In this document: positions 1-64,000 of the stretch, in pieces
Numbering within the stretch: the first letter of the stretch is position 1
Layout: every line of letters begins with the position of its first letter
NCBI GenBank assembly: GCA_034670405.1
Contig: JAXDDX010000224.1
Span: 372,001-436,000 of the forward strand
Source of the DNA: Hoplostethus atlanticus
Taxonomy: Eukaryota; Chordata; Actinopteri; Trachichthyiformes; Trachichthyidae
Direction of reading: 5' to 3'
Length of the DNA: 64,000 nt
The notes under the pieces: model-generated
Database searches by the model: none
Told to the model about the DNA's origin: nothing
The model's input: only the letters and a program-made list of their open reading frames with translations
Made by a program: the position numbers and the translations under genes

Positions 1-529
1 TATTGTGATGGTCACATTTGTTTGTTTTTTTTTGCTGTTGATAATCACTGACCGACAAAAAAAAGTAAATATGATTCCCTGTCCAAGCTGTTGTTGGCAG
101 CACTCATTTGAGCTATCATGATCAGTAAAACTTCCCTGTAACCTAAGTAGTTGGAGGTTTTCTTGTTGGAGAGGACTTGGAAAGGTAATTTGCCAAACCG
201 TCCCTGTTTGTGAGGGATCCAAGGATGGAAACTTCCAGTGGCCGGTGGACGCGGAAGGTCAGTCAAAACAATTCAAGTCTGTGTGAGTCTGCGTTTACCA
301 TCCATCTAGAACAGCTTTGACTTCTGCATTCAACACATCTTATGTAGACTGTATGGATTACAGCATTATTAAGGTACCCAAAATAACAAAGCAACAATAC
401 ATCAGTCTGTAAATATAGACATTCCTGTTTGCGAGGGTGATACTGACAGGCGAGTGACGCAAGTTGAATAGTTTTAACCACCGAAGCCACACAGACTGGG
501 TTGCTGGATTTTATGCTGTAAATGGTCCA

Positions 530-606
530 CTCATGTAATAATAATAATAATACATTGGACTTATATAGCGCTTTTCTAAGTTCCCAAAGACGCTTTACAT
601 GGAGGG
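530..606 (+). repeat. Teleost dispersed repeat fragment with AAT tract
   Basis: A short (AAT)n tract is followed by the phrase 'cttatatagcgcttttcta' and 'gctttacatggag'. This combination recurs many times across fish genomes as a fragment of a dispersed element. The family name is not certain to me. The assignment is from memory of the motif, not from a search. Confidence 0.5.
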
Positions 607-1375
607 GAGAACAAACAAAACAAAAAACACAAAAAAGAGCAAACAAAACAAAACAATGTAGAGGGTTTTATTCAATTGAAAAATTGTCATATCTAATAGT
701 TAAAAAAAAATTGAGAGGTTTGCATCCCTAAAGCCTCTACCCCCCAAATTTTAGAGAATGATGTACCTTTTTAATGATATCCGAGACAGCACTATCAACT
801 GAAATGCCTATTTATCCATAAATGCCTCACTGATGCCTCAATGTCTTCTGTATAGTCACTATTCCTACTTGTTGTTATATGTATAGTAGTGCTTTTATTT
901 TACAGTTGGGTTTGAATGGGTTTGGAGTCAGGGCTACTCAAATGTAGCACTGTTGCCATCTAACAGGTACCATACCCCATGTCTGTATCGGATATGCTTT
1001 TACTTAGTTCACAAGTAAGTGGCATTAATGTGCACATTATTAGGTACGCAACAGTGGCCACTCTTTGATATGAGATTTCATAGTTTCTCAAATATGTATG
1101 CCTTTCGGGAGGAAACTCTTTAAAAAAAAAAAAAAAAGATGTTAAAAGAGTGGAAACCATATCAGAGTGTGTTTGACCACTGGTACACTAAATGCTGCTG
1201 TTAAAGCGGCGGCGCTTGGGCTTCAGACGGACTGTAAAATAAAGCCATACGTATGTTGGGTTGTGCCAAGCGAGTAGGAAGGCTGCCGTAAGACTTTCTC
1301 CTTCAGAGTGAAGACGTGCACTTTATATTTTTGCTGTTTTTGTTTTGTTTTTTTCCTTTATAAAGGTCTTTTGTT

Positions 1376-1395
1376 CCCCCCCCCCCCCCCCCCCC
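1376..1395. repeat. Poly-C homopolymer
   Basis: Twenty consecutive C on the plus strand directly after a T-rich stretch. Such runs are prone to length error and G4/i-motif formation. Longer relatives occur at 19732-19752 and 30763-30793. Confidence 0.9.
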
Positions 1396-1592
1396 AATAA
1401 AAAGCCACGAAGTACATGAAATGTTTGGCTTGACATAAAGGAGGGGTGAGGTAGATTGTACATGTAGACCTGCATGCAGTGACTGTTGTAGATTGTTATC
1501 CTGTTAATTATCTATGTAAAAAATAAAGAAATGTGTGACTACTATTACATTTATTGTATATTTGAAATTCTGGGGGACAGCTTCTTTACTCT

Positions 1593-2016
1593 AGAAGAGA
1601 AGAAGAGCAGTTTATTTGCATTTCGGGAACACACACACACAACGGGAAGTGGCCGCTGAACACAACACACATGCAGGTAGGGTGTCCGTAATGAATGATT
1701 CCTCTGCTTTTTCCCATCCCCGCCGACCTTCCTCCAGGGACAGCCAGCAGCCTCCAATACCAGCGCCCGGGGACCAATTCCAGGTGTACGTCCTCATCGT
1801 GGTCAGGGACAGGACAGGATGTTGCATGTTTTTAGATGGGGTTCTTTATAGGAGGAGACCCATGTGAGCACGGGGAGAACATGCAAACTCCACACAAAGG
1901 CCCAGGAGATAACCCACCTGGGCACCCCAGAGTCAACAGCGCCCCAGGCGGGAATCGAACCCAGGACCTTCTTGCTGTGAGGCAGCAGTGCAAGCACTGC
2001 GCCACCGTGCTCCTAA
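1593..2016 (-). mobile_element. tRNA-derived V-SINE/DANA-like SINE, minus-strand copy
   Basis: Read on the minus strand, the copy starts near 2016 with a tRNA-like head. It has a perfect Pol III B box (GGTTCGATTCC; complement at 1951-1961). The V-SINE central block follows ('gtttgcatgttctccccgtg', complement at about 1872-1892), then a body ending in an AATAAACT/CTT-rich tail near 1593. A second copy of the same family lies on the plus strand at 5634-6090 and matches over nearly the whole length. The (GT)n patch near 1630 is internal to the family. The copy is about 425 bp and looks close to full length. Confidence 0.8.
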
Positions 2017-2049
2017 GGCTGATTTCACAGTGCACACACAGACCAGCAA

Positions 2050-2230
2050 CCATGAAATAAATAAATAAATAATGAAATATGGAAATAATGAAATAAATGT
2101 GGAAATAAACAATTCAATTGCTTATATTTCCCATTTTAATTAATTCATTATTCATATATTTCCCCTTTTATTTAATGTATCTATATATTTCCCCTTTTAA
2201 TTAATTATTTATTTATTTAATATTGTCGCA
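2050..2230. repeat. AT-rich low-complexity tract (AAAT/ATTT type)
   Basis: Repeated AAATAAAT and GGAAATAATGAAATA words are followed by ATTTATTT and TTCCCCTTTTA words, the latter three times at a roughly 40-base interval. The two halves are partly complementary, so this may be a decayed inverted repeat. No coding signal is seen. Confidence 0.55.
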
Positions 2231-2807
2231 TTTAACCCTCCATAGACTGAAAATGTTTATATTGTCTCTAAAGTCAGTGGAGGGGGGCTTTAATTGGGGT
2301 TGTTAGGGGTAGTGTGTTAGTGAGTGTATCCACATCTGTCTGTCTGTGTGCTAAAGTTGTGTGTGTGTGTGTGAGTGACTGACCAACTGGTGTTAGTTGT
2401 AAGTATAATGGTAAATCTCTCTCCCGTCTTCTCCCCCTTTTCTCTCTTTCTCCCCCCATTCTGCCTCTGCTAAATACGGTAGGGGAGAGAAAGGGACCGT
2501 AAGCTCTAGTTTCCTGATGGCGGATGGCAGCGTTTTTTGTACTCACAGGTTCTTTTCTCGGTTAGACCTCTTTGGTATTTTGACTGCGTCTAATTGGGAG
2601 GAGATACACGATAGGCGGCGTGTCAATAACGATCAAGCAGCGCGGTCCAATTTTGGTGCGCCAAAAATAGAGCCACTAGTGTTTATGTGCCTGTGTATGT
2701 GAGCAGCACACCTAGTCCAGTGTTCCATACAGTTAATGCTCTGCTCTGAACATTTCACCATTAGTGTTAAATATTTCACAATAAGAATAGAAAATGTAAC
2801 TACTGTG

Positions 2808-2942
2808 ACTAGGTGGTTGGTAGATCATTAGGAGTGGTTACTAGGGTGTTCCATGGTCCTTGCTAGGTAATAAATAATGATTGCTAGGGTGGTACTAGGT
2901 AGTCGCTAGATGATTAATAGTGGTTGTTAGAGTGTTACTAGG
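2808..2942 (+). repeat. Degenerate minisatellite, GGTNGCTAGG-type words
   Basis: About seven imperfect tandem words of the form 'gactaggtggttggtag', 'gagtggttactagggtgtt', 'tgctagggtggtactagg' occur back to back. Similar CTAGGGTGTTG minisatellites are common in fish. Units are too diverged to set an exact period by eye. Confidence 0.6.
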
Positions 2943-2944
2943 GG

Positions 2945-3950
2945 AGATGGTAGAGGGAGAAACCGAGAGAGAGACCTAGTGCCTGGTCCAAACTGAGTTT
3001 CGATGTGAAGGAGCAAGTCAGGAACTGTCAGGTGTGTCGGCTGTACAAACCTGAAAACCGGAAGCTGGCAGGAAAAGTGCATCGATCCTGGGAAATGTTG
3101 GGAACTTTTTCCCTTGAGGAGGGCGACAGCTGAGACGGTTTCCCAGATCCTCACTCGGGAGATTCTGACTCGATGGGGGGGTTCCCGATTACATTCTGTC
3201 CGATCATGGCTCCCAATTTGGCAATTTGGCTCCGTCTTTCATGCCACCTGTAGAAGGTGCAACATCTCCCAAAAGCTCACTTCAGCCTGTCATCCTCAAA
3301 CAAATCTCAACCGAGCGGATGAACTGCACCCTGAAGCCTATGATCGCCTTGTTTCATAAGCATAGCGGATCTTTACCGTCGGGATAGGTACCTTCAGATT
3401 TGCGCTCAACATGGCCATCCACAAGTACTGGTGTGACTCCTGCTGAGCTCAATCTTAATAGGTCACATGATACTGCAGCCACAGAATGCCACTCCAGAAT
3501 CTCCAGTTTATGCAAAAATCTCCCATCTGGATGAACTGTCCCATCTAAATTTTCCCGGACCTCCCTCAAATTCCTGGTGCATGTGGTGTCATCTGCCTGT
3601 GTTCACATCGATCCTGACAAAACAGCAGAGGCAGTTAGAAACTTCCCTGTATCAACCAACCTCACAACTTCTCACAAATCACTGAACCACTTGAACGCCT
3701 CAAGAGGAAAGGTGTGAAGTTCAGTTGGACTCCCCGTTGCCAAGCAACTTTTGAGACACTGAAGGAACATCTGGTGAAGCCTCCCATCTTATGTCACCCC
3801 AACATCAACCTTTCCTTTTCTGGTCAACACTGACACCAATGAAATAGACCTGGGTTTTTGTAACAGACCAGCTGGCAAAAGCGAGAAATTCCTCAGTTCC
3901 CAGTCCTGAGTCTTAACCCTGCCAAAAGGAATTACTGTGCTGGAGCTTGA
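2945..3950 (+). mobile_element. Fossil Ty3/gypsy LTR retrotransposon (pol remnants)
   Basis: Translated pieces resemble the integrase and the reverse transcriptase/RNase H part of Ty3/gypsy elements. Integrase-like matter occupies about 3000-3480 and RT/RNase H-like matter about 3700-3900. The order is the reverse of the normal pol order, so the fossil is rearranged or built from two insertions. No LTR pair was recognised. The element is clearly broken in many places and looks old. Confidence 0.65.
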
Positions 3951-4280
3951 CTGACTTGAGGTCAGTAGCAGGCTTGCCTACAGCTAGCACACTAATTAAT
4001 TACCCATAACACCTTTGTAACCAATACTGCTACTGCTGCTACTACTACTATTACTACTTCTGTAGAAGATGGAAGCAGAGTGTATATTAGGCAGTCCAAA
4101 AAACGTCAAAGTCACATTTTCGTCGACCAGTCTGTTAAGACCCAGAAGCGACCCCACACTACTTTTTTTAAAGATTTCCAACAGCCACCTTTCTTTTTCA
4201 GGTTTAATAACTTACTGATTTCTTGATAAGAGCGGAATGCTGCATCTTCATACATATCGGCCATTGAATGAAGGCCATTC

Positions 4281-4632
4281 TTAAAGGGTAATTCCGGTAT
4301 TTTTAAACATGGGCTCTATTTGTACATATGTCATTTATACCCCAAAATAGGTACAAAAAGTTTTGGAATTGCTCAGAAAGTCGAAATGAAAGACTTTCGT
4401 TTTCTGGTTAAACAAAGGTCTATCTCTGTAGGGATCCTTTCCGTAATGTTGTCAGACACTTTCAATAACAATCTGAGCCCCTGCGGATTACATTGCAGCT
4501 ATTGCAGCCTGTTTTGCTGGCTGAGGTGATCTACTGGAGCAATTCCAAAACTTTTTGTACCTATTTTGGGGTATAAATGACTAATATGTACAAATAGAGC
4601 CCAGGTTTAAAAATACCAGAATAACCCTTTAA
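4281..4632. mobile_element. MITE with ~95-bp terminal inverted repeats and TTAA ends
   Basis: The left arm 4281-4374 and right arm 4537-4632 are near-perfect reverse complements. For example 'acaaaaagttttggaatt' on the left is matched by 'aattccaaaactttttgt' on the right. The arms flank a unique core of about 160 bases. Both outer ends read TTAA followed by AGGGT, which fits insertion at TTAA as used by piggyBac-type transposons. There is no transposase, so this is a non-autonomous element. The high arm identity suggests a fairly recent insertion. Confidence 0.85.
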
Positions 4633-5048
4633 GCCATCTTTCCCACATGAATGGCCGCTTTCCTATACAGATAGAAGAGTTGTTCCATATAGAGTATTTT
4701 TGTTTGCACTGAGATCTTCCAATCATCTTGTGCGCCTTTGCCCACACCCATTGGGAGTGATATATATTATAGGGTTGACCTCCTCACCAATACTTTCTGT
4801 GGTAGAGCTTCAATGGGCCTAAATACGAGGAAAAGGTTTGGACAAAATATAAACACTGTCTAGCTAGCTAGCTGGTCTCTAAATACATGAAGCAGATTAT
4901 AGAATAGAAAATATGATTGAAGGATGGGCCCTTAAAAGCGCATTTCTACTTTAATTGGTAGTCCATTCCCACTGCTCCATTCCTGTATGCTGAAACCCAA
5001 CCAGATCAGTTAGTCAAGATGTTAAATTCATGTGCCTAATAAAAAATT

Positions 5049-5143
5049 GTGACTAGTAATTCTCTTGCCTACCTATGTTGAATGCACTTATTGTAAGTGC
5101 TTCGGATAAAAGTGTCTGCTAAATGACTGTAATGTAATGTAAA
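5049..5143 (+). repeat. Teleost dispersed repeat with (AATGT)n tail, copy 1
   Basis: It contains 'ggataaaagtgtctgctaaa' and ends in an AATGTAATGTAA tail. This phrase is extremely widespread in ray-finned fish. A second, nearly identical copy is at 15436-15535; both begin at 'gtgactagta'. The SINE/LINE-tail-like structure suggests retroposition, but the family is not certain. Confidence 0.7.
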
Positions 5144-5191
5144 ATAGGAGCAAAAATGAGAAGGGGCAACTCTGGTCCAGGTGTTAGCTGT

Positions 5192-5210
5192 TTTTTTTTT
5201 TTTTTTTTTT
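5192..5210. repeat. Poly-T tract
   Basis: A run of about 19-20 T, possibly the A-tail of a minus-strand retroposed fragment. Nothing recognisable lies beside it. Confidence 0.7.
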
Positions 5211-5633
5211 ACTGAAATGTGCCATGGCACCAGAAATATTGACAAGCAGCGTCCTCCTCACTTTTCTTTCTCTGCGAACCAGATGATACAAACTAGTCAG
5301 ATTACTTATGAACTTTCTCTCATACAATGCAGTACAGCCTAACTTTTTAGTGACAACAAAGATGGCTCACCTCACACTGGCTGTCAGCAGTAACGGGTAC
5401 TGAACTGTATGTACACACACACTGTTGCCTATAGTAATGGCAAGAGTTCCAGGAACTTTTACCTGGAAATGTTTCCTGCATAGTTCTGAAAGCGGTACAC
5501 TTTTTCAATTACGGATTCAAAACACAGTTTTACTGGTTCATATTTAAAATTTGTAGTGTTGTATAAAAACAATAGCAGTGGTAGATGCTATACAATGGTT
5601 ATTGAAGCAGGTATGCTGATCTGCAGAACTTTG

Positions 5634-6090
5634 CATGGTGGCGCAGTGCTTGCACTGCTGCCTCACAGCAAGAAGGTCCTGGGTTCAATTCCCACCTGGG
5701 GCGCTGTTGACTCTGGGGTGCCCAGGTGGGTTATCTCCTGGGCCTTTCTGTGTGGAGTTTGCATGTTCTCCCCGTGCTCACATGGGTCTCCTCCTATAAA
5801 GAACCCCATCTAAAAACATGCAACATCCTGTCCCTGACCACGACGAGGACCTACACCTGGAATTGGTCCCCGGGCGCCGGAAAAAGGAGGCTGCCCACTG
5901 CTCCCTGGCTGTCCCTGGAGGAAGGTCGGCGGGGATGGGAAAATGCAGAGGACTCATTCAATTTGGACACCCTACCCTGCGTGTGTGTGTGTTGTGTTCG
6001 GCGGCCACTTCCCCCCTTGCATGTGTTGTGTGTGTGTTGGTGCATGTGTGCACCACAAATTGCGAATAAACTAATCTTCTTTTTCTTCTT
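5634..6090 (+). mobile_element. tRNA-derived V-SINE/DANA-like SINE, plus-strand copy
   Basis: The tRNA-like head starts at about 5634 ('ggtggcgcagtgcttgcact'). The B box at 5692-5702 (GGTTCAATTCC) has lost its CpG. The V-SINE core 'gtttgcatgttctccccgtg' is at 5759-5778. The body carries a GT-rich patch near 5980-6040 and ends in AATAAACTAATC followed by a CTT-rich tail. It matches the minus-strand copy at 1593-2016. A short open frame through it is a by-product of the repeat, not a gene. Confidence 0.82.
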
Positions 6091-7574
6091 CTGTTCCTAC
6101 ACTATATAGTACTAGGCAATGGTCTTTAGGTGTGTACCATAGAATAATCATTTGTGGTGCTATAAGGAAGCCTTTTTAGAATGTATAAAAAGTTCCAAAT
6201 CAGCAGTATTTAAAAAAACAAAGCCTGATTAATAATTTCCACATGTCCTCTGACAGCATTTATCTGTTCTGACTTACTGCCATGGCACAATTTGCTACCA
6301 TTGCAATGAATGCAAAACAGTTTATTTATTTTATTTATTTTATTTATGTTGTTGTAGCTCTTTTGACAGAAAACTGCCAGAACCCTGCCAGAACCAACCT
6401 CACTTGCATCCAAGACTCCCTTCACCTTCCTCGCTGTTTCAAATGATCCTCCTTGTGAGTACTGTCTCTTTTTGAAGTCATGGAGTATTTACATAGAAGT
6501 TGGTTATTTCATAATGAGGCCAGCAGATGGCAGTGTGATACCACCAACCACTAGGAGCAGGCCCCCCATCATGAAGCTCACAGAGGCACTGAAGTCCCAT
6601 CAAGGTCAACTGTTTACATTTTTTCTCGATTATTTACACACGTTTTCTGAGGCTGTACCTCATTTTCACAGACACAAAATGTAAAACTCTTGTAAATGGA
6701 AGCATTCAAAACCACCCCTATGTCTTCTTAAAAGGCATCAAATAATTAAATCTTTCTAAGAACCCATTGCACAATAGCGTGCTCAATTAAGAAACATTAT
6801 TACAAATATCTTGACTTACCAGTGAGCTTACACCTTCATTTTCTATGTCACACTTGGTATTTACGTGTGATAATGTTATTAGACAAAGCATAATAAGAAA
6901 ATACTGTATACATTTCAGCAAACATAGTTGGGTACATAAAGTGTTTTACAAACAGGACACACAATGGAAGAAAGTATAGAAAACAGGACTACTGTCTGCT
7001 GTAGAAAGTAAAAGCATCCAGGGATCTATCCAGGGCTCTTCCTCCTCCTCTTACCCTCCCCCTTCCTCCCCCTCTACCTTTCTGCAATGGTGCCATCCAT
7101 TCATCTCCAAACAGAGCTGCACCTTTGGCCCTCTTGATAGGGGAGAGTGGGGCTGATTGGCTACAGGGGTTGGTTGCAAAAGCCCTTATTATAACCCCAC
7201 CATAACAGATATTCTTTCAGTTATAGAGTCGTAGTTATTTATTTCTGTTATTTTATAGGTAGAGAAAATGATCAAACTCCTGGATGTAATGTCTAGGGGC
7301 TGTGAGGCAGGCGAACCTTCAGGGAAGAAGTATAAGACTTTCATAACATCCCTTTCACGCCATGAGCCTGCTACTGCAAAAGCATGGAGTACAGAGTCCA
7401 TATGTGGCTGCAATACCGTGCCATCAGAGCCAGTTGGTGCATTTAGAATCACCAGGCTCTTTACTCCAGATCAGGAGATGCAGCTTGTGTTGTGCACTGT
7501 GAAAATGTGGAGTGAGGGTAGTAGGGTAGGTTGTGTTTATTAGTTTTTCCTAAAGGCCACCCTGTGTGTCCTTT

Positions 7575-7742
7575 CATTCTCTACAGGATCACAGGAGGAT
7601 GGAGCCTATTCCAGCATGCATTGGGGTAATTTAGGAGTCTGGGACCGTGAGAGGAACACCAGGAGAACACAGGGGAGAACGTTACAAACTCCACACAGAA
7701 AGGACTGGGAATCAAACTGGCAACCTTCTGGCTGTGACACCT
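7575..7742 (-). mobile_element. Degraded V-SINE fragment
   Basis: On the minus strand from 7742: a B-box-like 'agtttgattcccagtc', then 'ctgtgtggagtttgtaacgt' and 'tctcccctgtgttctcc' correspond in order to the head and core of the V-SINE copies at 1593 and 5634. The end near 7580 resembles the common 'ctccatcctcctgtgatcc' segment of related SINEs. It is more diverged than the other two copies, hence older. Confidence 0.65.
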
Positions 7743-10700
7743 CCAACATAAAAAAAAGTTAGAAATATTAGAATATTTCTAGATTTTTGAGTTTGAACCA
7801 CTGGCTATAGCGCCAACCAACCCCACACCTACCCTGTAGTTGCATCTCGTTGTAACATCGTGTCCTTGATGCTTCATAATAAAAATAATGATGATGTTGG
7901 AATAGTTTGAAACAATAAAAGGGATCAGTTTTTACACCACGACTTGAAGCTTTCTGCTGATGTTGAAATGAATCTTGTGAGATTCACTGACAGAGAAATT
8001 CACCAGAGCGCAACATTTGAAAGCTGTTGAAAATTTCAATGTTGAGGGCCTGAGTGAGCAGATCATTTATTCTTTTCCCTCATATATTCACTAAGGCTAG
8101 TTAAAAAAACATCTCTGTCTTCAAATCACCCAGGAAAAAATATGAAGAACATTTAATCAATGCCAAGCAGACTCTGACATAGAAATAGATGTGTTGTACA
8201 CTGACTTATACGCTATCCAAATGTGTTAGACAGTTGAGCTATAAAGTTACATTTCATCTTCAAATGACAAGAGTATATGAAATGGTCACAACAAGTGGGC
8301 TGCAATTTGACGTGATGTCCCGCTCTGTCCATTCATAGTCATGCAAAGGCTCCTATTCTTAGACTCAGACAGAATAGTGTCTGGGTGATTCTTTGCTATG
8401 ACAAAAAAAATACACTGGGATCACTCGGATCAGCTAGATTAGGATTTCGCGAGCATTTGAAACGGCACGCAGGTCTGTTTACAGTATGCTTTCATGTTGA
8501 CATTTCTCTAGAAATCACATGGTACATCAACTAGATAATGACAATTTCTCATTTGCAGGGATGCTGAAGCCAGTCAGCTGGTCAACTAGTTATAAATGTC
8601 TACTAGGAGACATGAGGATTATACATCTGAGTAGCTTTAGATGAAGCTGAATGCACTGGACTCTGATCACTGATGTTTCCATATTTGGAAGTGGTCATAG
8701 TATTAGTATAGTATAGTAAGTATATTGTATTTAGTACAGGGGCTGAAAACACCTCAGTAAAATGTACTCAAGTACTTAGTTCCTTTGGAAATGAAATTCC
8801 ATAACTCCCTCCTAAATGAAAATGTTCTCATTTTCCTCATATTTCATATGAAATTTGGGAAAATACTACTATATACAAGTACAAACAGACCTTGTTGTTT
8901 TCCACCTGTGCCTTGGACAAAAAAAGATTTTCATGATAACAGTAATTGAGATTGGTTCTATGCTATTTGTTGTAGTTGTGATTGTGGCTGTATTTGTGTA
9001 GTTTGTACTAAGTTGACACATATTGGCCATCAATTAAATGTTTGCAGGAGGCTTACTGCATGGCATCACCAAACAAACAAATGTTATTTGTGCAAGCCAC
9101 ATAGTCAAAATACACAATTTCTCTCTCAACCATCAACTATACATTTTATGCAGAGCATCTTTTTTTGTTACAATGGATTCAGGATTAATGCTTTTGGTGA
9201 TTTCTGTTCATATTTGTGTTTCGTAGTGACCATAATATTCTACCACACTCCATCTTAAAAAAACAATTATTGCAGAGACACTACAAATGTAAATGCATTC
9301 TGAAAAGATTTTGTATAAGGTGTTTTGTATAAGATATTAATTTTATCGAGGTGAGCATTAATGACTCTTTCAAAACTAGAAAACACAAATTGAGGCTGAA
9401 CTGTGACGCCATCAAGCCGTTCCACCTAGAGCTTCTCTGCTCACACGGTTCATTATTGAATAATTATAATATTATCTTAAATTATTAATGAAAATATCCA
9501 TTCGATGTTTGAACAGGCACAGTTACACACAAGTTTTACAGCCTTCTATCAAAAATCTTACTTAAATGAGTGGGAGCAGACCCAAGTTCATCCTTGTCAC
9601 TAGGCTGACCTAGGCAACCTCTAATTGCAGTTGTCGATTCATATAATACAAACATTGTGCCAAGCGGATCTCGTGCAGAGATGTTATTCAACCCGTCAGC
9701 ATCATCATCACGCTGTCCACTTTTACTCCTGTGAAAAATTGGCCAATGAATAGGCACTTCAGATGATTATTTGGGAAACGAAATGCATCTTGCATGGTGG
9801 ATCCGCGTTGCTTGATCAACAAAATGGCAACATTGATCCCAGAGGTGGCTGTCGGCCTCATGAAGGTCCCATGCTCTGCTGGCCTGTGAGACCGTCTGTT
9901 CTCGCGGTAATCGCCTGTGAAAAAACAAGTTAGCAATGCTTCGATGGGCCCATAACATGCCACCAAACAGTAAAAAATACCCCACCATAAGAAATTAGCT
10001 ATGTTTTCAATGCTGGACTTTTTTTTTGGGAAAAACATTAACTCTATTTTGGTGTTGTTCTCGCATGCTCTCTAGTAGGCAGTTGCGATACACTAGGAAC
10101 GATGGATTAAAGTGTAGCTGCTTTAAAAGTTGATTTCTTCATTAGAATGTTGCAATGTACATATTCATGATTCACTTCCAGTCTACTTCCTACCTTAAAT
10201 ACCTCAATATTGATTTGAAGGATGAAGCGCTATGGATCTGTTTCATTCATGTTCCCGGTATCATTGGCTGCCCGGCGAGATAGTGGCTCTAGGGTTGAGG
10301 TTTGCCATGGATCTGTTTGAATTGAGATGTTACCCCCACACATCAGGGTCTGGCACACTGCTGTGTAACAGTCAATGAAAACCAAAGTCCCTGCAAAGTG
10401 GCAGGGTTTATGCACCATCTCTGTGTCAAATGCCCACTCATAATCTTGGTTACTGAGGTTTGACTATGGTGGCCCCACACAATCTCACCAATGGATGTTT
10501 ACATTGTATGGGAATCTGTTTTTCTCCATTTGAAATGGGATTAGTGTTTGAGCTAACGTTTGTGTTTCACTTGTTTAGCGAGACTCCCATGCTGTCTGGC
10601 GCAGAAAGCAAAAAGATAGGGGACAATTTTGCAGTATAATTCAGTCTGACTAAGTATATAACTTCCTGTCCAACACATTTGGACAAATGAATAGATGGGA

Positions 10701-11557
10701 TTGAAGTCAATGATTTGCCTTGTTACCATCATGGTTTCTTACCGAGATAATGTTGTTTCTCAGTGCCCCAGCTGTTATATTGGCCTTTTCCCAATTATAA
10801 CAGTAACTATATTTGTGGTGCCACATAAACCAAAACTAGATGTCATTTGTTTGTGTCTTTCTTTAACATTTCTGATTTGGTATAGAAATGTAAAAAAACA
10901 ACAACAACAAAAAAAAACCTAGTATGTCAGTATGTTGATAAAAATGCAGTTCAGTATCTATTTGGACATTTAACTTTGGATATTTGCACTTTTTCTATCA
11001 ACAACAACACAGTCACTCTTGATAAAGAACACATATGCTTGACATTAAAGAATATAGTCAATAGTGTGTAAAAGTGAAATATTCTGAGTAGGTTTGCACA
11101 ACAGTGAAACTCCCATCATGCTATGAGGCTATGGTGGGTGGGGCTGGGGGGCAGGAGATGGTGGCTGAGTGGAATTGGGGCATATGGGGCATCAGATGCA
11201 TCACTTTTCATGGGTTGGTCACCCAGATTGATTACGTGAAACCAAATCGGGACAGCATGTAAAATTGGGGCTGCTACTTTCATCTGGGTTAAACAAGGTC
11301 TTTTTTGACATTTTCAAAGGCAAACCTGATCTAACTGATTAATGCAAAACAACCAACCAGTATATCACATGCTAGGGAGCTGCAGGAACTCTTCATGGAA
11401 AGAGGAGGCCAAGTCAACTGGCGATAGTTGTTAATATTCTGTGAGGAGCCTACTAAGACATGAGTAGCTCTTTTTATGACTAAAAGGTTATCTGTCTAAA
11501 ACCTAACTTTCCCACCTTGTGTCTTATAAAAGCTATGATATTAGAAGTAAGAGTAAA
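7743..11557. other. Upstream non-coding DNA, no gene recognised
   Basis: No convincing exon, RNA gene or known repeat was recognised. The longest open frames (for example minus strand 9688-10038) have no motif I can name and no splice-site context, so I treat them as chance. The stretch 8280-8560 is less simple than its surroundings, but I cannot assign a role. Confidence 0.5.
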
Positions 11558-11600
11558 GTTATTATTATTATTATTATTATTGTTGTTGTTGTTGTTGTTA
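11558..11600. repeat. ATT/GTT trinucleotide microsatellite
   Basis: About seven ATT units pass directly into about seven GTT units, a compound trinucleotide repeat. Confidence 0.9.
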
Positions 11601-12099
11601 GTGTAGTGAGGCCTCATCAATCATCAATCAATCATATCTGGTCATAAACTACTGCTATGCTGAAGTAAGGAGCGTGTCTTGTCACTGTCCAATTAGCAGC
11701 ATTTAACTTTGTTTAACAGCCAGTCTACCTTGTAAATTGAGTTTACAAGGAGGCTAACCTCCGTGTTTGCAGAGGAAATTAAATAGTATTAGGTTCTCCA
11801 TGCTCTCTGGTTTTAGATTTAATGGTAGATGGATGTGTGCATCAACATTTTGATCTCTCTCTCTCTCTTTGTCTCTTTTAAATTCAATTTACATGACAAA
11901 TTTCAAAGTATATGCCAATTACAGGTAAATTTATTTACATAACTTTTACATGTGATTGAATAGTCCTTATTTTACACTCATTAACATCACAATTAAGTTT
12001 CAGTGTTAAGCATCCCAAGCAACAGTTTGTACGCCGTCTCCCTTCCCTTCCCCGGCTCTCCCATGCCGTCGTCCTCACTCGCGAAGTTGAAGCAGAGAT

Positions 12100-12375
12100 T
12101 GAAGAAGCCGGTATTTAAGCCGGTATTTAAAAATGGCGGTTGGCGGACTTGACGTTTTTTGTGTAGCTTGTATTGACCAATTAGCATTGTTCAGTACTGC
12201 AACTCCGCCCGGATGGTTCCTGGTCCCCCAAAAACTACTACTTCGCTAGCAGGATCTTTTTTGGGGGCCAGGAACTATCCAAGAGGAACCTTTTCGGGGC
12301 TACTTCCAGGAACTTTGACCTTAGTGGGAAAGGTCAAAGTTCCAATAGTACTAAGTCCCTGGATAGAAACCGACA
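12100..12375. mobile_element. Probable DNA-transposon (MITE-like) fragment
   Basis: The stretch holds several 'ggttcctgg', 'ccaggaact' and 'aaagttcc' words in both orientations and the phrase 'gaccttagtgggaaaggtca'. I remember this as part of a dispersed fish non-autonomous transposon. A local direct duplication of 'agccggtatttaa' is at 12109-12134. Ends and target duplication are not clear. Confidence 0.4.
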
Positions 12376-14685
12376 TTTGACAAAGACCAAACTGCACAGA
12401 GAAGCACACTTCAATTTTAAGATGGGCTGCGTGCTTGATGTCATGCTTGTGATGTCAAGACAATAGCGCTGTTTGGATGGGCTTCCCATTCGTTTTCATT
12501 GGCCAAGTCACTATCTGATGCATCCTCGGTTCGCAAGTAAACTTCTAAGATCTTTATCCATCTTCCATACTTGCATTATTTTGTTTAATTTTAGATAAAA
12601 CGCATCATGCAGGACACATGAATGCAGATTGAGAAACCATCTGGTGTGTAGGGATTGGTTGAAATGAAAACCTAGCCCATCATGGCACATGATTGGACAC
12701 CATAGCATAGTGTATGTAGCTGCTGCCATTGTGGAGGTGTATTGAAGAATTGGCTGTGCACAAATAATGTCTAAATACCAGGCTAGAGTAGAGTGTAGAT
12801 CCATTCAGTAACATTCTACAGTAAGTAAAAGTGAATAGTGTGATCAGGTAGATTTGTTTCCAAATGTAGGTTACTGTGACTCAGTAAACTGTCTTGTCTT
12901 TAGCGCTAGTCTCTACTCCAAAACACTCTGAGTTGGAGCTGGAGAAGCTCAGTTAACATGTGAGGTTAACATGTGAATACTAGCCACTGCTAATGCTAGC
13001 TTCTACCAGGTATGTTATCTAGTGTGCTAATCAGATATGTTAACAACAAGACAGTGATGGTTAACAGACCAGATACTATGGTTAGCTAGCTAACACGCTG
13101 ACATGATCTAAACATAAAATCAATCAGATGTATCAGTGATGAAATGATCAGTTCCCAGTCAGAAACAGGACAGAAATGCACCATATCTATTAATTTCTGT
13201 TGAGTAGGTTTAGAAACACAATCAGCTGTTCACAGCTACTCTTGCCCAAGAGCTTCTTTGACCGCCAGAGGGTGCATTACATCCCCGGTTACATCACCTG
13301 AAAGCCTTCGATAGCTGGACATGTTGGCCGTACATCCTGGACATTTATGGTGTTGCTGCTGATGATAAATGGTGACAGTTAGTCTCTACGGATCTCAGTG
13401 ATTTAGTGGCTTTAACATCTTGCAGCTGGAGTCGGTCCTGTTCGCCATGCTAACTATGTCATGTGGTTTTTAAGGAAACACACCTGCTATTTCTCGCTCT
13501 CCAGAATATGCTCTCTTCTTTCTTTATCTAATTTCTTTATATCTTCTTTATATCTTAATAGGAAAATGTTATTTTTTAATTATTATTATTATTTTATTAT
13601 TTATTTATTTGTGTTATTTTCTTCTTATCTGTCAGTATTCTGCTGACAGATATTCTTCTACAATCTGAAATCATGAGCAGTCACTGCACTCTGCTGCTGT
13701 CACTGTTGTGTAGAGAATCAGCATTCGCTTCCTTTAAACCAATAACTTTGATAGCTAGCACTGAGTTCACAGTAAATAACTAATACCTGTAAATGTTAAC
13801 ATCTGTTTGATGATGAAAATTATTTCTCATTTTATTTATTTCACTTGTTCACGTCAGAAGCAAATTACCTCTCAATTAAAAGGTTTGTGAAGATATTTGA
13901 TCTAGTTTTTTAAAGCCTTCAAAATCGAGTCATAAAACAAAAACACAGAATGGTATTGGTATTGGTCAACTCCCAGTGGTCACCAGTAGAAGGCTGTGGT
14001 TGCACTGTGCAGCTCCTGGTGTGAACTGTATAAGCATGAAGCAGGTCAATCCTGAAAAAAAAATCACACTTGGACATCTTGCCCTGGAAAATAAAAGCTT
14101 CAAATGTGATGAAGCAAAGATTAAAGTGCCAACTTCCTAGAATATGACGTACTGTTCATAGTGTGTAGGTAGTGTTCCAAAGTATTTGTCAGTCTAATTC
14201 CAGTAGGAATCACTAACCTAGCCTGGTAAAGCTAACATATCGGGCTGAGTTGAGGTTAAATACAGGACCACTATCCAATCTGAATGGACTTCACTAGTGA
14301 AATAGAAAGAATTACCCTTTAGATTACTTCAAATGCAAAATATTACAACTTTTATCCTGAGTGGGGTGCAGTACCATGAGTGCTATCTTTTTTTTTTTTA
14401 ATCTGTAACCCCAAATGGAATCAAACCTCCAGCCCTGGCAGTGTTACTGTTATTCTTCACACTTTCAACTATGCACGAACTGTGCAAATAATATAGTATA
14501 TTACACATTATATATTTTGTAATCTCTTTAATGAGGTTAGACCAACATCTTTCAAAGTCAATACCAAGATCAAATCTTTGGGATTGAAGCCTCTCATAGC
14601 CAATATTTTGTGCCAATATTCAATATCTTTAAATTTGATCATTTTCATGCCAAAAAAAAAAAAATCCAAGTCTTTAATGTTTGAG
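12376..14685. other. Upstream non-coding DNA, no gene recognised
   Basis: AT-rich sequence without recognisable coding or RNA signals. There is a local direct duplication 'gttaacatgtga' at about 12953-12977 and an AT-rich simple tract at 13576-13620. I see nothing else of note. Confidence 0.5.
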
Positions 14686-14775
14686 AATTGTATTCCTGTC
14701 AGGGTGGAAAAGCCTCTGAAATAACATTTAGATCAAGGGACAGTAAACCTCTTCACTGAAACCTGGGATAATAAC
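14686..14775 (+). repeat. Dispersed repeat, unknown family, copy A
   Basis: The phrase around 'cagggtggaaaagcctctga' and the following 60 bases match, in reverse complement and with scattered differences, the sequence at about 29515-29610 in intron 4. Two diverged copies in opposite orientation imply a mobile family. No coding part is present. Confidence 0.55.
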
Positions 14776-15435
14776 AACAACAAAATCATTCTTTCATACT
14801 TGTGGTGGAATCTGGTCAAAATGTCTCATCAGAATCAGATCAGGTTAATTTCTTCCCATAGACAACCACTGTCATATTGATAAATACTACAATGAATATG
14901 TAATCAATGAAACTGGATCATATCATATCAGAGGTGGATGAAACTGACTGGACCATCCCATTTGTAATAAAGGACAAGGACAACAAGGACAATATTGGTC
15001 CAATACATCAGCCTAACCCTAGTTTTTAACCAATATTTAACCAGGCAAGTCGACCAGGGACATATTTCTGTTTAAAGCATTGGCCTCTCATGTACAACCA
15101 CCCCATGTCAGTGTGCATTCTAACAAGACTTTAAAATTAAAAATAATTTAAAATCTTTGTCTTGCTCAGCTCTACTTTGGACCTGTGTTGCCCTCTAGTG
15201 TTGAATGTGTAAAAATCAACACTGAACAACCCTCTTCACCAAGAGCCACTACAGTACCTTTACTGTATTTCACTGAGACTGGTGATTCTGGTCAATTCAT
15301 ACAGTTGATTGTCTTATAGACATTTATAGACATTTTTTAATTAAAAAGTAGGTAGCTAACTTATTGCACTTTTACCTTAGCACTGGTTATGCTCTTAGAT
15401 GCTTGTTTAGGAAGGAAATGCACTTACGATTTCTG

Positions 15436-15535
15436 GTGACTAGTAGTTCTCTTGCCTACCTATGTTGAATGCATTTATTGTAAGTCGGTTTGGATAAAAG
15501 TGTCTGCTAAATGACTGTAATGTAATGTAATGTAA
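15436..15535 (+). repeat. Teleost dispersed repeat with (AATGT)n tail, copy 2
   Basis: Nearly identical to 5049-5143, with 'ggataaaagtgtctgctaaa' and a longer tail of four TAATG units. The same orientation and shared start ('gtgactagta') support one family. Confidence 0.7.
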
Positions 15536-17176
15536 TATAGACATATTGCCTAGGAAAATGCAATTTCAGGAATTCATACATGTTATGAGTATGATCTAGG
15601 GCCATCTGAACCATATACATGGATGTCAGTCCCACACATGGATGTCCCTAATAGATACCAACGGATTCCATAACTGTATGTCTGTTATGGAAGAGGTGGA
15701 GTTATTTTCTTTTTGTGCCATGACGAGTACCATCAAGAATCTTACCAAACAGCACAAACTTGCCTGCTAATCAAGAATTGTTTAGACAGACAGACAGACA
15801 AGGAGAGAGAGAGAGTTGAAGAGAGAGAGTGATTGTTTCCCTTGTGTAATAAACCTGCAGGCCACATCGGGCCAAACTAAAACTGTAGTAGTAGTCTAGT
15901 TGGCCAGTGTTTTATTCTTAGGAAGGCGATACACAATATTGATTCTACATAGTGGCTTGTTGTTTTTGATTTTGCTATTTTGCTACAAATGATGTGGAAC
16001 ATTTGTCTTAACCACAGCTCTCCGAAACTGGCAGATGCTGTTTCTCACACTCCCTAACTGCTGGAAATATTGTTGCAGTTGAAATATTACTGTTGAAATT
16101 GCTGACTCCATAATTTCCACATAATTTCCACATCACACCACAGTCACTAGACTAACTCTAAATGTTAAGGCTATACCCTAACTAATTAATTCAATCAACA
16201 AATACTACTAGGTGTTTGCTGTGCTTCAGTGATTAAAAGTATAGAATTATATAGGCAAAACATGAAGTAAAAGTGTGTCTTTATTATATTTATTTTATTA
16301 TTTTTTATTTTTCCTATAGTTGAGAAAGTCTTTAGGATAACAGATCTCAGACTGCCATATTTCTTTATCTAGCCTAACAATCTATAAGAAATAATTATAT
16401 TCCAACAGCCTCTTTGATAGCCTACAGTAGTGCAAAAATGTCACACTGTCTTTCCATAATGATTGGCCTACTGATAGTTGACATGTGATATCAAATGGAA
16501 GTATTTACCAAATGGTGTCAGTGCTCAGGCTTGTGACAAAACAATTGTAGAAATTGGAGTTATACATTGGTAAGAAAATACCTTCTACAAGAGTCTCTGT
16601 TTGTATACAGTTGTGTCTGTTAGGAAGCTGCGAACAGGGCTCAAAACATTTTATAGCCGGTAGCTCTTCAAGAGGTGGCCCACTTAGCAAATCCATCTCA
16701 TTTTAACATAATAACTAGGCTGGTGGGATCACTGGAATTGCATGACAGTTAGTCATTTTTGCGTATCTATTGTAAAATAGCAACACAGAATCGTTTTAAA
16801 TGGCCCATAATTTTCTGGAGATTGAACCACAGACCCTCCACTAAGGGTTTGGATTTTTTGGAACTCTTAAAGAATTTGGTCTGGCTATGGTGTCCTGGTT
16901 TGTAATGTGTATAGCTTGTTAGTGTGTGTGTAGTTTCTGTAATGTGATATGTAGCGTGTGTGTGTGTGTAGTATATCGTGTGTTAGTGTGTAGGCCCATG
17001 TGGTGTGTTTGTATCTTTATCCCTTCATTGCTATTGGCTGACGAAACTTGGCCGAGCTCTTCCCTGGTGAATAAGAGAAAGCTCCACGAGCCTATAGGCG
17101 CGCGCGACCCGTCCCCTTCCCGTCTGTCTGGTCCAGACTTGTCCAGGAGACAGTGACCTGGTCCAGCCTCCATACC
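15536..17176. other. Proximal upstream DNA of pax7, no gene recognised
   Basis: It holds an (AGAC)n/(GA)n purine patch at 15783-15826 and a GT-rich microsatellite at 16920-16985. From about 17035 the sequence becomes more GC- and CpG-rich ('aggcgcgcgcgacccgtcc' near 17096), as expected near a developmental gene promoter. I find no clear TATA box, and the transcription start cannot be placed from sequence alone. Confidence 0.5.
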
Positions 17177-17270
17177 AGTTAAATAACCTCAAGCCTGTAG
17201 ACAAAACTAGTTAAATGAGCTGAATCCTGTAGACAGACCAGTTAAATATCCCGAATCCATAGACAGTGTA
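17177..17270 (+). repeat. Three tandem ~31-bp units just upstream of pax7 exon 1
   Basis: Copies start at 17177, 17209 and 17240. Each begins AGTTAAAT and contains a 'cctgtagacag'-like block (third copy 'ccatagacag'). They lie about 210 bases before the pax7 start codon, in the likely 5' UTR or core promoter. Spacing is 32 and 31 bases. Confidence 0.75.
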
Positions 17271-17476
17271 AGGGACTACCCGTCATTCCACACACATACT
17301 TGCACCTGGTTGCCGCCGACTTCACTTGTCAACCTGCACGAGCCTAACTGGGCTTTAATGTTTTTTCCCTCTCCGTCACACATTGGACCGCCCACACATT
17401 TTCCCATCTTTAAAACAATTGTCACCAGCAAGTCTGGACTTGGTTTGGTCGGTGTTGTGTTGTTTTTAACGGTGCA

Positions 17477-17561
17477 ATGTCGTCTTTGCCAGGAACGGTA
17501 CCGCGGATGATGCGCCCGGCGCCCGGACAGAACTATCCCCGCACCGGCTTCCCTCTGGAAG
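17477..17561 (+). CDS. pax7: Pax7 exon 1 (coding part): N-terminal peptide
   Basis: Start codon at 17477 with a purine at -3. The 28 codons read [14 protein letters not shown]... ending [10 protein letters not shown], then one base (G) before a GTAGGC donor at 17562. This matches the N-terminus of vertebrate Pax7 (human [16 protein letters not shown]) more closely than Pax3 (TLAGAVPRMMRPGP). The exon ends in phase 1, and the next exon supplies TG to complete a valine, the normal Pax3/7 arrangement. Pax7 is a nuclear paired-domain/homeodomain transcription factor of neural crest, dorsal neural tube and muscle stem cells. This exon precedes the DNA-binding domains. The 5' UTR limit is not visible. 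Confidence 0.93.
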
Positions 17562-18448
17562 GTAGGCTTCACTCTGACCAGCCGCTGGGTATGGCTTTCC
17601 ACTGGGGGACCATGTCTTCAGAACAGCCTCGGAGTATGATGTGTAGGTACTAGAATAGCCGAAAATATTTTGAGAGTAGCATACAAAACTTGTAATATTC
17701 AAACATATTTTTTTTTATTTTTAATTTTTATTAAAACTGCATAAATGACCATTGTGGGATTTTCTCCATTTTAAATGGGAAATGTTTAAACAGAATGTCC
17801 ACGCTTTATACACAATATATTTGCATTTATTAATCGTCCAAGTGAGCGTTTCGCCAGCAAACTTCGTGCTCAAGTGGCCCTGCTAAATCCCCAAGAACAC
17901 CAAGCGACAGTTAGCCGGGATCCGGGATTTCCTCAAGTGTCCTGCTCATGGAAATTAAAATAAAATACACGACAAAACGAAGAATCAAAGGATTACATCA
18001 ATATTTGGACAGCATGACGGTGAATAATGAGAGCGGACGAGACCGGGCTCTTCGTCGCCTCCCCAGCGTCGGATGGGACAGTCAAGTGCTCTCCGGTTAA
18101 TGCTGGCATTCATTTCTGCACAGAATTTACTGGGCTCTATCAACTTTACCGCTGAACCTAATAAGTAAATTGAGCGGATATTAAGGCCTCTCTGTGATGC
18201 TGTGCAATTATTGTTAGTCAGTCTAGTCTTTTGTGGGCGATATCTTGGAAGGCAGGCGTAAATGTTAAAATTGCATCTTGCATATTTGCCCATGGGAACA
18301 AATCTACTGCATATGTATTCGCATCTGCAAAGGAAAAAAATGAATCTTTTCACCCAAGACCAGATGGAGATATTTTGCAATAATGGAACGTGCCATGGAT
18401 CAGCATGGTGTGTGTAGTTTTAATCAGCAGGCCTTGTGTTATCCACAG
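17562..18448 (+). other. Pax7 intron 1
   Basis: An 887-bp intron with GTAGGC donor and ATCCACAG acceptor. It has an AT-rich patch at 17705-17740 and otherwise complex sequence, including a CpG-containing stretch at 18025-18090. No repeat element was recognised. Open frames on the minus strand here are chance. Confidence 0.85.
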
Positions 18449-18684
18449 TGTCCACTCCTCTGGGCCAGGGCCGGGTCAACCAGCTCGGCGGAGTCTTCAT
18501 CAATGGCCGGCCCCTGCCGAACCACATCCGACACAAAATAGTGGAGATGGCCCACCACGGGATCCGACCCTGCGTCATTTCCAGACAGCTCAGAGTCTCC
18601 CACGGCTGCGTCTCCAAGATCCTCTGCCGCTACCAAGAAACTGGATCCATCCGGCCCGGAGCAATAGGAGGCAGCAAACCCAGG
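18449..18684 (+). CDS. pax7: Pax7 exon 2: N-terminal two-thirds of the paired domain
   Basis: The 236-nt exon (same length as exon 2 of mammalian Pax3) encodes residues 29-107. It starts [20 protein letters not shown] and ends GAIGGSKPR. It contains the beta-hairpin and the N-terminal PAI helix-turn-helix of the paired domain, including [18 protein letters not shown] and the recognition-helix segment [13 protein letters not shown]. These contact DNA in the minor groove and major groove. The donor is GTGAGC. The sequence is nearly invariant among vertebrate Pax3/7, so this exon alone does not separate the paralogues; the flanking exons do. The frame closes in phase 0. No damage is seen. Confidence 0.97.
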
Positions 18685-19103
18685 GTGAGCATGGATGATT
18701 ATGATGATTATTGTTATCATTAATAATAATAGTAATGTTAGCAGTAAAATTATTATCATTTTGTCGTTGTCGATAGGCCTATTATTAATATAAAATATAA
18801 TGCTAATAAAAGAATAATTTATTTTGTTGCTTTTATATATTATAATTATATGTTGTTTCTATTTTATTATAATACAATATTATAATATAATATAAAACCT
18901 TCAATTTTTACACCACAGAAGACATTATAGGTTAGTTCCTAGAGTAGGCCGTCCAATTCAGCGGCCTGTTTAACATCGTCTTGACAAAATTGCCTACAAC
19001 TCACACCCTTAAATGTTTTTATTCAACTCCAGTAACCTGTATTATTTTCTTTTCGTCCTTGTTCCATTTCTGTCCTTTGCTTCTCCTGATTTCACCTCTA
19101 CAG
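18685..19103 (+). other. Pax7 intron 2, AT-rich
   Basis: A 419-bp intron. Its first part is GAT/ATT trinucleotide-like (18691-18745), followed by a very AT-rich TATAAT tract to about 18900. The 3' end is pyrimidine-rich and ends TCTACAG CAG, giving the tandem acceptor annotated separately. Confidence 0.85.
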
Positions 19104-19106
19104 CAG
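19101..19106 (+). promoter_or_regulatory. Tandem acceptor CAGCAG (Q+/Q- paired domain)
   Basis: Two consecutive CAG triplets sit at the intron 2/exon 3 boundary. Splicing after the first gives an exon starting CAG GTA (Gln-Val); splicing after the second removes one glutamine. Q+ and Q- isoforms from such a choice are established for vertebrate Pax3 and Pax7 and alter DNA binding of the C-terminal paired subdomain. The sequence shows the choice is retained; its use cannot be seen. Confidence 0.85.
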
Positions 19107-19233
19107 GTAGCTACGCCGGACGTGGAGAAGCGGATAGAGGAGTACAAGCGAGACAACCCCGGGATGTTTAGCTGGGAGATCCGGGATAAACTGCTGAAGG
19201 ACGGGGTGTGTGACCGAAGCACAGTCCCTTCAG
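19104..19233 (+). CDS. pax7: Pax7 exon 3: C-terminal paired subdomain
   Basis: The 130-nt exon encodes residues 108-150. It starts [20 protein letters not shown] and continues [20 protein letters not shown] to VPS, then one base G before the donor GTGAGG. It forms most of the RED subdomain helix-turn-helix. The valine in DGVCDRST differs from the histidine of mammalian PAX7 (DGHCDRST), while [14 protein letters not shown] is canonical. The start is at the first of two CAG acceptors, and a second donor lies 15 bases downstream, so up to four isoforms of this exon are possible. Length equals the mammalian Pax3/7 exon. Intact. Confidence 0.96.
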
Positions 19234-19250
19234 GTGAGGCCTCCTCTGGT
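19234..19250 (+). promoter_or_regulatory. Alternative exon 3 donor adding five residues (GEASS)
   Basis: After the normal donor (GTGAGG at 19234) a second, stronger-looking donor GTAAGC begins at 19249. Using it extends exon 3 by 15 bases (19234-19248), keeps phase, and inserts Gly-Glu-Ala-Ser-Ser between VPS and VSSISRVLR. Pax7 in other vertebrates is known to vary at this junction (a Gly-Leu dipeptide in mammals, small insertions in fish), so this is likely a real isoform choice. Confidence 0.75.
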
Positions 19251-19523
19251 AAGCCGCCGTTCTTCATCCTCAACTCCCCCGCCCCCCCCCTAAAATAACT
19301 ACAGCTATCTTAGAAGAAAAACAAACAAAACTGTTGTTAATTCAACTACAAAACGGAGGCTTACATTGCCATGCAAAGGAGGCAAACGAAGTTCGTTTAT
19401 TATTATGGTTATTATTATTGGTATTAATAGTATTATTGTTGCTGTTATTATTTTATAAGTAGCAGTATTATTATTACTATTATGTTTAGTGAGCGCCATA
19501 AAACACCGTCCTTATGTTTGCAG
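19234..19523 (+). other. Pax7 intron 3
   Basis: A 290-bp intron with a C-rich patch near 19280-19290, a TTATTA-type low-complexity tract at 19395-19490 and a TTTGCAG acceptor at 19517-19523. No element is seen beyond simple sequence. Confidence 0.85.
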
Positions 19524-19652
19524 TGAGTTCAATCAGCCGTGTTCTGCGAGCTCGATTCGGGAAAAAGGACGACGAAGACGACTGTGACAAAAAAGATGAA
19601 GATGGGGAGAAAAAAACTAAACACAGCATTGACGGCATTCTCGGTGACAAAG
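19524..19652 (+). CDS. pax7: Pax7 exon 4: end of paired domain, acidic linker, octapeptide
   Basis: The 129-nt exon encodes residues 151-193. [15 protein letters not shown] closes the paired domain. It is followed by a charged linker [16 protein letters not shown] and the octapeptide HSIDGILG (residues 184-191), the Groucho/TLE-binding repressor motif. The linker composition ([17 protein letters not shown]) is Pax7-type; Pax3 has a different ERKEAEESEKK-like linker. It ends in phase 1 with a GTAGGC donor at 19653. Mammalian PAX7 can carry Gly-Leu at the start of this segment; no upstream in-frame acceptor for that is seen here. Intact. Confidence 0.96.
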
Positions 19653-19731
19653 GTAGGCCACAGATAAATCAGATGCTCAATCATCTAGATGATGAATTGC
19701 AAATAGGCCTAAGTGGCGTTTTGTCGCTGTG

Positions 19732-19762
19732 CCCCCCCCCCCCCCCCCCCCCTCTCTCTCTC
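19732..19762. repeat. Poly-C followed by CT dinucleotide run
   Basis: 21 C residues (19732-19752) followed by about five CT units, 80 bases into intron 4. Confidence 0.9.
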
Positions 19763-22120
19763 TTAAACTGTTTGCCCACAAGAGACATTGGGCTGCTTAA
19801 TTATTGATGATGAGCTCTGATGGATGCTGAGTGAATCAGGCTCCCGTAGCGCTGCTCAAACGGTCCCTTGAAACCGACGCTGACAGATGACCGATGTGCC
19901 AGTCAATATCAACGGCTGCCGGTGTGTGAACTACGGTCTCTGACAAGGGACACTTCATATAGGAGTTGCTGCCAAGGAATAGATGGGCCACGGGGCTGTG
20001 ATTTTTAGGAGTGTTTCTTCATCCAAAAAAAAAAAAAAAACTCTATTTCCGCTGCATTTTAATTTATTCAAATTTATGATTCAAGCGTTTCAACAAAGCT
20101 TTTATACACAGGCTAATATGGCAGAGGTTATGGACCAGTAGTTAAAACTTTTTTTTTCTTCGGGTCGCGTTGAGCATGATGATGAATCACTTCATAGAAA
20201 CGAAAGCCTTCACCGTGTGGTTCAGTCTGTCAGACAGCTCTCTCATAAACTATGTTTCAAACCCCAAAATAAAGGGGGCTTTAACGAAATTTTACACAAA
20301 AGGCCACGGGGAGAGGGGGAGAGTAATTTAAAAACGTCTATATAATCCAACCAGAGATCATTTCAGATATGCGGTTTGTTCTACAGGCCAATGTGAATTC
20401 AGCAGTTTGGACACAGCAGACTGGACACAGCAGCTCCCAGTGCTTCCCCGACCACTGGTTAGACTGGTAATTTATTTCTGGCCCATAGTTTTTCGCTTTC
20501 AGGGTGACGTGTTTGAAGAGCGCGGGGTATCAACTGTCCTCCTTTTTGAAATTCTTAAAAAGATCAGCGCGCGGGCTTGTTTCATTCGATCATCCGGCCT
20601 GGCATTTAATAATGTTAAGACTTATTACAGCTCGTAATGAAACCGGTGTCTGTTGAATGGGTGTCTGTGTTGGAGAGGGGTGTAATAGCTCGCAGGCATG
20701 GTAAGAAATGTATTTATCCCCTATCAGCCCTCACTCTCAGAGTTTCAAGCACATACGTTGCGTTGAAGGGGTTTAAAGCAGATTAAATTGAGCCTTTTAT
20801 TTCTTTTCACTTTCATCTCTAAACGGCTCACTTCGTGGCTGGAGCCCGGGGCGCAAATTCATGAGATTTTAGGTTTCTTTTATAGTTGTTTAGATTGTAT
20901 TTTGTTTTTTTAATATTTCATTTGTTTCATAGGGTGTTTTTGGTGGTGCAAGTTGCCAGAATCTTGGGGAAAGTCAGTGATATTTTTTCTTTAGCAGCAG
21001 TAGCCTATTAAATTAAATAGACAGGGCTGTGGTTGGAGATGTAGCTGCATCTGATGTTTCTGCTTTTCGATAAGAAGACATTAAAGAGGAACTCTTTTAT
21101 GGGATGATTGCTGCCAAACACGTGGTTTAGCATGATTCACTGTGATTTGGTAAAACTGGAGACCTATGTGGGAACGGAGTCTATCGGATATGGAACTGCA
21201 AGTGGCTGCTACACTTGGCTTTTTAAATTCTAAGCCCTATATATAAGATGCAGCTAAGCAGGCTCTAGGCCGCGATGTGACCTTGTTTTGAATTAAATAG
21301 GCCCATAGAGAAAAGAGCAGGCCGACTGGGTGTAGGCTATATATCATGAAGCAATATAATAAACAAATAGAAAGCCATGTGTGATGGGGGGGGCAATGAC
21401 ACTTGGAGCAAACGGACGGATTTACCTGACAGGATTTTGGAGATTGCTGTCAAGAAACAGTGAGATGTCAGTAAATTCATACTGGCTCCCCGACACTTCC
21501 ATCACTCTGCATTTTAGTCTGAAGTGTAACCGATAGGTCTGTGTGTTTGGGTCAGGCAACCTGTATAGCTACAATTAGCCCAACTGCTGTCAGGTTATGG
21601 TCTGATGATACAGCATGGTAATGTGCTTTCAAATTAAAAGTGCCTGAGAGTTAAAACCAGACAGGCTCTGCATCCACATAGAAATATACTCATAACCTAC
21701 TGTACACAAGAAAGCCCAAAATATACTGGCTATTTAGGAGTCCAAAATAAGCCTGGTTGAAAGTAGAAGAAAAAAAGGTCGACGGCGAGCACTTCAAACA
21801 AATCCAGAAGCAGCTTTAGTGAGTATGGGAAGTTATTAGCTATTAATAACATTTTTCCCCGGGTATCCGCAGTTAGTCTACTCCATCTGCACTTTCTCCC
21901 AGCTATTTCGCCCGGGCTGAAATGGAGGGAGACCCAAATGTTGGCGGGAGATAACACAATCATCACAGCCTCGGTCCTGGGCTGTGCATCAGTGTATTAA
22001 ACTCGGATTAACCTCCCTTTCCCCCTCGCTGCCGCGCGCAAAATTTCACCAGAGCACTTATTTTTTTTAAGGGACCTATAGACAAGAGGTTGTGAGCCAA
22101 TCCTCAGCACACAGAAACGA

Positions 22121-22208
22121 TAACAACAATAATAATAACAGCAACAACAACAATAATAATAAAAGCAACAACAATAATAACAACAACAACAATAATAATA
22201 GTAATAAT
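22121..22208. repeat. AAC/AAT trinucleotide microsatellite
   Basis: An interrupted mix of AAC, AAT and AGC triplets, which reads as a poly-asparagine frame in one phase. It is a microsatellite, not a coding exon: there is no splice context and no homology. Confidence 0.9.
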
Positions 22209-22698
22209 CTCGATTATTTTAGCCTTTGTCTACAGGTAACATTTAAGTGTAGTCATCTGCCTCCTATGTTTTACACAGCAAGAAGAATTATAAATAAATG
22301 TGAAGGTCGCAATTTAAAACATCAACAACAAGCCATACGTCGAAGGCTTTGAGAAAATCTTATATTCATTATGTTTGGGATGTTTTTTTATTTTTTATTT
22401 TTACACCGGATAGGCCATTCAAATAACCAATTCAATTACCAGACGACCAAACACCTTAACTTTCTTTACAATGGCTTTTAAATAGGTCGGGACTGAAGGA
22501 AACCATTGGCTCAAATGGGCATGGCAATGTATAACACTTTAGACTGAACCAAAATTTGATTTTATAGTTTTTAATCATTATAAGGGAGGGCAAAGATCAA
22601 GCAAAAATAAACAGAAATGTATTTGGAAGCCATATGTAAAAAGAAAAAAAAATCCCACCAGAGAGCATTCAGGACCAATATTCCCTCTAAACTGATGA

Positions 22699-22852
22699 CC
22701 TATGTCTAATAATTTATGACAGTGACCAAATAATAATATCTAGTCAGGTCCCTATTACTAATAATTTATCACATTGACCAAATAATAATATCGAGTCAGT
22801 TCCTACTAATAATAATTTATCATATTGACCAAATAATAATATCTAGTCAGTC
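22699..22852 (+). repeat. Three tandem ~51-bp units in intron 4
   Basis: Copies begin at 22699, 22750 and 22802 (51, 52 and 51 bp). Each has an AATAATTTAT block, then 'attgaccaaataataata' (first copy 'agtgacc...') and TCTAGTCAG. The copies differ at a handful of positions. Units contain AT-rich words resembling homeodomain sites, which may be incidental. Confidence 0.88.
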
Positions 22853-24689
22853 ATCAGTCAGAAATGTAGTGGATATCAGCAGGTTTGCTAGTTGTGGTGG
22901 TAAATGATATTAGATGCAGGGACTCTTAGGGTTTAGTGAATTGACTCCTCTAGGGAATAAGATGATTTCCAAAGGAAATTGTCGCCTAGCATGGGGACAG
23001 TGCCATGCAATTTTACTCCCATATTAACATACATATATATGCGGTCTAAAAATATAAATATTGGCATGCCCCATGGAGTCTGGGGGGAGGGCAGATGTGT
23101 TGAGAGGAGAAAATATTTTGTCACTGGTGTTATATTGTCCTGTCAATTGAAGTGGTGAGAATAATAAATGTAAGGCTGTTCATCACGTTGCATATTAATG
23201 CTGAATTGTACGCAGGGGCTGCGGTGACCTGCTAACCTGAGGCGGACCCTGCCGTTGTCAGGAAGGGGGATTTCACGTTGTGTGTTTCAGAATGTTTTAG
23301 AGAAGAAGGGGGGAAAAAAGTAGGTGAGGAAACGTTGAAGCGGCTAGAGGAAATTGAGAAGCTTAGAGTCTTTGATCCTTGGGTGCTTTCACTTATCAGA
23401 AACATTTGTGGTGACACCGCCACAATGGGAGTTCATCATATTAGCTGGTGCCAGCGTTGCTTTCAAGCCTGCCTGTCTATTAATTAAAGCCCATTTGCCA
23501 TGTGGGATAGGACCTATCTAGGCCTACATGCCACCAGCAGTACTGCTCCCATTGCTGTTGCAGGGGCTTTTCTCTTTGAAGGGACAATTTCTCTTTCTGG
23601 AATACTTTGAGGAAAATTAAAAGGTCTCCTGTAGACTACATGGGGATTCCCCCCCTCCCCCATAAAGGGAAAAATATAATCCTTCCCTGCTCAATAACTT
23701 TAAAGCAACTGCTCCAAACCCCTCACCCAACACTCCCAGATTTCAAGTTGCAGAAAACAGCTATTCTTAAAATACTGTCAGTTGCCATTGTTTTTCGTTT
23801 TATTGCTATTTTCCTTCCATTTAGGCAAAGCTAGGTTTGTTAGGGTCTCCATCTTCTTATGTAAAACAAAGAGATTGATGATTCGTTCAGGCTGGCAGGG
23901 ATAGCGTGATAAGATGAGACAGTACTGATCCTTGAAAATTAGGTTAGGTTGTTGCAGCAGCAAATGGTAATAGTAAAGAAAACAGAATATAAAATATAAA
24001 CAGGAAATTATATAATCATAATATAGCAAATGGGGGTAAAATACAAATGACAATTCCATCATTAGAACATGTTAAGTACAATGTATGGGAAAAAATATGG
24101 ATTATAGCATAGTAATCCATATTTTTCCCAAAATAACAACAGCAGAATTTATTAAGAAAATAATGAAAATAATGAATGAGTGATATGTATGAAATAAAAA
24201 TATACCAAAAATATATAATAGGTGGAAACATTATTAAAATCTCAATATATTTTACAGCAAATATACATTATGCACTAAATGTGCATTATAGCCACATTAG
24301 CAGGTCTAGAGAGGGCATACATATAGAATGTGTCTAGGTGTCCATGTGTGCATTGTAAAAAAAAACGATTAATCTTATCAAATATTTTCACTTTACAGGT
24401 GTACGTGTAATAGAGAAAAGTGACAGTGTACAAAGTGTGTGATGAGACTGATGCAGCCTTAACATGAACATCACAAATCCTAATATAGCGTCTATGTTGC
24501 AATCGAGAACACAGGGTATGCATCACAATCTACAAAAAATAGGGCTAATCGTAGAGTTTCTTCTCTTTGTCAAGATCCATCAAGACTTCATCTGTTTCGC
24601 CGGGCTGACCTACTTGTTGATTTTCTTTTATTCCTTGTGTCTTTTTGGACTACTCAATGATGTCTTTGAGAAAACAAATATATGTAAAG

Positions 24690-25190
24690 AGGAGCTACTA
24701 AACTGGGAAGGGGGCTTGAATGGGAGAATAGCAGCCCACTTCTTTGCCATGGAGTGTTCAGTAGCCATCTCTAAATCCTCCTTTCATTTTGCCGACAAAT
24801 GCCAAGAATCTTGTCTGGTGACCCAATGGGAGGCTGATCAGCCAACAAAAGAGAAGCAGTTAACAAAGACCAAACAGGCTAAAATGGGGTTGAGGGCAGT
24901 CAGAAGCCTTGGGCATCCCATTAACAGCCCGTTTGCAAACGATACACACAGGACAATGGGAGACATAGAAATCACAACGCACAGCACAAACAATATGGCA
25001 AACACAAATTAATATAATGTCAGCACTTTTGTTTGCCTTTAATTGAGCCCTTGGCGAGCCTTTTGGAGAACCCCCAGAGTTAGAGACCTCATGCTTACAA
25101 CCATTGTGCATTTTTGCATGGGGTTGATATTAAATTTGCATCTGCAATTCTTTTAGTTAAAGAACAGAAATTGAACTTAGACAGACCTGG
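24690..25190 (+). promoter_or_regulatory. Candidate conserved non-coding block in intron 4
   Basis: A complex, non-repetitive stretch of balanced composition amid simpler AT-rich DNA. It includes TTTAATTGAGCCCTTGG, TTTGCATGGGG and TAATATAATG-type homeodomain/POU-like words. It lies under a 182-codon open frame (24464-25012) that has no recognised domain. The regulatory assignment is by appearance and by the known richness of pax-gene introns in enhancers; no conservation data were available. Confidence 0.35.
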
Positions 25191-28100
25191 TGTTATCTAT
25201 GCTGGGTTAACTTGATATTTTGTGCATGACTTTTTTTTTTTAAGTCACCACTGTGTGGGGATTTGGCATGAGCGATGGCCTCGAGATGTCTGGTTGAATC
25301 CAAATCATTTGGTTCTGCCATGGAACCCACTAGAGAATAAGATAGAAAAACTATCCAGTAAGCTTTCATCCTACACCTAGTCTCAATAAAGAGAAAAGGC
25401 ACTCACAGCTAGCTGCAGGAGCAAACACATGAAACACTGCAACCTATTGGTTTGAAAAACAGTTTCCTGAAATTCATCAAAAAATGATTCCATCGGAAAA
25501 AATGCGCCTCTTCGTCACTTACATTTGTAAGTGTGTTAATCCATAACCGATTCTATTTTTGTGCCAGCAATAAAAGTAAGTGTCACTTAAATTAAACGCT
25601 GGATAAGATCATCTGCATATCATATCAGAGTAGGCTACACTGATTTGCATAGCATTGCTGTCACTCGTACTGTATAGGAATAAATGATGTAGCTTTTGAT
25701 CCTTGAAGAATGTGTAAGATGAAATTCAGAACAATTCTGCGAGTCCACTGTAAAAAAAAAAAAAAGGCTCTCCCTTTGATATTTTTGCACAAAATTAATC
25801 ATGTAATTAATTCAAAATATGAACAACTCTAATGACATTTGGAGACACATTTGCATAGAAATAGTAATACAATATTAAAATTCTTAGTCTTATTAATGAT
25901 AACGATAGATGGCTGTCAATAGAGCAACAATCACAGGCCTCTATGAGAGTAGTAGGATATTGTAATTATTCACGTTTTATTTTTTTTTGGTCACTTTTCA
26001 CGCGCGTAACTGATTATACGTATTACCTTTTTTATAATGTGAACATCCCGGGTTAGGAAAATGGAAGAAGGAATTATTTTAGCGAGTAAGGGAATGCACG
26101 TCTAAAATCCTGTTTGAAATTTCCAGACAAAGGTCTCTCTTCTTGCGTCTATTAGATGGCTTATTCATGGTTTTTCTCTATCAGTCCATGGAGTAAATCA
26201 CATTCACCAAATGCAACCACCCAGTGTAATTGGCTAGGAAATGACCTTAAATATACAGAGATTACTAGCCCATAAAGGCCGTGCAATTTTTTTGGGAGAG
26301 TTAACGTTCACGCCGCTGAAAGGTATGAAAATGGATTAATGGCCATTCCTAAATCACTGCATCAAAATAATTTGAGCCACATATTTAACATGCTATCAGG
26401 CTATAATGTGAATTGTGTTGAGTTCATAAGCTAAAGAGCCACCCCTAATGCTCATGTAAATGCAAGAGGGATGTCACTCTACTATAGTGATTACAATACC
26501 TGAATCTGTGTTCCTGACTATTTTGAAGTTTAACACTGAGGGGGATCACTGTATTTCTCTGAAAGTGGAAGTTAGCTTTAATTAGAGGGGTTTGTTTGGA
26601 TTGAGGTTATATTGAATGATGAGGGAGTGATTATAAGGGCTTTATAATGCCCTAACCCGGAAGTGTGCAACCCATAAACCTCACAAGACTTATGATATCT
26701 GATTTTCTGAATGAAATAATCTCCATCCTCTTCAGTGGAGGATGTATGTAAATAACTACAGCAGCCGTGTGATGATTTGTGGCTGATTGGAAACTTCTGA
26801 CACTTCTTTACATCTTTACATATATTTCTGTACCATGCATTCCATGTTGCACCTGGGCCATTCTGAGATAAATGTAGCCCACAGCTAAATTCTCCTAAAA
26901 AAAAAAGGAGATTGCAACCATGCCTTAGATGAAATGAAGATATGAGTGGAAATAAAATGAAATGTTTTTCTAGAAGTGAGGATGTGTGGAAATGTGAGGA
27001 CATTACTACATTACTTAAAATCGTTGGCCCTCTGAAAGGTGTGACCATGGACAAATAGTGTGTTGATTTTCAATTATTCATTTGATGTTGATCAAAATAC
27101 CATCAAATTAATGTTCACAGCCGCTATATTATTGGATTTATCAAAACTACTAAAAGTGCATAGCCCCCAATATTGACCTCTTTGCAATATCAGCCTTAAA
27201 GTCAACTGTTTGTGACTTTTGTCATTTAGCATTTTTAGCCAAGTACACACATTTGTGGAAGATGAGAGCGTGGACTGAAAAAAAATCCCTTCATGTCTGC
27301 TTTCCAACATGGTAGACAAGCAGTCACTAACAAGGAAAAAGGAGAAAAGGACTAGAGAGGCCTGTCTGTTATTCTGTGTTTGCGTTTGCTATTCAAGGAG
27401 TTGATGAACTCCTCCAAAAGTTTATTAAGGGGAAGGAAACAATATGAACCAAAGGCTTGAGGCAACTGGGCTGACAGTTTATAAAGTGGCGGCCATTGTG
27501 GTCCAAAGGCAGATGCATGAATACCTCTGAATAGACTCCCTCAAAGTGACACGATTGAGCTAGACAACAGCAAAATGCTAAAAGGGAAGGTTTCTCCGCT
27601 GCACCACCAAGACGATTGGTAGTTCTAATTCTTCTCCTTTGCATTAATGTACATCTGCAGTGGGAGGGGTGGAGCTGGGAGGGGTTAAAGTGGTCCAGTC
27701 AATGCAGTGGGTTTTACTGGTGTTTTGGTGTTTAAGTAAAAGCCTGTTGCCCACGCCCACTCCAGGCAGCAGGTGTCTTGACACTATGAGGGGAAATATG
27801 CTAATGGTAATGGACAGACATTTACTTCTGCAGCTCTCGCTCTTTTCACAGTTGCACCAGTTGAATGTGTGATCAGTATCATTTTGGACTGTCGGTATAC
27901 CCTTTTTGGTTTAATGCCAGAACTCTATGTATAAATATCCTTAACAGCAACAATAACTTTGAAAGAAAGCCATCATTATCGCAGGGATGGGCAATTTTAG
28001 GGTCGAAAGTTGTTCCACAGTCTTTAGGTAATTGTTAAAATCATTCTTAAGACATTTTATTGTGTAATGTTGAGCAAATTCTTTGTGCATTTTGAGTAGA

Positions 28101-29304
28101 GAAAAAGTTCGTACCGGTAATATTCCTCATACATTGCAAGACCCCAAAATATCTACCTAATGTTGTGTTTCTCTTGAAATTGTCTTGAAATGGTTTTTAT
28201 TGCATTATATTCATTGAAGCGCTGGAATTTTGAAAGTTTGTAATTCATCATGAAGTGCAACAGAATGTGAATTATATACGGCGCATTTTGAGGCATTTGA
28301 ACGTCATCGTCTCATAAAGTTAACGGCCAGTAACTTTATACACCAAAGAAAATTTTGTATTGGCATTTGTTGTTCATTTTGGCCTTTGAATAGGATATAT
28401 TATGTTCAAATAGACAAGTAGTTTATCTTTCCAACCATACAAATTGGAGATTCACAAGGATCTCAGAGTCTCAAGGTCTTGAAACCTGGATAGATCCTCA
28501 GCACTTCCGACTTTCCAAGATCGGCATCTTGGAAAGTTGTGGCTGAATGCAGGCCATTCCCAGGGGAAATGACCTGGCAACATCTTGGATTTGCAAGGCA
28601 ACAGTCTGCGGCAGGCGTCACCATTAGCAGCACAATCGGACGCCGCGAGCCCTTGGGTGCTCACAAGGCTGTGGACTTGCAATACAAAGGGTGACAAAAC
28701 AGAGGGTGCTGGGGTGGGGGTTGGGTATGGATCTAAAGGAGAGCAGATTAATGGAGGAATTACATTCAGACTGCTATTAGAGAACATAAAGACTTGAGAA
28801 ACAAAGCAGCACAGAGTAAAAAGATTGTGTTTTGTGAGGTGCCTTGCAAAAACAACCGGCAAAGGCATCTGTTTGCTCTCCATTTCCTTGGTCAGCAAAG
28901 ACAGTGAAAGTACTGTGCTCAACTGAGCTATCTACAGATGTCCAAGATTTCTTTTGTTTCTGAAGTCTTCTTGCTGTTACCAACATTTTGACTATTGTCT
29001 TTCCAAAAAAAAATGATACGCATTTATATTTTTATTTATAGTACACATAATGTCTGTTGATGCCTTTGGATGATGACATCTTAATGGCAAAATAATGTCT
29101 GGTGAAAACATAGGATGGTGAGGAAATGGGAGGTTGGGATTTGCTCGACTCTCAAGAGTTTTGCCTCACTAAGTGTTCTTGGAAGAATATGATATATAAA
29201 GATGATTATTGCAATTGATAGGGAATTAAGAAAAAAATACTTATTTTCTCATCCACACTGCATTTTATGAACATGTAAGGGGTCATGTACAGTTTGGAAT
29301 CAGT

Positions 29305-29790
29305 TAGGGTTAGACCGATATTTGGGTTTGCGTATATATCAGGCCGATATTGCCTTTTAAAAAAAACAAACTATTGGATATGGATTTTTGATTTGTTTAA
29401 TTATTCATTAATTCTTTTGGTTAATTAATTCTTAATTTAAAGGCAGTAATGTATCCCAGATTTTTGAAGAGGTCTGGTGGGTCTCCCTGCCTTAAAGAGC
29501 TGCTAACCCTAAAAGAATTTCACTAGTCTGGGTTTTAATGGAGAGCTTTAGTGTCCGTGATGGTCGAAATGCTGTTTCAGAGGCTTTTCACCCTGATGAG
29601 GTTAAAATTGTAAGGAGTAAATGGGTATAGGGGTAATAAAACACTGAACACTTGGCATTTTTTGGCATACAATTGTCAAATTTAAAGCTATTGAATATCA
29701 ACGTAAAAATAGAAGCTATGGGCAGCTTCAACACAGGTATCGGTATTGACCTTCAAAAACCCAAGAAAAACACAACACCTGGAGATTCAG
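29305..29790. mobile_element. Dispersed repeat of unknown family, copy B
   Basis: Left end 'gggttagaccgatatttggg' and 'ggccgatattgcc', right end 'aggtatcggtattgacc'. The ACCGATAT/ATCGGT words at both ends are typical of a dispersed fish repeat. The interior at about 29515-29610 matches copy A (14686-14775) in reverse complement. No open frame of note. Class not determined. Confidence 0.5.
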
Positions 29791-30379
29791 GGTTTTCACC
29801 TCATCAGTAGTGTCATTTTTAGGGGTAAAGCCAAATGGAGGTGTTTGAAGAGTCATTGAATATTACATATACTTTACTGTTTTACTAAATTCTCTCAGTG
29901 TTAAATTAGCCTGGTGTATGACTTTATTAGACAGCCATGACAGTGATACATCAGTGGATTAAAACAGCATTATTGTCTTGGTCTCTATGTGACTAGCTTA
30001 TTTTGACCTGGGGGTTACGGCTAGCTGATATATCTCTACCCATCAAAACCACCTTTTTTTGCCAGAACTGTCAAAGATGCACCTAAGGAACACAGATTGT
30101 CTCTTTCTGTAGCTTAAAGATCATTTCCCCCTTAGTGTCAAAAAGTATTTTTTTTTCTTTCTGATTTGCCCCATCATTTATTCTGAGATCGCTAGCCAAA
30201 GTTGAGCACATAAAAATCAAGATCAGCTGATTTCTTTGTACTTATTAGACTTTCACATCATGTATCTGCTGTGGTCACCAGAAATGTGTGTGCCAATGAA
30301 CAACAATAATTTGAGACTGATTGCATTACGAAATATGGCATGGTTTAAAATGATGGAGCACACGGCACTTGTCCAGTTT

Positions 30380-30720
30380 TGCAGGCCTGATTAGTAGTTA
30401 ACACCATGGCCTAATGGCTTAAAAATGATCATCAGCCCACGCCACTTACAGCCATAAAATCACCCATTTTCTGCTCTTTAGCTGCTTTGCCCTGGAATCT
30501 TTCTCCCTGCTTTATTTGTATGTGTTTTTTTTGCTCTCATACACAAAGGCAATAAACATGTTCCCAGAGTGTTGCAAATCAGAAATTTGCTCCCCCCCCC
30601 AACCCCCACCAACTGTGAATGTGATGGCCAGTGTGAGAGCAGACATTTTTCAGGGCTGCCCAGCTGCGAGAGTGACGGCTCAGCTTCAAACAGCAGGGCT
30701 TGTCTTACACTTTTAACTAC
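30380..30720 (+). promoter_or_regulatory. Candidate conserved non-coding block in intron 4
   Basis: A non-repetitive stretch with words such as 'ctgattagtagttaac', 'atggcctaatggcttaaaaa' and 'gccataaaatcaccc', which resemble homeodomain and Hox/Cdx sites. It is flanked on the right by a poly-C tract. It is inferred from texture only. Confidence 0.3.
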
Positions 30721-30762
30721 TGGGCTTATTTAAGCATCCATTGGCTCTATGTCCTCGGGCTA

Positions 30763-30793
30763 CCCCCCCTCCCCCCCCCCCCCCCCCCCCCCC
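30763..30793. repeat. Poly-C tract with one interruption
   Basis: A C run of about 30 bases interrupted by a single T, followed by CA-rich sequence to about 30840. Confidence 0.9.
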
Positions 30794-32694
30794 ACAACAC
30801 AACACTGCTACAAACACACACCCCACACCAAAACACACTATAGGCCAACTATACCTTTATATACTAAAAATCAAACATTGTCAGATCCAAAAAGGGACGT
30901 TTCTAAAATTGAATAAATACGTTTGATTTGGTCTTATGTAATATTTTGTATTGACAAAAGACAAAGATGCTTTTTCTCTGAAGTCATAAGCTGGCCAGCT
31001 GTTCACCCAGTAGATGTCAGATCTGCCTGAAAAGGGACAGCAGAAGAAACAGGGAGGAATGAGTTTTTTTTCCCCTGGCCTGGTATTAAGAGGCCGCTCG
31101 CCACTGGAGTGACAAGCCACCAGATTCAGCGCTCAGTTATCCCTTCCCTCTCCAATAAACGTATCAGGGTGCATTTTAAAGCACCTTTTAACCATAATCT
31201 GTGAAGAGACTCAACAAGCCCATATCACTTCAATTTGTTTGCAGGGGTAAGAATCTCCACTCCTATGATTGCTAATCTGCTTTTTTCAAAATAAGATTAT
31301 TCTATTGCTCTTTAAAACTTTTTGCAATTGCTTTTTTAAGCCTCGAGCTGTCCACTAAGGGCTTTGGTGTGTACAGTATATCTCAAATATGCCTCTTATT
31401 ATTATATTTGCTCCCAGCCATAATCTGTGTCAGTGTTTATATTGACAGTCAGCAATTTTGTTTATGTGGCTATTTTTTTTTATTATCAGTAAATAAAGAC
31501 ACTTGCATGCCACTGCCTCAGGAAGAAAGCAGATAAAGACTTTGCATTTAATAATTGTTAGTTTGCTAAGACATAATGCCTTGATAAGGCCAGCATCTTT
31601 GTGAGGGCTGGATTGAGTTCAGTGCCAGTTCCATGAAGCATTTACTGAGAGGACACAATTTGTATGCAATGTGTTTCCACAGTAAAACAACAACAACAAA
31701 TGTTGTTTTTTTTGCTAGTTGTGGCTACACTTTTTGAACACGATCAAGCCTGAGAGTGCAAATGTTTCTAAATCTTACTATTTTACTCATCGCTGTTAAA
31801 CTGCCTACTTTGCACACTCCACTTTTGTGCTTATTATAAATTTTTTTGCTGTGCTTGTTGTGACTAAATACCATTGTGTGGAAGCTGTTTTGGAACAATG
31901 GCTGGAACAATATTGAACTGTCTGAATGGGAGCACGTACAGAAGCAGCAGCTTCGAACATAGTGCTAGTCTAGGCTTCAGTTGAGTTTTGCCTATAATGG
32001 GCCCACTTGGGCTTGGATTTGAGGCCCTTTGTTGATGGATTGGGTTCTGGTGCCAACTGGCAGATTTCACTTTCTTTTGTGTTCTTTCATAATTTTAGAA
32101 GTTTAGCTTTGACCTCAATTAGTCAAGTTTTTCAAAGCATGAAATTAGGATCCCATATTGTCAGTACAGGGATGAAAATCTGCAAGTGAAGGGGAAAATG
32201 TGGCATTATGGCAAAAATGACACGTATGAAGCAGATATTACTCCTCATCTCTATATTTGGAAAACATACGCATTTAATAGAACCTTTTCTATTTAAATAA
32301 AAACAAAAGCAATTGCCAGGAGTGTTTCACACACCTGAACAGCTACTTTGTTTTTCCAAAGAAAACATGTTTAACTGTTGGCAGGTAGAAATCTCACCAG
32401 TAGCTGTAGACAGTGGAAAGGCATTATTGACAATTAAAATGGAAATTGTTGAAAATTATATTTTTCTCAACTGAAGAAGTGTTTTTTCCTATCAAACACG
32501 TGTATATTTGGAGAAATTAGTGACCATAGGAGGTATTGTTGTCATTTTCATTATGAGACAAAACTATTTTCAATTCTGGACTTGATGTATGTGACTTCCT
32601 GGAATTTGTTCATCATCATTATCACCGTCCTCAAATCGTTTTAGCAATATCAAACTTTGGATTTGTTTAATTGAAACAACACGCACTAAAAGAC

Positions 32695-32990
32695 CTGGGG
32701 CATGTTCCACTCCAACTACCTTCTCAATGTCACAGCTCTGCTCCGTCTGACCTTTTTAATACTTAAATATGCAGGCAGCACTTTGCTGCGCTGCTCGGCC
32801 ACAGAGAGTCAATATGTCAGTGTTTATTGAAGGCCTGCGGAGCTCAGTGGGGTTTGGCAGCCCTCTTTTCATGGCCGGCAGGCCCCCTGAGGTGCTGCCT
32901 CTATTGGCCCTGAAAATGCCCGGGAGACTCCCAGCCCTCCGTTGTTTAAGGTGAGCCGACTCCTCCCATAGAGGCGGCCGACTAGAATGG
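32695..32990 (+). promoter_or_regulatory. Candidate conserved non-coding block in intron 4
   Basis: A GC-balanced, complex stretch standing out from AT-rich neighbours, with 'cttaaatatgcaggcagc', 'tgtttattgaaggcctgc' (Hox/Fox-like words) and 'cccgggagactcccagc'. An open frame at 32769-32954 has no recognised homology. The regulatory role is inference. Confidence 0.3.
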
Positions 32991-33327
32991 TGTGTTCACA
33001 GAGGCTTCAGAGCCATGATAAAAATGACTAAAAGCCCATCACCCATCCCCTCTCCTCTCCACATCGTTCTATTCATTGATTCTCTCCCGACCAAACTTCC
33101 CCAAACCGCTGGGGCTTGTGAGTGTACCATCGTTCATGGCCTTGTCCTCCGCTGTACTGTTTGCTTGTTCTCCAATACCGGGAATTTTCTATCTTGAATA
33201 AAACACATATTATTCCATGTACACTAACATATTCCTTTATGCCCCCATTTGATCAATAGTAGCATTTATGACAGAAGATATTCACACTTAGAGATCTGTC
33301 AAATTCTTCTTATTATGCTTCTTAATG

Positions 33328-33388
33328 TACTACTACTACTACTACTACTGATACTGCTACTACTACTGCTGCTGCTGCTACTACTACT
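33328..33388. repeat. CTA/CTG trinucleotide microsatellite
   Basis: An interrupted CTA and CTG run, followed by an AATAAT tract to about 33432. The leucine-rich open frame across it is a repeat artefact. Confidence 0.9.
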
Positions 33389-34599
33389 CCCACTAATGTC
33401 ACTGATGCTAGTAATAATAAAAATAATAATAACATAATCAATTCAGGAAGTGGATTTTCTCCAAATTTCAATAACTGGAAATCATTTTCCAGGAACAGGT
33501 TCTTAGACCCCCGCTATAAAGTAATAATTGAGTTTTTCAAGGCTCATTATCGTGTACTATGAATTGTAGTGTACATATTGAATTGACGTTTCTAGCAGCT
33601 CGTCAGTGGTACATGGTGTCAGAACGTCAGGAGAGCAGACAGGTTGGTTAAATCCAGCCCTGGGGCCAAGCAGATAGTAGAGAAACAGATGCTTGTCAGA
33701 GATACTATACCATAATAAGCTGTTTGTACTATACTCTCACACACAAATAGAATGGCTGCGGAGTGACTACAGCAAAATTTAAGCGCCGACAGGCGATCTT
33801 GCAGACAAGACATGTTTTTTTATATTTGTTTAATATATTTGTCACTGACTATCATTTGTTGAGCAGATTTATTCAGTTAGTGTGGACTTGGTCAGTGCTC
33901 GTGCTACAAAACTGAAAGTGGAGCTTGATTGTAATTATACTGGAACTAATATTCTTTTCAAAATAACACATAATGAGTTTCATGCAGCTCTCCAGAGCTC
34001 TGTCAGTTTTTGTCTCTCCCTGTCTTGGTCAAAGTCCGGAACGAAACACCACTGGTGTCAACATTCAGCACCAAAACCCACAAATCACTGTTTACAGAAG
34101 TGCATTATTACAGAAAATAAGGCAATAAGACTGGATTCTTTGGTATGCCTAAATAGTACCTGTATTTGTTGTGGTGAAAAGATCCCAGGCCCTCTTCGTG
34201 TGCTTCTGCAGAAACACTCTGGTGTTAAAAAGCAATAGATAACATGCATTATCTCTACATGGTACTGCGTCCTCTGAGATATTGACAATGACTTTATACT
34301 GGAAGATGTTTTAAAGTTTATTGGATATATAGGACATATGTTAAAAACCTATGTGTCTCAAAATGATCAAGGGTAACGCAAAAGAGTCCCATTCTTACTT
34401 TAGGCTTAAAGTAAATACAGTGGATTTGGGTCTTGAGAAAATGTGTGAATTACATCGACAATTCTCTCTGCAGTCGCTTCCCTACTATTGCTAGCAAGAT
34501 GACCCGTCGGGGGAAGCACTCAGTATGATTAACCGGCTTATTTAATTACAATTTAACAAGACAATTTGTTAATTTTTGATTCCATTTTAGATTGCTTCT

Positions 34600-35240
34600 T
34601 CAATTAGGAGGTCAAGAATGTCTTTTTTGTTGCAAACATATTGCACTTGTGAATGCCTCGGACCCCAGAGGAAAGTGCACATTCTGAGATATTTAATTAG
34701 GCGCTAATTTGGTGATAAAACGCGACGGTTTCTCTCTCGAACCTTCAAATGGGAATACAGCTGTCATTATTTGGTAATCAAAATGTCCCTTTATACTGCA
34801 ACAATGAATAACTGGCTTTGAATTTGACTATAATGTTGTAATTTGATTCGTTTTGAGTGAGTGTGTTGCAGTACATGATGTGACAAACGATATGATACAA
34901 AAAAAAAAAGGCATGGATGTATTTCTATAGAATTGTGATTCACAGTGTAACCCACTGGATCTCTATTGTGAAATCGGAGCATATGTTTTTATTTACGCTG
35001 TGGCACATTTGCAAGCCCCTGTATGTGAGGAGCTTTGCCATGCTCCCCGTCGCCTGATAAGACGTGGTATGCCAATCGTGGGGGTCTGGTGGAGACAAAG
35101 ATGAGGTCCAGGTTGAGCCTCTCTATCGGCTCTAGGCGTCTGTCTCATTACCATAATCTCTAGTTCCCATTATCGGCGAGAGAGACTGGAAGAGAGAAGC
35201 TGACCTTCCTGATCCAGTCGGCTGTCAAACTTTATTTCAT
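34600..35240 (+). promoter_or_regulatory. Candidate conserved non-coding block in intron 4 (best looking)
   Basis: Two dense sub-blocks. At about 34655-34745, 'atttaattaggcgctaattt' is a paired TAATTA/TAATT arrangement typical of homeodomain targets. At about 35000-35200 there is complex sequence with 'gtctcattaccataatctc' and 'cccattatcggcgagag'. No repeats and no reading frame of note. I infer a cis-regulatory element of the pax7 locus from composition and site density; alignment would decide. Confidence 0.4.
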
Positions 35241-36675
35241 TCCGTCCCGCGGATCCTCATTGTCTCGCCGTCCAAAGCCTGCGCGGAGCTGCTGCTAGTG
35301 TGCGATACCAAACCGTCGAATGGCGTTCAGGTTGTCAGCGCCGCCGCCCGACACTGCTGGCGACACTGGTACTGTACACGTCCTCTCCAGCAGCCTGCCA
35401 GCCCGTTTCATTTACATTCACAAACATTTCCTAGATTCGCTCACTGAGCCACACATATATAACACCAATCTTAAAAGTCTTAAGAAAATTAAGGGGAGAG
35501 ACAGGACGGCGAGAGAAAACCTTAAGGCAGACACGAGGGCCAAATCGATGCGATGTGGGTTGACAGAGAGAGAGAGAGAGGAAGTGTCAGAGACAGAAAA
35601 TAATGCAAAGCATGGAAGCGTCATTTTGCTACCATCCCTCCCCCCACCGCTGCCCCTCTTCTCCCCTAAATCCACCAGCATGTGGAGGGAAAACAAATAA
35701 AGTCCATGCCTTCGCTGCAGCACCCCGAGGACTCGGAGGTGCCTTTTGGAAAGTGATCCCAGCCCACCGCACCGGCCTCAAGTGTTGTCACACCACGTTA
35801 GCGCCAAATCGCTTTGCAGCAACCCCCTCTCCTCCACCAACCCACCAACAAAAAAACAAGATATGTATGTGAACGCATTCTTTACAGGTTGTGTGTATAT
35901 ATATAATTTTTTTGCCTTCGTTTTAGGAAAACAAATCTTTGTGATGACTAAAATGGTGGAGGAATTGATTTAATTAATGCAGCACCATGTCCTGCGGCCA
36001 CATGTAATCCGTTGAGAATTCTCTAGCAGGAGCTTTTGAGGGGGGCGGTAGGGGGGAATACAAAAAGATATCCTCCGTGAGACTCTTCCAGTGGCCTGTA
36101 ATGGGAGCCTCCAACTAATCCCATAATTCCTTGTTTAATTAAACTACAGAGCCGACCCTGTAGTTTTCTAAGCCCGTTTGATGGGCCTTTTCTTTTTTTC
36201 AGTGTTTTGTTATTTCACCGGTATGTTACCAACTTTTACTCATCCTAAATACAGTTACATACAATCAAATAAACAAGCTGTCGGGACTTTTGAAAAATAT
36301 CCACCTCCGTCCACACGCTCCACAGTCAATACGTAGAAGACATTGCATCAGTATCCGAGCGTATTTTAGACATAACTGTATGTATGTGACTTTTCAAGTT
36401 TATATCAAATGTAGACCTGTAAATTTGCAAACCTTGGCTTTGCAAAAAGAGTTTGTCGTAGTCTTATATACTGTTACTTCTGTAGTAGCGGGTAAACCTA
36501 CTTAAAACCAGTTACCTACCTTTTTCTTTGCATAATAGAGTTTACACATCTTTTCCTTGGACATGAATCTTTGTCAAGTAAATTTCTAGTATACATCATA
36601 ATAAGTAAGTTCAAGTAAGTCACATGAGGATATAAAAAACATGACATAACATGAATTACTTTTCAAAACATATTA

Positions 36676-36701
36676 CTCTATTCTATTCTATTCTATTCTA
36701 T
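36676..36701. repeat. TTCTA pentanucleotide microsatellite
   Basis: About five TTCTA units in tandem. Confidence 0.9.
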
Positions 36702-37794
36702 GCCTTATGAGGGTCATTAACTGGAGGTCAGAGTTTACTCTCCTTTTTACTTGTCTACATCACTGCTTAGAGCTTAATTGCCATGAAAAGTGGCATTATG
36801 TCATTATGTCAAAATTGTCACTTCCAACATAAATGGCTATCATTAGTGCTTTAGGCATACCAGCTTTCAAGTGTTTCTAGCAGAAAGGTTAAGAGTTTGG
36901 TGCCACACCCAGCCTCTATACTTCCCTGCTGTCCCCTCAGGGGCTATAATGGAGCCAAACAACAGCGCTGACATTTCTATTAAACACCATCCATTCCCAC
37001 ACTGGTACTGTCTGTTTTACAGCTGTCACCCACACACACCGACATGCACATATAGGCTTGTATTCAGAGTTAAGATAAGTGCATGTAGTGGGGATTTATC
37101 TGCAAAACTGTGCAGGTTGGGATTCAGACTTTCAGCCTTGTCCGAAGCTGAGAGGAGTAGTTTAAATATTCTCCTCACCACCCAAGTCAGAGCTACGCAC
37201 CCACGTGGCAAGAGTCAGAATATGAGTATCTTGTCTGTTTCTGTCTTGGCTGAAGGGTGTAGGCGCATGACTTACTGCATGTTCACCTCCTCTGAATTGG
37301 AGCCATAGTTAGTTAGCTAGTTAGTAGTGGACAGTATTTGTCTCACACACATGCACACAAATGTCTACAAGCTTCTCCAAGTAATTTATTGATAAAAGAA
37401 AGTTGGAATTGTGGATGACCACAACTTTGATTATTTTCATCATCTTTATCATTCTCTGGGTTTGACTGTAACCCTCTTTATCAAAATGCATTGTGTCTAC
37501 ATCTCTATTGTCTCTACTGTCTATTGTCACCTTTTCACTGTTTTCAAGGTTGGCTGTGGCATTATTTGTAGAGGAGACCTGTGGTATGACATGAAAAAGC
37601 TGAAGTTGAGGTATAGCTTTACAGAACACTGCAGACTGTCATGATGCATTGGATTGAGCTGGGAACACTTAGTCATTAGAAGATGATTTTTTTTATTTGC
37701 TCTTCACATTAACGTCAGTATTTCAATTTCACTATATATCAGGATAACAACAACTCAACTGTATTCCATGTAGTTTTAATCAGGGAATGTTTTT

Positions 37795-38020
37795 AACCTT
37801 TATTTATTCAGGGAAACTCTACTGAGCACACTTGCAGTGGTTCCACTGGGGCAGTTGGGGGTTAAATGCCTTGCTCAAGGGCACTTGAACCTTGGTTGTT
37901 GAGGGACGGGAGTGCGTTACTCATTCCCTATGCACATTTTCTCAGTTGGTCTGAGGATTTGAACCAGTGACCTTCCAGTCACAAGCCTGTTTCTCTGCCC
38001 TGTAGAGTATCACTGCCCCT
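37795..38020 (-). mobile_element. tRNA-derived SINE, minus-strand copy (second family)
   Basis: On the minus strand the head carries a B box GGTTCAAATCC (complement at about 37957-37967) after 'gactggaaggtcact'. The body includes 'cttgagcaaggcatttaac', a phrase abundant in teleost SINEs. The tail ends AATAAATAAAGGTTAAA near 37795. About 225 bp, moderately diverged. Distinct from the V-SINE copies at 1593 and 5634. Confidence 0.7.
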
Positions 38021-38394
38021 AATTGATAAGTTGTAAGGTTACTTATAGACCAAATTCAAGCTATATCAGCGGCTGCAGTCATTTTGGTTGGGACTATCTT
38101 TGGGTAGTTGGCATTTGTATACCTCAATCCTGCCACTTGATCCCTCTATGAGGTGACTACCTCCTCCTGGAGTAGCGACCTGAACAGAGAAAGCTCCTGG
38201 CGATGGCAAGCAAGATCAGAGCTACTGTATGTTTTAACTTGACCCTCCAGCTCTTTTTTATCTTCTGCTTTCCCTCCATGCTTCTCCTCTCCCCATGCTG
38301 CTCCTCTCCCCAGCAAACATTTTGACGTTGAATAGATGTTGATCCATGATGCTAATGCCTGCTCTGCCCCTGCCCCTTGCCCGACAGACATTGC

Positions 38395-39330
38395 ACTTGA
38401 CCTCTACCCTTGCCCCCGCGGCTTGGTGAGCTCACAAGGTGGTGGCCCCATGTTGCTTTTTTCAGACTGTGTCCAGCCAAGCTATGGGGGTCACCCGGCC
38501 GCCAGGCACTCTCCCAGGCCTGGCCCCAGGAGTGGGCCTCAGTATCCCTGTTCTTGCAGTTCTTTTTAAGATGCTCATAGGGTTCTTCATGAATGACTAT
38601 TTGTCTGTCCCCTTGCCTAAGACCAGTTTGCCTTACAGTTTGTCCCTACCAGAAATACATTGCTACTGGCAAGATGCTGACAAGCTCCTGACAAGATGCT
38701 GTTAGGGTTACTGAGGTTCACAAACCCCTCCACACAACCCACAATAAAGTTGCAAGTCTTGAAGGGGGACTGGAGGGATGTGATCCAACTATAGAGGAAT
38801 TACGCTGATCAGCCTCCTTGGGAAAGCCTATGCCAAGGTGCTGGAAAGAATCTGGTCAAAACTCAGATTCTGGAGGAGTAATGTGGATTTCATTGTGGTC
38901 AGTAGAACAGTGGACCAGCTTTTTACCCTCTCTGCTAATCCAGTCTACATGTGTGTTGTGGATTTGGAAAAGGTCTATGACCATGTTCCCTGAGTTGTCC
39001 TGTGGGAAGCACTGTGGGAGTATTGATTGCTTGGGCCATTCAGCCCCTATACACTCAGAGGGAGAGCTGTGATCGCAGTCTTGACATTAAGTCAAGCCCG
39101 TGTAAGGTGGGCATTGGACACTGACAAGGATGCACCTTGTCCCCCATCCTATTCATTATATTCATGGACAGGATATCAAGGTGCAACCAAGGTCAGGAGA
39201 GTGTCCTCTGGTATTAGGGTGGCATCTCTGTTGTTTGCAGATGATGTTGTCCGTCTGGCTTCATTGGACTGCGATCTTTAATGTACACTGGAATGGTTTG
39301 GTATGAGGGTCAGTGTTTCCTCCTTTAGTT
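38395..39330 (+). mobile_element. Truncated LINE (non-LTR retrotransposon) with reverse transcriptase remnant
   Basis: From 38790 the translation gives YRGITLISLLGKAYAKVLER. Further on come VDQLFTL, VYMCVVDLEKVYDHVP (38943 on), LSPILFIIFMDR and the catalytic-box sequence LLFADDVV (FADD codons 39234-39245). These are reverse transcriptase blocks in the right order for a common teleost LINE. The upstream stretch 38395-38760 resembles the 5' region preceding RT in the same elements. At least one in-frame stop (after DHVP) and frame changes around the LSPIL block show it is dead, and several internal segments are shortened. The clade is not certain (RTE/Rex3-like is my guess). Confidence 0.8.
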
Positions 39331-39334
39331 CAGT

Positions 39335-40130
39335 TCATTTGGCCAGGTGAGAACAATGTCAGGCACTAAGTAACTGACCAAGACACTTGGACAAATGTAA
39401 GTCTTGGTCCTCTTCGTGTTTTCACATATAGTTCTCTTTAAATGAACCAAACTCATTTCTCTTTAATTGAACCAAAAAGTGAACCAACTGAAAAATAACT
39501 CAGTTCCCTTTGCACTCACACTGTATGTTCACTTAAAATAGGAATGGGATCTCAGTACATTTTCCATTCACATTCTTTGGAACTCAGACATTAACTATTT
39601 TGAATTATGGGTAATTTTGAAAAATGTCTCCTCTCCTCATGGTTGCAGCATTCATTTCCTATTTCGTATTTCTTTTTTCGATTAGGGGAAATGAAAAAAG
39701 AAGAATTTGAACTATTCTGTTTTTATAATTATTCTATTTATATAATTTCAAAATGTCAGTAACATAATAGGTTTGCAATAATGCAATAAAAAACTTCTAC
39801 AGCATCAAGTGGCATGAAATAAAAAGTGCAATGTTGATATAAGCAGGGGTCTCAACTGCTCAACTGGTATGAACACTAGAGAAAGAAATTACAGCAAAGA
39901 GGCAGACAAGTCCATCATGCTTTGACAATCTCTAACCTGGTGGGATCACAGGTTACCAAAACTCAGAAGCTTGTGAGTCCAAGTTACTTTTGTTTCCAAG
40001 CCCTTGTTCGCATGTAATTGGGCAGTGAGAACATAAACCAACCAAATACATAACAACAAAGTAAACTTTTCCACTATGGTTTGGACCAAAGAAAGCAAAA
40101 TGTAGGTGTGATTACACCTTAAGCATGTGG
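39335..40130. mobile_element. Possible non-autonomous hAT-type transposon, decayed
   Basis: The left part has repeated 'aatgaaccaaactcat', 'attgaaccaaaaagtgaacc' and 'cactcacactgtatgttc' words. The right part has 'tggtttggaccaaagaaag' and 'ggtgtgattacacctta'. Such GAACCAAA / GTGTGAnnACACC words at opposite ends are typical of a fish hAT-derived family. Ends and target duplication are not resolved, and internal sequence is unrelated. Confidence 0.35.
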
Positions 40131-41560
40131 GAAGGCGTTGGACAGAACCACAGGGTCTAAAGCTGTTACATTCCAAATTGTGGCTCTAATATAAAGTTTA
40201 CACAATAAAAGACAGCATTGTTCAAGTAGCCTGCTCTAAATTATCCTTCACATTGTTTCACATTGTAATCTATCAGACTCTTTTGGTAATTCCCCTGTGC
40301 GTGCCTCGTGCATTATCTTTTGAATCACCTCTTAAAACATTTTTATGCAGTTGTTTTTATGTAATTGTTTTTGATCTTTCCCACTTTTAATTTTGTGTTG
40401 TTTCTTATCTTTAAGATAAGTGATACCACTAAAATGCTGAAATATCCCATGTCAGTGTGGTTTATGGTATCATACCTCATTACTGACCAAACTTTTTTGA
40501 CACATTACAACACATATTTATAACACACATTATATCACATTAAAACTCTGGCTCTGACAGAGTAATTTACTCATTTCATCAGAAACAAAAGCATCATAAT
40601 TCTACTTTTGCCTTCACCTACTCGCCAATCCTGGCAAGTAGCAGGGAGCTATATTTGAAATGGATAGCTGTGTGCATCACATAATCTTTCACAGCCATTT
40701 CAAAAAACAGTGTGGATACATTGCATGTGGGGGATTCAACAAAATCACAATAAATATATTGGGAATATTTACACCCTGCCAGTTTTTTTGTCTGGGCTGC
40801 CCTGGGGCCTATAGTGAAAGAATGGTGGTACACAGTTCGCCAAGGTGGTCTGGAGAGATTAACACCCCCCATTCCCCTCCATCTCTCAGCTCCATGCCCT
40901 GGAGGATGCTGGGGTATGTGGGTACTGATGCAGAATTGTATTTACCAAGAAAAAAGGCTCTGTCATATAAATAACCACACAGTGGAATAATATAGCCCTC
41001 AGAAGAGTCATAGGAGGCCATGTTATTTGAAGCTGCAGTTGTGCCATCTTCCTCTGCCTCCCTGTCTCAGTATTCACCCATTTTTGTTGGTAAATGCATA
41101 TTGCTGCTATAAGCTTTGTAGCAATTGCTAATGTAATAATTGTCAGATAATATAATAACTTGCATTACAATGGTACAACATATCTTTAACTGATGATGTA
41201 ATAATAATATTGACTAATAATGTAATAACTCAGATTTAGAAGAATGTGATAACTTTGGTTATTATATTGTTAGTACAATATTATTACATCATCCATAAAA
41301 AAAATGTTGCAGCCTTATGGAGCGAATTTGATGCCATTAGTCACAAATGTGAATGTGTGAGTCACAAATGTGAAAAAAAATTGTGCACAGCAAACAAAAT
41401 TTGCTCACATCTCAAAAGTACAAATCCTGTTTGGCCTTGAATATGCATTTGTTGCTATGCATGCACATGTGCATCTCAAGTTGTGGGCACACAAAAATAC
41501 AAATCATCATTTTCATATTTCCTTGTACATGGAAATATAGTGCCAAAATTCACAATCATT

Positions 41561-41652
41561 GCTGGGCTCTTCCCTCTGCGCTCGCCGCTACTGACGGAAT
41601 CCTGGTTAGTTTCTTTTACTCCGCTTAGTTATATGCTTAAATTCAGCGGGTT
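41561..41652 (-). pseudogene. 28S rRNA 5'-end fragment
   Basis: Reverse complement of the 5' end of large-subunit rRNA. The minus strand reads CCCGCTGAATTTAAGCATAT, then GCGGAG, AAAGAAACTAACCAGGATTC and GGGAAGAGCCCAGC. These are invariant eukaryotic 28S words near nucleotides 25-115. A few substitutions and truncation at both ends show that it is a pseudogene copy, not an active rDNA unit. Confidence 0.92.
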
Positions 41653-41776
41653 GAGGGAAGAGGGCAAAAGCCAACTGAGGGGGCACACCTGGGCCATAAA
41701 GATTCCCGTCTGCACTTAGGGGGATGCATCTTCGACTCCCCAGCTGCGGAAACGCGGACGTTTCAGAATGATTGCA
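41653..41776 (-). pseudogene. ITS2 remnant between 5.8S and 28S fragments
   Basis: About 124 bases lie between the 28S and 5.8S pieces in the order expected on the minus strand (5.8S, ITS2, 28S). They include the teleost-like ITS2 word CCCCCTAAGTGCAGACG. This is shorter than typical fish ITS2, implying internal loss. The contiguity argues that genomic or precursor rRNA was copied, not mature rRNA. Confidence 0.75.
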
Positions 41777-41885
41777 AAGCGAACCTCAGACAGGAGTAGC
41801 CCCGAGAGGAACCCAGGGCTGCAAAGGTGCGTTTGATGTGCTGATGATCAATATGTCCTGCAATTCACATTACTTCTCGCAGCAG
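41777..41885 (-). pseudogene. 5.8S rRNA 3' two-thirds fragment
   Basis: The minus strand starts at 41885 with GCTGCGAGAAGTAATGTGAA and goes through TTGCAGGACATATTGATCA to GCTACTCCTGTCTGAGGTTC and GCTT at 41777. These are the 3' 109 nt of 5.8S rRNA (about 157 nt in full) with several substitutions. The match stops abruptly at 41885, inside the gene, so the 5' third is missing. Confidence 0.92.
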
Positions 41886-42767
41886 AGTGTTGTAAATGTT
41901 TTGTTTTTTTCAATCCGGGGGGTTTGAAAAAAAAGAGGCATACATATGTGGAATTGTTCTTCATCGTACACTGAAATATAGTGCCAAAATTATTTGTATT
42001 TTTGTGTACCCCAACTTGAGATGTGCGTGCACTTTTGTGACTTGGAAAAAGTTGTGTCGAGTTGTGTTTTGCTGTGCACAAAACACATTCACATTGACAT
42101 GTGACTCTCAAAAAACAAATTGTAAATTGTTTTGGCATCAAATTCTCTCCATACAGCCCTTACAAAATTAACAGAAAAAACAGATTAATGCAGTAATATG
42201 AATTTAGTAAATTATCTGCCATTTTATTACATTAACAGGTTTTATTACATTTTCATCCCACATTTTTATTACATTTAATTCTTTCAGCCATGGACTAACA
42301 TTAATGCAATCTTTTTACGTTAAACACAACTAACTATTTCAGCTCTATAACTGTGGTAACTGAATTAATATGTGAATCATGGGCAGTCAAACCGCATCAT
42401 TACGCATGGTAAACATGGTGACAGGGGTTGCAATATCTCAATATCAATATAAGACAGGGAGAAGAAATGCTTAAAATTCTGTACTATACTGGTAAACCAG
42501 TCTGTCATATAATTTTCTTTTTTATTATCTTTCTGCCTCTCTTATTAAAATGGTTTCTTGGGTCACAACTTTTCTACCATTTCTCAGTTAAGCAGCAGAG
42601 AGAACAATGATGGAGGTCCCATATATAAGTCTAACCCTAATGGAAATTAACAGACAGGCAGTCTTTGCCTGTAATGTGTATGGGGAGTGTGTCCTGAGTG
42701 TTACTGAATCAAAGCTCTTTAAAGAGGATGGAAACTGACTCTCCTCTCCTTCCGTGTATTCGCTCAG

Positions 42768-42967
42768 GCAGTCGGATGGATGAGGGCTCAGATGTGGAGT
42801 CGGAGCCTGACCTTCCCCTGAAAAGGAAGCAGCGGAGGAGTCGAACCACCTTCACGGCAGAGCAGCTGGAAGAGCTGGAGAAGGCTTTTGAAAGAACCCA
42901 CTACCCCGACATCTACACCAGGGAGGAGCTGGCCCAGAGGACCAAACTCACTGAGGCTCGCGTCCAG
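42768..42967 (+). CDS. pax7: Pax7 exon 5: homeodomain residues 1-46
   Basis: A 200-nt exon with acceptor TCGCTCAG and donor GTAAAG, encoding residues 194-260. [20 protein letters not shown] is followed by the homeodomain start [20 protein letters not shown] and then [20 protein letters not shown] to TEARVQ. The [11 protein letters not shown] segment is Pax7-type. The exon breaks the homeodomain between positions 46 and 47, the classic paired-class intron position. Helix 3 (VWFSNRRARWR, with the serine-50 of Pax proteins) is therefore on the next exon, which is not in this window. Read-through into the intron meets a stop after V-K-I. Intact up to the donor. Confidence 0.97.
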
Positions 42968-45900
42968 GTAAAGATCTAGAAAGCTTCACTCCAAAATGCC
43001 ATACCTACCACTCCTACATAGTGAATTCTGGCTTGTTGGTGAAACTTCTATGGAATATAATTGATGTTAAAAGACATCCTAATATCTTCCGAGCAAGTAT
43101 TTGACGGACGTATTTGAAGTCTGACACCTTTAGGTTGAACAGCAACCCTAACTAGCACAAAATGTTCCATGCAGGTAGCAGCTATGGACAACTACATCTC
43201 AACTTTCATTTTGTTGCTATATTTACTCGGTGCAGGCCTATCAACATCTATTCAACGCCAAAATCTCTGCTGGCTTGCTAAGAAAATTGCAGTGCGTAAC
43301 ATCAGTTAGCAGTGCACTTTCTTCCTGAATGTTCCAACAGAAAAATGCACTTGACTATATTCTAATATGCCAAATAATGGTCATACATCCACAATGGAGA
43401 CTTGACATGAGGGGACCTTCTGAACCAATCATGTTAAAATTTGAAACTGTAGAATTTCTCATATGCACAATTTAGGGATCATCACAATCACATCAATCAA
43501 GTCTAAGTATGTCCAAAAAGACACCGAGTGAACCTTTCCCTGGAATCAGAACACGTACTATTCCCCTTCGTACAATCCTCACATTTTCAACACTTGCTTT
43601 GTGCTTTTTTGTTTTTTTAAACACCCCCGTTACATATTTACCCACTGAGTCCAACTTCTATTCACACATCCATAAAATGCTCCAGAGTCTGCCAGCTGTT
43701 TGCATCTCACCAAAGAAGGCTCTCTTTCTTCTCACTTAGGTTTTGACAGCTCCACTGTCTCCAAGTAGTGCTGCAGAAAAAATAGTGTAGAGTTATAACA
43801 ACAGCTGTTAGGTGTGCGGTGAGCGGGTGGGGGGATAAAATGAGCCTGGGTTGCATTCCTGATGGATTTCTCACTCTCCAACATTTTGGCTAGGATCTTT
43901 TCTTCCCACAACTTTCAAGCCCACCACTCCTTGTAAAATTCACTGCATATTAGAGAAGACTTCTTGGCTCTCCCTTGGGAGCTTTCAACCTAACAGCAAC
44001 TTGAATCAATCAAGGGCTAGTAAAAAAAAGGGGCAGGGAGTAAAAAAAGAACATGGCATGGAAACCAGTCCACACTATGCCACTTTACCTCTCTCCCATG
44101 CAGATGGCGCAATAATCTACCTTAACCTGACACCAGTCAACCCACATTCAGGGGAAATCAGACAATGTAAATCATCTGTCCCTCTTAGCATTCAATGTAG
44201 TTGTTGCAATGTCATTAAGAACAACCAACAGAAAGTGGGGCTGGTCAAACTACAACGACATGTGACTTCCATTATGTGCATTTATTTTATTCATAAATAA
44301 AGGACTAAAGTATGTCATGTGAAAGTCCAAGGTATTTGAACTTTCAGGCGTTTTCCCAACTGGATTTGGAAAAACTTTAAAGTCACAACAAAACAGTATT
44401 TCGATTGTAGATTGCTTCCGTAGTGCAATGTATTTTTCCATTGAAACAGTATGTTGGGGCGGGACATAATGTGGGGAGAGATGTACGTTATGATATGGAG
44501 AATTAGCTAACAAGGTGAAAAAGTAATTTTTTCATTTCATTGTGTATTTTAATTTACCAGTTGGCCCTGCAGGTGATAGATGAGAGATGAGTTTGGAAGA
44601 GCTCATTGTTATAGTTGCATTGTCAAACCAATGTAGCTGGCTATGTCCAAGAGTTACTGAGGTTTTCAAAGACATCCACGTTACTCCTAATTCATGTCTC
44701 TGATGATTAAGAGAGCTATTGTTCTGACTGAAATACGCTGGAATGATATGGTTAAATTAGCTAACTCTGATACATTAAATTAGTCCAGCCACATGAGGAA
44801 AGCGGCACTGGCAGATTATGTCAAATTTATTTGCTGCTGTTATTGTTCGTCTTATTTGCTGCTCTAATAACATCTCCATTGCATCAAAATCTAATTTTAA
44901 TTATAGGATGGAAGTAGTTATGTAGCCAAGGTAAAAGTGGGATAAAACATTTAAGGTCACATATGGTTGCACACTTACAATAACAAGTTCTGTATCTCTT
45001 ATTTCAGTTTCCATACTATTGAATAATAATAATACCTGCAGTGTGTTTTCTATTCATGCCTAATTTCAATTGAAAAGGCTTTTTTCAAAGTAACTTTCTA
45101 CACATACTCACAGAGTTGGTTTTGTGTAGTACAGAGGGCCATTTGCTGTTAACCAAGCATTTACTCTCTGCTACAATCTAAGCCAATTACACGGCGTCTC
45201 TTTTTTACAGTTGTTGCAAGTTTACAAAACGGAGCTATTAGTACAAAACCTCTGTCACAAGTATGCAAACTGGAATTAAAGCCTCAAATCTTTTCGTTGC
45301 ATGTGTCTGAAACTTGTACGTATTCACAGAACTAGAAAGCAAAGCTGCAAGTTCACGGAATGACGATATTAGTGTAAATGTTCTGCAATTAAATTGAAGA
45401 AGATTAAATTGCATATAGACTTCTTAAAAATAACCTAAACCTTTTAAAAGCGAACAACATCATTTTAGAGCTTCTTGGGATTCATATACCTGGCCTTAAG
45501 AGCAAACTTGACTGGCCTAGATTTCTCAAGTGGCAGTACATCCATCCTTGTGGTGAGTGTTAAAGTCAGCTTAAAGCAAACCCCTCAGAGTCATTGGTTT
45601 TGAGGCACCACAAAGGAATAAATGGGATTTGTGTCAATCAGTGAGTTAGAAGCAGTCGTCATGTACCAGGACCAGTGTTGAAACAGAAAGCGTTATTATT
45701 AGAATTCAAATGAATTTCTTTGAGTCTCCTTTTCTACTCCTGATAGTTATCAGGCTAATCCTCCCCCTCCACTCTCTCCCCTCCCAGCTCTTCTTTAATT
45801 AGCACCAGAGAGCGAGAGAGAGACAAAGAGGCAAAGAGAGAGATAAAGACAGACACTTTCTCTCTGGTTAGTACTTGGCACTGATCTCTAATCAGTTTTA

Positions 45901-46033
45901 CAAGGCTACAGGAGTCTGTATTACTGGCTCACCAAACTACACAAGGCAGCGGTAAACATGTCGTCCACCACCAATGATGCAGTCCCCCTCTGGCCCAATC
46001 AGAAACAAATATGTCACCTTGTTTTGATCTGGA
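42968..46033 (+). other. Pax7 intron 5, unique part before the array
   Basis: Three kilobases of mostly unique AT-rich sequence. I searched it for the next pax7 exon (VWFSNRRARW) on the plus strand and did not find it. There is a pyrimidine-rich patch (45755-45800) followed by a purine-rich GAGAGA patch (45805-45855). The tandem array begins about 180 bases after that. No repeat family was recognised. Confidence 0.75.
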
Positions 46034-47149
46034 ATTATAGTCCCATTATGATTTATGTTTTGGTTGACATCGTTTATAGCCCAGCAATTATGATTAGTGG
46101 TTTGGTTGACATATTTTATAGCCCAGCAATTATGATTAGTGGTTTGGTTCACATCTTTCTATAGTCCATTATGATTAGTGGTTTGGTTGACATCTTCCTA
46201 TAGTCCATTATGATTAGTGGTTTGGTTGACATCTTTCTATAGTCCCATTATGATTAGTGGTTTGGTTGACATCTTTCTATAGTCCCATTATGATTAGTGG
46301 TTTGGTTGACATCTTTCTATAGTCCATTATGATTAGTGGTTGACATCTTTCTATAGTCCCATTATGATTAGTGGTTTGGTTGACATCTTTCTATCATCCA
46401 TTATGATTAGTGGTTTGTTGACTTCGTTCTATAGTCCATTATGATTAGTGGTTTGTTCACATCTTTCTATAGTCCCATTATGATTAGTGGTTTGTTGGCA
46501 TCTTTCTATAGTCCATTATGATTAGTAGTTGGTTGACATCTTTCTATAGTCCATTATGATTAGTGGTTTGTTGGCATCTTTCTATAGTCCCATTATGATT
46601 AGTGGTTGACATCTTTCTATAGTCCATTATGATTAGTGGTTTGTTGGCATCTTTCTACAGTCCATTATGATTAGTGGTTGACATCTTTCTATAGTCCATT
46701 ATGATTAGTGGTTTGTTGGCATCTTTCTATAGTCCATTATGATTAGTGGTTTGTTGGCATCTTCCTATAGTCCATTATGATTAGTGGTTGACATCTTTCT
46801 ATAGTCCATTATGATTAGTGGTTGGTTGACATCTTTCTATAGTCCCATTATGATTAGTGGTTGGTTGACATCTTTCTATAGTCCATTATGATTAGTGGTT
46901 TGTTGGCATCTTTCTATAGTCCATTATGATTAGTGGTTTGTTGGCATCTTTCTATAGTCCATTATGATTAGTGGTTTGTTGGCATCTTTCTATAGTCCAT
47001 TATGATTAGTGGTTGACATCTTTCTATAGTCCATTATGGCTAGAGGTTTGTTGACATCTTTATATAGTCCATTATGATTAGTGGTTGACATCTTTCTATA
47101 GTCCATTATGATTAGTGGTTTGTTGGCATCTTTCTATAGTCCATTATGA

Positions 47150-47400
47150 TTAGTGGTTTGGTTGACATCTTTCTATAGTTCCATTATGATTAGTGGTTTG
47201 TTGACATCTTTTTATAGTCCCAATACGATTAGTGGTTGATTGACATCTTTCTATAGTCCCATTATGATTAGTGGTTGGTTGACATCTTTCTATAGTCCCA
47301 TTATGAATAGTGGTTTGTTGGCATCTTTATATAGTCCATTATGATTAGTGGTTGACATCTTTCTATAGTCCATTATAATTAGTGGTTTGTTGGCATCTTT
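47150..47400 (+). repeat. Higher-order block related to 49881-50131
   Basis: A run of distinctive units ('ctatagttccattatg', 'catctttttat', 'cattatgaatagtgg', 'ctttatatagtcc') recurs in the same order about 2731 bp downstream, with more differences than the right-hand blocks. A marker 'ttatggctagagg' also lies before each copy. This suggests an older duplication. Confidence 0.65.
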
Positions 47401-50400
47401 CTATAGTCCATTATGATTAGTGGTTTGTTGGCATATTTCTATAGTCCATTATGATTAGTGGTTCACATCTTTCTATAGTCCATTATGATTAGTGGTTTGT
47501 TGGCATCTTTCATTATGATTAGTGGTTTGTTGGCATCTTTCTATAGTCCATTATGATTAGTGGTTCGTTGACATCTTTCTATAGTCCATTATGATTAGTG
47601 GTTTGTTGACATCTTTCTATAGTCCATTATGAATAGTGGTTTGTTGGCATCTTTCTGTAGTCCCATTTTGATTAGTGGTTGACATCTTTCTATAGTCCAT
47701 TATGATTAGTGGTTTGTTGGCATCTTTCTTTAGTCCATTATGATTAGTGGTTGACATCTTTCTATAGTCCATTATGATTAGTGGTTTGTTGGCATCTTTC
47801 TATAGTCCATTATGATTAGTGGTTGACATCTTTCTATAGTCCATTATGAGTAGTGGTTTGTTGGCATCTTTTTATAGTCCATTATGATTAGTGGTTCACA
47901 TCTTTCTATAGTCCATTATGATTAGTGGTTTGTTGGCATCTTTCATTATGATTAGTGGTTTGTTGGCATCTTACTATAGTCCATTATGATTAGTGGTTCG
48001 TTGACATCTTTCTATAGTCCATTATGATTAGTGGTTTGTTCACATCTTTCTATAGTCCCATTATGATTAGTGGTTGATTGACATCTTTCTATTGTCCCAT
48101 TATGATTAGTGGTTTGTTCACATCTTTCTATAGTCCCATTATGATTAGTGGTTTGTTGGCATCTTTCTATAGTCCATTATGATTAGTGGTTCACTTCTTT
48201 CTATAGTCCATTATGATTAGTGGTTTGTTGGCATCTTTCATTATGATTAGTGGTTTGTTGGCATCTTTCTATAGTCCATTATGATTAGTGGTTCGTTGAC
48301 ATCTTTCTATAGTCCATTATGATTAGTGGTTTGTTGGCATCTTTCTATAGTCCATTATGATTAGTGGTTGACATCTTTCTATAGTCCATTATGATTAGTG
48401 GTTTGTTCACATCTTTCTATAGTCCCATTATGATTAGTGGTTTGTTGGCATCTTTCTATAGTCCATTATGATTAGTGGTTCACATCTTTCTGTAGTCCAT
48501 TATGATTAGTGGTTTGTTGGCATCTTTCTATAGTCCATTATGATTAGTGGTTTGTTGGCATCTTTCTATAGTCCATTATGATTAGTGGTTTGTTGGCATC
48601 TTTCTATAGTCCATTATGATTAGTGGTTTGTTGGCATCGTCCATTATGATTAGTGGTTTGTTGGCATCTTTCTATAGTCCATTATGATTAGTGGTTGGTT
48701 GACATCTTTCTATAGTCCATTATGATTAGTGGTTTGTTCACATCTTTCTATAGTCCCATTATGATTAGTGGTTGGTTGACATCTTTCTATAGTCCCATTA
48801 TGATTAGTGGTTGACATCTTTCTATAGTCCATTATGATTAGTGGTTTGTTGGCATCTTTCTATAGTCCATTATGATTAGTGGTTGACATCTTTCTATAGT
48901 CCATTATGATTAGTGGTTTGTTCACATCTTTCTATAGTCCCATTATGATTAGTGGTTTGTTGGCATCTTTCTATAGTCCATTATGATTAGTGGTTCACAT
49001 CTTTCTATAGTCCATTATGATTAGTGGTTTGTTGGCATCTTTCTATAGTCCATTATGATTAGTGGTTTGTTGGCATCTTTCTATAGTCCATTATGATTAG
49101 TGGTTGGCATCTTTCTATAGTCCATTATGATTAGTGGTTTGTTCACATCTTTCTATAGTCCAATTATGATTAGTGGTTGGTTGACATCTTTCTATAGTCC
49201 ATTATGATTAGTGGTTTGTTCACATCTTTCTATAGTCCCATTATGATTAGTGGTTTGTTGGCATCTTTCTATAGTCCATTATGATTAGTGGTTGGCATCT
49301 TTCTATAGTCCATTATGATTAGTGGTTTGTTGACATCTTTCTATAGTCCATTATGATTAGTGGTTTGTTAGCATCTTTCTATAGTCCCATTATGATTAGT
49401 GGTTTGTTGGCATCTTTCTATAGTCCCATTATGATTAGTGGTTTGTTGGCATCTTTCTATAGTCCATTATGATTAGTGGTTGACATCTTTCTATATTCCA
49501 TTATGATTAGTGGTTTGTTGGCATCTCTTTATAGTCCATTATGATTAGTGGTTGACATCTTTCTATAGTCCATTATGATTAGTCGTTTGTTCACATCTTT
49601 CTATAGTACCATTATGATTAGTGGTTTGTTGGCATCTTTCTATAGTCCATTATGATTAGTGGTTCACATCTTTCTATAGTCCATTATGATTAGTGGTTGG
49701 TTGACATCTTTCTATAGTCCATTATGATTAGTGGTTGGTTGACATCTTTCTGTAGTGCCATTATGGCTAGAGGTTTGTTGACATCTTTCTATAGTCCATT
49801 GTGATTAGTGGTTGGTTGACATCTTTCTATAGTCCATTATGATTAGTGGTTTGTTGACATCTTTCTATAGTCCATTATGATTAGTGGTTTGGTTGACATC
49901 TTTCTATAGTTCCATTATGATTAGTGGTTTGTTGACATCTTTTTATCGTCCCATTATGATTAGTGGTAGGTTGACATCTTTCTATAGTCCCATTATGATT
50001 AGTGGTTGGTTGACATCTTTCTATAGTCCCATTATGATTAGTGGTTGGTTGACATCTTTCTATAGTCCCATTATGAATAGTGGTTTGTTGGCATCTTTAT
50101 ATAGTCCATTATGATATGTGGTTGACATCTTTCTATAGTCCATTATGATTAGTGATTTGTTGGCATCTTTCTATAGTCCATTATGATTAGTGGTTTGTTG
50201 GCATCTTTTTATAGTCCATTATGATTAGTGGTTCACATCTTTCTATAGTCCATTATGATTAGTGGTTTGTTGGCATCTTTCATTATGATTAGTGGTTTGT
50301 TGGCATCTTTCTATAGTCCATTATGATTAGTGGTTGACATCTTTCTATAGTCCATTATGAGTAGTGGTTTGTTCACATCTTTCTATAGTACCATTATGAT

Positions 50401-51036
50401 TAGTGGTTTGTTGGCATCTTTCATTATGATTAGTGGTTTGTTGACATCTTTCTATAGTCCATTATGTTTAGTGGTTTGTTGGCATCTTTCTATAGTCCAT
50501 TATGATTAGTGGTTGACATCTTTCTATAGTCCATTATGAGTAGTGGTTTGTTCACATCTTTCTATAGTACCATTATGATTAGTGGTTTGTTGGCATCTTT
50601 CTATAGTCCATTATGATTAGTGGTTCACATCTTTCTATAGTCCATTATGATTAGTGGTTTGTTGGCATCTTTCTATAGTCCATTATGATTAGTGGTTTGT
50701 TGGCATCTTTCTATAGTCCATTATGATTAGTGGTTTGTTGGCATCTTTCTATAGTCCATTATGATTAGTGGTTGACATCTTTCTATAGTCCATTATGATT
50801 AGTGGTTTGTTCACATCTTTCTATAGTCCCATTATGATTAGTGGTTGGTTGACATCTTTCTATAGTCCCATTATGATTAGTGGTTTGTTCACATCTTTCT
50901 ATAGTCCCATTATGATTAGTGGTTGGTTGACATCTTTCTATAGTCCATTATGATTAGTGGTTTGTTCACATCTTTCTATAGTCCCATTATGATTAGTGGT
51001 TTGTTGGCATCTTTCTATAGTCCATTATGATTAGTG

Positions 51037-51711
51037 GTTGACATCTTTCTATAGTCCATTATGATTAGTGGTTTGTTCACATCTTTCTATAGTCCCATTA
51101 TGATTAGTGGTTTGTTGGCATCTTTCTATAGTCCATTATGATTAGTGGTTGGCATCTTTCTATAGTCCATTATGATTAGTGGTTTGTTGGCATCTTTCTA
51201 TAGTCCATTATGATTAGTGGTTGACATCTTTCTATAGTCCATTATGATTAGTGGTTTGTTGGCATCTCTCTATAGTCCATTATGATTAGTGGTTGACATC
51301 TTTCTATAGTCCATTATGATTAGTGGTTTGTTCACATCTTTCTATAGTCCCATTATGATTAGTGGTTTGTTGGCATCTTTCTATAGTCCATTATGATTAG
51401 TGGTTCACATCTTTCTTTAGTCCATTATGATTAGTGGTTGGTTGACATCTTTCTATAGTCCCATTATGAATAGTGGTTTGTTGGCATCTTTATATAGTCC
51501 ATTATGATTAGTGGTCGACATCTTTCTATAGTCCATTATGATTAGTGGTTTGTTGGCATCTTTCTATAGTCCATTATGATTAGTGGTTTGTTGGCATCTT
51601 TCTATAGTCCATTATGATTAGTGGTTCACATCTTTCTATAGTCCATTATGATTAGTGGTTTGTTGGCATCTTTCATTATGATTAGTGGTTTGTTGGCATC
51701 TTTCTATAGTC
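51037..51711 (+). repeat. Higher-order block, duplicated 1440 bp downstream (52477-53151)
   Basis: Within the array, about 675 bases here match 52477-53151 at an exact 1440-bp offset with only two differences found by eye. They share rare variants such as 'cattatgaatagtgg', 'tttatatagtcc' and 'gtggtcgacatc'. Sequence on either side stops matching in register. Confidence 0.85.
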
Positions 51712-54700
51712 CCATTATGAGTAGTGGTTGGTTGACATCTTTCTATAGTCCATTATGTTTAGTGGTTTGTTGGCATCTTCTATAGTCCATTATGATTAGT
51801 GGTTGACATCTTTCTATAGTCCATTATGAGTAGTGGTTTGTTCACATCTTTCTATAGTACCATTATGATTAGTGGTTTGTTGGCATCTTTCTATAGTCCA
51901 TTATGATTAGTGGTTCACATCTTTCTATAGTCCATTATGATTAGTGGTTTGTTGGCATCTTTCTATAGTCCATTATGATTAGTGGTTTGTTGGCATCTTT
52001 CTATAGTCCATTATGATTAGTGGTTGACATCTTTCTATAGTCCATTATGATTAGTGGTTTGTTCACATCTTTCTATAGTCCCATTATGATTAGTGGTTGG
52101 TTGACATCTTTCTATAATCCCATTATGATTAGTGGTTTGTTCACATCTTTCTATAGTCCCATTATGATTAGTGGTTGGTTGACATCTTTCTATAGTCCAT
52201 TATGATTAGTGGTTTGTTCACATCTTTCTATAGTCCCATTATGATTAGTGGTTTGTTGGCATCTTTCTATAGTCCATTATGATTAGTGGTTGACATCTTT
52301 CTATAGTCCATTATGATTAGTGGTTTGTTGACATCTTTCTATAGTCCATTATGATTAGTGGTTTGTTGGCATTTTTCTATAGTCCCATTATGATTAGTGG
52401 TTGACATCTTTCTATAGTCCATTATGATTAGTGGTTTGTTCACATCTTTCTATAGTCCCATTATGATTAGTGGTTGGTTGACATCTTTCTATAGTCCATT
52501 ATGATTAGTGGTTTGTTCACATCTTTCTATAGTCCCATTATGATTAGTGGTTTGTTGGCATCTTTCTATAGTCCATTATGATTAGTGGTTGGCATCTTTC
52601 TATAGTCCATTATGATTAGTGGTTTGTTGACATCTTTCTATAGTCCATTATGATTAGTGGTTGACATCTTTCTATAGTCCATTATGATTAGTGGTTTGTT
52701 GGCATCTCTCTATAGTCCATTATGATTAGTGGTTGACATCTTTCTATAGTCCATTATGATTAGTGGTTTGTTCACATCTTTCTATAGTCCCATTATGATT
52801 AGTGGTTTGTTGGCATCTTTCTATAGTCCATTATGATTAGTGATTCACATCTTTCTTTAGTCCATTATGATTAGTGGTTGGTTGACATCTTTCTATAGTC
52901 CCATTATGAATAGTGGTTTGTTGGCATCTTTATATAGTCCATTATGATTAGTGGTCGACATCTTTCTATAGTCCATTATGATTAGTGGTTTGTTGGCATC
53001 TTTCTATAGTCCATTATGATTAGTGGTTTGTTGGCATCTTTCTATAGTCCATTATGATTAGTGGTTCACATCTTTCTATAGTCCATTATGATTAGTGGTT
53101 TGTTGGCATCTTTCATTATGATTAGTGGTTTGTTGGCATCTTTCTATAGTCCATTATGATTAGAGGTTTGTTGACATCTTTCTATAGTCCATTATGATTA
53201 GTGGTTTGTTCACATCTTTCTATAGTCCCATTATGAGTAGTGGTTGGTTGACATCTTTCTATAGTCCATTATGATTAGTGGTTTGTTCACATCTTTCTAT
53301 AGTCCATTATGATTAGTGGTTGGCATCTTTCTATAGTACATTATGATTAGTGGTTTGTTGACATCTTTCTATAGTCCATTATGATTAGTGGTTTGTTGGC
53401 ATCTTTCTATAGTCCCATTATGATTAGTGGTTTGTTGGCATCTTTCTATAGTCCATTATGATTAGTGGTTGACATCTTTCTATAGTCCATTATGATTAGT
53501 GGTTTGTTGGCATCTTTCTATAGTCCATTATGATTAGTGGTTCACATCTTTCTATAGTCCATTATGAGTAGTGGTTTGTTCACATCTTTCTATAGTACCA
53601 TTATGATTAGTGGTTTGTTGGCATCTTTCTATAGTCCATTATGATTAGTGGTTCACATCTTTCTATAGTCCATTATGATTAGTGGTTTGTTGGCATCTTG
53701 CTATAGTCCATTATGATTAGTGGTTTGTTGGCATCTTTCTATAGTCCATTATGATTAGTGGTTTGTTGGCATCTTTCTATAGTCCATTATGATTAGTGGT
53801 TTGTTCACATCTTTCTATAGTCCCATTATGATTAGTGGTTTGTTGGGATCTTTCTATAGTCCATTATGATTAGTGGTTGACATCTTTCTATAGTCCATTA
53901 TGATTAGTGGTTTGTTCACATCTTTCTATAGTCCCATTATGATTAGTGGTTGGTTGACATCTTTCTATAGTCCATTATGATTAGTGGTTTGTTCACATCT
54001 TTCTATAGTCCCATTATGATTAGTGGTTTGTTGGCATCTTTCTATAGTCCATTATGATTAGTGGTTTGTTCACATCTTTCTATAGTCCCATTATGATTAG
54101 TGGTTGGTTGACATCTTTCTATAGTCCATTATGATTAGTGGTTTGTTCACATCTTTCTATAGTCCCATTATGATTAGTGGTTTGTTGGCATCTTTCTATA
54201 GTCCATTATTAGTGGTTGACATCTTTCTATAGTCCATTATGATTAGAGGTTTGTTGGCATCTTTCTATAGTCCATTATGATTAGTGGTTGACATCTTTCT
54301 ATAGTCCATTATGATTAGTGGTTTGTTCACATCTTTCTATAGCCCCATTATGATTAGTGGTTTGTTGGCATCTTTCTATAGTCCATTATGATTAGTGGTT
54401 CACATCTTTCTATAGTCCATTATGATTAGTGGTTTGTTGGCATCTTTCTATAGTCCATTATGATTAGTGGTTTGTTGGAATCTTTCTATAGTCCATTATG
54501 ATTAGTGGTTCGTTGACATCTTTCTATAGTCCATTATGATTAGTGGTTTGTTCACATCTTTCTATAGTCCCATTATGATTAGTGGTTGGTTGACATCTTT
54601 CTATAGTCCATTATGATTAGTTGTTTGTTGGCATCTTTCTATAGTCCCATTATGATTAGTGGTTTGTTGGCATCATTCTATAGTCCATTATGATTAGTGG

Positions 54701-57700
54701 TTGACATCTTTCTATAGTCCATTATGAGTAGTGGTTTGTTCACATCTTTCTATAGTCCCATTATGATTAGTGGTTTGTTGGCATCTTTCTATAGTCCATT
54801 ATGATTAGTGGTTCACATCTTTCTATAGTCCATTATGATTAGTGGTTTGTTGGCATCTTTCTATAGTCCATTATGATTAGTGGTTTGTTGGCATCTTTCT
54901 ATAGTCCATTATGATTAGTGGTTCGTTGACATCTTTCTATAGTCCATTGTGATTTGTGGTTTGTTCACATCTTTCTATAGTCCCATTATGATTAGTGGTT
55001 TGTTGGCATCTTTTTATAGTCCATTATGATTAGTGGTTCGTTGACATCTTTCTATAGTCCATTATGATTAGTGGTTTGTTGGCATCTTTCTATAGTCCAT
55101 TATCATTAGTGGTTCACATCTTTCTATAGTCCATTATGATTAGTGGTTTGTTGGCATCTTTCATTATGTTTAGTGGTTTTTTGGCATCTTTCTATAGTCC
55201 ATTATGATTAGTGGTTCGTTGACATCTTTCTATAGTCCATTATGATTAGTGGTTTGTTCACATCTTTCTATAGTCCCATTATGATTAGTGGTTGGTTGAC
55301 ATCTTTCTATTGTCCCATTATGATTAGTGGTTTGTTCACATCTTTCTATAGTCCCATTATGATTAGTGGTTGGTTGACATCTTTCTATAGTCCATTATGA
55401 GTAGTGGTTTGTTCACATCTTTCTATAGTCCCATTATGATTAGTGGTTTGTTGGCATCTTTCTATAGTCCATTATGATTAGTGGTTCACATCTTTCTATA
55501 GTCCATTATGATTAGTGGTTTGTTGGCATCTTTCTATAGTCCATTATGATTAGTGGTTTGTTGGCATCTTTCTATAGTCCATTTTGATTAGTGGTTCGTT
55601 GACATCTTTCTATAGTCCATTGTGATTAGTGGTTTGTTCACATCTTTCTATAGTCCCATTATGATTAGTGGTTGGTTGACATCTTTCTATTGTCCCATTA
55701 TGATTAGTGGTTTTTTGGCATCTTTCTATAGTCCATTATGATTAGTGGTTCGTTGACATCTTTCTATAGTCCATTATGATTAGTGGTTTGTTCACATCTT
55801 TCTATAGTCCCATTATGATTAGTGGTTGGTTGACATCTTTCTATAGTCCCATTATGATTAGTGGTTTGTTGGCATCTTTCTATAGTCCATTATGATTAGT
55901 GGTTCACATCTTTCTATAGTCCATTATGATTAGTGGTTTGTTGGCATCTTTCTATAGTCCATTATGATTAGTGGTTTGTTGGCATCTTTCTATAGTCCAT
56001 TTTGATTAGTGGTTCGTTGACATCTTTCTATAGTCCATTGTGATTAGTGGTTTGTTCACATCTTTCTATAGTCCCATTATGATTAGTGGTTTGTTGGCAT
56101 CTTTCTATAGTCCATTATGATTAGTGGTTTGTTGGCATCTTTCTATAGTCCATTTTGATTAGTGGTTCACATCTTTCTATAGTCCATTATGATTAGTGGT
56201 TTGTTGGCATCTTTCATTATGTTTAGTGGTTTTTTGGCATCTTTCTATAGTCCATTATGATTAGTGGTTCGTTGACATCTTTCTATAGTCCATTATGATT
56301 AGTGGTTTGTTCACATCTTTCTATAGTCCCATTATGATTAGTGGTTGGTTGACATCTTTCTATTGTCCCATTATGATTAGTGGTTTGTTCACATCTTTCT
56401 ATAGTCCCATTATGATTAGTGGTTGGTTGACATCTTTCTATAGTCCATTATGATTAGTGGTTTGTTCACATCTTTCTATAGTCCCATTATGATTAGTGGT
56501 TTGTTGGCATCTGTCTATAGTCCATTATGATTAGTGGTTGGCATCTTTCTATAGTCCATTATGATTAGTGGTTTGTTGACATCTTTCTATAGTCCATTAT
56601 GATTAGTGGTTTGTTGGCATCTTTCTATAGTCCCATTATGATTTGTGGTTTGTTGGCATCTTTCTATAGTCCATTATGATTAGTGGTTTGTTGGCATCTT
56701 TCTATAGTCCCATTATGATTTGTGGTTTGTTGGCATCTTTCTATAGTCCCATTATGATTATTGGTTGGTTGACATCTTTCTATATTCCATTATGATTAGT
56801 GGTTTGTTCACATCTTTCTATAGTCCCATTATGATTAGTGGTTGGCATCTTTCTATAGTCCATTATGATTAGTGGTTTGTTGACATCTTTCTATAGTCCA
56901 TTATGATTAGTGGTTTGTTGGCATCTATCTATAGTCCCATTATGATTTGTGGTTTGTTGGCATCTTTCTATAGTCCATTATGATTAGTGGTTGACATCTT
57001 TCTATAGTCCATTATGATTAGTGGTTTGTTGGCATCTTTCTATAGTCCATTATGATTAGTGGTTGACATCTTTCTATAGTCCATTATGATTAGTGGTTTG
57101 TTCACATCTTTCTATAGCCCCATTATGATTAGTGGTTTGTTGGCATTTTTCTATAGTCCATTATGATTAGTGGTTCACATCTTTCTATAGTCCATTATGA
57201 TTAGTGGTTCGTTGACATCTTTCTATAGTCCATTATGATTAGTGGTTTGTTCACATCTTTCTATAGTCCCATTATGATTAGTGATTGGTTGACATCTTTC
57301 TATAGTCCATTATGATTAGTTGTTTGTTGGCATCTTTCTATAGTCCCATTATGATTAGTGGTTGACATCTTTCTATAGTCCATTATGATTAGTGGTTTGT
57401 TGGCATCTTGCTATAGTCCATTATGATTAGTGGTTGACATCTTTCTATAGTCCATTATGAGTAGTGGTTTGTTCACATCTTTCTATAGTCCATTATGATT
57501 AGTGGTTCACATCTTTCTATAGTCCATTATGATTAGTGGTTTGTTGGCATCTTTCTATAGTCCATTATGATTAGTGGTTCGTTGACATCTTTCTATAGTC
57601 CATTGTGATTAGTGGTTTGTTCACATCTTTCTATAGTCCCATTATGATTAGTGGTTTGTTGGCATCTTCTATAGTCCATTATGATTAGTGGTTCGTTGAC

Positions 57701-59319
57701 ATCTTTCTATAGTCCATTATGATTAGTGGTTTGTTGGCATCTTTCTATAGTCCATTATGATTAGTGGTTCACATCTTTCTATAGTCCATTATGATTAGTG
57801 GTTTGTTGGCATCTTTCTATAGTCCATTATGATTAGTGGTTCACATCTTTCTATAGTCCATTATGATTAGTGGTTTGTTGGCATCTCTCATTATGTTTAG
57901 TGGTTTGTTGGCATCTTTCTATAGTCCATTATGATTAGTGGTTTGTTCACATCTTTCTATAGTCCCATTATGATTAGTGGTTGGATGACATCTTTCTATT
58001 GTCCCATTATGATTAGTGGTTTGTTCACATCTTTCTATAGTCCCATTATGATTAGTGGTTGGTTGACATCTTTCTATAGTCCCATTATGATTAGTGGTTG
58101 GTTGACATCTTTCTATAGTCCATTATGATTAGTGGTTGACATCTTTCTATAGTCCATTATGATTAGAGGTTTGTTGGCATCTTTCTATAGTCCATTATGA
58201 TTAGTGGTTGACATCTTTCTATAGTCCATTATGATTAGTGGTTTGTTCACATCTTTCTATAGCCCCATTATGATTAGTGGTTTGTTGGCATCTTTCTATA
58301 GTCCCATTATGATTAGTGGTTTGTTGGCATCATTCTATAGTCCATTATGATTAGTGGTTGACATCTTTCTATAGTCCATTATGAGTAGTGGTTTGTTCAC
58401 ATCTTTCTATAGTCCCATTATGATTAGTGGTTTGTTGGCATCTTTCTATAGTCCATTATGATTAGTGGTTCACATCTTTCTATAGTCCATTATGATTAGT
58501 GGTTTGTTGGCATCTTTCTATAGTCCATTATGATTAGTGGTTTGTTGGCATCTTTCTATAGTCCATTATGATTAGTGGTTCGTTGACATCTTTCTATAGT
58601 CCATTGTGATTTGTGGTTTGTTCACATCTTTCTATAGTCCCATTATGATTAGTGGTTTGTTGGCATCTTTTTATAGTCCATTATGATTAGTGGTTCGTTG
58701 ACATCTTTCTATAGTCCATTATGATTAGTGGTTTGTTGGCATCTTTCTATAGTCCATTATGATTAGTGGTTTGTTCACATCTTTCTATAGTCCCATTATG
58801 ATTAGTGGTTGGTTGACATCTTTCTATAGTCCATTATGAGTAGTGGTTTGTTCACATCTTTCTATAGTCCCATTATGATTAGTGGTTTGTTGGCATCTTT
58901 CTATAGTCCATTATGATTAGTGGTTCACATCTTTCTATAGTCCATTATGATTAGTGGTTTGTTGGCATCTTTCTATAGTCCATTATGATTAGTGGTTTGT
59001 TGGCATCTTTCTATAGTCCATTTTGATTAGTGGTTCGTTGACATCTTTCTATAGTCCATTGTGATTAGTGGTTTGTTTACATCTTTCTATAGTCCCATTA
59101 TGATTAGTGGTTTGTTGGCATCTTTCTATAGTCCATTATGATTAGTGGTTTGTTGGCATCTTTCTATAGTCCATTATGATTAATGGTTTGTTCACATCTT
59201 TCTATAGTCCCATTATGATTAGTGGTTGGTTGACATCTTTCTATTGTCCCATTATGATTAGTGGTTTGTTCACATCTTTCTATAGTCCCATTATGATTAG
59301 TGGTTGGTTGACATCTTTC

Positions 59320-60538
59320 TATAGTCCATTATGATTAGTGGTTCACATCTTTCTATAGTCCATTATGATTAGTGGTTTGTTGGCATCTTTCTATAGTCCA
59401 TTATGATTAGTGGTTTGTTGGCATCTTTCTATAGTCCATTTTGATTAGTGGTTCGTTGACATCTTTCTATAGTCCATTGTGATTAGTGGTTAGTTCACAT
59501 CTTTCTATAGTCCCATTATGATTAGTGGTTTGTTGGCATCTTTCTATAGTCCATTATGATTAGTGGTTTGTTGGCATCTTTCTATAGTCCATTATGATTA
59601 GTGGTTCACATCTTTCTATAGTCCATTATGATTAGTGGTTTGTTGGCATCTTTCATTATGTTTAGTGGTTTTTTGGCATCTTTCTATAGTCCATTATGAT
59701 TAGTGGTTCGTTGACATCTTTCTATAGTCCATTATGATTAGTGGTTTGTTCACATCTTTCTATAGTCCCATTATGATTAGTGGTTGGTTGACATCTTTCT
59801 ATTGTCCCATTATGATTAGTGGTTTGTTCACATCTTTCTATAGTCCCATTATGATTAGTGGTTGGTTGACATCTTTCTATAGTCCATTATGATTAGTGGT
59901 TTGTTCACATCTTTCTATAGTCCCATTATGATTAGTGGTTTGTTGGCATCTGTCTATAGTCCATTATGATTAGTGGTTGGCATCTTTCTATAGTCCATTA
60001 TGATTAGTGGTTTGTTGACATCTTTCTATAGTCCATTATGATTAGTCGTTTGTTGGCATCTTTCTATAGTCCCATTATGATTTGTGGTTTGTTGGCATCT
60101 TTCTATAGTCCATTATGATTAGTGGTTTGTTGGCATCTTTCTATAGTCCCATTATGATTTGTGGTTTGTTGGCATCTTTCTATAGTCCCATTATGATTAT
60201 TGGTTGGTTGACATCTTTCTATATTCCATTATGATTAGTGGTTTGTTCACATCTTTCTATAGTCCCATTATGATTAGTGGTTGGCATCTTTCTATAGTCC
60301 ATTATGATTAGTGGTTTGTTGACATCTTTCTATAGTCCATTATGATTAGTGGTTTGTTGGCATCTATGTATAGTCCCATTATGATTTGTGGTTTGTTGGC
60401 ATCTTTCTATAGTCCATTATGATTAGTGGTTGACATCTTTCTATAGTCCATTATGATTAGTGGTTTGTTGGCATCTTTCTATAGTCCATTATGATTAGTG
60501 GTTGACATCTTTCTATAGTCCATTATGATTAGTGGTTT
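59320..60538 (+). repeat. Higher-order block, duplicated 1377 bp downstream (60697-61915)
   Basis: About 1.2 kb recurs at an exact 1377-bp offset, tracked by rare markers. 'tttcattatgtttagtgg' is at 59651 and 61028, 'gattattggttgg' at 60195 and 61572, and 'catctatgtatagtcc' at 60361 and 61738. An older third copy with some of the same markers lies 3439 bp to the left (markers at 56212 and 56756). Confidence 0.85.
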
Positions 60539-63500
60539 GTTGGCATCTTTCATTATGTTTAGTGGTTTTTTGGCATCTTTCTATAGTCCATTATGATTAG
60601 TGGTTCGTTGACATCTTTCTATAGTCCATTATGATTAGTGGTTTGTTCACATCTTTCTATAGTCCCATTATGATTAGTGGTTTGTTGGCATCTTTCTATA
60701 GTCCATTATGATTAGTGGTTCACATCTTTCTATAGTCCATTATGATTAGTGGTTTGTTGGCATCTTTCTATAGTCCATTATGATTAGTGGTTTGTTGGCA
60801 TCTTTCTATAGTCCATTTTGATTAGTGGTTCGTTGACATCTTTCTATAGTCCATTGTGATTAGTGGTTAGTTCACATCTTTCTATAGTCCCATTATGATT
60901 AGTGGTTTGTTGGCATCTTTCTATAGTCCATTATGATTAGTGGTTTGTTGGCATCTTTCTATAGTCCATTATGATTAGTGGTTCACATCTTTCTATAGTC
61001 CATTATGATTAGTGGTTTGTTGGCATCTTTCATTATGTTTAGTGGTTTTTTGGCATCTTTCTATAGTCCATTATGATTAGTGGTTCGTTGACATCTTTCT
61101 ATAGTCCATTATGATTAGTGGTTTGTTCACATCTTTCTATAGTCCCATTATGATTAGTGGTTGGTTGACATCTTTCTATTGTCCCATTATGATTAGTGGT
61201 TTGTTCACATCTTTCTATAGTCCCATTATGATTAGTGGTTGGTTGACATCTTTCTATAGTCCATTATGATTAGTGGTTTGTTCACATCTTTCTATAGTCC
61301 CATTATGATTAGTGGTTTGTTGGCATCTGTCTATAGTCCATTATGATTAGTGGTTGGCATCTTTCTATAGTCCATTATGATTAGTGGTTTGTTGACATCT
61401 TTCTATAGTCCATTATGATTAGTGGTTTGTTGGCATCTTTCTATAGTCCCATTATGATTTGTGGTTTGTTGGCATCTTTCTATAGTCCATTATGATTAGT
61501 GGTTTGTTGGCATCTTTCTATAGTCCCATTATGATTTGTGGTTTGTTGGCATCTTTCTATAGTCCCATTATGATTATTGGTTGGTTGACATCTTTCTATA
61601 TTCCATTATGATTAGTGGTTTGTTCACATCTTTCTATAGTCCCATTATGATTAGTGGTTGGCATCTTTCTATAGTCCATTATGATTAGTGGTTTGTTGAC
61701 ATCTTTCTATAGTCCATTATGATTAGTGGTTTGTTGGCATCTATGTATAGTCCCATTATGATTTGTGGTTTGTTGGCATCTTTCTATAGTCCATTATGAT
61801 TAGTGGTTGACATCTTTCTATAGTCCATTATGATTAGTGGTTTGTTGGCATCTTTCTATAGTCCATTATGATTAGTGGTTGACATCTTTCTATAGTCCAT
61901 TATGATTAGTGGTTTGTTCACTTCTTTCTATAGCCCCATTATGATTAGTGGTTTGTTGGCATTTTTCTATAGTCCATTATGATTAGTGGTTCACATCTTT
62001 CTATAGTCCATTATGATTAGTGGTTCGTTGACATCTTTCTATAGTCCATTATGATTAGTGGTTTGTTCACATCTTTCTATAGTCCCATTATGATTAGTGA
62101 TTGGTTGACATCTTTCAATAGTCCATTATGATTAGTTGTTTGTTGGCATCTTTCTATAGTCCCATTATGATTAGTGGTTGACATCTTTCTATAGTCCATT
62201 ATGATTAGTGGTTTGTTGGCATCTTGCTATAGTCCATTATGATTAGTGGTTGACATCTTTCTATAGTCCATTATGAGTAGTGGTTTGTTCACATCTTTCT
62301 ATAGTCCATTATGATTAGTGGTTCACATCTTTCTATAGTCCCATTATGATTAGTGGTTTGTTGGCATCTTTCTATAGTCCATTATGATTAGTGGTTCGTT
62401 GACATCTTTCTATAGTCCATTATGATTAGTGGTTTGTTGGCATCTTTCTATAGTCCATTATGATTAGTGGTTCACATCTTTCTATAGTCCATTATGATTA
62501 GTGGTTTGTTGGCATCTTTCTATAGTCCATTATGATTAGTGGTTCACATCTTTCTATAGTCCATTATTATTAGTGGTTTGTTGGCATCTCTCATTATGTT
62601 TAGTGGTTTGTTGGCATCTTTCTATAGTCCATTATGATTAGTGGTTTGTTCACATCTTTCTATAGTCCCATTATGATTAGTGGTTGGATGACATCTTTCT
62701 ATTGTCCCATTATGATTAGTGGTTTGTTCACATCTTTCTATAGTCCCATTATGATTAGTGGTTTGTTGGCATCTTTTTATAGTCCATTATGATTAGTGGT
62801 TCGTTGACATCTTTCTATAGTCCATTATGATTAGTGGTTTGTTGGCATCTTTCTATAGTCCATTATCATTAGTGGTTCACATCTTTCTATAGTCCATTAT
62901 GATTAGTGGTTTGTTGGCATCTTTCATTATGTTTAGTGGTTTTTTGGCATCTTTCTATAGTCCATTATGATTAGTGGTTTGTTCACATCTTTCTATAGTC
63001 CCATTATGATTAGTGGTTGGTTGACATCTTTCTATAGTCCATTATGAGTAGTGGTTTGTTCACATCTTTCTATAGTCCCATTATGATTAGTGGTTTGTTG
63101 GCATCTTTCTATAGTCCATTATGATTAGTGGTTCACATCTTTCTATAGTCCATTATGATTAGTGGTTTGTTGGCATCTTTCTATAGTCCATTATGATTAG
63201 TGGTTTGTTGGCATCTTTCTATAGTCCATTTTGATTAGTGGTTCGTTGACATCTTTCTATAGTCCATTGTGATTAGTGGTTTGTTTACATCTTTCTATAG
63301 TCCCATTATGATTAGTGGTTTGTTGGCATCTTTCTATAGTCCATTATGATTAGTGGTTTGTTGGCATCTTTCTATAGTCCATTATGATTAGTGGTTTGTT
63401 CACATCTTTCTATAGTCCCATTATGATTAGTGGTTGGTTGACATCTTTCTATTGTCCCATTATGATTAGTGGTTTGTTCACATCTTTCTATAGTCCCATT

Positions 63501-64000
63501 ATGATTAGTGGTTGGTTGACATCTTTCTATAGTCCATTATGAGTAGTGGTTTGTTCACATCTTTCTATAGTCCCATTATGATTAGTGGTTTGTTGGCATC
63601 TTTCTATAGTCCATTATGATTAGTGGTTCACATCTTTCTATAGTCCATTATGATTAGTGGTTTGTTGGCATCTTTCTATAGTCCATTATGATTAGTGGTT
63701 TGTTGGCATCTTTCTATAGTCCATTTTGATTAGTGGTTCGTTGACATCTTTCTATAGTCCATTGTGATTAGTGGTTAGTTCACATCTTTCTATAGTCCCA
63801 TTATGATTAGTGGTTTGTTGGCATCTTTCTATAGTCCATTATGATTAGTGGTTTGTTGGCATCTTTCTATAGTCCATTATGATTAGTGGTTCACATCTTT
63901 CTATAGTCCATTATGATTAGTGGTTTGTTGGCATCTTTCATTATGTTTAGTGGTTTTTTGGCATCTTTCTATAGTCCATTATGATTAGTGGTTCGTTGAC

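What the first reader, a model, noticed from the sequence alone, without database searches (positions are those of the whole stretch)
46034..64000. An 18-kb-plus minisatellite inside the Pax7 intron that splits the homeodomain
The array begins 3.07 kb after the exon for homeodomain residues 1-46 and reaches the window edge without the next exon. All full-length Pax7 mRNA must therefore be transcribed through and spliced across at least 18 kb of tandem 34-39 bp units. Long minisatellites in introns of dosage-sensitive developmental regulators are unusual. Array length could affect transcription time, splicing efficiency or chromatin of the locus. The array and its position are seen; the consequences are inference.
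Basis: partly seen in the sequence, partly recalled or inferred. Interest (0 to 1): 0.85.

Follow-up and report, generated by a model that had tools for sequence, protein, structure and literature searches.

The report
Giant repeat array in pax7 intron
In this fish, a short repeat carried by a scattered genomic element has grown to about 800 copies inside one intron of the muscle stem-cell gene pax7, stretching that intron to 38 kb; it is a striking case of a known process, and whether it affects the gene is untested.

Summary
The array starts at 46,034, fills the window and runs on to about 76,197 in the same contig without N: 30.2 kb, 809 counted units. Intron 5 is 37.8 kb; without the array 7.6 kb, close to the 6.8 kb of the second pax7 gene.

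What changes is the origin. The unit is not pax7-specific: 41 other places (45-3,436 bp) were listed. Two shared arms flank part of them, and the pax7 array keeps the right arm. It is most likely the internal minisatellite of an old dispersed, probably mobile, element, expanded in place. The pax7 array holds 664 of the genome's 1,263 exact copies of a 17-mer core and 243 of 243 copies of a private 27-mer.

I judge it mainly tolerated expansion that lengthens transcription; effects on pax7 dosage or splicing are untested. Precedents: Tetris, CACNA1C TRACT, ABCA7 VNTR.

The parts
17477..17561 (+). pax7 exon 1, coding part (from ATG)
   Evidence: exons 1-5 join into one open frame
18449..18684 (+). 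pax7 exon 2 (paired domain)
   Evidence: PF00292 E=9.4e-48 on the frame holding it; frame
19104..19248 (+). pax7 exon 3 (paired domain); alternative donors after 19233 and 19248
   Evidence: PF00292 E=1.8e-18; donor scores 6.93 and 5.22
19524..19652 (+). pax7 exon 4 (octapeptide HSIDGILG; motif name recalled)
   Evidence: frame and splice sites
42768..42967 (+). pax7 exon 5, homeodomain positions 1-46, donor CAG|GTAAAG
   Evidence: PF00046 E=4.3e-16; Pax-3 homeodomain 3cmy E=6.1e-23
42968..64000 (+). part of pax7 intron 5 inside the window; the intron continues to 80,736 in window-continued coordinates (C224:452736)
   Evidence: exon 6 at C224:452737; length 37,769 bp
46034..46160 (+). left edge of the array: first units, diverged from the later consensus; no left arm of the element detected in the 600 bp before
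   Evidence: sequence; nhmmer without hit
46034..64000 (+). tandem array, 38/39/34/30-bp units, window part; continues to about 76,197 in window-continued coordinates, followed by the element's right arm at 76,271-76,446
   Evidence: TRF; unit counts; right arm E=1.4e-32

Best explanation
An old dispersed element that carries a few tandem units of about 38-44 bp between a left arm and a right arm lay in the intron between pax7 exons 5 and 6. Its internal minisatellite then grew in place to about 809 units (30.2 kb), by duplication of units and of blocks up to about 1.9 kb, as expected from unequal exchange or replication slippage. The pre-mRNA is transcribed through it and exon 5 is spliced to exon 6. 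The array is most likely tolerated: its RNA strand has no AATAAA or ATTAAA and no good 5' splice site by a simple matrix, so it offers little for premature polyadenylation or exon definition. Its most likely physical effect is a longer transcription time. Shown: the array, both exons, the dispersed family, the right arm beside the array, the private variants, the block duplications. Inferred: that the element was mobile, that it was there before the growth, the mechanism of growth, and the absence of a large effect on pax7.
For: Array and exon 6 on one contig without N. 41 other places with the repeat, 45-3,436 bp. Left-arm and right-arm searches list 40 and 41 matches; four left-right pairs stand 62-132 bp apart on one strand, and C173:118930-119311 reads left arm, repeat, right arm. 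Right arm at 76,271-76,446, E=1.4e-32 with a profile not built from it. 27-mer variant 243 of 243 genome copies in this array; 17-mer core 664 of 1,263. Exact internal duplications up to 1,874 bp; 72% of the array in exact repeats of 200 bp or more. Intron without the array 7,605 bp against 6,820 bp in the pax7 paralog. No poly(A) hexamer, no donor of score 4 or more.
Against: The left arm is not detectable at pax7. 28 of 41 other places have neither arm within 200 bp among the listed matches, and 8 of the 20 fetched loci show no clear arm. No terminal inverted repeats were found and target-site duplications were not examined, so mobility is not shown. The array has no perfect run longer than 3 units, so growth by single-unit slippage alone is not visible. 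427 of 1,543 AG sites score as acceptors at least as high as the real exon 4 site and 20 at least as high as that of exon 5, so decoy use cannot be excluded. No RNA, chromatin or population data.
Confidence: 0.72

Rival explanations
1. The array modulates pax7 output: its length slows or lowers full-length mRNA production, by transcription time, by silent chromatin, or by competition of its many weak acceptor-like sites with exon 6, and its length differs between individuals.
For: Intron 5 is about five times the length it would have without the array. 799 AG sites score 0 or more as acceptors; acceptor-like sites of exon 4's score or better are 14.2 per kb against 4.3 per kb in neighbouring intron sequence. 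Human intronic VNTRs show such associations: longer CACNA1C alleles go with lower expression in fibroblasts and testis (abstract, PMC13131567) and ABCA7 VNTR length with exon 19 skipping and lower expression (abstract, PMC5954066).
Against: The acceptor-like motif is part of the unit genome-wide, not a pax7 feature, and dinucleotide shuffles of the window part give nearly as many sites (about 22 against 27 per kb at score 0 or more). Exon 6's acceptor (8.25) exceeds the array maximum (6.75). No donor of score 4 or more. No expression data.
Confidence: 0.15
2. Assembly artefact: the array is misjoined to pax7, or its length is wrong.
For: Long arrays are error-prone in assemblies; exact duplications up to 1,874 bp exist inside; no reads were available.
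Against: Both sides join pax7 sequence in one contig without N, with exons 1-6 and later pax7 exon sequences in order. The private 27-mer occurs nowhere else in the assembly (243 of 243). No exact duplication exceeds 1.9 kb, so reads of several kb could place most units.
Confidence: 0.07
3. Homeodomain sink: the two ATTA cores per unit bind Pax7 or other homeodomain proteins and form an autoregulatory sponge in the gene's own intron.
For: 1,510 ATTA on the + strand of the array, 700 as ATTA-NN-ATTA; 901 in the window part against 127 expected from neighbouring intron density.
Against: All copies derive from one unit, so the count is one observation, and the same core is in family arrays elsewhere. 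The palindromic TAAT-N2/N3-ATTA spacing preferred by Pax3/7 dimers (recalled) occurs 2 and 1 times. In mouse cells PAX3 and PAX9 were not stably bound at satellite heterochromatin (passages, PMC4299515).
Confidence: 0.04
4. Recursive splicing: the array holds ratchet sites that remove the long intron stepwise.
For: Long vertebrate introns may use such sites (recalled).
Against: 0 matches to YAGGTRAG and only 8 AGGT in 30 kb.
Confidence: 0.02

Closest known systems
Tetris / TIR-220 of Drosophila virilis (PMC4079207; abstract and one section read)
   Same: Tandem repeats already present inside a dispersed transposon amplified within a copy into long arrays, disrupting the element.
   Different: Tetris is a foldback element with 220-bp repeats in its terminal inverted repeats, amplified in beta-heterochromatin; here the unit is about 38 bp, no inverted repeats were found and the copy is in an intron of a developmental gene.
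TRACT, the 30-bp VNTR in an intron of human CACNA1C (PMC13131567; abstract and two sections read)
   Same: Intronic array of about 30-40-bp units, 3-30+ kb, many unit variants; block duplication has been suggested for its growth.
   Different: TRACT has perfect tracts (up to 26 units in some alleles) and known length alleles; here the longest identical run is 3 units and variation between individuals is unknown. Element origin is seen here; I did not examine it for TRACT.
ABCA7 intronic VNTR (PMC5954066; abstract read; PMC6857246, passages)
   Same: Intronic minisatellite of several kb to about 10 kb in expanded alleles.
   Different: 25-bp GC-rich unit; length correlates with exon skipping and expression there, untested here.
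MITE- and other element-derived satellites, e.g. Xstir, miDNA4, pearl-related HindIII and BIV160 (review PMC9659126; passages)
   Same: A satellite or minisatellite that originated in a dispersed element.
   Different: Membership of this element in a MITE or pearl family is not shown.
Satellite-filled introns of Drosophila Y genes kl-3 and kl-5 (PMC6508621, PMC11207136; abstracts)
   Same: Tandem repeats inside introns that are transcribed and spliced out.
   Different: Megabases of simple satellite, germline expression with dedicated RNA-binding proteins; here 30 kb in one intron.

Membership tests
pax7 gene | Paired domain | tested here: met
   PF00292 on exons 2 and 3
pax7 gene | Paired-type homeodomain split by an intron after position 46/47, continued by VWFSNRRARW | tested here: met
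   PF00046 positions 1-46; exon 6 45 of 45 residues identical to a Pax7 peptide typed from recall, other loci 98, 80 and 80%
pax7 gene | Pax7 rather than Pax3 | tested here: met
   By exon 6 identity to the recalled Pax7 peptide and two residues recalled as Pax7-type (K, T) that differ from the Pax-3 chain 3cmy; no tree was built
Minisatellite | Head-to-tail units of about 10-100 bp | tested here: met
   period 38; 809 anchors
VNTR | Length differs between individuals | not testable with these tools
   one assembly only
Element-internal repeat expanded in place (Tetris-like process) | Repeat lies between conserved arms in other genomic copies | tested here: met
   C173:118930-119311; four left-right pairs 62-132 bp apart
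Element-internal repeat expanded in place (Tetris-like process) | The long array is flanked by the element's own arms | tested here: inconclusive
   right arm present, E=1.4e-32; left arm not detected
Element-internal repeat expanded in place (Tetris-like process) | Array-private variants, showing local growth | tested here: met
   243 of 243 copies of a 27-mer; two more unit motifs absent from 16 other arrays compared
MITE | Terminal inverted repeats | tested here: not met
   no convincing inverted match between 600 bp before and 900 bp after the arrays of 20 loci; element ends not mapped
MITE | Target-site duplications | not tested
   element ends not mapped
Expression- or splicing-modifying intronic VNTR (TRACT, ABCA7) | RNA level or isoforms change with array length | not testable with these tools
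   no RNA data
Recursive-splicing intron | YAG|GTRAG ratchet sites in the array | tested here: not met
   0 in 30,164 bp

The most novel reading that the evidence does not exclude
A dispersed element's internal repeat has expanded into a 30-kb, probably length-variable timer in pax7 intron 5 that tunes how much full-length Pax7 is made in muscle and neural-crest progenitors, and so links repeat length to growth variation in this fish.
Probability: 0.1. Interest if true: 0.8.

Novelty: new member of a known kind. Interest (0 to 1): 0.45.

Why it matters
It shows how large a burst of tandem growth a key transcription-factor gene can carry: one intron is about five times the length it would have without the array, and over half of this genome's exact copies of the unit core (664 of 1,263) sit in one gene. 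The two pax7 paralogs, one with a 37.8-kb and one with a 6.8-kb intron at the same place, form a natural comparison for testing whether intron repeat length alters transcription timing or dosage. The family, from one or two units to 809, also lets one ask what makes one copy grow while others stay small.

Tried and rejected
Pax7-specific origin of the unit: rejected, the family is dispersed. Upstream relatives of the unit in the first 46 kb of the window: only short weak matches (best E 1.2). Recursive splicing: no ratchet sites. Hairpin structure: one 301-nt stretch, 55000-55300, folds no better than shuffles (z -0.24 as RNA of the + strand, 1.47 as DNA of the - strand). Known RNA gene or tRNA in the array: none at Rfam's gathering threshold or by ARAGORN; the only Rfam match is an rRNA fragment at 41,571-41,650. 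Terminal inverted repeats: none convincing. The unit in the prokaryotic and viral collections: 0 exact matches, as expected for a fish repeat. Print: the 15-mer CATTATGATTAGTGG is in no paper of the library. 'pax7' with 'minisatellite' gave 8 papers; I looked at passages of one, where the word is in a reference title about myomaker, and at passages of a trout pax7 paper with no occurrence of 'repeat' (PMC4469688). The other papers of these listings I saw as titles and abstract starts only, except those named in the report. Within those searches I found no report of this array.

Limits. The genome DNA search scores only its best candidates; one search says that more matches are not listed, and neither nor one search listed the pax7 array itself, so the list of 41 other places is a lower bound and longer arrays could be missed there. 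The pattern counts are whole, but exact: a long array of a diverged subfamily without the core would escape them, and the assembly may have lost other long arrays. The 41 places were merged by hand and include fragments of one or two units (45, 70, 72 bp). Of the 41 rows, one search used 40 (a 43-base second piece at C39 was dropped). Of 20 fetched loci, one search compared 16; four with fewer than 4 units were dropped. The right-arm profile was built from 8 loci and the left-arm profile from 7; these match by construction, together 12 of the 20 loci. Beyond them the right profile gave weak hits in L030 (E 1.7e-05) and L034 (0.019) and a second one in L025 (0.059), and the left profile one in L023 (6.4e-13) 3.4 kb before its array. 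The right-arm query was composed with the pax7 arm in view, so only one search is independent. Splice controls are window 19653-42767 plus 42969-46033. Intron lengths of paralogs rest on the ends of protein matches. The genome tool says this genome has no relatives here, so no orthologous intron was compared.
Full report
The window is G000:C224:372001-436000 of an unnamed 633-Mb genome in 1,161 contigs. It carries the 5' part of a pax7 gene on the + strand. Exons 1-5 join into one open frame from [14 protein letters not shown] to TEARVQ. The paired domain (PF00292) and homeodomain positions 1-46 (PF00046) are recognised. Exon 5 ends at 42,967 with the donor CAG|GTAAAG. By the exon 5 and exon 6 searches the genome holds two pax7-type genes (C224, C39) and two pax3-like genes (C25, C227), the number usual in teleosts (recalled); the labels rest on identity to a recalled peptide, not on a tree.

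The array is real. Tandem Repeats Finder gives 46036-64000, period 38, 482.8 copies. I find 483 anchors in the window, 102 distinct units, largest anchor spacing 42 bp so no inserted foreign DNA, and no inverted unit. I fetched the next 60 kb of the contig. The array runs on without N to about 76,197 in window-continued coordinates: 30,164 bp, 809 anchors, largest spacing 59, 130 distinct units, longest run of identical units 3. Exon 6 starts at 80,737 after the acceptor TTCCCTCTCTTTCTACAG, and sequences of later pax7 exons follow near 82.3, 102.9 and 110.1 kb. Intron 5 is 37,769 bp, 80% of it array. The remaining 7,605 bp is close to the 6,820 bp of the same intron in the C39 paralog; the two pax3-like genes have 705 and 599 bp (from the places).

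The unit is not a pax7 invention. Searches of the genome with array sequence match many contigs. Merged by hand they make 41 other places of 45 to 3,436 bp, so the pax7 array is about nine times the next listed; the lists are capped. I fetched 20 of these loci. Several share sequence on one side or the other. Two arms emerged: a left arm of about 130 bp and a right arm of at least 240 bp. Searched on their own they list 40 and 41 matches. Four left-right pairs stand on one strand 62-132 bp apart, room for one to three units, and C173:118930-119311 reads left arm, repeat, right arm. Of the 41 other places 6 have the left arm and 8 the right arm within 200 bp in the expected order, one of them both; 28 have neither among the listed matches. 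Of the 20 fetched loci 12 show an arm (these built the profiles) and 8 show none clearly. No right arm stood on the opposite strand within 2 kb of an array; one 45-bp fragment lies downstream of a right arm.

The pax7 array keeps the right arm. A profile built from 8 other loci finds it at 76,271-76,446, 73 bp after the array, E=1.4e-32, in the expected orientation. The DNA search lists it too, C224:448270-448446, 82% identity, though that query was composed with the pax7 arm in view. The left arm is not detectable in the 600 bp before the array. I read this as an old element whose internal minisatellite grew at this place while the left arm was lost or overrun. That the element was mobile is an inference from its dispersal; no terminal inverted repeats were found.

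Growth was local. The 27-mer CATTATGATTAGTGGTTTGTTGGCATC occurs 243 times in the genome, and 243 times in the pax7 array. The 17-mer core CATTATGATTAGTGGTT occurs 1,263 times on both strands, 664 of them here, so the assembly has no second array with this core of comparable size. The unit motif GTTTGTTCACATC and the junction of the 30-bp short unit are absent from 16 other arrays compared. Inside the array exact duplications reach 1,874 bp at 6,034 bp spacing, and 72% of it lies in exact repeats of at least 200 bp; this is 0 in the first 2 kb and 0.37 in the last full 2-kb bin. That is the pattern of block duplication with older edges.

What could it do? The RNA strand is 46% T and 20% A. There is no AATAAA or ATTAAA on either strand. 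On the + strand 20 shuffles of the window part also give no AATAAA, so this is composition; on the - strand they give about 67. Of 3,058 GT sites none scores 4 or more as donor, maximum 3.3, while the six tested pax7 donors, the alternative one of exon 3 included, score 4.15-6.93; three shuffles of the window part give 2, 8 and 10 such sites and 26 kb of neighbouring intron gives 14. Of 1,543 AG sites 799 score 0 or more as acceptors, 427 reach exon 4's score (1.9) and 20 reach exon 5's (4.52); exon 2's real acceptor scores only -1.0, and exon 6's 8.25 exceeds the array maximum of 6.75. So the array offers many weak decoy acceptors without donors: I expect little exon definition, but decoy use is not excluded. 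CpG is nearly absent, 58 against 852 expected. The 1,510 ATTA cores are copies of one unit that family arrays carry elsewhere too, so they give no evidence for a homeodomain sink. At polymerase rates of 2-4 kb per minute (recalled) the array would add about 8-15 minutes to each transcript; this is inference.

Compared with what is known: the process matches Tetris of Drosophila virilis, where internal repeats of a dispersed element amplified in place (abstract and one section read, PMC4079207). A review lists related cases, including MITEs of Xenopus and pearl elements of bivalves (passages, PMC9659126). Size and setting match the 3-30+ kb VNTR of CACNA1C (abstract and two sections, PMC13131567) and, smaller, the ABCA7 VNTR, whose length goes with exon 19 skipping (abstract, PMC5954066; passages, PMC6857246). 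Satellite-filled introns can be transcribed and spliced, as in Drosophila Y genes (abstracts, PMC6508621 and PMC11207136). So this is a new and large member of a known kind, in an unexpected gene. Function is open.

Noticed in passing
window 41571-41650 (-): An 80-bp piece matching the 5' end of eukaryotic 28S rRNA (RF02543 positions 24-103, E=5.1e-18) lies in pax7 intron 4, in reverse orientation. Its genome copy number was asked twice and not answered.
   Followed up: partly
window 19233-19248 and 42768-42779: Exon 3 has two donors 15 bp apart (GEASS) and exon 5 begins with GSRM where trout pax7 has the GNRT indel; the trout paper reports alternative splicing of 15 bp (GEASS) and 12 bp (GNRT).
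   Followed up: partly
L016 and L015 (C5 and C39 arrays): Coding-like sequence lies within a few hundred bases before these arrays, on the opposite strand: [28 protein letters not shown] and CNQPWNTEHCVEDTYRKNKTLWLAANITNFTSPVTEFW, which I recognise from recall as kainate-type glutamate receptor and SLC6-type transporter; other family arrays may thus also sit in introns.
   Followed up: partly
L018 (C79 array) and C13:4822417-4823989: Unit length differs between family arrays: 43-44 bp in L018 and about 43-bp spacing of the core on C13, against 38 bp in most others, suggesting subfamilies.
   Followed up: no
C224:474243-474314 (-), beyond the window (about 102,243 in window-continued coordinates): A 72-bp fragment of the same repeat in reverse orientation lies further downstream within the pax7 gene.
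   Followed up: no
window 30763-30793: A run of 31 bases, mostly C (93% matches), lies in pax7 intron 4.
   Followed up: no
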